The notes beneath the pieces were generated by a model. It was given only the letters and a program-made list of their open reading frames with translations, ran no database searches and had not been told where the DNA came from. Below, one piece after another: positions 1-36,750 of a stretch of 36,750 nt of DNA. Source of the stretch: a virus; IMG/VR virus record IMGVR_UViG_3300033388_001532, positions 1-36,750 of that record. The stretch is one strand, 5' to 3'. Each line of letters starts with the position of its first letter. The stretch's first letter is position 1. The translations under genes and the position numbers were made by a program.

Positions 1-114
1 ATCATTTTCGTGGCGTGCTGCATATGATACGGGGGGTGCTGTGTTGGGGGTAAAAGGGCTCTATTGCATACGCTCACCCCTTCGTGGTGCGCCTAGGCTG
101 CGCTGTGCGGGGGT
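1..114. repeat. Left terminal inverted repeat, 114 bp
   Basis: Bases 1-114 are the exact reverse complement of 36637-36750; the match breaks at base 115 (T here, C in the reverse complement of the right end). The repeat is noncoding and G-rich on the top strand, with G-tracts at 31-36, 46-50, 56-58 and 109-113. It contains the 8-bp palindrome GCCTAGGC at 91-98. It lies outside the last gene of each arm, as a replicon end would. It may be a true linear end or an assembly artefact at a palindromic junction; the sequence alone cannot decide. Confidence 0.97.
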
Positions 115-187
115 TTAGGCGGTAGGGGTATACAAAGACCCCTCCGCAGGGGTTAGGGCCGTACGGAGGGGTTAGGGGGTTCACGGG
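115..187 (-). terminator. Subterminal G-rich segment with hairpins, possible leftward terminator
   Basis: This noncoding stretch lies between the terminal repeat and the stop of the leftward gene at 188. It can fold as ACCCCT-CCGC-AGGGGT (138-153) or as an 8-bp stem CCCCTCCG/CGGAGGGG (139-146 with 164-171). Read leftward, the short hairpin is followed by a weak U-rich stretch (CTTTGTAT), so it may end the outermost left transcript. TTAGGG occurs at 153-158, 172-177 and 188-193. Confidence 0.4.
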
Positions 188-583
188 TTAGGGGGTGTAG
201 TTTGGCTTTATAATCCACCTTATAGGAGGCGGGCAGGCGTTAGTACTGTGTCCTTTATTACTGGGCCACTCTCGATAATCCCCTCCACTATTGCGATACC
301 CCTCGCAGATGTTGTCCCCTATAAACAACAGAGTGCAAGCATGGCCTGCTTCTGGCACGTGGGTCTCGGTGTTGTACACTACGCCCTTTTTGGGGGCAGT
401 GACGACAATAGGCGCTGCGTCCACATCCTTCAGCTCATCGGCTAACTCTTCCATCTTCTCCGACATCTCGCGCATCTCGCGTTCTACGTCTTGTTTTGTG
501 CGTTTCATTTGTCTTTTCCTCCGGTTGTCTATTGCATTAGTTACACGTTCTCTAATTACTGAGCATCTGCCTAATGGCTTCAT
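188..583 (-). CDS. Coiled-coil plus THVP-domain protein, paralogue 1
   Basis: Uncharacterised phage protein of 131 aa, or 106 aa from an internal start. The long start at 583 follows AAGGAGCGAGACG; a second in-frame ATG at 508 (residue 26) follows a strong GGAGGAAAAGACAA, so two isoforms are possible. Residues about 27-55 are charged and heptad-like (coiled coil). Residues 58-131 form a domain with V-Y-N-T-E-T-H-V-P near 69-77 and tryptophans at 106 and 123. The same domain recurs at 1482-1952, 33096-33464 and 35045-35749, and its layout resembles DUF551-type phage proteins (inference). It has its own promoter at 625-653 and is the outermost left gene. Function unknown. Confidence 0.75.
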   Translation of the reverse strand: MKPLGRCSVIRERVTNAIDNRRKRQMKRTKQDVEREMREMSEKMEELADELKDVDAAPIVVTAPKKGVVYNTETHVPEAGHACTLLFIGDNICEGYRNSGGDYREWPSNKGHSTNACPPPIRWIIKPNYTP

Positions 584-624
584 CGTCTCGCTCCTTAGTT
601 GCGTTTGATTTAACTTATAATGTT

Positions 625-653
625 AATATACACCTTTTAACTAAGGATGTCAA
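625..653 (-). promoter_or_regulatory. Sigma70-type promoter, leftward
   Basis: On the minus strand, TTGACA (648-653) is separated by 17 bp from TATATT (625-630). ATAAGTTAAATCA follows in the presumed early transcript, as at 5389 and 35871. It drives the gene starting at 583. Confidence 0.85.
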
Positions 654-668
654 GCTTTATTTTAACAT

Positions 669-704
669 AAAAAAAGCACGATAACATACCCAGTGTTACC
701 GTGC
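669..704 (-). terminator. Intrinsic terminator, leftward
   Basis: An 11-bp stem (676-686 with 694-704, one G-U pair) with a 7-nt loop is followed on the minus strand by a run of Us (A-run at 669-675). It ends the unit that finishes with the gene at 718-939 and insulates it from the promoter at 625-653. Confidence 0.9.
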
Positions 705-717
705 GCTTAAAGTGTTA

Positions 718-939
718 CTACTTCGCCACGTAATTCCCACACGCGCCCACACTATTACCCGTAGCGCAGCCGTGCCAGCCGCTCATCCTGCGCCTTGGCT
801 TGCTGTAGTCCGGGTCGAGGGTCGCGTTGCGCAGGCAGTGTGCGGAAACCGCGTTGTTGTCTTCGCCTTGGTAGACGCAGTTGTAGCAGTACACCGCGCC
901 GGGGACGGGGTCGGTCTTCGGTACGTCTTTAAGTTTCAT
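718..939 (-). CDS. Small cysteine-rich protein
   Basis: A 73-aa protein of unknown function. Its start at 939 is preceded by AGGGAGC. It has a C-x2-C pair (Y-C-Y-N-C near residues 18-21), further cysteines at about 35, 58 and 67, and a basic K-P-R-R-R stretch, suggesting metal binding. It is the last gene of a leftward unit and is followed by the terminator at 669-704. A 9-7-9 inverted repeat lies just upstream of its ribosome-binding site. Confidence 0.75.
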   Translation of the reverse strand: MKLKDVPKTDPVPGAVYCYNCVYQGEDNNAVSAHCLRNATLDPDYSKPRRRMSGWHGCATGNSVGACGNYVAK

Positions 940-952
940 TGAGCGCTCCCTG

Positions 953-977
953 AGTTGTATACACTATATATACAACT
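953..977. promoter_or_regulatory. Perfect 9-7-9 inverted repeat upstream of a start codon
   Basis: AGTTGTATA (953-961) and TATACAACT (969-977) are perfect inverted arms around a 7-bp spacer. The element sits 14 bp before the ATG of the gene at 718-939, next to its ribosome-binding site. It could be an operator, or an RNA hairpin controlling translation. No -35 box was found at a suitable distance. Confidence 0.55.
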
Positions 978-989
978 GGGGGCGGGGTT

Positions 990-1148
990 TTATTCGTTTA
1001 TATATCGAGTTTTGTGAGGCTTAACATTAATCGCGTCACACATTTTATAAGCAATTTCGATAGCTTCGTATTCAATCCCTTTACGGCAACCTTCTTTTAC
1101 TATGATCCCTTGCAAAGCAACACCAGCAAAGTGTTGTAACCAAGTCAT
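990..1148 (-). CDS. Small conserved phage protein
   Basis: A 52-aa protein beginning MTWLQHFAGVALQGIIV and ending in a basic tail. Its ATG overlaps the stop of the upstream gene (ATGA at 1145-1148), indicating translational coupling. The pattern H/Y-F-A-x2-A-L-Q-G-I followed by an amphipathic A-Y-x2-C-D-A helix resembles a widespread family of very small tailed-phage proteins (recalled, not searched). Function unknown. Confidence 0.7.
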   Translation of the reverse strand: MTWLQHFAGVALQGIIVKEGCRKGIEYEAIEIAYKMCDAINVKPHKTRYINE

Positions 1149-1318
1149 TCTTCCTCCTCCATTTCCATTTCATGATATGCTTCGAGCCAATCAGGATAGC
1201 CATACTCCTTTGCTGTTCTATTAGCAAAGTATACTAATTCATCCTCTCCGCAGCACTCAGGATATGGATCTGAGCACATAAGAAGCTTTAAAAAATAGAT
1301 ATATTCATTTCTAGTCAT
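1145..1318 (-). CDS. Small acidic protein
   Basis: A 57-aa protein from the ATG at 1318, chosen because AAAGGAGG lies 11 nt upstream and because the promoter at 1354-1383 would fall inside any longer frame. It is hydrophobic at the start, has a double cysteine (E-C-C-G-E) and ends in a run of glutamates. It is first in a leftward unit with the genes at 990 and 718. Function unknown. Confidence 0.7.
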   Translation of the reverse strand: MTRNEYIYFLKLLMCSDPYPECCGEDELVYFANRTAKEYGYPDWLEAYHEMEMEEEE

Positions 1319-1353
1319 CCTTATTGTCCTCCTTTGTTTATTAACTGTACCTG

Positions 1354-1383
1354 ATTCTAGCACACCCATAACCACCATGTCAA
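1354..1383 (-). promoter_or_regulatory. Sigma70-type promoter, leftward
   Basis: On the minus strand, TTGACA (1378-1383) is followed after 18 bp by TAGAAT (1354-1359). The upstream TTTAAATTAGTGC is shared with the promoters at 1991, 5389 and 35848. It directly follows the terminator at 1407-1465. Confidence 0.85.
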
Positions 1384-1470
1384 GCACTAATTTAAACAAA
1401 GAGAAAGCCCCTTAGAGCAGCGCCGGGCTAGGCGGGTGCGAAGCGCAAGGGCTGGACTAAGGGGCGAGGG
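1378..1470 (-). repeat. Left copy of a 93-bp inverted terminator-promoter cassette
   Basis: The reverse complement of this segment matches 35761-35853 with fewer than ten differences by eye. It comprises a long-stem terminator followed by an AT-rich element and the -35 box of the next unit. The copies are inverted relative to each other, one in each arm. Confidence 0.9.
1398..1465 (-). terminator. Long-stem intrinsic terminator, leftward
   Basis: GCCCCTTAG (1407-1415) pairs perfectly with CTAAGGGGC (1457-1465). The large GC-rich interior can fold further. On the minus strand the stem is followed by TTTCTCTTT. It closes the unit ending with the gene at 1482-1952. Confidence 0.75.
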
Positions 1471-1481
1471 GCTACAAAGGG

Positions 1482-1952
1482 TTAGTCGATTTTATTTAGT
1501 ATATATTGTGGTATTACGCACCATCTCTTTGGGGGATCGCACTTGGTTGCGTGTCTTTTGTCTACGCCATCCATAATATACCATTTTTTGAGAGAATCAT
1601 AGCCTCCTTCTATTGTGTTTACTCCCAAAAGAAGCAGATGAGTAGTAAAAGGGATCGGCACGTGGGTCTCGGTGTCGTACACGCGGCCCTCGATGGGGGA
1701 GGTTACAACGGTGGGCTGTACTTCTAACTCTGCAAGCTCATCTGCCAATCGCTCTTGCTCGCGTGCAATCTCACGTTGTTTCTGTTCGATCTCGTGTCTT
1801 GTCATTGTCTGTCCTCCGGTTGTGTTGGTCTTATGATTCCAATAGTGTGGGTTATCATCTTCTTTGTTGCATTTGTTACATGGGTGTTCGCCTAGCGAGG
1901 TGTCGTAGTTCTTACAATCCATACAGAGTTTTAATCCGTCCGGTCTACACAT
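1482..1952 (-). CDS. Zinc-ribbon, coiled-coil and THVP-domain protein, paralogue 2
   Basis: Uncharacterised 156-aa protein, or 107 aa from an internal start. The first ATG (1952) follows GAGGAGAGAGACG; the in-frame ATG at 1805 (residue 50) follows a strong GGAGGACAGACA. The N-terminal extension carries C10-x2-C13 and C25-x2-C28, a likely zinc ribbon that the short form would lack. Residues about 51-77 are coiled-coil-like and closely resemble the N-terminus at 33096-33464. Residues 80-156 are the THVP domain (V-Y-D-T-E-T-H-V-P at 91-99, tryptophans at 124 and 144). It is transcribed alone, from the promoter at 1991-2019 to the terminator at 1398-1465. Function unknown. Confidence 0.78.
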   Translation of the reverse strand: MCRPDGLKLCMDCKNYDTSLGEHPCNKCNKEDDNPHYWNHKTNTTGGQTMTRHEIEQKQREIAREQERLADELAELEVQPTVVTSPIEGRVYDTETHVPIPFTTHLLLLGVNTIEGGYDSLKKWYIMDGVDKRHATKCDPPKRWCVIPQYILNKID

Positions 1953-1990
1953 CGTCTCTCTCCTCGTTGTTTCCTCGCTTAACTGTCCCT

Positions 1991-2019
1991 AGTCTAGCAC
2001 ACTCAACACCCAGTGTCAA
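1991..2019 (-). promoter_or_regulatory. Sigma70-type promoter, leftward
   Basis: On the minus strand, TTGACA (2014-2019), a 17-bp spacer, then TAGACT (1991-1996). The -35 region abuts the end of the small gene at 2023-2136, so no terminator separates the two units. Confidence 0.85.
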
Positions 2020-2022
2020 GCA

Positions 2023-2136
2023 CTAATTTAAATACTTCACCACCCACCTTTTCCCGCACGCCCCACACACCGCTGTGTGCTTGGTTGATGTGACGAGGAC
2101 GTAGGGGCGGGGGTGAGGACAGGTTGACTGTTTCAT
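2023..2136 (-). CDS. 37-aa zinc-knuckle microprotein
   Basis: A very short gene whose ATG overlaps the stop of the preceding gene (TAATG at 2134-2138), implying coupling. The protein has C6-P-H near the start and C25-G-A-C28 followed by G-K-R-W, typical of a small zinc ribbon. Its last codons run into the AT-rich promoter element at 2014-2025. Function unknown; the call rests on coupling and the cysteine pattern. Confidence 0.6.
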   Translation of the reverse strand: MKQSTCPHPRPYVLVTSTKHTAVCGACGKRWVVKYLN

Positions 2137-2333
2137 TAGTATTGTTTATCCAGCTGTTGTTTACCACAGTCATATATTTCGCAATAGACCGGCACAGTCG
2201 GGTCGTCTACCATTGCACCAGACTGCCCGCAGCCCAACGACTCGCACCACATGCAGTCCTCTATTGTAACATCTTTGGTGTTGTGCTTGCAACCATAGAT
2301 TTTGCACTCACCACAATCGTTAAAGCATCCCAT
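2136..2333 (-). CDS. Cysteine-rich small protein
   Basis: A 65-aa protein with nine cysteines, several as C-x2-C or C-x4-C (for example C-G-E-C and C-M-W-C), consistent with one or two zinc sites. Its start lies 14 nt inside the upstream gene, with GGAGG upstream. Function unknown. Confidence 0.72.
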   Translation of the reverse strand: MGCFNDCGECKIYGCKHNTKDVTIEDCMWCESLGCGQSGAMVDDPTVPVYCEIYDCGKQQLDKQY

Positions 2334-2664
2334 TAATATAGTCCTCCACTTCGCGCATCTTAAAAAAACACCTTACGTCATGCTCTTGCGCGTGCTCAAG
2401 TTCCAGCACACTCCCCGCGCTACACTCCCACCCCGGCAGGAAGTACACACCATCACACCGTCTCAAAAGCTCGCGGATGCCATCCAGCCAAATGTCATCG
2501 GTCAAGGTGCCATCGAAAAATCGCGTGTTCGTGTGCGGGCATATGACCACACCGCCCATGCTCCATATTTCGAAAGCTGCCGTTTCCGCTTTGCGGATGT
2601 TCTGTTCTACGGCCCACGCGTTAGTGCCACGGTAGGGGCCAGCGATGAATATTACTCGTTTCAT
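2320..2664 (-). CDS. DUF4406-like protein (nucleoside deoxyribosyltransferase-like fold)
   Basis: A 114-aa protein starting after AGGAGGACGCAAA. It begins with K-R-V-I-F-I-A-G-P-Y-R, then an N-I-x2-A helix, a G-x2-V-I-C-P-H-T-N segment and D-G-V-Y-F-L-P-G-W-E-x-S-x-G. This matches DUF4406, a phage family related to nucleoside 2-deoxyribosyltransferases. The late glutamate/serine motif (W-E-C-S-A-G) is where that superfamily binds substrate, so a nucleotide-metabolism or nucleotide-sensing role is plausible but unproven. It is embedded in the leftward operon and overlaps the next gene. Confidence 0.85.
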   Translation of the reverse strand: MKRVIFIAGPYRGTNAWAVEQNIRKAETAAFEIWSMGGVVICPHTNTRFFDGTLTDDIWLDGIRELLRRCDGVYFLPGWECSAGSVLELEHAQEHDVRCFFKMREVEDYINGML

Positions 2665-2685
2665 TTTGCGTCCTCCTATTATTTG

Positions 2686-2967
2686 TTATATAAACCCATT
2701 AAGAATTGCATCGACCTCGCATATAGTGAAAGAGCTATCCATATCCTCTCGAATATCATAATCACTATGGTCTATTGATCTTTTATTGCAATCTATTTTA
2801 TCTGGAAAATAGATAGAGTCACCAAAACTTTTACTATACTTTTCTCTAACGCAACTTATACATACAGAATAAAACCCATACTTACCACCATTTTGGCGAT
2901 AATAATGTTTTGTTGTCGCGGGTAATTCTTGTTTACATTTTCTGCATGTTTTTATCTTATCCATCAT
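2686..2967 (-). CDS. Zinc-ribbon protein
   Basis: A 93-aa protein. The start at 2967 is chosen because it overlaps the upstream stop (ATGA) and has GAGGGGGCG before it. C-R-K-C near the N-terminus and C-I-S-C about 30 residues later, separated by Y-Y-R-Q-N-G-G-K, form the C-x2-C...C-x2-C ribbon often found beside HNH motifs. No HNH catalytic motif is visible. The same ribbon opens the upstream gene at 2964-3299. Confidence 0.72.
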   Translation of the reverse strand: MMDKIKTCRKCKQELPATTKHYYRQNGGKYGFYSVCISCVREKYSKSFGDSIYFPDKIDCNKRSIDHSDYDIREDMDSSFTICEVDAILNGFI

Positions 2968-3299
2968 CTCGCCCCCTCGCACTTCCGCGCCCATTCCAGA
3001 TCGTCCTCAACCGTCAAGTCCGACACCGGCTTGCGGAAATAATCAGAGTCAATCAACGACCAAAGCAACGCTTGCTCTCGTAGGTCGCGCTCAGTGTCCA
3101 TAAAGTCCATGTCGTTGACGCGGGCGCGGTTTACGTTTGGATTTTCCGACTTTGGATAACTTTTCTTTCCACGTTTCGTTGCCTTGTGGCATTCCTTACA
3201 CTGCCCCTTTAGCGCGGTGGTGTGGTTGCCTTGCGTGTAAAAATATTCGGTCGTGTTGGGGAAGTCGTCACCGCACTTGCTGCATGTTTTCAGTTCCAT
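2964..3299 (-). CDS. Zinc-ribbon protein
   Basis: A 111-aa protein from the ATG at 3299, directly after GGAGGGG and one base after the upstream stop. It starts with C-S-K-C-G-D-D-F-P and has C-K-E-C-H about 30 residues on, the ribbon also seen in the next gene. A basic K-R-G-K-K-S stretch and an acidic C-terminal half follow. The two adjacent ribbon genes may be an old duplication. No catalytic motif is seen; nucleic-acid binding is likely by family resemblance only. Confidence 0.72.
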   Translation of the reverse strand: MELKTCSKCGDDFPNTTEYFYTQGNHTTALKGQCKECHKATKRGKKSYPKSENPNVNRARVNDMDFMDTERDLREQALLWSLIDSDYFRKPVSDLTVEDDLEWARKCEGAR

Positions 3300-3300
3300 T

Positions 3301-4149
3301 TTACCCCTCCATTTCGTCAAGTTCTTTTTGCATAACAGAAAAAACGGTTTCAGCTTTCGGCCCTGAGTGCAAACGCCATGTGCCGCCATCAAAAGACGGA
3401 ACATAGCCTGAGTACCAAAGCGTTAATAATGGTTTCCAAGGATTATCTCCAAGGTCTTCGACATACTTCCATGTCTTAATATTTGGAAATAATCCACCGC
3501 AATAAGCCCAGACCGAAGCCCCGACCGAAGCCCTGACCGAATCCCAGACCGAAGCCCCGACCGAAGCCCAGACCGAAGCCCTGACCGAATCCCCGACCGA
3601 AGCCCCGACCGAAGCCCAGACCGAATCCCCGACCGAAGCCCCGACCGAAGCCCAGACCGAATCCCTGACCGAAGCCCCGACCGAATCCCCGACCGAAGCC
3701 CAGACCGAAGCCCTGACCGAAGCCCAGACCGAAGCCCTGACCGAAGCCCTGACCGAATCCCATTCTTTTAATAGTTTTTTCTTTTTAAAGTCGGGCAAAA
3801 CTTTACCTTTTAACAATAATGGATTTACAGGATTGTTTGCCTCATGCAATTTTAATCCTGTCAGTTTATCCATTTCCTGCCTTTTAATCTCTCGAATAAC
3901 ACGACATTCACCGCGTAATTTTTTAGAATCACTCGCTATAATTTTAACAGCATCAACTTCATAATATCGCGATGGTGCTGTTTGGTATGAGACTGCGTCT
4001 AGTAATGTTGGTGAAAAGTGAATCCCGCGACCGCAAGTGTTATCATGTAAGTCAGGGTTGTCAACTTTCATTAATTTTCCAACGCGCCATTCAGTTACAC
4101 CGTCCCAATGTGACCGTCTGTTTTTGGCTACTGCTTTATAATATTTCAT
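3301..4149 (-). CDS. DUF7666-like protein with 21 tetrapeptide repeats
   Basis: A 282-aa protein starting after GGAGGG. Residues 1-80 (Y-Y-K-A-V through C-G-R-G-I-H-F-S-P and L-x-A-V-S-Y) resemble the N-terminal domain of phage proteins classed as DUF7666 (recalled). Residues about 131-214 are 21 uninterrupted units of (A/D)-S-V-(R/W/G), encoded by 12-bp repeats at 3508-3759. The C-terminal 65 residues are W- and Y-rich (T-W-K-Y, N-P-W-K-P-L, G-G-T-W-R). A strict four-residue period with serine and valine at fixed positions suggests a repetitive beta or helical spacer. Copy-number change would not alter the reading frame. Function unknown. Confidence 0.8.
   Translation of the reverse strand: MKYYKAVAKNRRSHWDGVTEWRVGKLMKVDNPDLHDNTCGRGIHFSPTLLDAVSYQTAPSRYYEVDAVKIIASDSKKLRGECRVIREIKRQEMDKLTGLKLHEANNPVNPLLLKGKVLPDFKKKKLLKEWDSVRASVRASVWASVRASVWASVGDSVGASVRDSVWASVGASVGDSVWASVGASVGDSVRASVWASVGASVWDSVRASVGASVWAYCGGLFPNIKTWKYVEDLGDNPWKPLLTLWYSGYVPSFDGGTWRLHSGPKAETVFSVMQKELDEMEG
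3508..3759 (-). repeat. 21 x 12-bp coding minisatellite
   Basis: Exactly 252 bp of 12-bp units, read on the minus strand as G(C/A)T TCG GTC NGG. N is A, T or G but never C, giving R, W or G. The second base of the first codon alternates C/A, giving A or D. All other positions are fixed. All three forward frames of the repeat stay open. Confidence 0.95.
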
Positions 4150-4152
4150 TGT

Positions 4153-4356
4153 CTAACCCTCCAAACTTTCGTCAATGTGTTCATGTACGTCTTCTGAGTC
4201 AAGGTACAATTCCAGCGCCTCGCGGTCGTGCTCGCACAACACGGGGTCTGTGTCGTAGTCCTCGATCTGAATGTCGTCACGCGGGCCGGTGATGAGTAGT
4301 TGTAGGTCGTAGTGGGTGCCATCGGGCGACTCCCATTTGACGGTGGTGTGCATCAT
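4153..4356 (-). CDS. Small acidic protein
   Basis: A 67-aa protein; its ATG overlaps the upstream stop (ATGA at 4353-4356), with AAGGAGG upstream. It is strongly acidic, especially in the second half (E-D-Y-D-T-D, D-S-E-D-V). No recognised domain. Part of the 5027-to-2023 leftward operon. Confidence 0.7.
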   Translation of the reverse strand: MMHTTVKWESPDGTHYDLQLLITGPRDDIQIEDYDTDPVLCEHDREALELYLDSEDVHEHIDESLEG

Positions 4357-4577
4357 CTTGAATCCTCCTTTCCTTGAAAATCTCTACACTTGCCTCGTTT
4401 GTTTTTCTTGCTACAATAAACCAAGTCGCTTCTACTTCCAGAGTAATTATTAGCAAAACAAACGGTTTCTTTTATTTCCCTGACGCATCCTGTGAAAAGA
4501 TAAGTCTCCTCAAGCGTTGCCAGCATGCAATGTTCGCATTTACGACAGAATCGTTTCTCTCGCTCAAACCATTTCAT
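4353..4577 (-). CDS. Cysteine-rich small protein
   Basis: A 74-aa protein. The start at 4577 is preferred over an upstream ATG because GGAG lies just before it and the upstream gene stops at 4580. Cysteines occur as C-R-K-C-x2-C and later singly, with many lysines and arginines, suggesting a small zinc-binding protein. Function unknown. Confidence 0.68.
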   Translation of the reverse strand: MKWFEREKRFCRKCEHCMLATLEETYLFTGCVREIKETVCFANNYSGSRSDLVYCSKKNKRGKCRDFQGKEDSR

Positions 4578-4579
4578 GT

Positions 4580-4873
4580 CTAGTCTCCATCGCGTTCTTG
4601 GTGACACCGCATGTCACCGTAGTCTGCAACCGCGTCCTGCGCCTCTTGGTGGTACGCCTGTGCAACCAAGTTCTGTGTTGCGCCCTTGTTAAACCACTCG
4701 TAAATCTCAATCCATGCGGCATCACTTGGGTATGGAATCATTTCCCTGATATCACACGTGCCGTCACAGTCCATTGATACTTTCACATCGTACTCTGTGT
4801 CGTCAAGGGCTTCGAATGACAGGGTGACGGTGGAGTCGTAGACGCGGGCGGTGATTTCTCGGTTGCTAGGCAT
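4580..4873 (-). CDS. Hypothetical protein
   Basis: A 97-aa acidic protein whose start overlaps the end of the upstream gene by 8 nt. An N-terminal half rich in alternating hydrophobics (T-V-T-L-S-F, Y-D-V-K-V) looks beta-stranded; the second half looks helical. No family recognised. Confidence 0.68.
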   Translation of the reverse strand: MPSNREITARVYDSTVTLSFEALDDTEYDVKVSMDCDGTCDIREMIPYPSDAAWIEIYEWFNKGATQNLVAQAYHQEAQDAVADYGDMRCHQERDGD

Positions 4874-5027
4874 TGGTTTGTTCCTTTTCCATTTTAAGTG
4901 CTTGGATTTTCATTTGGTCTAATTTTCCCGCCATGTATGCAAGCTCGAATATGTCGCGAGCATCTTCGGATTGCGCTAATCGCGGGCAACTTCTCTCAAA
5001 ATTCTTGTATGCTGTGTCTACGTCCAT
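4866..5027 (-). CDS. Small helical protein
   Basis: A 53-aa protein. The ATG at 5027 is chosen because the shared ribosome-binding sequence AACGAGGAGAGAGACGATG precedes it and because the promoter at 5055-5083 lies upstream. It is predicted mostly helical and charged. First gene of the long leftward operon that runs to 2023. Function unknown. Confidence 0.68.
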   Translation of the reverse strand: MDVDTAYKNFERSCPRLAQSEDARDIFELAYMAGKLDQMKIQALKMEKEQTNA

Positions 5028-5054
5028 CGTCTCTCTCCTCGTTTGGTTGCTCTC

Positions 5055-5083
5055 AATATACACCAGTGGGCGGTGAGTGTCAA
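5055..5083 (-). promoter_or_regulatory. Sigma70-type promoter of the main leftward operon
   Basis: On the minus strand, TTGACA (5078-5083), a 17-bp spacer, then TATATT (5055-5060). It starts just after the stop of the gene at 5087-5341 and drives about eleven genes down to 2023. Confidence 0.85.
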
Positions 5084-5086
5084 GGG

Positions 5087-5341
5087 TTAAATTTCCCAGC
5101 AATCCATATTTTCAGCGACCCAGTATTCGTTATACCGCCCGCTTCCGTTGCTTGCTTCAGTGTTACTCAAAGATGCATAGTCGTTATCTTTAATATCAAA
5201 ATCCCAACCTTCACAATCATCACATGAGGCACATTCAATTATTGCTTCTTCTGCGCTACTTGCTTCAACTTCATACTGTTCATTCGCTGATTCATCTACG
5301 CCTGCTACGCCTTTGATTAATTCTACCAAGTACATGCTCAT
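5087..5341 (-). CDS. Hypothetical acidic protein
   Basis: An 84-aa protein starting after CGAGGAGAAATGAT. It opens with a hydrophobic strand (M-Y-L-V-E-L-I) and has the motif A-S-S-A-E-E-A-I-I-E-C-A-S-C-D-D-C. An E-A-x-S-A-E-E-A-I pattern is common in small phage proteins with a ferredoxin-like fold (inference). It has its own promoter and is the first leftward gene next to the divergent GntR-type regulator, so regulation by that protein is plausible. Confidence 0.72.
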   Translation of the reverse strand: MSMYLVELIKGVAGVDESANEQYEVEASSAEEAIIECASCDDCEGWDFDIKDNDYASLSNTEASNGSGRYNEYWVAENMDCWEI

Positions 5342-5388
5342 ATCATTTCTCCTCGTTTTTTGTTGCTTTTGATTTAACTTATGTTCTC

Positions 5389-5417
5389 AATATACACCTT
5401 TGAAACATAGATGTCAA
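5389..5417 (-). promoter_or_regulatory. Sigma70-type promoter, leftward side of the divergent region
   Basis: On the minus strand, TTGACA (5412-5417), a 17-bp spacer, then TATATT (5389-5394). It is preceded by TTAAATTAGTGC and followed by CATAAGTTAAATCA. Its -35 box is 32 bp from the rightward -35 box at 5450. Confidence 0.88.
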
Positions 5418-5449
5418 GCACTAATTTAAAATAAATTTACGTCCACCCC

Positions 5450-5479
5450 TTGACACGCACTGTACTACCATGCTATAAT
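5450..5479 (+). promoter_or_regulatory. Sigma70-type promoter with extended -10, rightward
   Basis: TTGACA (5450-5455), an 18-bp spacer, then TATAAT (5474-5479) preceded by TGC. This is the closest-to-consensus promoter in the window; it drives the regulator at 5501 and faces away from the promoter at 5389-5417. Confidence 0.92.
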
Positions 5480-5500
5480 ACTAATGAAAGGTGAAACAAG

Positions 5501-5824
5501 ATGAAACAAACACAAACCAAAATTACCCATAAATTACTGTGCTCCATAGCTTTAGGGGAGTACGAAGCGGGCGACAAGATACCGTCCATGCGCAAGGTCT
5601 GTGCGGACACGGGCGCGTCTTTGACCACCGTACAAGAGGCTTTCCACGAATTACGCGACATGCATGCAGTGTACAATCCGACCAAAAACAGCGGTTATAT
5701 CGTGACAGACATCGGCCAGAGCGCAGCGAAGAACGAGATACTAGCCGATTTGAAAGCAAAGTTTGGGAAGATTGAAGAGACAGCGCGGAGCGCGGGTATC
5801 GACATTGCAGAAGTTACCCGCTAG
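5501..5824 (+). CDS. GntR-type winged-helix DNA-binding protein
   Basis: A 107-aa protein with AAAGGTG before its ATG. Residues about 8-72 match a GntR-type winged helix: G-E-Y-x2-G-D-K-I-P-S-M-R-K-V, then T-G-A-S-L-T-T-V-Q-E-A-F recognition helix, then N-S-G-Y-I-V wing. Only about 35 helical residues follow, so there is no effector domain, as in the short YtrA-like GntR proteins. It lies between divergent promoters and is probably a transcription regulator of both arms. A second possibility is that it fills the small-terminase slot directly before the large terminase; that is speculation from position. No other repressor-like gene is visible. Confidence 0.85.
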   Translation: MKQTQTKITHKLLCSIALGEYEAGDKIPSMRKVCADTGASLTTVQEAFHELRDMHAVYNPTKNSGYIVTDIGQSAAKNEILADLKAKFGKIEETARSAGIDIAEVTR

Positions 5825-5841
5825 AACATGAATAATTTAAC

Positions 5842-5873
5842 CATAAACAGTCATAAACCTAATGTTTACTATG
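5842..5873. promoter_or_regulatory. Candidate operator cluster
   Basis: CATAAAC occurs at 5842-5848 and 5852-5858, exactly one helical turn apart, followed by the near-inverted GTTTACTATG at 5864-5873. The cluster lies between the regulator gene and the promoter at 5889, where an operator would be expected. No binding evidence. Confidence 0.35.
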
Positions 5874-5888
5874 CTAACAGTACACTAC

Positions 5889-5918
5889 TTGACAAAGCAC
5901 AGAAAACTGTGTTATAAT
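5889..5918 (+). promoter_or_regulatory. Sigma70-type promoter with palindromic spacer
   Basis: TTGACA (5889-5894), 18-bp spacer, TATAAT (5913-5918). The spacer holds CACAG-AAAA-CTGTG (5898-5911), a likely repressor site. It is probably the start of the structural operon. Confidence 0.88.
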
Positions 5919-5937
5919 TATAGTAAGGAATAAGACA

Positions 5938-6126
5938 ATGGAATTAACAGAGGCCGAACAAGAAAGCGAAGACCTTAATTCTTTAATTGACCTGATTCTC
6001 CACATTGACGAACCTGATTCTACTTTTGACGTGCAGGATGTTGAGGACGCTGTCAATTTGAGGTGGTTGGCTATTGATGGTCATTACATGAACGGTAAGC
6101 CGTTTTATTCTGTTCCAAAGCTATAA
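5938..6126 (+). CDS. Small acidic protein
   Basis: A 62-aa protein with TAAGGA nine nt before the ATG, first gene behind the promoter at 5889. Strongly acidic and helical (E-A-E-Q-E-S-E-D-L). It directly precedes the large terminase, but it is too short and lacks a helix-turn-helix to be called the small subunit. Function unknown. Confidence 0.7.
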   Translation: MELTEAEQESEDLNSLIDLILHIDEPDSTFDVQDVEDAVNLRWLAIDGHYMNGKPFYSVPKL

Positions 6127-6175
6127 TATATTTTTTGTCTGTTTGCGTTAGTCTAATATTACAGATTGGGTAGCG

Positions 6176-7846
6176 GTGGAAGCCGAAGAAATCACACAAG
6201 AAAAAATCCCTTATGCGCTTATGCCTATTCCAGAGCATGTGCGTATTCCTGCTATAGACGGGCGCGATCCGTCCGAGATATCCTTTGACGAAATACAAGA
6301 GCTTGTAAAGACATTAGACATTATCCAACTAGCAGAGCATCCCTATCTTGCGGGTCTTGTTCTTAACCCCGGGCAACGTGTTGCATTGAAAGCTATTTAT
6401 GGGCTTGAGATTGAAAAAGGAACGCACGAATGGGAGTTGTATAGATATTTCACAGGCGAATCCGACTGGCAAGATCCTGACAGCGCCCGCATTTATGACC
6501 GGCAATTTCCGCGTGATAAAGAATATTGCGGTACTCAACACGGATTAGGCAAGGAAGCACGCGAAATAGTCTTGTGCCTTGGCAGACGTTCCGGTAAGTC
6601 ACTTGCAATCATCGCTATATGCAAAGTATTTGAGGCTATATGTAGGGCACACAAGCACAGGGAATCATTGCAGGAAAAAGAGATCGGGCTGTTTCTCTGT
6701 ATAGCCACTAGACTTGACCAAGCTAAAGACATCATGGGGTTGGCAGTTGCCCGTATCTTTGAGGGTAGCCCATTATTGGTGCACTATCTTGACGGATTGC
6801 CAAAAGTCCAATCTGTGCTACTTAACAATAGTATGAAGATTCAAAGCAATCCGTGCTCAAGTGTAGCGGGTCGCGGGCCAGCAGTGCCGTTCTTTAGTCT
6901 TGACGAAGCAGCGCATTTTACGGGTGGCGAAAAAGGCAGTAAGAATGCTACTGAAGTATGGAAAGCATTAAAACCGGGACAGATAACCTTTAGACATGCC
7001 AAGCGTGCCACGCTATCAAGCCCTCTTGCTGAGAATGGATTATTCTACGAACAGGTTTCCGCCGGTTGTGACGTACCAAATCGCGTCACCTTAATAGCTT
7101 GCACTCGTGCAATGAATCCCGCACTCGTACCATCCGAAGAAATAGAACTGGAATTTAAAGACGACCCTATCAATGCCATGCGCGAATACGGCGCTCACTT
7201 TGTTAAACAGACATCCGCATTCTTTCCTTACCAGATTAATAATTGTTATTCAATGGAATGTTTAGACCATCCATATGATCCTAGATATATATACCATGCT
7301 GCAATCGATCAAAGCGGTCTTTCTGGTGGCGATAACTTCGCTTTCTGTGTGGCACATTCTGACGAAAACGGGAACATAAAAACAGACTGTTTACGATTAC
7401 TTGACAGCAAAGACATAGACGAGATACTGGAAGAAATATCAGGTTTGTGCGGACAGTATTATACAGAAAATTTAGAGCATGATAGATACGCCAGCGGTTA
7501 TGTTGCCCACGAAATAGAAAAGTATGGACTAATTCCAAACGTGCGCCCGCTACTTCCTAAAATATACCAGAACGCAAAGACTCTTATTATCGCTGACAAA
7601 CTGAAAATGCAGGATAACATTGCGCTTCGTAGCGGCATGGCTAACACTCTTGCAACATACGGAAATAATAGTAGCCTTTCCATTTGTCATGTGCGCGACC
7701 AATACGGTCACTCCGATTTAGCAGATGCAGTTTGTTCTGCCGTGTGGCTGGCGTCCTCGCAGGAAGAAGAAATCACAGAAGGCGAATTTATACACCGCTT
7801 TGACACCAGCGAACTACTCGAAGATGACTTTTTAGTCATTCACTAA
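6176..7846 (+). CDS. terL: Terminase large subunit
   Basis: A 556-aa packaging motor that translocates and cuts phage DNA at the portal. The ATPase domain has Walker A L-G-R-R-S-G-K-S (135-142) and Walker B V-P-F-F-S-L-D-E-A-A (237-246, catalytic E244). The C-terminal RNase H-like nuclease domain has acidic residues at D378 (A-A-I-D-Q-S-G), D436 (L-E-H-D-R-Y) and D514 (G-H-S-D-L-A-D-A). The length is normal for the family. The likely start is a GTG with a weak ribosome-binding site (GGGTAG). It heads the virion gene cluster and is followed after 10 nt by the portal. No convincing small subunit is encoded beside it. Confidence 0.95.
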   Translation: MEAEEITQEKIPYALMPIPEHVRIPAIDGRDPSEISFDEIQELVKTLDIIQLAEHPYLAGLVLNPGQRVALKAIYGLEIEKGTHEWELYRYFTGESDWQDPDSARIYDRQFPRDKEYCGTQHGLGKEAREIVLCLGRRSGKSLAIIAICKVFEAICRAHKHRESLQEKEIGLFLCIATRLDQAKDIMGLAVARIFEGSPLLVHYLDGLPKVQSVLLNNSMKIQSNPCSSVAGRGPAVPFFSLDEAAHFTGGEKGSKNATEVWKALKPGQITFRHAKRATLSSPLAENGLFYEQVSAGCDVPNRVTLIACTRAMNPALVPSEEIELEFKDDPINAMREYGAHFVKQTSAFFPYQINNCYSMECLDHPYDPRYIYHAAIDQSGLSGGDNFAFCVAHSDENGNIKTDCLRLLDSKDIDEILEEISGLCGQYYTENLEHDRYASGYVAHEIEKYGLIPNVRPLLPKIYQNAKTLIIADKLKMQDNIALRSGMANTLATYGNNSSLSICHVRDQYGHSDLADAVCSAVWLASSQEEEITEGEFIHRFDTSELLEDDFLVIH

Positions 7847-7856
7847 GGATTTTATT

Positions 7857-9392
7857 TTGATTTGGACAAAGAAACCAGACGCGGCATTGATAGACCAAAC
7901 CGCGAATAAAATCGTAGACGCGATCCAAAACTCAATGAGTTCGGAGTTTGCAAGTTCGTTTGGCGCGTTGCATCAAGACCGTACTTTTTGGGAAGAGTCC
8001 ACGGGTCAGGTTGGTAGTGGCGGCATCACAGATGCACAGCGTATAGAGATCGTATCAACCGCTAGGCGTTACGTTGTCGTTAATCCTATGGCGCGTCAGG
8101 GGCGTAACCTCTGGACAAACTACGGCATATCAAACGGCATCGAATACAAGCCAACGGACGCAGCCAAAGATACCGCTGATAAGTTCTGGACTAACCCAAA
8201 GAATAGGGAAATATTTTCAAGCGCAGGCCAGCGCAGACTTTCGCACATGGGCGTTACAGATGGCGAATTATTCTATGCCTTTTTTGGCACCGGCTCCGAC
8301 ACATTAGTCCGCACAGTTGACGCGCTTCAGGTTTCCGAGATCGCCTATGCAGAGGGTGACGCTTGTGTCCCGCTTTGGTACGTGCGCAAATTTAGAACCT
8401 CAGACGGTAAAGAAAGTTTTATACTTTATCCTGATTTTAGGAACACAGACCTTGAGGACGGAGTGACGGGCAACGGCTTCAGAATATCTAATAAAGGCCA
8501 GTCTGTTACCAAAGACAAAAAAGATTACACTCTCGACTTAGTAGAAGGTATCTATCAAACAGACGAAATGACCACCAACGTCCGCATAAAGTTCAACCCC
8601 AACTCGAGGATGTATCACTGGATCTTTGACGGCACGGGTGAACGTGGTGAATCCGTATTCACTTCGAGTATTGACTGGATCAAAGCGCAACAGCTTTTCA
8701 TGCGTGATCGCATTTCCATCATGCGGGCCATTGCAACATTCGCCAAAAAGATTAAGTTTAAAGGCGGGCAAGCGATTGCCAACACCCTAAAATCATTCTT
8801 CGGTACGTCAACCACGTCCACAGACGGAAGCGAAACCAATCCAAAGATCGCAGCCGGTTCCACGTTCATCGGCAATGATGCTTTTGACATGGAGGCTGTG
8901 AACCACGACACGGGAGCACAGGCTGCAAAAACAGACGGTGACATGTTGGTCGTGATGCAGGGCGTTGGACTTGGTATTTTCCCGCAGTATTATGGCGCGG
9001 GTAATCTACAAAATTATGCGCAGGCCAATACAATGGAAGGGCCGATGTTTAAACAGTGGCAGGCTTATCAAGAGAACTTGAAAAGCATGTTTAAGACCAT
9101 CTTTTTTATTGCGCTTGAGTCCGGTGGGTTGAGTGGTGAGGATGTGGTCGTGGGTATTTCTATGGATGAAATCATCCGAAGAGACACACCAGCCATGTTG
9201 GACGCAATGACCAAGGTGTTCGGATTCTTTCCAGAGCTTATCCAGTCCGAGGAAATCCAGAGACAACTGCTTGACCTGTTCGGCATGGATAACCTTGACT
9301 CTATCATAGAAGAAGTCAAAGAGATTTTAAAGAACGCGCCTGCGCCCATAGCGCCAATAGAACAACCCAAAGAGGTTCCCGATGAAGAATAA
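7857..9392 (+). CDS. Portal protein
   Basis: A 511-aa protein in the portal position between terminase and prohead protease. The start is TTG (7857), eight nt after AAGGA. Features fit a siphovirus portal: an N-terminal helical region with R-R-Y-V-V-V-N-P-M-A-R, a central beta domain, a W-I-K-A-Q-Q-L-F-M-R-D-R-I-S stem helix near 275-290, and a C-terminal E-E-I-Q-R-Q-L-L-D-L-F crown segment with a proline-rich tail. It forms the dodecameric ring at one capsid vertex. It overlaps the protease gene by 11 nt. The assignment rests on position, length and these segments. Confidence 0.88.
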   Translation: MIWTKKPDAALIDQTANKIVDAIQNSMSSEFASSFGALHQDRTFWEESTGQVGSGGITDAQRIEIVSTARRYVVVNPMARQGRNLWTNYGISNGIEYKPTDAAKDTADKFWTNPKNREIFSSAGQRRLSHMGVTDGELFYAFFGTGSDTLVRTVDALQVSEIAYAEGDACVPLWYVRKFRTSDGKESFILYPDFRNTDLEDGVTGNGFRISNKGQSVTKDKKDYTLDLVEGIYQTDEMTTNVRIKFNPNSRMYHWIFDGTGERGESVFTSSIDWIKAQQLFMRDRISIMRAIATFAKKIKFKGGQAIANTLKSFFGTSTTSTDGSETNPKIAAGSTFIGNDAFDMEAVNHDTGAQAAKTDGDMLVVMQGVGLGIFPQYYGAGNLQNYAQANTMEGPMFKQWQAYQENLKSMFKTIFFIALESGGLSGEDVVVGISMDEIIRRDTPAMLDAMTKVFGFFPELIQSEEIQRQLLDLFGMDNLDSIIEEVKEILKNAPAPIAPIEQPKEVPDEE

Positions 9393-10458
9393 CACATGGT
9401 TTGATATTCAAAATAAAGCCGATGACGAAACAGAGATTTTTATCTATGACGAGATCGGTGGGTGGGGCATTGATGCGAAAGAATTTATTGATGAGTTTAG
9501 GGCTATCAAAACAAACAATATAACGTTGCGCATTAATTCACCGGGCGGTTCTGTCTTTGACGGTAATGCAATCTATAACGTTATTGCTCAATCCAACAAG
9601 AATGTAGAGGTATTTATTGATGGGCTTGCCGCGTCTATGGCCTCAGTGATTGCCCTCGCAGGCAAAAAGGTATACATGCCTGAAAATGGTTTTTTTATGA
9701 TTCACAACCCATGGACTGTGTTGGCTGGCGATTCTAAGTCCTTGCGTAAAGAGGCAGACTTGCTTGATAAAATCCGAGAAACAATTAGCGGGATTTATCA
9801 GCGCGTCACAGGACAGACTAGCGAAGTGGTTAATGAATGGATGGATGATGAAACATGGTTCACTGGCAAAGAAGCAATGAAGGCTGGATTTATCACCGGA
9901 TTAATCCCGGCTATTGAAGTGAGTCAGTGTGCAATAACAGACGATAAGATTTTAGAAAACGCGCCCGATGGCGTGTTGAATTGGATAAAAGACAAGGCTC
10001 CCGTTTCCGTGGGAGCAACAGGAAACAATCCCACAGAACAGGAGAACGATGAAATGGAAGATGTGACCCCTAAAATTTTAGACGAGGCAAACAAAGACAA
10101 TGAAATTGTCAATGCACTCGAAGCCGAACGCGATGCTCTCAAGGTTGAACTTGCCACAATGAAAGCCGAACAGGAATTTGAGGCTGTACAGGATGAAATC
10201 TACGACATCGTAGAAGCGTCTGCGCTGCCAACCCCTGCCAAAGAAGACATCGTAGCTAAGTTTGTAGAAGCTAACACTGTTGAAGATGTACAGGGTGAAG
10301 TTGACCGGATTATGACACTGCTTGATCTGTGCAAAGCTGAAGCGCCAAAAGCAGAAGTTACAGATCTCGGCCTTGACTCTGCGTCCGTTAATGATGGAAA
10401 GAAGATGACCAACGAAGCTGCGAACGAATTCATTAAATCGTTTGCTAAGAAAGCATAA
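9382..10458 (+). CDS. ClpP-type prohead maturation protease with scaffold-like C-terminus
   Basis: A 358-aa protein. The N-terminal half is a ClpP/S14-type serine protease: I-N-S-P-G-G-S-V (51-58), the nucleophile S85 in G-L-A-A-S-M-A, H108 in F-F-M-I-H-N-P-W and an acidic residue in M-D-D-E-T-W-F. It should trim scaffold and capsid proteins during head maturation. Residues about 225-358 are charged and coiled-coil-like, as in lambda gpC, whose 3' end also encodes the scaffold Nu3. An in-frame ATG at 10054 with AGGAG nine nt upstream supports a nested scaffold here. Confidence 0.93.
   Translation: MKNNTWFDIQNKADDETEIFIYDEIGGWGIDAKEFIDEFRAIKTNNITLRINSPGGSVFDGNAIYNVIAQSNKNVEVFIDGLAASMASVIALAGKKVYMPENGFFMIHNPWTVLAGDSKSLRKEADLLDKIRETISGIYQRVTGQTSEVVNEWMDDETWFTGKEAMKAGFITGLIPAIEVSQCAITDDKILENAPDGVLNWIKDKAPVSVGATGNNPTEQENDEMEDVTPKILDEANKDNEIVNALEAERDALKVELATMKAEQEFEAVQDEIYDIVEASALPTPAKEDIVAKFVEANTVEDVQGEVDRIMTLLDLCKAEAPKAEVTDLGLDSASVNDGKKMTNEAANEFIKSFAKKA
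10054..10458 (+). CDS. Nested scaffold protein (candidate internal start)
   Basis: In-frame internal ORF of 134 aa within the protease gene, beginning M-E-D-V-T-P-K at residue 225. AGGAG at 10040-10044 lies nine nt before the ATG. The product is acidic and helical with a long coiled-coil stretch (A-L-E-A-E-R-D-A-L-K-V-E-L), as expected for a head scaffold. The arrangement copies lambda C/Nu3; the start itself is inferred. Confidence 0.6.
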   Translation: MEDVTPKILDEANKDNEIVNALEAERDALKVELATMKAEQEFEAVQDEIYDIVEASALPTPAKEDIVAKFVEANTVEDVQGEVDRIMTLLDLCKAEAPKAEVTDLGLDSASVNDGKKMTNEAANEFIKSFAKKA

Positions 10459-10470
10459 GGAAAAATAAAC

Positions 10471-10872
10471 ATGGAAACTCTCACTGTTATTTGCTCAGAT
10501 GCGAGCATTGCCAAATACAAAATTGTCTACGGTGATCAAACCGACACAACCAATATCGACAAGGTTGTCACCGTCTCCACTGGAAGCACTCAGGTTCCTA
10601 TCGGTGTGACCCAGTTTGCAACCACTGCCGAAGACCAGCAGGTCACGCTTGCTGTCAATGGCGTTACTCAGTTGTATGTTGATGGTTCTGGCAATGCTAT
10701 TGATATCGGCGACAAAATTATTGCTACCTCTGCTGGTATCGGTATTATTTCCGCTACCCCCGATGCAACAGCGCAGGAAGTCCTCGGTATTGCTCTTGCC
10801 CCGTCCGGTGCAAGTGGTGACATTATCCCTGTTCTTATTGCCCGTCAGTCGCTTGTAAAAGGCACCGCGTAA
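10471..10872 (+). CDS. Head decoration-like protein
   Basis: A 133-aa protein between protease and major capsid gene, the usual decoration slot (lambda gpD position). It is rich in glycine, valine and threonine with alternating hydrophobic strands, and has G-V-T-Q-F-A-T-T and I-D-I-G-D-K-I segments reminiscent of DUF2190-type capsid decoration proteins. It would bind the mature capsid surface. AAGGA precedes the start. Assignment by position and composition. Confidence 0.72.
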   Translation: METLTVICSDASIAKYKIVYGDQTDTTNIDKVVTVSTGSTQVPIGVTQFATTAEDQQVTLAVNGVTQLYVDGSGNAIDIGDKIIATSAGIGIISATPDATAQEVLGIALAPSGASGDIIPVLIARQSLVKGTA

Positions 10873-10900
10873 AATCAAAACACTCTAAGGAGTTTTAAAT

Positions 10901-11839
10901 ATGTCCGTTCACCTCACATCCATTTTGGATAATCTCAGCATTGCACGGCCCCGGCAGTCGTTTATTGCAAATGCTCTTTTCCCGTCTGTCCCTGTTAAAA
11001 AACAGTATGACACCTACTACATCTTTGACGCAGCTGGCGAAGCCCGCAGGGTCGTAGATGATAACCGTGAAAAAGGTTCGACGACTAACCTGATTGATCA
11101 GGAATACACGACTGATACTTATGCCTGTACCGGTCACGCTCTTGCTGAAAAAACGCCCATCGAAGATATAGAAAACAGCGATACGCCTATTAGTCTATTG
11201 CAGGATGCAATGGATACTGTGGTCGATGAGCTTATGGTTCGTAAAGAAGTCCGAGCCAAGGCTGCTCTTGATGCTGCCTTGACCAGTAACCAGACTGATT
11301 CTGCTGCATTCGTGTGGACAGGTGCTACTGGTGTTCCTGTTGCCGATATCAATGCTGGTATCACCGCTATTGAATCTTATGGTGGAGGCAAGCCTAACGT
11401 AATGACGATGGATTCTATTTCTTGGCGCGCCCTGAAAAATAACGCTGAAATTATCGAGCGCGTTGTTGGTGGCGGCACCAATGATAATCCTGCTGAAGTA
11501 TCTAAGGCGGGCGTTGCTGCGCTGTTTGACCTTGAGCGGATCGAAGTTTCTACGGCAATTAAAAACACGGCTGTCAAAGGCCAGAGTGCAAGCGATTCTC
11601 GCGTATGGGGTACCGATGTATATCTTGCCCATGTTGCTAGTGTTCCTGGTCTCAAGAATCCGACCATGGGCATGGAATTTAATTGGCAGATTCCTAAAGG
11701 CCAGTACATTGACGGATGGCGCGTGAAAAATTGGTATGACGAGGATATCGATTCTTTCATGACTCAGGTTATGCAGTATTATAACCTCGTTGTCACTGCT
11801 GCAACCCGTGGATATCGCATCTCTGGCGTAACGGCATAA
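10901..11839 (+). CDS. Major capsid protein
   Basis: A 312-aa protein with an excellent ribosome-binding site (TAAGGAG). The N-terminus has A-N-A-L-F-P-S-V-P-V-K-K-Q-Y-D-T-Y-Y, the F-P-x-V-x-V-K signature of a widespread HK97-fold capsid family. It continues with A-L-A-E-K-T-P-I-E-D and K-E-V-R-A-K-A-A-L-D-A-A-L long-helix segments, then a C-terminal Y-Y-N-L-V-V-T-A-A-T-R-G-Y. It forms the icosahedral shell. The size fits a capsid of about T=7 for a 37-kb genome (inference). Confidence 0.9.
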   Translation: MSVHLTSILDNLSIARPRQSFIANALFPSVPVKKQYDTYYIFDAAGEARRVVDDNREKGSTTNLIDQEYTTDTYACTGHALAEKTPIEDIENSDTPISLLQDAMDTVVDELMVRKEVRAKAALDAALTSNQTDSAAFVWTGATGVPVADINAGITAIESYGGGKPNVMTMDSISWRALKNNAEIIERVVGGGTNDNPAEVSKAGVAALFDLERIEVSTAIKNTAVKGQSASDSRVWGTDVYLAHVASVPGLKNPTMGMEFNWQIPKGQYIDGWRVKNWYDEDIDSFMTQVMQYYNLVVTAATRGYRISGVTA

Positions 11840-11850
11840 GGAGCTAAATA

Positions 11851-12384
11851 ATGGCTGTACACTATAAATACATAAAGCTCATCAAAGATACTGGCTTCAC
11901 CTATACCGAAGCCGCGCTCCTTGTTGGCCTTACTGCTACTTCCACAGAACTCAACATCCTTGACGGTGTAACTGCTACCACTGCGCAGGTTGAAAAGTTG
12001 GCGGTAGATGGTATTGACGTGACAACTAGCACGCTTATAGATGCAAGCGGAGGCGGTACGGCTGAGACTACAGCAGTCATGACCGTTCCCCTTGGTTGCA
12101 TTATCAAGGAGGTTGTGGCAGTCGTCACAGCTACCTTCGACGGTGACGCTACGCAGACGTTTGAGGTCGGTATCACGGGCAATACGGATGCGTACATTGA
12201 CCCGTCCGATTTCGATCCTGCTGGTTCCCCAAATGCTTTCTTGAGCATGTCGGCAGGGACTAACAACGATGTGAAGTTTCCGCAGTGGAATGCCGCTGCC
12301 GTGCCGATTATAGCAACATGGACAAACACAGGCAGCACTTCCGCTGGCTCTGTAACGGTCTATGTTACCTATACAAGTCTATAA
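11851..12384 (+). CDS. Virion surface protein with S-T-E-L-N-x-L-D-G motif
   Basis: A 177-aa protein directly after the capsid gene, with GGAG before its start. Residues 29-55 hold A-T-S-T-E-L-N-I-L-D-G-V-T-A-T-T-A-Q-V, a segment typical of trimeric phage fibre and head-fibre proteins. The rest is a threonine/alanine/glycine-rich beta domain. It is probably a head fibre or decoration protein; the exact site on the virion is unknown. Confidence 0.7.
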   Translation: MAVHYKYIKLIKDTGFTYTEAALLVGLTATSTELNILDGVTATTAQVEKLAVDGIDVTTSTLIDASGGGTAETTAVMTVPLGCIIKEVVAVVTATFDGDATQTFEVGITGNTDAYIDPSDFDPAGSPNAFLSMSAGTNNDVKFPQWNAAAVPIIATWTNTGSTSAGSVTVYVTYTSL

Positions 12385-12395
12385 GTAATGTTATG

Positions 12396-12417
12396 GGGTG
12401 GGGCTTCGGCCTCACCC
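12396..12417 (+). other. C(UUCG)G tetraloop hairpin
   Basis: A 9-bp stem (12396-12404 with 12409-12417, one G-U pair) capped by UUCG lies between a stop codon and the next ribosome-binding site. No U-run follows, so it is more likely an mRNA stability or processing element than a full terminator. A similar hairpin lies at 20534-20557. Confidence 0.75.
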
Positions 12418-12446
12418 TGATAATTAACCTTCGCGGAGGGGTAGAG

Positions 12447-12659
12447 ATGGACGAAGATTCAAAAGAATTTGGGAAAATGTGTAGCGACATTATCCACATA
12501 AGAAGTACTGTTGATGTGATATCGGGAAAACAGACGATTCACGAAAACAGAATCACCAAAGTTGAAAAACGTCAAACGTATATATCAGGCGTAATTGCTT
12601 CTATCGTGGGGCTTATCGGATATTTTGCAAGCCCTGTCATTAGAAAATTTATAGGATAA
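12447..12659 (+). CDS. Small coiled-coil protein with C-terminal membrane helix (XhlA-like)
   Basis: A 70-aa protein; the start at 12447 is set by GGAGGGG six nt upstream. Residues about 12-43 are heptad-like and charged. Residues 46-66 are one hydrophobic helix (Y-I-S-G-V-I-A-S-I-V-G-L-I-G-Y-F) ending in a basic tail. The layout matches haemolysin XhlA/holin-accessory proteins. It sits among head genes, unusual for a lysis gene, but no better holin candidate except 25446-25730 is visible. Confidence 0.6.
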   Translation: MDEDSKEFGKMCSDIIHIRSTVDVISGKQTIHENRITKVEKRQTYISGVIASIVGLIGYFASPVIRKFIG

Positions 12660-12665
12660 AATATC

Positions 12666-13061
12666 ATGGGTAGACCTCTTTATCAGGGAATACAGTTTAC
12701 AGCAACAGACGCAACATTCACCGATACCTCATTGGCAGACGTTGGCGATGAAGTTGGGCTAAGTGGAATTAATACACAGATGGTTTTTGAATTGACTAAC
12801 ACGGGTCAGGCGTTGACCGATTTCGCTGTATTTATCCAGCCCCACGAAGATGCTGGGTGGCATGAATACCTGAGCGGGACAGACTGGGATACCGGAACAG
12901 AAATCATGAAGGGTTCTTCTGGCGGCTTACAAACACTTGCCAGTGGGGCGACCGGATGGGCTTATATTAATATTTCACCATGTTATGCATTTAAAATCCA
13001 AGCGTCTATTGCAAGTAGCACAACCGCGATTGTAATAAACGGTACTGTAGGAGATTTTTAA
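12666..13061 (+). CDS. Probable virion structural protein
   Basis: A 131-aa protein six nt after the preceding stop. Glycine/threonine-rich with alternating beta strands (Q-M-V-F-E-L-T-N-T-G, A-Y-I-N-I-S-P). The T-N-T-G-x-A-L-T-D-F pattern is Ig-like. It sits between capsid and connector genes, so it is probably a decoration or fibre component. Not recognised. Confidence 0.6.
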   Translation: MGRPLYQGIQFTATDATFTDTSLADVGDEVGLSGINTQMVFELTNTGQALTDFAVFIQPHEDAGWHEYLSGTDWDTGTEIMKGSSGGLQTLASGATGWAYINISPCYAFKIQASIASSTTAIVINGTVGDF

Positions 13062-13922
13062 ATGAGTAGCAATATTTTTAATTCAGGCGGCTTGACCTCA
13101 ACACAAGACAGTGAACTACTTAAAATTGACAGCGCACCAATGGACGGTCTGCTTGGCACACCCGACTCTTTATGCTATGAAGTGGGCGAACTTGTTGCAC
13201 ATTTTCATGGCGCGGAACGTTGGGCGGGCGCGGCCTTTGAAACGGGCGGTTACATTATCGCAGGGGCGACTAGCGTAGGCTGGAACGATCCATATTTTGG
13301 ATATGTAGAATACAATTCCAAGACAGCGTATATGCAAAAGTTTGTGACGACTACGGGTTTACTTTGGTGGGATGATGTTGATACGTGGATCATCTCAGAT
13401 GAGCTAGGCGTAGCCGGCACAGATTACTACTCTCTCACAAATGCCACTCCCGTGGGCACGTTCACAAATCAAGGCGCAGCGACCGGCACGGTGACGGGTA
13501 CCGCGATGGATGCCGAGGATCATCGCTTCGATATCTCAAGTATGAATGCATTCGTGCTTACAGCGGGCAACGATACATGGGGGCCGTGGACTCAGTTATC
13601 TGGAACGTATGACACCCCTGTACAAGAAATTGGCGTGCAGTTTGATCCACATCGAATCTTTGTGTCCGATGTTCACAATGATGGCAATAAAAAAATCACT
13701 AGATTTCAGTTTGGTTATGGGCCTGATTCTAATAATATTATTCAGTCAGAACTGTACACGGAATACATACTAACTCCTGAACGGGATGGTAAAAATACAC
13801 CGGAAAATCTCATGACCACTAGGGTGCCAGCTAGTGTTAAAGGTTGGGGTCGAGTTTGGGTAAAGGGTATTGACTCCCCTACAGTGGACATTTTCTTGGC
13901 TTTGCACGAATACGTAGGATAA
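13062..13922 (+). CDS. Probable virion surface protein
   Basis: A 286-aa protein translationally adjacent to the previous gene. Aromatic and glycine-rich with many short strands (G-L-L-W-W-D-D-V-D-T-W-I-I-S and G-Y-V-E-Y). No catalytic motif seen. Position among head genes and composition suggest an exposed head fibre or carbohydrate-binding virion protein; this is inference. Confidence 0.55.
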   Translation: MSSNIFNSGGLTSTQDSELLKIDSAPMDGLLGTPDSLCYEVGELVAHFHGAERWAGAAFETGGYIIAGATSVGWNDPYFGYVEYNSKTAYMQKFVTTTGLLWWDDVDTWIISDELGVAGTDYYSLTNATPVGTFTNQGAATGTVTGTAMDAEDHRFDISSMNAFVLTAGNDTWGPWTQLSGTYDTPVQEIGVQFDPHRIFVSDVHNDGNKKITRFQFGYGPDSNNIIQSELYTEYILTPERDGKNTPENLMTTRVPASVKGWGRVWVKGIDSPTVDIFLALHEYVG

Positions 13923-13926
13923 TTTT

Positions 13927-14277
13927 ATGGCAACTAACATTGAAAAAGTACGTTTAAAAATTGCCGACATTAACGGTAAGATTTACGATGACACGCAGAT
14001 CCAGACGTTCCTGGATTGCAACAGTCAAAGTGTAAACCTTGCAGCAGCGGATGCACTCGAAGCAATGGCTGTTGACTTCACTTTGAACTATGCAAAGCTT
14101 GAGCAACTAGGCCAGCATATTATAGACAGGCGCAAGAATCCAGACGACCTTAGAAAACTTGCAGCGCAATATCGTAAGGCCGAAAACGAAACGCCCGCGT
14201 ATGCATTTGCTGAGAGTGCGAACTCTGATTTTACAGCCCGCGAAATTTCAAACAACCAAGCACTGAGGGGTAATTAA
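13927..14277 (+). CDS. Head-tail connector (adaptor)
   Basis: A 116-aa, mostly helical protein. The start I-E-K-V-R-L-K-I-A-D followed by Y-D-D-T-Q-I-Q-T-F-L and an A-A-A-D-A-L-E-A-M-A helix matches the gp6-like/gp15-like adaptor family that sits under the portal. Its stop overlaps the next start (TAATG at 14275-14279). Confidence 0.78.
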   Translation: MATNIEKVRLKIADINGKIYDDTQIQTFLDCNSQSVNLAAADALEAMAVDFTLNYAKLEQLGQHIIDRRKNPDDLRKLAAQYRKAENETPAYAFAESANSDFTAREISNNQALRGN

Positions 14278-14675
14278 TGCCGCTGGATTTACATAACGAT
14301 ATTTGCCCTGACATGCTAGGCGGCACGTGCGACATCTACCGCATGGAGAAAGGCACGCGCGGGTCTACCTCGGGCAACAGAGGCCTTGAGGCTGTCAAGG
14401 TCGCGTCTGGTTATCCGTGCACGATTCAGGCGCAGGCATCATTTAGTAGCTTCAGCGAAAAGTATCAGATGCAGCAATTTGCACATAATGACTTTATAGT
14501 TTTCGGTAACAAGATTGAGGATTACACTCCAACGCATAACGACCAAATAAGGAATTACGTGGGCCATGATGGAAGCGCAGATCCCCGCAACTACAAAGTC
14601 ATGGCGATCATTGATGGGGGTGGCGGCGGTCGGCATTGGTACTTTGGCTGTGACGCTTTGGATAAGGTGAGCTAG
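14277..14675 (+). CDS. Head-closure (stopper) protein
   Basis: A 132-aa protein between adaptor and neck protein, the head-completion slot. It has a C-D-I-Y-R start, a beta-rich body and Y-K-V-M-A-I-I-D near the end, as in stopper proteins that plug the portal. Assignment is positional. Confidence 0.6.
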   Translation: MPLDLHNDICPDMLGGTCDIYRMEKGTRGSTSGNRGLEAVKVASGYPCTIQAQASFSSFSEKYQMQQFAHNDFIVFGNKIEDYTPTHNDQIRNYVGHDGSADPRNYKVMAIIDGGGGGRHWYFGCDALDKVS

Positions 14676-15005
14676 ATGGCTATAACAGTAATGGGTAGTT
14701 TTAGATTTAACCCCCGCGCACTAACTGAGCTTGCAGAAACAACGCGAGCAACAGAAAGAAACGCAGCGCACGCTATAAAGCGCGTAGCAAAAACCCGATG
14801 TCCTGTTGATACAGGCGATTTACAAGCATCAATAAAAGCAGCGAGGGAATCAAAAAATCAATGGGCTGTATTCACAGAGGTTGGCTATGGTGGTTATGTT
14901 AATTTCGGGACACAATATCAACAGGCGCAGCCATTCATGAACGAAGCGGTTCAAGTTGTAGCGTATGAAATTAGTAAAGGCACACCACTAAAGAATGTTA
15001 AATAA
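14676..15005 (+). CDS. HK97 gp10-like neck/tail-completion protein
   Basis: A 109-aa protein with the family hallmarks R/T-C-P-V-D-T-G-D-L-Q-A-S-I (residues about 44-56) and Y-V-N-F-G-T-Q-Y-Q-Q-A-Q-P-F-M near the C-terminus. It joins the head connector to the tail. It overlaps the next start by one base. Confidence 0.9.
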   Translation: MAITVMGSFRFNPRALTELAETTRATERNAAHAIKRVAKTRCPVDTGDLQASIKAARESKNQWAVFTEVGYGGYVNFGTQYQQAQPFMNEAVQVVAYEISKGTPLKNVK

Positions 15006-15427
15006 TGGCTATTAGCTTTAAAATAATTAGAGAGCATCTTGTCACAAGCGGAACTGATTTATACACATCCGTTGGCGAACGCATCAACACAATAGGCGTT
15101 GATAAGACAGATGAAAATAAACCGTTTATTGTGATGGTGCGCAGGGGTGGTGGCGACAGCGACCGGATACCAGTGACAAACCCGTTTGTACAGTTCAAGG
15201 TATATTCTGGAACTACTAGCATTAAATCAGAGGGTTATCCAGTTGACGAAGCAATGGAAGTTTACGAACAACTTAAAGACGTTCTACATAATATAAATAT
15301 GGTTGAGACTGACAGCGGGATGATTATGCATTCTTTTGAACAGCAGCAACCGCAGGATCTAATTGAACCGGATAGTAAGTGGCCGTATGTCCTTGCTTTC
15401 TACGACATAGCAACGCGAGATAAATAA
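15005..15427 (+). CDS. Tail terminator protein
   Basis: A 140-aa protein in the tail-terminator slot, between the gp10-like protein and the tail tube. It has Y-T-S-V-G-E-R-I-N near the start, a central V-Q-F-K-V-Y-S strand and a W-P-Y-V-L-A-F-Y-D-I C-terminal strand, consistent with gpU/DUF3168-type terminators. Assignment by position and strand pattern. Confidence 0.72.
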   Translation: MAISFKIIREHLVTSGTDLYTSVGERINTIGVDKTDENKPFIVMVRRGGGDSDRIPVTNPFVQFKVYSGTTSIKSEGYPVDEAMEVYEQLKDVLHNINMVETDSGMIMHSFEQQQPQDLIEPDSKWPYVLAFYDIATRDK

Positions 15428-15439
15428 GGAGCTTTTAAA

Positions 15440-16042
15440 ATGGCTGGTACAGAAATTAATTTAATGGCAGGGCCGGTGTCTATCTGGAGCGCGCCTTATG
15501 GTGAAGCATTACCAGAAAAAGATAACCTCGCGCCCGGAACCATCACAGTGACTCCGGGCGGCAACTGGGTGCGGGATGGATTTACAATCGAAGAGTTTCA
15601 TCATATTTATACACCAACTTGGAGCGGTGTGCAGCCTAACGAGGCCGCAGCACAAGTCAAGATGTGGCTAGAATCCGAAGAGTCTACAGTCGAATATATG
15701 CAGGCAGAAGATGACTTAACCGCTATGGATCGCACTGTACAGAACGGGACTCTGACAACCGTAGCAGCAGGAGCAGATCAGACAGGACAGGATATATTAA
15801 ATGTCGGCAATGGCGTTGCTGTAGCAACACCTGTTGCACTATTGATCCTTGGCACAAACCCTGAGGGCGGTTCGAGAATCCTTCACTGTTATAAAGCGGT
15901 AGTAACTGGCCCCAGTGATTGGGCGCGAGCACGGACGCACGTTGGACGATCTGTTTCGTATACCTTGCTTGAGGATACTACTCAGTCTACCAGTTCAAAA
16001 TTATATCAGTATCTTGATATTACCACTTCGGCCACAAGCTAA
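15440..16042 (+). CDS. Major tail tube protein
   Basis: A 200-aa protein with a strong AAGGAG site. Beta-rich, with G-P-V-S-I-W-S-A-P and T-I-E-E-F-H-H-I-Y-T-P-T-W strands like siphovirus tube monomers. It is followed by the chaperone and tape-measure genes, as expected. It forms the stacked hexameric tube. Confidence 0.8.
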   Translation: MAGTEINLMAGPVSIWSAPYGEALPEKDNLAPGTITVTPGGNWVRDGFTIEEFHHIYTPTWSGVQPNEAAAQVKMWLESEESTVEYMQAEDDLTAMDRTVQNGTLTTVAAGADQTGQDILNVGNGVAVATPVALLILGTNPEGGSRILHCYKAVVTGPSDWARARTHVGRSVSYTLLEDTTQSTSSKLYQYLDITTSATS

Positions 16043-16257
16043 TGAGAGTAGACTTTAACCACACAAGCGCAGGTATGCGGGTTGACTATAAGACCCCCGC
16101 AGAACGCAAGCTACTCGAAAGAATGATTCGCGCTACTGGGCATATTATTTTGACCAAGCGCATAATTGATGACACAGAAGATGACTTCTATCTTGAATCT
16201 GAAACAATTAAACGCGACTACAAGAAAAAAGTAGACGCGATGAAAGGTGAAAAATAA
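16042..16257 (+). CDS. Small basic protein in the tail cluster
   Basis: A 71-aa protein with start and stop both coupled to neighbours (TAATG overlaps). Helical, rich in K, R, D and E, no recognised domain. Position suggests a tail-assembly accessory role. Confidence 0.65.
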   Translation: MRVDFNHTSAGMRVDYKTPAERKLLERMIRATGHIILTKRIIDDTEDDFYLESETIKRDYKKKVDAMKGEK

Positions 16258-16622
16258 TGGCATACGTCAACGTAAATGCTACGAGTATTACAACTGCCGG
16301 TATCCGTATTGACGGACAGGGCACAGCGGGATCTGCCGGTGGCGAAGGTACAGGATTGAAGTTCTCCAACGATGGCAATACAGTGCTTAGTCTTGAGAAT
16401 ACTGGGGCGAACACACCGAACGTTGTGATCGTCACGGGCGGCACGAAAGGCGGTTATGCTGTCGCAGATCAAACGATTGCAATGGTAGCAAATCAAAACC
16501 AATTTGCTGGGCCGTGGCCTAAATCTACATTTGACCAGCCGGGAAGCGATGCAGGCTATGTGTATATTTATTTTACAGGCAGCAATGAAGCAGACGTATT
16601 AGTACTCCCAGTTAAAATATAG
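16257..16622 (+). CDS. Tail decoration-like (Ig-type) protein
   Basis: A 121-aa, glycine-rich beta protein. Segments V-L-S-L-E-N-T-G-A-N-T-P-N-V-V-I-V-T and V-Y-I-Y-F-T-G-S resemble small Ig-like virion proteins found near tube genes. Likely virion-associated; not securely identified. Confidence 0.6.
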   Translation: MAYVNVNATSITTAGIRIDGQGTAGSAGGEGTGLKFSNDGNTVLSLENTGANTPNVVIVTGGTKGGYAVADQTIAMVANQNQFAGPWPKSTFDQPGSDAGYVYIYFTGSNEADVLVLPVKI

Positions 16623-16648
16623 TAATAGACAATTAAAAAGGACACCAC

Positions 16649-17095
16649 ATGAAAGTTACAGAGACACACGCGAGAAAAGGGAAGTTCCCGCTGTTTAAAA
16701 CAAGCGACGAAACAATATCAGTTGCTATCCGCAGTATCAACGACCAAGATGCTTGGGTCGATGGTGCTGCGGATATTGCCGATCTTGAATCCAAGATCGA
16801 TTCTGCATCAAATTCAAAAGAAAACCGACAAGCCAAACGCGAATGGGAGAAAGCGATCTTTGATGCTGTTTTTTCCTATGATGAAGAGCTGTCTGCAAGG
16901 CGCAAAGAGTTGGAGTTGATACTTACAAAGACAGACCTCATCAATGCTTTTGAGGAGTTAGTTAATGAGCTTGACCCTTTCGTGGCGAGGCAGCGGAAAA
17001 AGCAAGAGGAAGGAATGGCCTTGCTAAACTCCTTGCCAAAAAACCTACAAGAAAAAGCGTTCGAAGCGATAGAGAGCGGTGCACTGGAACTATAG
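16649..17095 (+). CDS. Tail assembly chaperone (G-type, zero-frame product)
   Basis: A 148-aa acidic, helical protein just before the tape measure, the position of lambda gpG. RBS AAAAGGAC. A slippery heptamer A-AAA-AAC at 17038-17044 near its 3' end, and an open -1 frame running to the tape-measure start, indicate a G/G-T type frameshift pair. It chaperones the tape measure during tube assembly. Confidence 0.82.
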   Translation: MKVTETHARKGKFPLFKTSDETISVAIRSINDQDAWVDGAADIADLESKIDSASNSKENRQAKREWEKAIFDAVFSYDEELSARRKELELILTKTDLINAFEELVNELDPFVARQRKKQEEGMALLNSLPKNLQEKAFEAIESGALEL

Positions 17096-17316
17096 GATTA
17101 ATCTCTATTGCAAAGATTTTTAAATCTGAGAAGGTCTGGCAGATACCAAAGGAGATGAGTTACCCACAGATGTATTTTATGATGCTTGGTTTACGCGAGA
17201 TGGAAAAAGACAGGGTAGATAAAGAGTCGGCTGCGAAGTCAAACAGTAATGCAAATACGCCACAAGTTAAAGTAACACCGTACCCCAACGTTAAGAGTAA
17301 AAATAATGGCGATTAA
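16649..17316 (+). CDS. Tail assembly chaperone, predicted -1 frameshift fusion (G-T type)
   Basis: Predicted 222-aa product: the first 132 codons in the zero frame, then a -1 slip at A-AAA-AAC (17038-17044) and 90 further codons from 17044 to the TAA at 17314-17316. The -1 frame is open from 16954. The extension includes I-P-K-E-M-S-Y-P-Q-M-Y-F-M-M-L-G-L, a typical T-domain helix. It overlaps the tape-measure start by 11 nt and explains an otherwise empty 210-bp gap. Confidence 0.8.
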
Positions 17317-19210
17317 ATTAGGCGATGCGATAATCTTAATCGGTGCTGATACCAGCAAGCTAGATAAAGATATGCAGAAGCTGCAAAAGCAAGTCAGAGG
17401 CAATGCCGACTTGATGGCTGCGTCCTTTAAGAAGGTAGGCGTTGCCATGACTGCCGCAGGCATTGCTATTGCTGCTGGCCTTGGTGTTGCTATAAAAAAA
17501 GCTGTTGACTTCCGTTCTGCTATGGCTGAAGTCAATACGCTAGGCGTTCAAGATTTAGAACGATTAGCAGAAGCAGTAAAAGACGTTGCTATGGAATTCG
17601 GTGTTGACTTGGTAGACGGTGCTAATGCCGCCTACCAAGCAATATCGGCTGGTGTCAATGAGGCACAAGTTCCCTTTATATTGGCAGAAGCAGCAAAGGC
17701 CGCGACAGCAGGTATCTCAGATTTAACTACAGCCATCGAACTTGGTACAAGCGTATCAAATGCCTTTGGATTGCAGTTTAGTGAGATCAATTTAGTATTC
17801 GATCAGGCTTTTGTCGCTGTAAAAAATGGTGTTACTAAATTTGAAGAGTTGGCTGCTTCGGTTGGTAAGGTTGCGCCAATAATGAAAGCAGCAGGACTAA
17901 GTACGCAGGAAATGTTTGCTGCCGTTTCATCTTTAACAAAGGGGGGATTAAGCACAGCAGAATCTGTGACAGCATTAAAAGGCGCAATTAATGCAATCAT
18001 TAAACCAAGTTCAAAAGCAAGAAAAGCAGCAGAGGAACTTGGTATTCAATTTGATGTCGCTACGCTAAAGTCGATGGGACTTGCTGGATTCCTTAATCAC
18101 GTAAGGGACGCAACAGGCGGTAACATTGAAACTATGGGTCGTCTATTTGGTAGGGTTGAGGGTCTAGCTGGTGTGCTTGCGTTGACAGGCGAGCAAGCCG
18201 ATCACTTCCAGAATTCTCTAAATGAAATGAATAACACCACAGGACAAACACAGGAGGCATTTGATCGCCTTGTTGAATCCGATCCAGCATTTGCATGGAG
18301 ACAGCTTAAGCAAACTATGGCTGTTCTGGCTGTCGAAATTGGAGAGTCTTTACTCCCTGCATTGTCGCGTGTAGTTGAAATTTTAAAACCTATTGTTTTG
18401 TGGATAGCAGAGTTTGCGCGTAGCAACCCACAAGCGACAGCAACAATAACAATAATGACCGCTGCATTTGCTGCGTTATTGTTGGTACTCGGCCCACTGT
18501 TAATAGTGCTTGGCAGTGTTGCACAAATACTTATTGCGCTATCTATTTCTGGTGTTACTGTTGCAAGCGCGATGGCGGCTATAGGCACAGCAGTATCTAT
18601 GGCAGCAGGCGCAATGAGTGCTCTACTGGCGCTTTTTGCATCGCCTGTAATTGCTGTATTTCTTGCTGCATTGTTTAGTATAAGAATTGCTTTTGTTGCT
18701 ATACAAAATGAATGGACTAATTTTACCAAGATGTTCGCCGAATCCACTCGATGGATATCTGAGCTATTTTCAACTTTATTAGTAGGCGTTTTAGAGGGTC
18801 AATGGAAACCATTTCTGCAATTCATTGCTAACTCATGGACTGAGCTTTGGAAAACATTAGGCGCGTTTACGTGGGATGTTTTCAAGCAGTTGTTTGGGTT
18901 CATGTTTGGCGGTCAACTTCCCGGAGTGCAAGCAGCAGCAGACGGCATGACCAACTCTCCCGGTGGTCTTACCCTAGTCGGTGAAAAAGGGCCAGAACTC
19001 ATAGACGTTCCTCGCGGCTCAAACATCCACACAGCAGACGAAACCGCATCCATGCTTGGTGGCGGGTCTACGTTCAACGCCCCTCTAATCAACATCGGGC
19101 GCGTGGACGCAAGCAACAAAGCGGACGTTGATTCCTTACTTCGCCAGATGGGTAACATGCTAGAAAATAAATTAGGCAACACCGGATTGCCACAAGGGAG
19201 TTTCGTATAG
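17306..19210 (+). CDS. Tail tape-measure protein
   Basis: A 634-aa protein that sets tail length and is threaded through the tube. The N-terminus has I-L-I-G-A-D-T-S-K-L-D-K-D-M then a coiled coil, followed by the tape-measure core (M-A-E-V-N-T-L-G, A-Y-Q-A-I-S-A-G-V, L-T-K-G-G-L-S-T). Hydrophobic helices lie at about 388-420, 430-455 and 470-490. The C-terminal L-V-G-E-K-G-P-E-L-I-D-V-P-R-G-S motif is typical of the family. At about 0.15 nm per residue the tail would be roughly 95 nm (inference). Confidence 0.95.
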   Translation: MAIKLGDAIILIGADTSKLDKDMQKLQKQVRGNADLMAASFKKVGVAMTAAGIAIAAGLGVAIKKAVDFRSAMAEVNTLGVQDLERLAEAVKDVAMEFGVDLVDGANAAYQAISAGVNEAQVPFILAEAAKAATAGISDLTTAIELGTSVSNAFGLQFSEINLVFDQAFVAVKNGVTKFEELAASVGKVAPIMKAAGLSTQEMFAAVSSLTKGGLSTAESVTALKGAINAIIKPSSKARKAAEELGIQFDVATLKSMGLAGFLNHVRDATGGNIETMGRLFGRVEGLAGVLALTGEQADHFQNSLNEMNNTTGQTQEAFDRLVESDPAFAWRQLKQTMAVLAVEIGESLLPALSRVVEILKPIVLWIAEFARSNPQATATITIMTAAFAALLLVLGPLLIVLGSVAQILIALSISGVTVASAMAAIGTAVSMAAGAMSALLALFASPVIAVFLAALFSIRIAFVAIQNEWTNFTKMFAESTRWISELFSTLLVGVLEGQWKPFLQFIANSWTELWKTLGAFTWDVFKQLFGFMFGGQLPGVQAAADGMTNSPGGLTLVGEKGPELIDVPRGSNIHTADETASMLGGGSTFNAPLINIGRVDASNKADVDSLLRQMGNMLENKLGNTGLPQGSFV

Positions 19211-20007
19211 TGGCAAACTCTATCATATTCAATGACATTGATTTATCAAGCGAGGATTATGGTTTAACAATACGAAAGGGCGCGTACCCGCAGGCATCAC
19301 AGGCGCGTGTCAATACGCTAGACCTAGCACAGCAGCACGGTGGTGTGAATCAGGGTGGCAAGCGTACCCAAATGTCCTTGACGCTCTCAGGCGTTGTTAT
19401 CGGCACCACCTACGCAGACCTACGCGACAAAATGGATCGTCTTGCCTACTTGCTAAATCCCAACAATGGCGACAAGCACATCAAGCTAGACCACATCCCT
19501 AACCGCTATTACATCGGGCGCTTGACTTCGCCTATCATGCCGCCCACGGCTGGCGTGACTGCGTTAAGCTTAGACCTTACATTCTCAGTTCAACCTACGG
19601 CATATGCGACAGATGAGACGGTGCAAACGGTGACGATAGACGAGACACCAGAGGCGTTCACTGTACCTGCGTCCGGTACAGTTTCCGGTAACATCGAAGC
19701 CGTTCCGGTCTGGCAGATCCAGAACACGAACGCGGGCACGGTCACAAGCGTTACTTTAACGAACACGACCAACTCACAGACCATCACCCTTGCTCAGTCC
19801 ATCCCGCAAAATCATTATATTCGTTTCGATGCCGCGCGGATGTTCGCAGAGTATAGCACGGACGGTTCGACATGGGTGAGCGCGATGGCGAACATGAGCA
19901 CAACGAACAAGATATTCCCCAACCTGAAACCTCGCGTTGCAAATAGTTGCAGCGTCACGGGTGTGACGGACGGGGTGTTGACAATTACATATAAACCACG
20001 ATACTAA
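19210..20007 (+). CDS. Distal tail protein (Dit-like)
   Basis: A 265-aa protein starting with GTG that overlaps the tape-measure stop (TAGTG). Early residues I-I-F-N-D-I-D-L-S-S-E-D-Y-G-L-T-I and Y-A-D-L-R-D-K-M-D-R-L-A-Y-L-L fit the siphovirus Dit family. The second half is a beta domain. It forms the hexameric hub at the tail tip between tube and Tal. Confidence 0.85.
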   Translation: MANSIIFNDIDLSSEDYGLTIRKGAYPQASQARVNTLDLAQQHGGVNQGGKRTQMSLTLSGVVIGTTYADLRDKMDRLAYLLNPNNGDKHIKLDHIPNRYYIGRLTSPIMPPTAGVTALSLDLTFSVQPTAYATDETVQTVTIDETPEAFTVPASGTVSGNIEAVPVWQIQNTNAGTVTSVTLTNTTNSQTITLAQSIPQNHYIRFDAARMFAEYSTDGSTWVSAMANMSTTNKIFPNLKPRVANSCSVTGVTDGVLTITYKPRY

Positions 20008-20036
20008 TATAGTAGAAACATAAAGGAACCAGTAAG

Positions 20037-20393
20037 ATGACTTTAGAAACAGTAGCAAGAGACGCGATGTGTAATGCGTTGGTAGACTTGACAGATTTAG
20101 GGACGGTGGTATTTGAAACATCTGGTGATGCCGAAGTAGCAACGTGTACTTTTGGCGCAACAGCTTTCGGTGCTGCATCATCTGGTGTCGCCACAGCTGA
20201 GACAATCACCCCTGATGCAAGCGCGACTGGCGGCGTGGTTGACCATGCTAAAATTCGCAAGGGTGACACAACTTTACTTTGGACTGCCACTTGTGGCACG
20301 TCTGGTACTGACTTTATTTTTGCAAGTGTTACTGTTCCTGCGGCAGTGGAAGTTGATATTACTTCCATGACCGTTACAGTACCAGCGAGCTAG
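20037..20393 (+). CDS. Probable tail-tip structural protein
   Basis: A 118-aa beta-rich protein with AGGAACC upstream. It is rich in A, T, G and V; D-H-A-K-I-R-K-G-D-T-T-L-L-W-T-A-T is a likely Ig-like strand pair. It lies between Dit and Tal, so it is probably virion-associated. Not recognised. Confidence 0.6.
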   Translation: MTLETVARDAMCNALVDLTDLGTVVFETSGDAEVATCTFGATAFGAASSGVATAETITPDASATGGVVDHAKIRKGDTTLLWTATCGTSGTDFIFASVTVPAAVEVDITSMTVTVPAS

Positions 20394-20397
20394 TATT

Positions 20398-20523
20398 ATG
20401 AGCACACTACAAATTAAAATTCCTGAACCTGTGATAAATGCAAAAGTAGTGTTCCGCGATCCTGTCACGAAAAAAGTATTATCAAAACAGGATATTGAAT
20501 TCAGATTAAAAGAGCAAGAATAA
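20398..20523 (+). CDS. 41-aa microprotein
   Basis: A short gene four nt after the previous stop, with a charged, basic product (I-K-I-P-E-P, F-R-D-P-V-T-K-K). No clear Shine-Dalgarno, so translational coupling is likely. A UUCG hairpin follows its stop. Function unknown. Confidence 0.5.
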   Translation: MSTLQIKIPEPVINAKVVFRDPVTKKVLSKQDIEFRLKEQE

Positions 20524-20533
20524 CAGTATGTTT

Positions 20534-20557
20534 GCGGGTGGGCTTCGGCCTGCCCGC
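20534..20557 (+). other. C(UUCG)G tetraloop hairpin
   Basis: A 10-bp stem (two G-U pairs) capped by UUCG at 20534-20557 lies between a stop and the AAAGGA site of the next gene. It shares the GGGCTTCGGCC core with 12396-12417. No U-run follows. Confidence 0.78.
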
Positions 20558-20571
20558 ATAAAGGACACACC

Positions 20572-20970
20572 ATGACGCTTATCGAAGCGATGCAAGCAAA
20601 CCTTGATTTTTGGGAGGCTACATTCTGCGTTTGGATCGATGCTCTTGATGGCACTGAGACAGATGCAGAACTGGAAGAGCTTCGCATAAATATTCTGCGT
20701 ACGCAACAGCACTGTGACGTTGACGGTGTGACTGCCCCTCCACATTATGACCTTACGGGATCACCAATAGACGTTTGCGATCCAGATAAGCCGTTATCAG
20801 ATTACTACAAAGCTATTGCGCTATGTGGACGCGCACTTAAGCGGTGTTTAAGAGGAGACCCATCCCCAACAAAAACAGAATGTATTGACCTGTTGCGCGA
20901 AATTAAACGAAACCTTTTCACAAACGGAAAATGGAAACAGTTGATAATAGATGAAAGCGGTGATGTATAA
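20572..20970 (+). CDS. Hypothetical protein in the tail-tip cluster
   Basis: A 132-aa acidic helical protein with AAAGGACACACC upstream and a one-base overlap with the Tal gene. Contains L-D-F-W-E-A-T-F and five cysteines. No recognised domain. A tail-tip assembly role is inferred from position only. Confidence 0.65.
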   Translation: MTLIEAMQANLDFWEATFCVWIDALDGTETDAELEELRINILRTQQHCDVDGVTAPPHYDLTGSPIDVCDPDKPLSDYYKAIALCGRALKRCLRGDPSPTKTECIDLLREIKRNLFTNGKWKQLIIDESGDV

Positions 20971-23900
20971 TGCCTACCGTTAATACATTTGTCGGAACGG
21001 GAAATGACGATTATGCAATAACGTATGTCAGCGATTCTGATTTTGTAGCAAGCAATGCCGGTGACGCAGGGCGCAGTATAGGCAACTTATTTACCAAATT
21101 CGGCATTGCAGCTCGTATTCCTGTCGAGGTTCCGCAAGGTGCAACGATCACAAGCGCTACTTTGCGGCTGCGTGTTAACACAACATATTCTGGCGGCTCA
21201 TTCCCCGATTTTAGGTGCTTGGTCAATGCCGCTGACAATTCGGCTGGTTTTAGTGATGGAACAAATATAGGCAGCACGCGGAGTTGGTACGCCGCCACTC
21301 TGACGCAGATAGCATCAAGTTATTCTGTTGATGATGCAGTAGATCTCAATGTGACAGCAGGGATTCAGTCTCTCGTTAATAGGGGCGGTTTTGTTGAGAA
21401 TAACTATTGTACTATTGCTGTAGCAGATGACGAAAGCCTAAAGACAGATCCAAATCTTGGCGTTTACATGTATAATGGGTCTACCACGAAGTGCCCTGAA
21501 TTAATCATAGTATACAGCACCGGGCCAGCGTCTGTTGATGTCACAGGCGCAATGTCAACGCCTGCGTCCGTTATGGCTGCAAACGTTGATGTTAGTGGAT
21601 TTAATGTTACGGGCGCGATGGACACGCCTGCTACCACCATGAGCGCGAGCGCAGGCTTTGACGCGACCATAGCTATCACGGGTGCAATGTCTGCGCCTGC
21701 TACTACCATGCTTGCAAGTGCTACATCTGGCGTGGCTGTTGAAATCACAGGAGCAATGTCCACGCCTGCGTCCACGATGAGCGGTGAGGCTGTCGCTGGT
21801 GTCGATGTTACTGTCACGGGCGCAATGGACACGCCCGTATCTACGATGAGCGGTGTGGTATTAACGAGTAATCTGGTATCTGTCACGGGCGCAATGTCTA
21901 CCCCGTCCATCACGATGGCCGCGAGTGTGGACACGCAGAGCGATGTTGAAGTCACGGGCGCGATGACTTCACCAGCATCACAGATGAGTGGTACAGTAGT
22001 CGTTAACAGTGCTATAGCCGTCACAGGCGCGATGTCAACGCCAAACACTACAATGAACGGTGTGGTAGATTTAAATGCCACTGTGACCGTCACAGGCGCA
22101 ATGACCACACCTAACGTAGAGATGTCTGGTGTTGTGGATTTAAACGACCCGCAACTTGTCACAGGCGCGATGTCAACGCCCAACACTACCATGTTCGCGA
22201 ACGTTGTCATAAACCAGACGATTGAAGTCACAGGCGCAATGACTTCATCGTCTACCACGATGAATGCGAACGTTTACAATCAGGGATTTGTTACCGTTGC
22301 GGGCGCGATGGACACACCAGTCATTGAAATGTCTGCGAGTGTTACCGTTGAAGCCCTGCCCGATTATTCGGACACACAGAGCGCACCATTCCGCTTAGAG
22401 CTTCACGAACAAGACGGGACTCTTATAGACTTCCTGCCCGACTTCATAGGCGGATCGTGGTCTGCGCGGGCAAACGAACCTGAGACGCTTACATTCTCAT
22501 ATGCGGGTGACGATTCACGAACAAGCGGTTTTGTTTTCCCGAACGAAGTATGGTTATTGAGAGGCGACAATACGACCGCTCTACAGAAGTTTATCATAAC
22601 AAAAATCAACGAATCAGAATCAGAAGCGCGGGCCGTTGATGTTGAAGCACGATCATACCTATATCAGTTATCAAAAGAAATGGTATCGTCCTATGATTCC
22701 ACAGGCAAAACCATAGAAGATATTGTCGATGATATTTTTACATACCAGACGCAGACACCAGCAATCACGGCTGGATTCATTGACGATGATATCAAGGATG
22801 AAATACGCACCCTCAACATCGAGGGGAAATCGATCCTTGAATCTCTTAACGATATTAAGCGCAGCATAGGCGGTTACTTTGCTGTCACCACCTCGCGTGA
22901 ATTTGTATGGCATAGGCAGATTGGAACTGAACACGGATTCCAGCTTCGCATTGGCAAAAACTGCAACCTGATCAAAAAGAATATTGACCTTAGTAATATA
23001 GCCACGCGGATCACAGCCTACGGTCGCGGCTCTGATAAAGATATCCGCTTGATTTCCACTAAAAACGATGCCCCTGCTCAGGCTACCTACGGTATTATTC
23101 AAGACTTTGTGCCTAATCAAACTATTAGCAATAAGGCTATGCTTGACAAAATAGCACAGGCCGAACTGGACAGACGCAAGGTGCCGCGAATCACCTATGA
23201 TGTTGACGCGGTTGATCTATCGCAAACTGACGTTCTGGACTTTTCCTTTGAAGCGTCCATGCTCGAAATCGGAACCATTCTCAACTTGATCGGTGGTCAA
23301 TCTGACGTTGACATTTATACGCAGGTTTGCAGTGTAACTCGATCGCTAACCAACCCGCTGGACGTACAAGTGAACGTCACTAATCCAGACGCGGGCACCG
23401 TGTTATGGGGCCAAAACGAGAGCATAGAATCACAGCCGAAAACCTTACTGGATTACGTTGCCGCTCTTTATAAGAAAACTAAAATCCAAGAATTCGACAC
23501 AGGCACGTTAGACGAGATCATGGCAGGCATCGCAGGCGGCACACTTGAGACCCCCAGTGCAACCCCGCTAGACGGTCTAGACAGCATACAATACTATAAC
23601 CTTGGTACGAACACCGGCAATCTTGGCACGTCCGTTTCTGGTATAATCCAAAGCGATCCAGACATTCAAGACGACATCAACGATGTTATCACGGCCCGCT
23701 TTTCCACAGACACACCTGAACCTGTCGCAGCCGCTGGCAGTGTTGGTTCAAGTGAAGAACTTTCGCACTCTAACCACGTTCATGAGGGCGTGAATGAAGC
23801 TGACTTGCCCGATTTAGTCTCCGACATAATCCAGAACGACACCACTGTTCAGGGTGACATTGAAAACATCACGAACACCACCATCGTCAATAAGTTTTCA

Positions 23901-24161
23901 ACGTCAACCCCGCAGGATGTAGCGCCAACAGGCGATGTGGGCATAAGCGAGGATCTAGCGCGGGCCGACCATAGGCACGCGGGCGGAAGTGACGTTGCGA
24001 TAGTGACCTCGCTCCCTGCGATCCCGACCTCCGGTATGCTTGAGGTTTTCTGGACAAGCGCGGGCGTTGGCACGGGTGACGATCAAGTATGGCGGGTATA
24101 CGCTGGGCAGAGCGCATTTACCCCAACGCAGTTCACTAGTTCACTTTCGGGGACTCCATAA
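20970..24161 (+). CDS. Tal-like tail hub protein with N-terminal adhesin module and 12 internal repeats
   Basis: The largest gene (1063 aa). Residues 1-185 form a DNRLRE/carbohydrate-binding-like beta domain (P-Q-G-A-T-I-T-S-A-T-L-R-L-R-V). Residues 189-464 are 12 repeats of about 23 aa centred on V-T-G-A-M-S-T-P. Residues about 470-800 resemble the Tal/prophage endopeptidase-tail hub: L-E-L-H-E-Q-D-G-T, T-I-E-D-I-V-D-D-I-F, G-K-S-I-L-E-S-L-N-D-I, Y-G-R-G-S-D-K-D-I. The C-terminal region carries two E-(E/D)-L-(S/A)-x2-(N/D)-H-x-H motifs typical of fibre attachment segments. It should form the trimeric tail tip that contacts and penetrates the host. The adhesin and repeats placed before the hub are unusual. 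Confidence 0.85.
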   Translation: MPTVNTFVGTGNDDYAITYVSDSDFVASNAGDAGRSIGNLFTKFGIAARIPVEVPQGATITSATLRLRVNTTYSGGSFPDFRCLVNAADNSAGFSDGTNIGSTRSWYAATLTQIASSYSVDDAVDLNVTAGIQSLVNRGGFVENNYCTIAVADDESLKTDPNLGVYMYNGSTTKCPELIIVYSTGPASVDVTGAMSTPASVMAANVDVSGFNVTGAMDTPATTMSASAGFDATIAITGAMSAPATTMLASATSGVAVEITGAMSTPASTMSGEAVAGVDVTVTGAMDTPVSTMSGVVLTSNLVSVTGAMSTPSITMAASVDTQSDVEVTGAMTSPASQMSGTVVVNSAIAVTGAMSTPNTTMNGVVDLNATVTVTGAMTTPNVEMSGVVDLNDPQLVTGAMSTPNTTMFANVVINQTIEVTGAMTSSSTTMNANVYNQGFVTVAGAMDTPVIEMSASVTVEALPDYSDTQSAPFRLELHEQDGTLIDFLPDFIGGSWSARANEPETLTFSYAGDDSRTSGFVFPNEVWLLRGDNTTALQKFIITKINESESEARAVDVEARSYLYQLSKEMVSSYDSTGKTIEDIVDDIFTYQTQTPAITAGFIDDDIKDEIRTLNIEGKSILESLNDIKRSIGGYFAVTTSREFVWHRQIGTEHGFQLRIGKNCNLIKKNIDLSNIATRITAYGRGSDKDIRLISTKNDAPAQATYGIIQDFVPNQTISNKAMLDKIAQAELDRRKVPRITYDVDAVDLSQTDVLDFSFEASMLEIGTILNLIGGQSDVDIYTQVCSVTRSLTNPLDVQVNVTNPDAGTVLWGQNESIESQPKTLLDYVAALYKKTKIQEFDTGTLDEIMAGIAGGTLETPSATPLDGLDSIQYYNLGTNTGNLGTSVSGIIQSDPDIQDDINDVITARFSTDTPEPVAAAGSVGSSEELSHSNHVHEGVNEADLPDLVSDIIQNDTTVQGDIENITNTTIVNKFSTSTPQDVAPTGDVGISEDLARADHRHAGGSDVAIVTSLPAIPTSGMLEVFWTSAGVGTGDDQVWRVYAGQSAFTPTQFTSSLSGTP
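21534..22362 (+). repeat. 12 x 69-bp coding repeats
   Basis: Twelve diverged units of about 69 bp, each encoding about 23 aa with T-G-A-M-(S/D/T)-(T/S)-P. Conserved GTCAC(A/G)GGCGC(A/G)ATG cores make the array visible at DNA level. It lies within the Tal-like gene. Confidence 0.9.
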
Positions 24162-25084
24162 TGGGATGGCCTGCTGCAAATTTTACAAAGCGTTCATTCG
24201 CTGATTTAGCGGGTGACATGGCTGCGCTGATTCGGGCGCTGAATCAGAGACGCGAGGCAGTTGGTTCCACAACTGTTGACTTTGCATATAATGGTGGGAC
24301 AAAAGCATATCCAAGCGCAGCGGAACTGTCAGGATGGTCTTTGTTTGGTACTGATTTTCAAGATAACATGAAAGACTTACAAACAGAAGCGGCTTTTTTG
24401 TTTTTTATAACAAATGTGACATGGTATGAAACATCTGGTTTTTCAACTCAATGGACATTTGCAAGTATAATTGCTGATATAGGCTTAGGCTCATTTGATT
24501 CTGATCCACAGCCAAGTGATGCTGATTATTGGGAAAGGCTAAGAGAATATTTTGATAGATTAATATATCCAAATGTTATACATGCTGCCACATCGGGTGA
24601 TGGTTCTTCAGATCGAAGAATAGACACAGGGTCAACGCTTGAAATCGCATGGGATAACGCAATTACTGCGACACCAACATCAACAATATTTCATACTATA
24701 TCATATAACTATACACTATCAGTCAGTACTTATACTGTGACAATCCTAGACAACGCAACATCTTCTATAAATTTAACAAATATTGACGGAACAATATTAG
24801 GCACACCATTTATACGATATTCTCATAGGGGCAGTGGCACTGATTCTCAGTCTGTAACAACAGACGTTGGAACGTTCACAGCAACAACAACAAGCAGCAC
24901 AAGCGATCTTGATTGGGGGGGGTTGACATTAGGGATAACGAACACAATAGATCATAATTGGACATCAACGCCGTCAGATCATCCATTTACGGGAGGATCA
25001 GGATCTTCATTACAGGCTGGTGGATCTGGTGGTGTTCTTGTACATATAAATATTGATATATCTAGTGCTTTAACCGACCAATAA
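24161..25084 (+). CDS. Tail-tip or fibre protein
   Basis: A 307-aa protein whose start overlaps the Tal stop (TAATG). The N-terminus is helical (F-A-D-L-A-G-D-M-A-A-L-I-R-A-L-N-Q-R); the C-terminal half is a T/S-rich beta region ending in a glycine-serine-rich segment. It is more AT-rich in codon choice than its neighbours, suggesting a module acquired separately. Likely receptor-facing; no enzymatic motif seen. Confidence 0.65.
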   Translation: MGWPAANFTKRSFADLAGDMAALIRALNQRREAVGSTTVDFAYNGGTKAYPSAAELSGWSLFGTDFQDNMKDLQTEAAFLFFITNVTWYETSGFSTQWTFASIIADIGLGSFDSDPQPSDADYWERLREYFDRLIYPNVIHAATSGDGSSDRRIDTGSTLEIAWDNAITATPTSTIFHTISYNYTLSVSTYTVTILDNATSSINLTNIDGTILGTPFIRYSHRGSGTDSQSVTTDVGTFTATTTSSTSDLDWGGLTLGITNTIDHNWTSTPSDHPFTGGSGSSLQAGGSGGVLVHINIDISSALTDQ

Positions 25085-25098
25085 CCGAAAGGAACAAC

Positions 25099-25449
25099 AT
25101 GAAAAAACTAACCCTCACACTAATGGCCCTGCTACTAATAGTAGGGTGCGTAACCACGACCACAACCAACCCACTTGACGGCTCTGTAACAACCGTCAAA
25201 AGCATCGACCCTCGCGTCATCGAAGCCACCAAGTTTCTGGCAAGGGGCCGCGAGTACGAAAAGGAAATGGACGCAGCTCGCAGCGATGAAGACAAGGCCG
25301 CGATCAAGGAGAAAATCGAAAGGCTAGGGCTTGCCGCGCTCTCAGGTAATACGCTGGCAGAGTTTGACGCAGCCGAAGTAATACGCGCGCAGGCAGAGTA
25401 TGACGCACTTCCGTGGTACTCGAAGGCGTGGAAAGGAATGACCGAATGA
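25099..25449 (+). CDS. Small lipoprotein (possible outer-membrane spanin)
   Basis: A 116-aa protein with AAAGGAAC before the ATG. The first 17 residues, MKKLTLTLMALLLIVGC, are a lipoprotein signal peptide with lipobox I-V-G-C17. The mature part has a threonine-rich start, then a charged helix (R-E-Y-E-K-E-M-D-A-A-R). A short phage lipoprotein at the end of the late operon, coupled to a membrane protein, fits an o-spanin-like lysis role, but no partner i-spanin is evident. It implies a diderm host. Confidence 0.72.
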   Translation: MKKLTLTLMALLLIVGCVTTTTTNPLDGSVTTVKSIDPRVIEATKFLARGREYEKEMDAARSDEDKAAIKEKIERLGLAALSGNTLAEFDAAEVIRAQAEYDALPWYSKAWKGMTE

Positions 25450-25730
25450 GCCACTCGACACCACATAAGCCTATTACCGCGAGCCGCACGACAGGCGCGC
25501 AGATTGCAGGCGGCACCATAGGCGCTGGAACTGTCCTCGCTGTGTTGGTGGCAGCACGTCAAGTTGCACCTGATTTAGTGCCGTGGTGCATTGGCGCAGA
25601 CGCGGGGATCGCAGTACTCTACAACGTGTTTGCAGCACCCATCATAAGCAGAAAAATCAAACCGTGGCTGAAAAAGAGAGCGCAGCGAAAGGCATCAAAG
25701 AAAGCAGCAAAGGAAGCCGCGAAGAAATAA
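25446..25730 (+). CDS. Two-helix membrane protein, holin candidate
   Basis: A 94-aa protein coupled to the lipoprotein gene (ATGA overlap). Hydrophobic helices lie at about residues 16-37 and 44-65, followed by a lysine/alanine-rich C-terminus (about 12 lysines). This topology fits a class II holin. Last gene of the late operon, before a strong terminator. No endolysin is adjacent, so the assignment stays tentative. Confidence 0.6.
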   Translation: MSHSTPHKPITASRTTGAQIAGGTIGAGTVLAVLVAARQVAPDLVPWCIGADAGIAVLYNVFAAPIISRKIKPWLKKRAQRKASKKAAKEAAKK

Positions 25731-25756
25731 CCTTCCCTCCACGCCCTCACGGGTGG

Positions 25757-25794
25757 CCCCTCACCGTTTATGTCCTTTCCGGTGGGGGGTTTTT
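25757..25794 (+). terminator. Strong intrinsic terminator of the late operon
   Basis: A 10-bp stem CCCCTCACCG/CGGTGGGGGG (25757-25766 with 25780-25789, one U-G pair), 13-nt loop, then TTTTT (25790-25794). It separates the virion operon from the promoter at 25801. Confidence 0.95.
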
Positions 25795-25800
25795 CTGTGC

Positions 25801-25830
25801 TTGACAGAAGGGGCACGGGTGTGCTACTAT
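25801..25830 (+). promoter_or_regulatory. Sigma70-type promoter of the replication operon
   Basis: TTGACA (25801-25806), an 18-bp spacer, then TACTAT (25825-25830). It begins six bases after the U-run of the late terminator. The leader RNA would start near 25837. Confidence 0.82.
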
Positions 25831-25855
25831 ACGGTCAGCTTGGAGGGGCTACTAA

Positions 25856-25942
25856 ATGATATTAACTTTAGCACACGTCACAGATAAAAGATTACGATCA
25901 CGATCTTTTGCAATGGGCGCGGGTTCCCTCCCCCGCGATTAG
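25856..25942 (+). CDS. Candidate 28-aa leader peptide
   Basis: A short ORF (M-I-L-T-L-A-H-V-T-D-K-R-L-R-S-R, then a short tail) with GGAGGGG seven nt before its ATG. It overlaps the 5' strand of the closing helix and both inner hairpins of the RNA structure at 25869-25977. Translation to the stop at 25942 would open that structure, so it may be a regulatory leader rather than a functional protein. There is no run of one amino acid as in classical attenuators. Confidence 0.45.
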   Translation: MILTLAHVTDKRLRSRSFAMGAGSLPRD

Positions 25943-25977
25943 GCTTACCCTTGCACTGTGGCGTGTGCTATTTTTTT
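25869..25977 (+). ncRNA. Candidate structured leader RNA / attenuator
   Basis: Nested pairing is visible: P1 TAGCACACG/CGTGTGCTA (25869-25877 with 25962-25970, 9 bp). Inside it are a hairpin AAAAGAT/ATCTTTT (25886-25892 with 25903-25909), a helix GCAA-U-GGG/CCC-TTGC with one bulge (25910-25917 with 25948-25954), and a hairpin CGCGGG/CCCGCG (25918-25923 with 25932-25937). Seven Us (25971-25977) follow P1 directly, and the GAAAGGA ribosome-binding site comes next. It could terminate transcription or hide that site. No known class recognised. Confidence 0.6.
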
Positions 25978-25985
25978 GAAAGGAT
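25959..25985 (+). repeat. 27-bp direct repeat, copy 1
   Basis: Identical to 26154-26180. It includes the P1 3' strand, seven Ts and GAAAGGAT just before a start codon. Confidence 0.95.
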
Positions 25986-25990
25986 AGGTT

Positions 25991-26152
25991 ATGATTGATT
26001 TTTTTATGGTCTTAGGCGCATTCTCATCGTTGGCTTTAATTGGTAGCAGTATGGGCTATAAAGAAACAGGAAAGGGAAGGTTTCTTACTTGTATATTATT
26101 TTTTCTGTTCTTTACTATATTCTCATTTGTACGAGTTGGAATGTTGTTGTAA
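25991..26152 (+). CDS. 53-aa membrane microprotein
   Basis: A small protein with GAAAGGAT upstream. Two hydrophobic helices are separated by a basic loop (Y-K-E-T-G-K-G-R): residues about 4-22 and 31-47, the second phenylalanine-rich. First gene behind the structured leader. It may act on the host membrane early in infection (inference) or be a holin-like protein. Confidence 0.65.
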   Translation: MIDFFMVLGAFSSLALIGSSMGYKETGKGRFLTCILFFLFFTIFSFVRVGMLL

Positions 26153-26153
26153 A

Positions 26154-26180
26154 TGGCGTGTGCTATTTTTTTGAAAGGAT
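26154..26180 (+). repeat. 27-bp direct repeat, copy 2
   Basis: Exact copy of 25959-25985, 195 bp downstream, again supplying the ribosome-binding site for the next gene. Confidence 0.95.
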
Positions 26181-26185
26181 GGATT

Positions 26186-26482
26186 ATGGAGAAGTATCAA
26201 ACAAAAGCAACAAAGGTTAACGTGACAAAATGGGAAAAACACGGAGACCATCACCTTATAAATAAAAAAAGGCAGACAAGAGCCAACAAAGATACTCCAT
26301 GTTATGTATGCGGAAAACCAATGAGTGATCACGGGTGGTTTTGGTGGGGATCGAGCTACTATGATGTTTGCCCAAATAGTTTCATTGTTGAAGGTGACGA
26401 CAATTTTGAAGACCATATAAATGTGTGCGACAAGGACACTTTTGAAGATCTGTACGAAAAAATAGAAACGGAGGAATCATGA
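26186..26482 (+). CDS. PGDYG-related zinc-binding protein, diverged copy
   Basis: A 98-aa protein; the start at 26186 follows AAAGGATGG. It parallels the protein at 27306-27605: basic start, K-W-x-K-H-G-D-H-H, then C39-x2-C42-x-K-P-M-x-D-H-G-W, V-C62-P, I-V-x-G and C-x2-D-x-F-E-x-L-Y-E. It is probably a diverged paralogue with the zinc-binding cysteines kept. Function unknown. Confidence 0.7.
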   Translation: MEKYQTKATKVNVTKWEKHGDHHLINKKRQTRANKDTPCYVCGKPMSDHGWFWWGSSYYDVCPNSFIVEGDDNFEDHINVCDKDTFEDLYEKIETEES

Positions 26483-27309
26483 ACGAACCAGAGAAAATGG
26501 AACTATGGAAGTACGCGTTTGAAACCGACCCTGCGCATACGAAGGAGGTAGATTATAAGTATAAATTTACAGCCATCGATGCATATTACCAAATCCAAAA
26601 AGTAACAGAAATGTTTGGGCCGTGCGGTAAGGGCTGGTGGTACGAAGTGGGTGAGGAAAAAATCATAGGCGAACATCTTAGCTTACCTATTAAACTGTAT
26701 TACAAAGGATGTGACCACCCTATACCAGTATTTGGCAGTTGCATGAAAGCGAAGGGAGATGTTGATTGTTTAAAGAAAGCATTAACAAACGGCCTTACAA
26801 AAGCATTCAGCTATCTTGGCGTTTCTGGTGACGTTTTCATGGGTAAGTTTGATGATGTGGATTACGTGAACGCGATGAATAAAAAGGTTGCCGATGAAAA
26901 GGGGCAGACCGAAACCCTCGCGATCCTTGACGAACCGTTGCTGGATTTATCCGCTATGACGGGAAAGGATTGTGTCATCTACGGCAACAAATTAGCGGAG
27001 GTGTTCGGGTATCAAGCGGGCGTCAATGCCTATTTCAAGATGCGGTCAGGCTTTCAAAATTGGGATGACATTAACAAAAACGTGACGCATGTACGCAGGG
27101 CGGTAAGTCGCCTGTACCAGACTGCTAGTATCTGGCAGGAAATCAAGGGCACACTGAAACCGCAAGCGATTGAGAAGCTAAAGGAGAGCTTTGAACAAGA
27201 GGTGGCAGACAGTAAGACAGACACAAGCGAACCAGTACTTTCGATGGTGGGTGCGTCTGTGGAAATGTTAGAAGCAGAACTAACCAAAATCAAAGGAGAG
27301 GACGTATGA
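26479..27309 (+). CDS. Rad52-superfamily single-strand annealing protein
   Basis: A 276-aa recombinase candidate coupled to both neighbours (4-nt overlaps). Residues 1-130 carry W-K-Y-A-F-E-T-D-P-x2-T-K, F-T-A-I-D-A-Y-Y-Q-I-Q-K-V-T-E-M-F-G-P-C-G-K-G-W, D-V-D-C-L-K-K-A-L-T-N-G-L-T-K-A-F-S-Y-L-G and D-V-F-M-G-K-F-D-D-V-D-Y-V. This is the pattern of phage Rad52/Sak-like annealing proteins. It would anneal complementary single strands in phage recombination with the SSB at 28044. The C-terminal 120 residues are helical and less conserved. Confidence 0.8.
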   Translation: MNEPEKMELWKYAFETDPAHTKEVDYKYKFTAIDAYYQIQKVTEMFGPCGKGWWYEVGEEKIIGEHLSLPIKLYYKGCDHPIPVFGSCMKAKGDVDCLKKALTNGLTKAFSYLGVSGDVFMGKFDDVDYVNAMNKKVADEKGQTETLAILDEPLLDLSAMTGKDCVIYGNKLAEVFGYQAGVNAYFKMRSGFQNWDDINKNVTHVRRAVSRLYQTASIWQEIKGTLKPQAIEKLKESFEQEVADSKTDTSEPVLSMVGASVEMLEAELTKIKGEDV

Positions 27310-27605
27310 AATTCAGAAAAAAGCCGGTAGTAATTGAGGCTGCGCAGTGGTTTAAAAATGGCGACCACCCTAAAGATGGCGATCCTTGCACTGAGGGTGA
27401 TATGGTTCGATACTACCGCACTCCAGATACGGACAGTAATAAAACATGTAAGCATTGCCGAATGCCCATGAAATTACACGGTTGGCTTGACACGCTAGAA
27501 GGTGGCCATATCGTGTGTCCTGAAGATTGGGTTATCACAGGGGTGCAAGGTGAAATGTACCCGTGCAAGCCTGATATTTTCGAAGCAACTTATGAAGCTG
27601 AATAA
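27306..27605 (+). CDS. PGDYG-family protein
   Basis: A 99-aa protein of a very common phage family: K-F-R-K-K-P-V-V-I-E-A-A-Q-W-F-K-N-G-D-H at the start, C48-x2-C51, H-G-W-L-D-T-L-E-G-G-H, V-C71-P-E-D-W-V-I-T-G-V-Q-G-E and P-D-I-F-E-A-T-Y-E. Four cysteine/histidine sites suggest zinc binding. Biochemical role unknown. Confidence 0.88.
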   Translation: MKFRKKPVVIEAAQWFKNGDHPKDGDPCTEGDMVRYYRTPDTDSNKTCKHCRMPMKLHGWLDTLEGGHIVCPEDWVITGVQGEMYPCKPDIFEATYEAE

Positions 27606-27623
27606 CATCAAAGGAGTGGAAGC

Positions 27624-27881
27624 ATGACAAACATTCCTAAATTCACAACAGGTCATATCATCGATTGTGATGTTACTGAAAAACCAATCGAAAATCTAAC
27701 TATCGCGCAACTAACAAGCGAATTGGAACGGACTAAACATAACCTAAATACGGTGTTGCAGGTTTTTCACACCGTGATGCCTTGTAATTGTCGGATAACA
27801 AAAGCAGAAATCAAACACGACCTGTCAATAAAAAGATACATCAACATAATTAGCTTGCATATCAAAGCTGAAAGGGAATAG
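27624..27881 (+). CDS. Hypothetical protein
   Basis: An 85-aa helical protein with AAGGAGTGG upstream. The middle L-T-S-E-L-E-R-T-K-H-N-L-N-T-V-L looks coiled-coil; C-N-C follows. No family recognised. Confidence 0.68.
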   Translation: MTNIPKFTTGHIIDCDVTEKPIENLTIAQLTSELERTKHNLNTVLQVFHTVMPCNCRITKAEIKHDLSIKRYINIISLHIKAERE

Positions 27882-27883
27882 TT

Positions 27884-28051
27884 ATGACAAATTTACAATG
27901 GGCCTGTGGCTGCATAGTTTCAGGTGGAAAACGTTTGGTTTGGACAGACGTCGAAATATTAGGAAAACAGATGTGCGATAATTTAAAACTAACGTATAGC
28001 GCAGATGTGAACGCGGTGAAGAAACCGAGAGGAGTAAAGAAGAATGGGTAA
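27884..28051 (+). CDS. 55-aa hypothetical protein
   Basis: A short gene two nt after the previous stop and overlapping the SSB start by 8 nt. Starts L-Q-W-A-C-G-C-I-V and has a second cysteine region and a lysine-rich tail, which resembles a small zinc-binding peptide. The overlap on both sides supports it as real. Confidence 0.62.
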   Translation: MTNLQWACGCIVSGGKRLVWTDVEILGKQMCDNLKLTYSADVNAVKKPRGVKKNG

Positions 28052-28475
28052 CGCACGAATTCCAGACGTAAACGAACTATTTTTAGCCGGTCGCCTCACG
28101 CGCGACCCCGAACTAAAACAGCTATCAAGCGGGACGCAGCTTGCCAAGTTCGGTTTTGTCCACTCGCGCAAATTCAAGGGCGAAGAACACCCCATGTTTA
28201 TCGATGTGACAGTATGGGGCCAGTCTGCTGAGTATGTAGCGCAGAACCTCACCAAAGGCGATAAGGTGATGCTGCGCGGTCGTCTCGAACAAGAGACATG
28301 GGACGATAAGCAGACGGGTGCGAAGCGTAGTAAGCACACGATGACTGCGCACAATGTTAATGCTCTTGAATGGCCCGATGACGGTCAGCAGGCAGCACCC
28401 AAAAAAGAATATGATGGCGGCTATGTTGCACCACCAAAAGAACAACCAATACCGGAAGATGACATCCCATTTTAA
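28044..28475 (+). CDS. ssb: Single-stranded DNA-binding protein
   Basis: A 143-aa SSB. The OB-fold starts with N-E-L-F-L-A-G-R-L-T-R-D-P-E-L-K and continues through A-K-F-G-F-V-H-S-R-K, F-I-D-V-T-V-W-G-Q-S-A-E-Y-V and G-D-K-V-M-L-R-G-R-L-E-Q-E-T-W. The C-terminus is a glycine/proline linker ending in the acidic tip E-D-D-I-P-F that recruits partner proteins. It coats single strands during replication and cooperates with the Rad52-like protein. Confidence 0.97.
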   Translation: MGNARIPDVNELFLAGRLTRDPELKQLSSGTQLAKFGFVHSRKFKGEEHPMFIDVTVWGQSAEYVAQNLTKGDKVMLRGRLEQETWDDKQTGAKRSKHTMTAHNVNALEWPDDGQQAAPKKEYDGGYVAPPKEQPIPEDDIPF

Positions 28476-28484
28476 GGAGGTCTC

Positions 28485-28703
28485 ATGAAGTTAATCATAG
28501 AGCTTGACATTGAAAAGCATGAATCAGAACATGAAGGAATATGTGATACCATAGGCTGCTTGGCAAGGTATATACATGATTTTGGATTGCCCCCAGACAT
28601 TATGGATATTCCATCATGGAATGGACATGGAGGAAAACATTCAGTCGGTCGGATGTGGGTTGCCGAGTCTTGGAACAACGGTCAAGCACCGCTTGATATT
28701 TAG
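28485..28703 (+). CDS. Hypothetical protein
   Basis: A 72-aa protein with AAGGAGG before the start. Acidic and histidine-rich first half, W- and N-rich second half (I-P-S-W-N-G-H-G-G-K-H). It shares the AGGAGGTCTCATGAAG start context with the next gene. Function unknown. Confidence 0.68.
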   Translation: MKLIIELDIEKHESEHEGICDTIGCLARYIHDFGLPPDIMDIPSWNGHGGKHSVGRMWVAESWNNGQAPLDI

Positions 28704-28711
28704 GAGGTCTC

Positions 28712-28966
28712 ATGAAGTGCCAACGATGCAAAAAATACGAGGCCGTGTACCACGTCTCGGACGGCTACGGTGGCCTTGAGCGCGCCTGCGTCAACTGTCT
28801 CACCCCTGACGAAAAAGAGGCTATAGAAATCACGCGCAACCATCAAGACGTGTGTGGTGTGGACGGGTGCGAGGCCGATGGGTTTATTATTGATTATCAA
28901 GCGGGACACTGGATTTGCGAGCGTCACGCGGGAGATCGACATGAGTGCGGCTCAGGATTACGATGA
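28712..28966 (+). CDS. Double zinc-finger protein
   Basis: An 84-aa protein with C-Q-R-C and C-V-N-C about 25 residues apart, then C-G-V-D-G-C and I-C-E-R-H. The two C-x2-C/C-x4-C pairs plus histidines suggest two zinc sites, as in small phage DNA-binding proteins. It overlaps the next start by 26 nt. Function unknown. Confidence 0.75.
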   Translation: MKCQRCKKYEAVYHVSDGYGGLERACVNCLTPDEKEAIEITRNHQDVCGVDGCEADGFIIDYQAGHWICERHAGDRHECGSGLR

Positions 28967-29405
28967 ACTAGAATCAAGGGTAGCAGAGTTAGAGCGATGC
29001 ATGTTTGATATGCAATGCAATATGGATGCGGTATTGCGCCCTATGGAGAAAAGTATGGAGGATATTACACTAGATGAAATCAAGCAGCAATGGAACGACA
29101 CAGCCGATAACCTTGGACTTCGGCACGTTAAGTGGCTAAGCGAGAAGCGTCAAAAGATACTGCGGCCCTTGATACGCGACCCGCTGTGGGTTGAGAACTT
29201 CGCCTATGCCCTTGACGAAATAAGTCAGTCGGATTTTTTACAGGGCTATGCTCAAAGCAAAGATGGGCGCACATGGCGTGTGACATTTGACTGGTTGATC
29301 GACCCGCACAATATGGCGAAGGTGATCGAGGGTAATTACAAGAGAGAGGAGGGTCTAGCACATGTCAGAGAATCACTCTCAGATTCCGACGATTCATTTG
29401 ATTAA
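28941..29405 (+). CDS. Replisome-organiser C-terminal-like protein
   Basis: A 154-aa protein from the ATG at 28941 (GGGAGA upstream). A coiled-coil start is followed by L-D-E-I-K-Q-Q-W-N-D, L-S-E-K-R-Q-K-I-L-R, Y-A-L-D-E-I-S-Q-S-D-F-L-Q-G and W-R-V-T-F-D-W-L-I-D-P-H-N-M-A-K-V-I-E-G-N-Y. This matches the C-terminal domain of phage replication initiators that contact the helicase loader. The usual N-terminal winged-helix origin-binding part is absent. It overlaps the loader gene by 44 nt, supporting a shared function. Confidence 0.78.
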   Translation: MSAAQDYDELESRVAELERCMFDMQCNMDAVLRPMEKSMEDITLDEIKQQWNDTADNLGLRHVKWLSEKRQKILRPLIRDPLWVENFAYALDEISQSDFLQGYAQSKDGRTWRVTFDWLIDPHNMAKVIEGNYKREEGLAHVRESLSDSDDSFD

Positions 29406-30105
29406 ATGCCACGGTTGCAAGACAGAGCTGAGTGTTCAAATTTTAACCGGTGATGCCGCACCATACAATGGCGCGAAAGTATTGTGCGATGATTGCACAG
29501 AAGAGTATGAAAAAAACAGAGACAGACACGCCCGCGTACAGATTTATAAAAGTTTATTTGCTAAAGGATACATAACAAAAGAGTGCACAGTTTCTAGTTT
29601 TAACAAATCGAGTAAGGATGTAGAAAAAAGAAATACTGCTGAATGGATTTTTTTACGCAATTGGATACCTCAAACGGGTAATATTTATTTGTATGGAGAG
29701 AAAGGAGTAGGGAAAACATACATGTTACGCTGTATATTGAATAAGTTTTTTGGTAGAGGCTACGGCATAGAGGAACTTAGTGGTGTAAAATTTACAATGA
29801 CAGCCGAACAAAAGTATGGAGACCCATTAAAAGACTTTGATAGGTGGTGTAAAGTTTCGATATTGCTTTTTGATGATGTTGGAATAGGAAACTGGAATGA
29901 TTTTACAGTCAGAAAACTATGGGAATTACTAGACAAAAGGAGGTCTGCCAGGAAAATAACATTTATGACAAATAATAAATCACCCAAAAAGCTGAAAATA
30001 GAACTGATTAATTCTTCACAAAATAGTGCCGTAATTGTAGACACAGCACTCGACAGGATGAAGCCATACACTCCGTTTGAAGTGGAAGGAGACAGCCTAC
30101 GATGA
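29362..30105 (+). CDS. DnaC-like AAA+ helicase loader
   Basis: A 247-aa ATPase. An N-terminal zinc site (C16-x2-C19...C42-x2-C45) precedes Walker A G-E-K-G-V-G-K-T (112-119), Walker B I-L-L-F-D-D (167-172), sensor-1 F-M-T-N-N (201-205) and an arginine-finger region A-L-D-R-M (229-233). It should load the host replicative helicase at the phage origin, since no phage helicase or primase is encoded. Overlaps RusA by 4 nt. Confidence 0.92.
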   Translation: MSENHSQIPTIHLIKCHGCKTELSVQILTGDAAPYNGAKVLCDDCTEEYEKNRDRHARVQIYKSLFAKGYITKECTVSSFNKSSKDVEKRNTAEWIFLRNWIPQTGNIYLYGEKGVGKTYMLRCILNKFFGRGYGIEELSGVKFTMTAEQKYGDPLKDFDRWCKVSILLFDDVGIGNWNDFTVRKLWELLDKRRSARKITFMTNNKSPKKLKIELINSSQNSAVIVDTALDRMKPYTPFEVEGDSLR

Positions 30106-30548
30106 GTAAGTTAATGTTTCAGGTTAGAGGTAGACCAAGGCCGTTAATGAGACACAAACACAGGCGCGGGGGAAAAGGAGGGTATGACCCAAACAAGGCA
30201 AGCAAGGAGGTAATTCAAGAGTGCGCGATGATGGCAATGCTTGAACAGGATATCCACGAAATGGAGGGGCCTCTTAAAATAACATGCTATTTTTTTTATG
30301 CTCGGCCTAAAAAATCAGTAAAAGACTACCCCGCCCACGGCTACGGTGATTATGACAATCTTGAAAAGCTAGTAGGTGACGCTTGCAATAAGCTGGTATA
30401 TAAAGATGACTCGGTGATCACCAAAGGCAAAACACAGAAAGCATTCTCCGATGAGGACGCAAGCTATATAATCATCGAAACGAACACGGATAAAATGTTA
30501 AGCGGTCAAGAGTTTAGAGACTACTGGGAGAAACTATTAAATGCCTAA
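30102..30548 (+). CDS. rusA: RusA-like Holliday-junction resolvase
   Basis: A 148-aa endonuclease. G-R-P-R-P near the start, then the catalytic core D-Y-D-N-L-E-K-L-V-G-D-A-C-N (D83, D85, D93) and Y-K-D-D-S-V-I (D102, D103) match RusA. It resolves branched recombination or replication intermediates before packaging. It overlaps the next gene by 8 nt. Confidence 0.92.
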   Translation: MSKLMFQVRGRPRPLMRHKHRRGGKGGYDPNKASKEVIQECAMMAMLEQDIHEMEGPLKITCYFFYARPKKSVKDYPAHGYGDYDNLEKLVGDACNKLVYKDDSVITKGKTQKAFSDEDASYIIIETNTDKMLSGQEFRDYWEKLLNA

Positions 30549-31578
30549 GAGAATCAAAAACAAACCATCGTTAGCAAGAGTACTCGAGGTCTACGGCGAA
30601 ACAGGAAGCCAACGCAAGACAGCCGATGCCTTTGATGTCGGACGCAAGGTGATCCGCAACATCTTAGAGTCACGCAATCACCCTGATTTTTCTATGGACA
30701 CTGTGCCAGAAATTGAGCGCAGCATCCCTGAAATCATGGACGCAAAAAACTTGGTTTTTCAGCGCAGGAAACGTGTTGAGGATTCATTGGCGCTGAGACA
30801 AATTAAAATCAACATGGAAGGGCCGATTGCCATAGCTCACTTTGGAGATCCTCACTTAGACGATGACGGCACCAACATCAAATTACTCGGAAGCCATCTC
30901 AAAATGGTACGCGACACAGACGGCATGTTTGCCGGTAGCGTTGGCGACTTCACAAATAACTGGATCGGTCGTCTTGCTCGTTTGTATGGTGGTCAAAGCG
31001 TGACCGAGGCCGAAGGGTGGAAGCTAGTTGAATGGATGATTGGCTTCCATAACAAGTGGATGTATTTGATCGGTGGAAATCATGACGCTTGGAGTGGTGA
31101 CAGCGACCCCCTCAAGTTCGTAGCAAGTCAAAAGAATGCCCCGCTTCAGTATCATGGCGCACGCTTCGAATTGAACTTTCCAAACGAGGCAAAGATTCGC
31201 ATTAACACACGTCACGATTTCAAAGGCACTAGCCAATGGAACAAGGTACACGGACCGTCCAAGGCCGCGCAGATGGGCTTTGATGACCATATACTGTTAT
31301 GTGGACACTTGCACTCCAACGGCTACTGCATCGTGCCACAACGCGACCCATCAAAGCATATGGTCTCCCATTGCATCCGCGTTGGAAGCTACAAGCAATA
31401 TGACGACTTCTCAAAGCAACTTGGCTTTGGTAACATACCGTCTTCGCCTAACTGCGTTACCATCATCGACCCCTACGAGACAGACCCATTTGACGTGGTA
31501 CGCGTCCGGTTTAACGTGGCGAACGCGGTGAAAGAGTTTAAGCAATTGCGTGCGGCTTTCAAAAGGAGACAGAAATAA
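30541..31578 (+). CDS. Calcineurin-like metallophosphatase with N-terminal HTH-like segment
   Basis: A 345-aa protein. Residues 10-47 (L-A-R-V-L-E-V-Y-G-E-T-G-S-Q-R-K-T-A-D-A-F-D-V) look like a helix-turn-helix. The phosphatase core has G-D-P-H-L-D-D (102-108), G-D-F (135-137), G-N-H-D (179-182), H225 in R-H-D-F-K-G and G-H-L-H (255-258), a complete two-metal site. Such phage enzymes act as nucleases or phosphodiesterases; DNA as substrate is inferred from the HTH-like segment and the recombination neighbours. Confidence 0.85.
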   Translation: MPKRIKNKPSLARVLEVYGETGSQRKTADAFDVGRKVIRNILESRNHPDFSMDTVPEIERSIPEIMDAKNLVFQRRKRVEDSLALRQIKINMEGPIAIAHFGDPHLDDDGTNIKLLGSHLKMVRDTDGMFAGSVGDFTNNWIGRLARLYGGQSVTEAEGWKLVEWMIGFHNKWMYLIGGNHDAWSGDSDPLKFVASQKNAPLQYHGARFELNFPNEAKIRINTRHDFKGTSQWNKVHGPSKAAQMGFDDHILLCGHLHSNGYCIVPQRDPSKHMVSHCIRVGSYKQYDDFSKQLGFGNIPSSPNCVTIIDPYETDPFDVVRVRFNVANAVKEFKQLRAAFKRRQK

Positions 31579-31688
31579 TGTGTTGCTTTGAGTCTAATTG
31601 GATGGTTCAGATTACACAGTTTATATTGCTTATTGCATATATTATATTGATGACTATTTTAGGTCTGCAATTGAAAGGGATTTTATAA
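31578..31688 (+). CDS. 36-aa single-helix membrane microprotein
   Basis: Very small gene whose start and stop each overlap neighbours by one base (TAATG at both ends). AAAAGGAG lies upstream. After a C-C-F-E-S-N-W start, residues 10-30 are one hydrophobic helix (I-T-Q-F-I-L-L-I-A-Y-I-I-L-M-T-I-L). Double coupling supports it as real. Function unknown. Confidence 0.62.
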   Translation: MCCFESNWMVQITQFILLIAYIILMTILGLQLKGIL

Positions 31689-31873
31689 TGCCATCAAAAA
31701 AGAAACTTAAAAAGCAACTGAAGCGGGCGCGGGAGAATACAGTAATATTACTTGATTGTTTCAATGTAGAAATACCCGAAGGCGCTAAAATTACTGAGGC
31801 TAGACTTGTGTTATATGACAAACCACCATATCACGGGCATAGTATAAGTTGGGAAGGAATAGAATATGAATGA
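31688..31873 (+). CDS. Small protein
   Basis: A 61-aa protein with AAAGGG upstream and a TAATG-coupled start. The first 16 residues are very basic (K-K-K-L-K-K-Q-L-K-R-A-R); the rest is beta-like with L-V-L-Y-D-K-P-P-Y. Function unknown. Confidence 0.68.
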   Translation: MPSKKKLKKQLKRARENTVILLDCFNVEIPEGAKITEARLVLYDKPPYHGHSISWEGIEYE

Positions 31874-32240
31874 ACAAAACGACCCACTCAACCCCAACCA
31901 CTACATCCTACATGACGTAGTGGTGTCTAACCACGCGGACGGACGCGCCACAGTGGAATGTCAAGACATCCTCGCAGCCCTTGATCCCAACTTCTTCGTT
32001 GGCGCGGCTATCAAGTATCTGTTTCGTGTTGGCAAAAAAGACGGTAACAGCACGTTGCAGGATTTAAACAAGGCGCGGCACCGGGTGGACAGGGCGATTG
32101 TTCAGGCCGAAGACGAATTGTATGAGGTGCAAGTTGAGGAAAAAGAATGTGGCAACTGTATTTATGGAATGGTTAATCCTCGCCACTATCCTTGTGAGTC
32201 TTGTACAGATCGAAGTGAATGGTTGCAAAAAAAGACTTGA
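31866..32240 (+). CDS. DUF3310 protein with C-terminal zinc ribbon
   Basis: A 124-aa protein. Residues 8-80 match DUF3310: P-N-H-Y, D-I-L-A-A-L, F-V-G-A-A-I-K-Y-L-F-R-V-G-K-K-D-G, D-L-N-K-A-R-H-R-V. A C-terminal C-G-N-C...P-C-E-S-C ribbon is added and resembles the one in the protein at 1482-1952. DUF3310 occurs in many phages near nucleotide or replication genes; its reaction is unknown. Last gene of the replication operon. Confidence 0.85.
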   Translation: MNEQNDPLNPNHYILHDVVVSNHADGRATVECQDILAALDPNFFVGAAIKYLFRVGKKDGNSTLQDLNKARHRVDRAIVQAEDELYEVQVEEKECGNCIYGMVNPRHYPCESCTDRSEWLQKKT

Positions 32241-32265
32241 CACCCGCCCCTTAATCGTGTAAACT
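32237..32265 (+). promoter_or_regulatory. Sigma70-type promoter, possibly leaderless output
   Basis: TTGACA (32237-32242), 17-bp spacer, TAAACT (32260-32265). The expected transcription start, about seven nt on, coincides with the ATG at 32272. Confidence 0.8.
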
Positions 32266-32271
32266 AAGCAC

Positions 32272-32409
32272 ATGAGTTACACAGACTACATTGAGTATTA
32301 CGAAGAGCGCGCGGCCATCCGCGAATACGATGGCCTGCAAACCCGTGAGGACGCGGAGCGGGGTGCGCGAGAGGACTGGGAACGATTAACAAAGGAGGAC
32401 GAAGGATGA
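32272..32409 (+). CDS. Small charged phage protein, probably on a leaderless mRNA
   Basis: A 45-aa protein with T-D-Y-I-E-Y-Y-E-E-R-A-A-I-R-E-Y-D and E-R-G-A-R-E-D, a pattern common in small phage proteins. No Shine-Dalgarno is present, and the ATG sits where transcription from 32237-32265 should begin. Its stop overlaps the next start (ATGA). Confidence 0.7.
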   Translation: MSYTDYIEYYEERAAIREYDGLQTREDAERGAREDWERLTKEDEG

Positions 32410-32573
32410 TTGATGATAAAATGGAATTTTCCTTTGATGTATGGGTTCGCAAACATTGGTATTATTATAACAATAACGATAGAAATATGATAATGCTGAA
32501 ATGTGCATATCGTGACGGCTTTTTAGAATCAGAAAGACTACAAAAGGAGGATGAAGATGACAACGATAATTGA
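32406..32573 (+). CDS. Small protein
   Basis: A 55-aa protein, coupled by ATGA to the gene before and overlapping the gene after. Aromatic-rich centre (V-R-K-H-W-Y-Y-Y-N-N-N), then A-Y-R-D-G-F-L-E-S and a charged tail. Function unknown. Confidence 0.62.
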   Translation: MIDDKMEFSFDVWVRKHWYYYNNNDRNMIMLKCAYRDGFLESERLQKEDEDDNDN

Positions 32574-32715
32574 TAAGCTAAACGAGTGGTACAAACGATA
32601 CGAAAAGCAGCACGATGTTGTTGGCACGCTTCAACAGCATGACGTGCGAAGTGCCTATTTGAATGGGGCAGAAGACATGAGGGAGTTGTTGAAAAAGGAG
32701 GCCCGCGATGATTGA
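32557..32715 (+). CDS. Small helical protein
   Basis: A 52-aa protein with AAAAGGAGG upstream. Contains W-Y-K-R-Y-E-K-Q-H-D and A-Y-L-N-G-A-E-D-M-R-E-L-L, resembling the A-Y-x-D/N-G pattern in the previous gene. The two may be related. Function unknown. Confidence 0.62.
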   Translation: MTTIIDKLNEWYKRYEKQHDVVGTLQQHDVRSAYLNGAEDMRELLKKEARDD

Positions 32716-32920
32716 CTGGATTAAGGTGGAGGACTCGCTGCCACCGAAACGTAAAGGTTTATTTTATAGCGACACGGTTCTATTACACAACAAAGATGGC
32801 GAAACGTGTCTAGGAATATATAGACACAGTTATGGTGAATGGTACTTATTCGATGAACAAGCAACTGCGTCAACAGAATATTATGACCATTGGGCGCACA
32901 TCAACACACCGGAGGATTAA
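32708..32920 (+). CDS. DUF551-type phage protein
   Basis: A 70-aa protein with the DUF551 layout: W-I-K-V-E-D-S-L-P-P near the start, V-L-L-H-N-K-D-G in the middle, G-E-W-Y-L-F-D and Y-Y-D-H-W-A-H at the end. The family is widespread in phages; function unknown. Overlaps the previous gene by 8 nt. Confidence 0.82.
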   Translation: MIDWIKVEDSLPPKRKGLFYSDTVLLHNKDGETCLGIYRHSYGEWYLFDEQATASTEYYDHWAHINTPED

Positions 32921-32922
32921 CA

Positions 32923-33096
32923 ATGAACATTCCTGGACTTTTAAGAAAGTCAGATGAATTAAGAATAAGAGACTTAGAAGCTGAATTAGAAAGCGCATGG
33001 GATAAAATTTATAAATTAAAGGAATGTGTAGATATAGACCAGTTTCCAAATATAGATGATATTATCAACAATCCAACCATTAAAGAGGACAAATAA
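32923..33096 (+). CDS. Small coiled-coil protein
   Basis: A 57-aa protein from the ATG at 32923, after GGAGG. L-R-I-R-D-L-E-A-E-L-E-S-A-W-D-K-I-Y-K-L is a likely coiled coil. Its stop overlaps the next start (TAATG). Function unknown. Confidence 0.68.
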   Translation: MNIPGLLRKSDELRIRDLEAELESAWDKIYKLKECVDIDQFPNIDDIINNPTIKEDK

Positions 33097-33464
33097 TGAA
33101 CAAGCAAGAAGCTGAAAAACGATTAAAAGAACTCGCGCAGAACAGCGAAGACGTAGCGCAGCAGGCGCAGTACATTGCACGCGAGCAAGAGAAGCTGGCA
33201 GACGAAATCAAGCGGATGAGTGAAGGGCCGGTGGTGGTTGAAGTAGTCGTGTATCCGGTGCAAGGGCGGAAGTATGACCCAAAAACACATGTGCCGAAAA
33301 ATTTTACTCCTGTTATTTTGAAGCAACAAGAATGTAGTGGTTTTCACAGAACAGGCTATCGAGATTGTGGTGTATGGACATTGATCGGATATAGTATTGG
33401 TGACAGAAAAGTAATAGAGGATTTTTTATATTGGACTCCGCTCCCCATCATGGAGGACGAATAA
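33096..33464 (+). CDS. Coiled-coil plus THVP-domain protein, paralogue 3
   Basis: A 122-aa protein. Residues 1-42 are coiled coil and closely match residues 51-77 of the protein at 1482-1952 (I-A-R-E-Q-E-K-L-A-D-E). The domain at 46-122 has K-Y-D-P-K-T-H-V-P (59-67), tryptophans at 94 and 113, and ends Y-W-T-P-L-P, a DUF551-like ending. It links the THVP family to DUF551 (inference). Coupled to both neighbours. Confidence 0.78.
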   Translation: MNKQEAEKRLKELAQNSEDVAQQAQYIAREQEKLADEIKRMSEGPVVVEVVVYPVQGRKYDPKTHVPKNFTPVILKQQECSGFHRTGYRDCGVWTLIGYSIGDRKVIEDFLYWTPLPIMEDE

Positions 33465-33670
33465 TGCCCATCACCATCGAAGACATTCAAAAGCGCGACA
33501 TCATCGACCTGCAACAAACGGTCAAGGCTTTAAAAAATGACCTTGAGCGATTCATGTGTGCTGACCTGTCGATTCACTGCGACCTGTGCGGTCGCGTCTA
33601 CCCGCTACCCTCGCGCACGGTGCCGCCTAAACTGTACAAGTGCGCGATTTGCAAGGAGGAAGGGAGATGA
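33464..33670 (+). CDS. Zinc-ribbon protein
   Basis: A 68-aa protein from the ATG at 33464 (GGAGG upstream). A helical N-terminus is followed by C-D-L-C-G-R-V-Y-P-L-P and C-A-I-C-K-E-E, a clear C-x2-C...C-x2-C ribbon. Overlaps the next gene by 4 nt. Confidence 0.75.
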   Translation: MPITIEDIQKRDIIDLQQTVKALKNDLERFMCADLSIHCDLCGRVYPLPSRTVPPKLYKCAICKEEGR

Positions 33671-33882
33671 TAGTAATAGAATGTGATAATTGCAAAAATA
33701 TACTAAAAACAGCTATAACGCTAGATTTAAATGTTGTTAAAGGTGTTGATAGACGCGAAGCGCGTATACACTTATGTGATAAGTGCATTGACAACATGTC
33801 AATGATGGACTCACTGGAAACAACAGTCACCAATATTATTACTCAAGTAATAGCGGATGATAAAATAACACGGGGATATTAA
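33667..33882 (+). CDS. Zinc-ribbon protein with helical tail
   Basis: A 71-aa protein from the ATG at 33667 (ATGA overlap, GGGAG upstream). It has C-D-N-C near the start and C-D-K-C about 30 residues on, then an E-T-T-V-T-N-I-I-T-Q helix. It may be a partner of, or duplicate from, the preceding ribbon gene. Function unknown. Confidence 0.75.
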   Translation: MIVIECDNCKNILKTAITLDLNVVKGVDRREARIHLCDKCIDNMSMMDSLETTVTNIITQVIADDKITRGY

Positions 33883-33883
33883 C

Positions 33884-34177
33884 ATGAACGACATAGAATA
33901 CAATGGAATCTACGAGCGCAATGATGGTAATGACAACATTGTACTAATCCCCTACATCGCTGAACTTGAAATCAACGTGACAACTTCAGAGTATGGCGCG
34001 GACGCTGACGGCAGACGCGGTGAGATGCGAACGACAGAGGAAGTGAATCAGGTTTACGTTGTTTACGCAGAGGGCAAGTGTGCGCACTGCCAGTGTGAAC
34101 TTGAGCTGACACAGCAGGAAAAGGACGCAATTACAGACGACATAGAGCACGGGAATATTGACGTTTTTACCACTTGA
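33884..34177 (+). CDS. Conserved phage hypothetical protein
   Basis: A 97-aa protein with G-A-D-A-D-G-R-R-G-E-M and N-Q-V-Y-V-V-Y-A-E-G-K-C-A-H-C-Q-C, then Q-Q-E-K-D-A-I-T-D-D-I. The G-A-D-A-D-G-x-R-G pattern recurs in many small phage proteins (recalled). The stop lies inside the next promoter's -35 box. Function unknown. Confidence 0.72.
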   Translation: MNDIEYNGIYERNDGNDNIVLIPYIAELEINVTTSEYGADADGRRGEMRTTEEVNQVYVVYAEGKCAHCQCELELTQQEKDAITDDIEHGNIDVFTT

Positions 34178-34203
34178 CACAGGCACACGCGGTGTGCAAT
34201 AAT
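34174..34203 (+). promoter_or_regulatory. Sigma70-type promoter with palindromic spacer
   Basis: TTGACA (34174-34179), 18-bp spacer, AATAAT (34198-34203). The spacer holds the perfect palindrome GCACAC-GCG-GTGTGC (34183-34197), a probable operator. Confidence 0.75.
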
Positions 34204-34235
34204 AGATTAACTTAACACAACCGGAGGAAAGAAAA

Positions 34236-35048
34236 ATGGCATCTTTAGACGATATTCAAATTTCAGTGGCTCATAACATTGAAGACATTGACGAGGCTAT
34301 GAAAAAGCTGCAAGCATTAAAGGACGCTTGTGTGCCTGTAGAGGCTAAGGAGATGGATGAGGGGTGGCACGAGGCGGGAACCGCGCCATATAGTGATAGA
34401 GACATATGTATTGTTGTCACAGAAAACGGTGATGAAGTTAAGGTTAGATATTATTCAAGAGGAAGAGCGCAATGGGAGGCACAAGAAGCAAAGTCCGCAG
34501 TTGGTAATGTGGTAAAATGGAAATATGCCGATGACGACCCAAATCGAGAGATTAGTCGCAACAACTCATTACTGGAACAATACCCAACCAACTCCCCTGT
34601 CTGGTACGAGTTCCCGAAGTACGGGCCGAGGTTCGCCTTTGACGATGTAAAACTTTCTGTTAAAGAAAGTGATGATACAGCAGTTTATGCGTGGCAGCGA
34701 CATACTACAGGATGGGCTGCTGTAGATAAAAAAATATCGGGAACAATTGATAGCTTTTGTTTGACAGGAAAAACAAAAGTGACAGAGCTTGCACTGTCTG
34801 TTAGTAAGGAAGAAATGACATTGACTACCACCATACCCCTCCCCTCCCTCACTATCACCGGCAGCCGTGACACGCTCACGACCGAGGGCGATAAGGTGAA
34901 GATCGGGTGTGAGGCGCGCACGTTGGAGCATTGGTTGTCACATTATAATAAAATTGGTTCCGAAAACGGCTACACAGGCAAGCAAGTTGACGAATACGGT
35001 GCGTATCTAAAAGCGATCAAGTCAATCGTTGACGCGCGGGAGGGATGA
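34236..35048 (+). CDS. Multidomain protein with DUF551-like and SRDT-type domains
   Basis: A 270-aa protein with CCGGAGGAAAGAAAA upstream. Residues 5-32 are helical. Residues 43-98 (G-W-H-E-A-G-T-A-P-Y, I-C-I-V-V-T-E-N-G-D-E, V-V-K-W-K-Y) are DUF551-like. Residues 205-268 contain T-I-T-G-S-R-D-T-L-T-T, V-K-I-G-C-E-A-R, W-L and E-Y-G-A-Y-L-K-A-I-K-S-I-V-D-A, a domain repeated in the next gene. Function unknown; it has its own regulated promoter. Confidence 0.75.
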   Translation: MASLDDIQISVAHNIEDIDEAMKKLQALKDACVPVEAKEMDEGWHEAGTAPYSDRDICIVVTENGDEVKVRYYSRGRAQWEAQEAKSAVGNVVKWKYADDDPNREISRNNSLLEQYPTNSPVWYEFPKYGPRFAFDDVKLSVKESDDTAVYAWQRHTTGWAAVDKKISGTIDSFCLTGKTKVTELALSVSKEEMTLTTTIPLPSLTITGSRDTLTTEGDKVKIGCEARTLEHWLSHYNKIGSENGYTGKQVDEYGAYLKAIKSIVDAREG

Positions 35049-35749
35049 TGATAACATTAAGCGAAAAAAGCAAATGCGACATGATTGCGAGTATGACAGA
35101 TCGCGCAGGGTGGACGGTAGGCGATATTAAGTTTGAGCTTAAATGTGATGATTGGGCGTTTAGGCGCGCTTTAGCAGAAACAACCACTAGCCAATCATTT
35201 CTTGGAATTGATTGGGCAGCACCAACACAAACCACAACAATGAAAATAACAATACCAACAAAAGAGGACAACGACATGGACATCAAGTTGACAATCAACG
35301 GCAGTCGCGACACTGTGACCACGGATTACGTGACGATCAAGATCGGGTGCGAGGAACGAAGTGTTGATTATTGGTTAAGAGAGGATGTTCTAATCAGCCC
35401 AATGTATAAAGCTATCGGGCGCAACAATAATTACACCTCTGCCGAAATCAAGGAATACGGTGGCTACATTAAGGCGATCAAGCAGATCGCGGACGCGGAG
35501 GAGGCGAGGGTGCCGAAGGTGGTGGTGGTCACCGACCCTGAAGAGGGCCACGTGTACAACACAGAGACCCACGTGCCAGAGAATGGAGTCGATGTTATGT
35601 TGCGCGAACACAGAGCTATCGAAGGGTATAGAATTGATGGTAAAGGTTGGTTTATGTGTACAGAATTAACGCCTCTTTGTTTTAAAGAAACCAACGCCCC
35701 AAAACATTGGAGTAAGGTATTGGCCACTTGTAGCTCTACCCCTCGCTAA
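35045..35749 (+). CDS. SRDT-type plus THVP-domain protein, paralogue 4
   Basis: A 234-aa protein coupled to the previous gene (ATGATGA). Residues 81-153 (L-T-I-N-G-S-R-D-T-V-T-T, I-K-I-G-C-E-E-R, W-L, E-Y-G-G-Y-I-K-A-I-K-Q-I-A-D-A) duplicate the end of the upstream protein. Residues 159-225 are the THVP domain (V-Y-N-T-E-T-H-V-P at 170-178, W202, W222). An in-frame ATG at 35276 with GAGG upstream could give a form starting just before the SRDT domain. Function unknown. Confidence 0.75.
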   Translation: MMITLSEKSKCDMIASMTDRAGWTVGDIKFELKCDDWAFRRALAETTTSQSFLGIDWAAPTQTTTMKITIPTKEDNDMDIKLTINGSRDTVTTDYVTIKIGCEERSVDYWLREDVLISPMYKAIGRNNNYTSAEIKEYGGYIKAIKQIADAEEARVPKVVVVTDPEEGHVYNTETHVPENGVDVMLREHRAIEGYRIDGKGWFMCTELTPLCFKETNAPKHWSKVLATCSSTPR

Positions 35750-35760
35750 CGACTAACCTC

Positions 35761-35853
35761 CCCCTGCCCCCTTAGCCAGCCCTTGCGCTTCGCACCTGCC
35801 TAGCCCAGCGCTGCTCTGAGGGGTTTTCTCTTTGTTTAAATTAGTGCTTGACA
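35761..35853 (+). repeat. Right copy of the 93-bp inverted terminator-promoter cassette
   Basis: Matches the reverse complement of 1378-1470 with few differences. It carries the terminator at 35768-35830 and the -35 region of the next unit. Confidence 0.9.
35768..35830 (+). terminator. Long-stem intrinsic terminator
   Basis: CCCCTTAG (35768-35775) pairs with CTGAGGGG (35816-35823, one U-G pair), enclosing a 40-nt GC-rich interior, followed by TTTTCTC. It ends the unit of the gene at 35045-35749. Confidence 0.75.
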
Positions 35854-35876
35854 CTGGGTCCAAGATCGTGTACACT
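35848..35876 (+). promoter_or_regulatory. Sigma70-type promoter
   Basis: TTGACA (35848-35853), 17-bp spacer, TACACT (35871-35876). It is preceded by TTTAAATTAGTGC and followed by CATAAGTTAAATCA, as in the left arm. Confidence 0.85.
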
Positions 35877-35918
35877 TACAACATAAGTTAAATCAAGGCA
35901 CAAACGAGGAGAGAGACG

Positions 35919-36170
35919 ATGGAATTCACTAAATGGTTATACACGATGCTTGAGGAAAAAAGAATCGACATGGAAGATACTTTCGAGATTGAAAGCGAGA
36001 ACTCAGGGTGGAACCTGATTCCAATAGGCGCGGTTGCTGAATACATGACACAGTCTGACGTAAACACACAAGGCCAAATGAAAAACAACCTAGTAGCGAT
36101 TGATTTTAAAAATGGAGATATTAAGCATTTTCTGAAGTATGTTGCACAATTCATGGCCGATCATATTTAA
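35919..36170 (+). CDS. Conserved phage hypothetical protein
   Basis: An 83-aa protein with the shared AACGAGGAGAGAGACGATG start context. Pattern F-T-K-W-L-Y-T-M-L-E-E-K-x-I-D, then G-W-N-L-I-P-I-G-A-V and V-A-I-D-F-K-N-G-D-I-K-H-F-L-K-Y-V-A-Q matches a frequent small phage family (recalled). Function unknown. Confidence 0.8.
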   Translation: MEFTKWLYTMLEEKRIDMEDTFEIESENSGWNLIPIGAVAEYMTQSDVNTQGQMKNNLVAIDFKNGDIKHFLKYVAQFMADHI

Positions 36171-36184
36171 ATGTAAAACCAACG

Positions 36185-36224
36185 ACCCAACTTTGCATCA
36201 ACTAACCATGGTGTAAAGTTGGGT
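36185..36224. promoter_or_regulatory. 10-bp perfect inverted repeat beside a -10-like box
   Basis: ACCCAACTTT (36185-36194) and AAAGTTGGGT (36215-36224) flank 20 bp that contain ACCATGGT (36205-36212). TATAAT at 36224-36229 adjoins, but no -35 box lies at the right distance. No U-run follows, so an operator of a weak or activated promoter is more likely than a terminator. Confidence 0.55.
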
Positions 36225-36238
36225 ATAATGGAGGATGT

Positions 36239-36544
36239 ATGAAATTTTTAATAGATCACTGGTATTTAACAAGCGATAATTTTGTAGTTCAATTTATTAC
36301 TGATATTAAGAAAGATGGAATGTATAACGTATTTAGACATACATCTAATCTTGATTGGGGATCATATTACACAGATGAAAATGGCGAAACTGCCTATGGT
36401 GAAAAGATAATAAAAAAATGGCTAGAATTAGTCCCTAAGTACGGCATGGTTTATGACCGTGATCCTAAGATAGACATAAAACAATGTCATATATGTGGTC
36501 TTAATTTTGACTCATGTAATTGTGATATAGGCGACATCATCTAA
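36239..36544 (+). CDS. Hypothetical protein, outermost right gene
   Basis: A 101-aa protein with GGAGGATGT before the ATG. Aromatic-rich and AT-rich in codon use. C-H-I-C...C-N-C near the C-terminus suggests a metal site. No family recognised. Confidence 0.7.
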   Translation: MKFLIDHWYLTSDNFVVQFITDIKKDGMYNVFRHTSNLDWGSYYTDENGETAYGEKIIKKWLELVPKYGMVYDRDPKIDIKQCHICGLNFDSCNCDIGDII

Positions 36545-36562
36545 CCCTTTGTAGTATTACTG

Positions 36563-36597
36563 CCCCTTACCTCCACCATTGGCTCTGAGGGGTTTTC
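36563..36597 (+). terminator. Intrinsic terminator at the right end
   Basis: CCCCTTA (36563-36569) pairs with TGAGGGG (36586-36592, one U-G pair), loop 16 nt, followed by TTTTCT. It ends the rightward unit just before the terminal repeat. Confidence 0.75.
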
Positions 36598-36636
36598 TAC
36601 ATCCAGAGGTAACAGCACAAGGCAGGACAACAACAG

Positions 36637-36750
36637 ACCCCCGCACAGCGCAGCCTAGGCGCACCACGAAGGGGTGAGCGTATGCAATAGAGCCCTTTTA
36701 CCCCCAACACAGCACCCCCCGTATCATATGCAGCACGCCACGAAAATGAT
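36637..36750. repeat. Right terminal inverted repeat, 114 bp
   Basis: Exact reverse complement of 1-114. The adjoining 36598-36636 is a short noncoding spacer with no homology to the left side. Confidence 0.97.

Follow-up and report, generated by a model that had tools for sequence, protein, structure and literature searches.

What does the structured RNA at the head of this phage's replication genes do, and could ribosomes on a short ORF within it decide whether those genes are transcribed? We addressed this in the whole stretch of DNA presented here (hereafter, the window), 36,750 nucleotides in length. The record is a 36.75-kb tailed phage carrying terminase, portal, protease, and capsid genes, and the leader element is placed between its late/lysis genes and a rightward replication/recombination operon, whose products are an annealing protein (phrog_7838), an SSB, an IstB/DnaC-like ATPase, a RusA-like resolvase, and a DNA-repair exonuclease. 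Tentatively, at somewhat under an even chance, we read the element as an intrinsic attenuator, sensitive to translation, in the operon's 5′ leader. An attenuator had been proposed in the initial annotation; the anatomy described there (promoter, ORF over the left arm, long helix, U7 tract, and operon) stands, while two of the mechanistic claims had to be amended.

Several other properties of the record came to light. Its ends (1-114 and 36637-36750) are perfect 114-bp inverted terminal repeats, which reflect either an effect of assembly or a linear genome that is complete and has inverted ends, an arrangement unusual for a tailed phage. A segment resembling VVVTxPxxGxVYdTETHVP recurs in four early proteins (188-583 and 1482-1952 on the - strand, 33096-33464 and 35045-35749 on the + strand) and seems to be a domain repeated within the phage. 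Inside a - strand gene (3301-4149), some 20 tandem 12-nt repeats at 3456-3809 encode a four-residue repeat of the ASVW/ASVG/DSVR type.

Promoter, fold, and closing helix of the leader

The features on which the analysis draws are the following:

25757-25789, + strand: intrinsic terminator closing the late (lysis) transcript; hairpin with a 10-11 bp stem and T5
25801-25830, + strand: strong predicted sigma-70 promoter, TTGACA-18-TACTAT, with extended -10 TGC, just past the late terminator
25842-25848, + strand: strong Shine-Dalgarno (SD) sequence of the leader ORF, GGAGGGG; read from the sequence, UCCCUCC in the P3 loop (inner GC-rich hairpin) is complementary to it
25856-25942, + strand: 28-aa leader ORF, MILTLAHVTDKRLRSRSFAMGAGSLPRD; ATG at 25856, stop TAG at 25940-25942
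25869-25883, + strand: left arm of P1 (the closing helix), TAGCACACGTCACAG; falls within ORF codons 5-10
25886-25909, + strand: inner hairpin P2, AAAAGAT...ATCTTTT
25909-25955, + strand: inner GC-rich hairpin P3; folded alone, -18.3 kcal/mol
25956-25970, + strand: right arm of P1, CTGTGGCGTGTGCTA
25971-25977, + strand: U7 tract abutting P1; predicted termination zone
25959-25993, + strand: copy 1 of a 35-nt repeat, comprising 12 nt of the right arm, U7, and the SD and ATG of gene 1
25991-26152, + strand: gene 1, a 53-aa hydrophobic protein without a family match
26154-26188, + strand: copy 2 of the repeat, 33/35 identical, ahead of gene 2; 12-bp pairing with the left arm possible
26186-26482, + strand: gene 2, with likely start ATG 26186 and SD 26174-26180 (start choice inferred; the ORF as listed opens at ATG 26153)
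26479-27309, + strand: single-strand annealing/exonuclease-associated protein (phrog_7838), the earliest recognizable gene of the operon

The promoter does lie directly after the late terminator, as had been claimed, and the leader RNA is predicted to start at about 25837; promoter activity at 25801-25830 is predicted from the sequence. The CTTGACA signature of this promoter is common to 11 phage promoters (5449, 5888, 25800, 32236, 34173, and 35847 on the + strand; 5418, 5084, 2020, 1384, and 654 on the - strand), with the consensus CTTGACA-17/18-(TGTG)TANNNT. At nine of the ten others, an SD-preceded start codon follows 19-42 nt past the -10; for the - strand promoter at 5418, the scripted pick was an ATG at 42 nt opening a 2-codon frame, with the real gene start a few bases on, at 5341. 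The tenth (32236-32274) has its ATG nearly at the RNA start, its -10 ending about 6 nt ahead of the ATG at 32272, and likely gives a leaderless mRNA. The only other CTTGACA sites from the leader to 32236, at 27486 and 28503, are intragenic and are not followed by the start codon of any new operon; expression of the operon therefore probably depends on read-through of the leader. Several signature promoters have inverted repeats between their boxes, such as GCACACGCGGTGTGC (about 34183-34197), which are possible operators, and a 107-aa protein encoded between divergent promoters (5501-5824), resembling by eye a GntR-type winged-helix regulator, is a candidate master regulator of the set.

Folded computationally, 25837-25990 reaches -52.1 kcal/mol, compared with -38.5 +/- 3.7 kcal/mol for 200 dinucleotide shuffles (z = -3.65), none of which was as stable. 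The closing helix P1 consists of 15 consecutive pairs (25869-25883/25956-25970), one of them G-U, and contains two side-by-side hairpins, P2 and P3, making the leader fold a three-way junction. The initial observation is confirmed by this fold with corrections: the seven Us are present at 25971-25977, the closing helix described as 9 bp extends to 15 pairs, and the three helices described as nested are instead a junction with two adjacent hairpins inside P1.

Folding energy alone is unexceptional, ranking 15th of 2441 folding windows after GC correction (top 1%); what stands out is the long helix with its U7 tract. We scanned both strands for stems of at least 10 pairs with a loop of at most 150 nt, followed by a T-tract. 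The scan gave few sites, and P1 was the only terminator-like stem of at least 12 pairs in the window; across 30 shuffles, stems of at least 12 pairs arose at 0.03 per strand and stems of at least 14 pairs never. Another terminator-like site with the same kind of tail lies at 704-676 on the - strand (11 bp and T7). In P1, a GC-containing stem is directly followed by a U-tract (15 bp and U7), as expected of an intrinsic terminator, but its 72-nt loop is long for one and counts against the attenuator reading.

A leader ORF running through the left arm

Between the promoter and P1 lies a translatable short ORF that overlaps one arm of the helix: the left arm, P2, and most of P3 are all within it, and its stop falls in the P1 loop. 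Both the 28-aa ORF with a good ribosome site and its overlap with one closing-helix strand and the inner hairpins are thus as originally described. The ATG lies 25 nt past the -10, and by comparison with the other signature promoters the ORF therefore occupies the position expected of the operon's first gene, which makes its translation likely. The leader contains no run of codons for a single control amino acid, only a mixed AGA/TTA/CGA/TCA/CGA series; its arginine and leucine codons are moderately rare at most, and the P2 palindrome in part dictates them. The peptide includes the RLR motif of macrolide-stalling leader peptides, which we discounted: the same palindrome dictates part of it, and no resistance gene lies downstream. 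Before the right arm has been transcribed, the leader SD tends in the model to pair with UCCCUCC in the P3 loop (5-9% unpaired when the transcript reaches 25930-25950, compared with 45% in the full leader), and this could likewise tune leader translation.

Taking the sequence features together with the predicted helix and how rare it is, we infer termination, its regulatory coupling, and the signal, as follows. RNA polymerase would start at about 25837 and transcribe the leader ORF, while P2 and P3 would fold and draw the P1 arms together. As the right arm emerged, P1 would zip from its inner end, and P1 and U7 would terminate transcription near 25977. A ribosome positioned over codons ~3-12 when polymerase reaches U7 would mask the left arm and allow read-through; with the ribosome absent, or already near the stop codon, P1 would form. 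The switch would read the timing of leader translation (initiation delay, slow early codons), not mere translation of the ORF.

The ribosome was modeled as an assumed 30-nt footprint moved codon by codon, in a thermodynamic rather than kinetic treatment. P1 formed with a probability of 0.99 without a ribosome, 0.00-0.11 with the P-site at codons 3-12, and again 0.99 with the ribosome at codon 15 or later, up to the stop; in the model, the claim that translation prevents the terminator-like helix thus holds for the early codons and fails for the late ones. A blocking ribosome would lag polymerase by ~88-115 nt when U7 is made. Were the first ribosome tightly coupled to polymerase, at a distance of ~37-40 nt, it would by then be close to the stop codon and P1 would be free to form, which counts against the attenuator reading; ribosomes trailing the first might mask the left arm too. 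P1 is predicted to nucleate from its inner end once the transcript reaches ~25960. The further claim, that translation exposes the next ribosome site, is unsupported, since the gene 1 SD (25979-25985) lies outside P1 and its modeled accessibility is hardly changed (0.43 with the helix versus 0.31-0.49 in two modeled states without it).

We found no hairpin dedicated to antitermination: when the left arm is masked in the model, the right arm enters only weak, varied pairs. The lack of an antiterminator helix needing a ribosome, the strength of the helix and U7 by themselves, and the undisturbed P1 modeled with a ribosome at the ORF end are all consistent with a site of partial termination or pausing that the leader ORF does not control, where read-through would depend on a fixed efficiency, on an antitermination factor of the phage, or on a protein or ligand binding the junction. 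We consider this unlikely in view of the strong SD at normal promoter spacing and the ORF codons running straight through the left arm. Distinctly unlikely, in our view, is a post-transcriptional role without termination, such as an mRNA-stabilizing 5′ hairpin, an RNase III processing site, or a binding site for the SSB or annealing protein. A stable stem right at the 5′ end with the gene 1 SD just outside would suit such a role, as would the only leader-type Rfam resemblance, rncO, whose E-value of 2 is far under the cut-off and indicates a chance match; the U7 tract would be needless, and a U-tract directly abutting a helix is the hallmark of an intrinsic terminator.

The repeated right arm before gene 2

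The 35-nt repeat has the consensus TGGCGTGTGCTATTTTTTTGAAAGGAT.G.TTATG, and a comparable match is absent from shuffles. Since the right arm, U7, and SD are duplicated together, the single left arm can pair with either copy, with duplex energies of -25.7 kcal/mol for copy 1 and -19.4 kcal/mol for copy 2 (12 bp). When the copy-1 arm is masked by an initiating ribosome in the model, the left arm pairs with copy 2 (P = 0.92). Such pairing would permit attenuation in two stages by a single left arm that can be reused: it would stop transcription before gene 1 or, when the copy-1 arm is masked by a ribosome starting gene 1, pair with copy 2 and its U7 before gene 2. We give this extension very little credence. 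Ribosome-site motifs TTAAGGAGGTCTCATGAAGT and CGAGGAGAGAGACGATG are repeated at gene starts in the phage (28469-28491/28696-28718, 1952 on the - strand, 35919 on the + strand, and behind the - strand promoter at 5084). Given the gene-start repeats at 28469/28696, copying of ribosome sites between genes is a plain explanation for the duplication.

Those gene-start repeats, and the placement of all six window copies of GTGTGCTA/TAGCACAC (the former being the extended -10 octamer of three phage promoters) in promoters (25819, 1358, 1995) or in the leader element (25869, 25963, 26158), would also suit a DNA-level signal or repeat by-product, in which the arms are extra GTGTGCTA copies (operator or weak promoter) duplicated with the ribosome site and the RNA helix is incidental, but this is improbable to a high degree, as the complementarity spans 15 nt, well beyond the octamer, and includes a G-U pair, and the arms rank only about 120th as -10 elements and lack a -35, on which grounds we rejected extended -10 promoters as their primary function.

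Segments repeated at gene starts, some copies beside inverted repeats, have been described as start-associated and extended start-associated sequences (SAS) in the non-structural half of cluster K mycobacteriophage genomes (PMC3203893). SAS is a 13-bp sequence, GGGATAGGAGCCC, and the inverted repeats have mostly 4-13 bp spacers (PMC3203893), whereas the repeat here is two copies of an unrelated 35-nt sequence containing U7 and one arm of a helix with a 72-nt loop, with no sequence kinship to SAS.

Relatives and comparable leaders

A homologous leader was not found in the searched collections, which may lack records very near the window, and the fold consequently has no covariation support. Rfam returned no family above its curated threshold for the leader, megablast and distant blastn of the region matched phages only over short stretches attributable to chance and plasmids not at all, and an exact scan of IMG/VR for the repeat had no match. 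Two matches to the arm-pair pattern were both unrelated and due to chance, and contigs with the phage's ribosome-site motif proved not to be siblings. Protein scans with the gene-2 protein, terminase, the 24161-25084 protein, and capsid yielded no relatives; by these searches, this is an orphan phage. The annealing protein has relatives at 56 viral loci and one bacterial locus (30-59% identity), which have only that protein and the SSB in common with the phage; a scan of these loci for a hairpin plus T-tract and the promoter signature, with inspection of ten upstream gene layouts, revealed no comparable leader.

Attenuators of the leader-peptide kind are classically associated with bacterial genes for biosynthesis, resistance, and pili. 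In the trp, his, and pyrBI leaders, an intrinsic terminator helix forms or fails to form according to where the ribosome stands on the leader ORF, as we propose for the phage leader. The phage leader differs in having no trp-type antiterminator helix, that is, no alternative helix using an arm of the terminator, no run of control codons for a regulated amino acid, and no biosynthetic operon. HK022 put RNAs and other factor-independent antitermination leaders, which we compared through Rfam (no match), are likewise structured RNAs that open an early phage transcript; those of the put type, however, favor antitermination and have neither a U-tract nor an ORF.

The closest tested mechanism that we found in the open literature is the pil1 leader of Streptococcus gallolyticus, in which a ribosome on the leader ORF destabilizes one terminator stem without a separate antiterminator (PMC3894217). 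The phage leader appears alike in logic, not in sequence or layout. Both have a promoter, a short leader ORF (translated in pil1), a single stem-loop terminator with a T-run (predicted in the phage), and, as proposed here for the phage, masking by a ribosome (PMC3894217). The pil1 ORF ends before, near, or beyond the terminator, its length varying by GCAGA repeats (PMC3894217), whereas the phage ORF continues past the left arm and stops within the loop, the hairpin is branched, there are no phase-variable repeats, and the genes behind it are a phage replication operon.

No description of a phage replication operon with such an attenuator turned up in a lexical search of the open literature, a result that argues only weakly for novelty. 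If the attenuator reading is true, this phage would gate its replication operon by ribosome loading on a 28-codon leader, and expression of its replication genes would be coupled to host translation. Were the two-stage reading also true, there would be a second decision point after gene 1.
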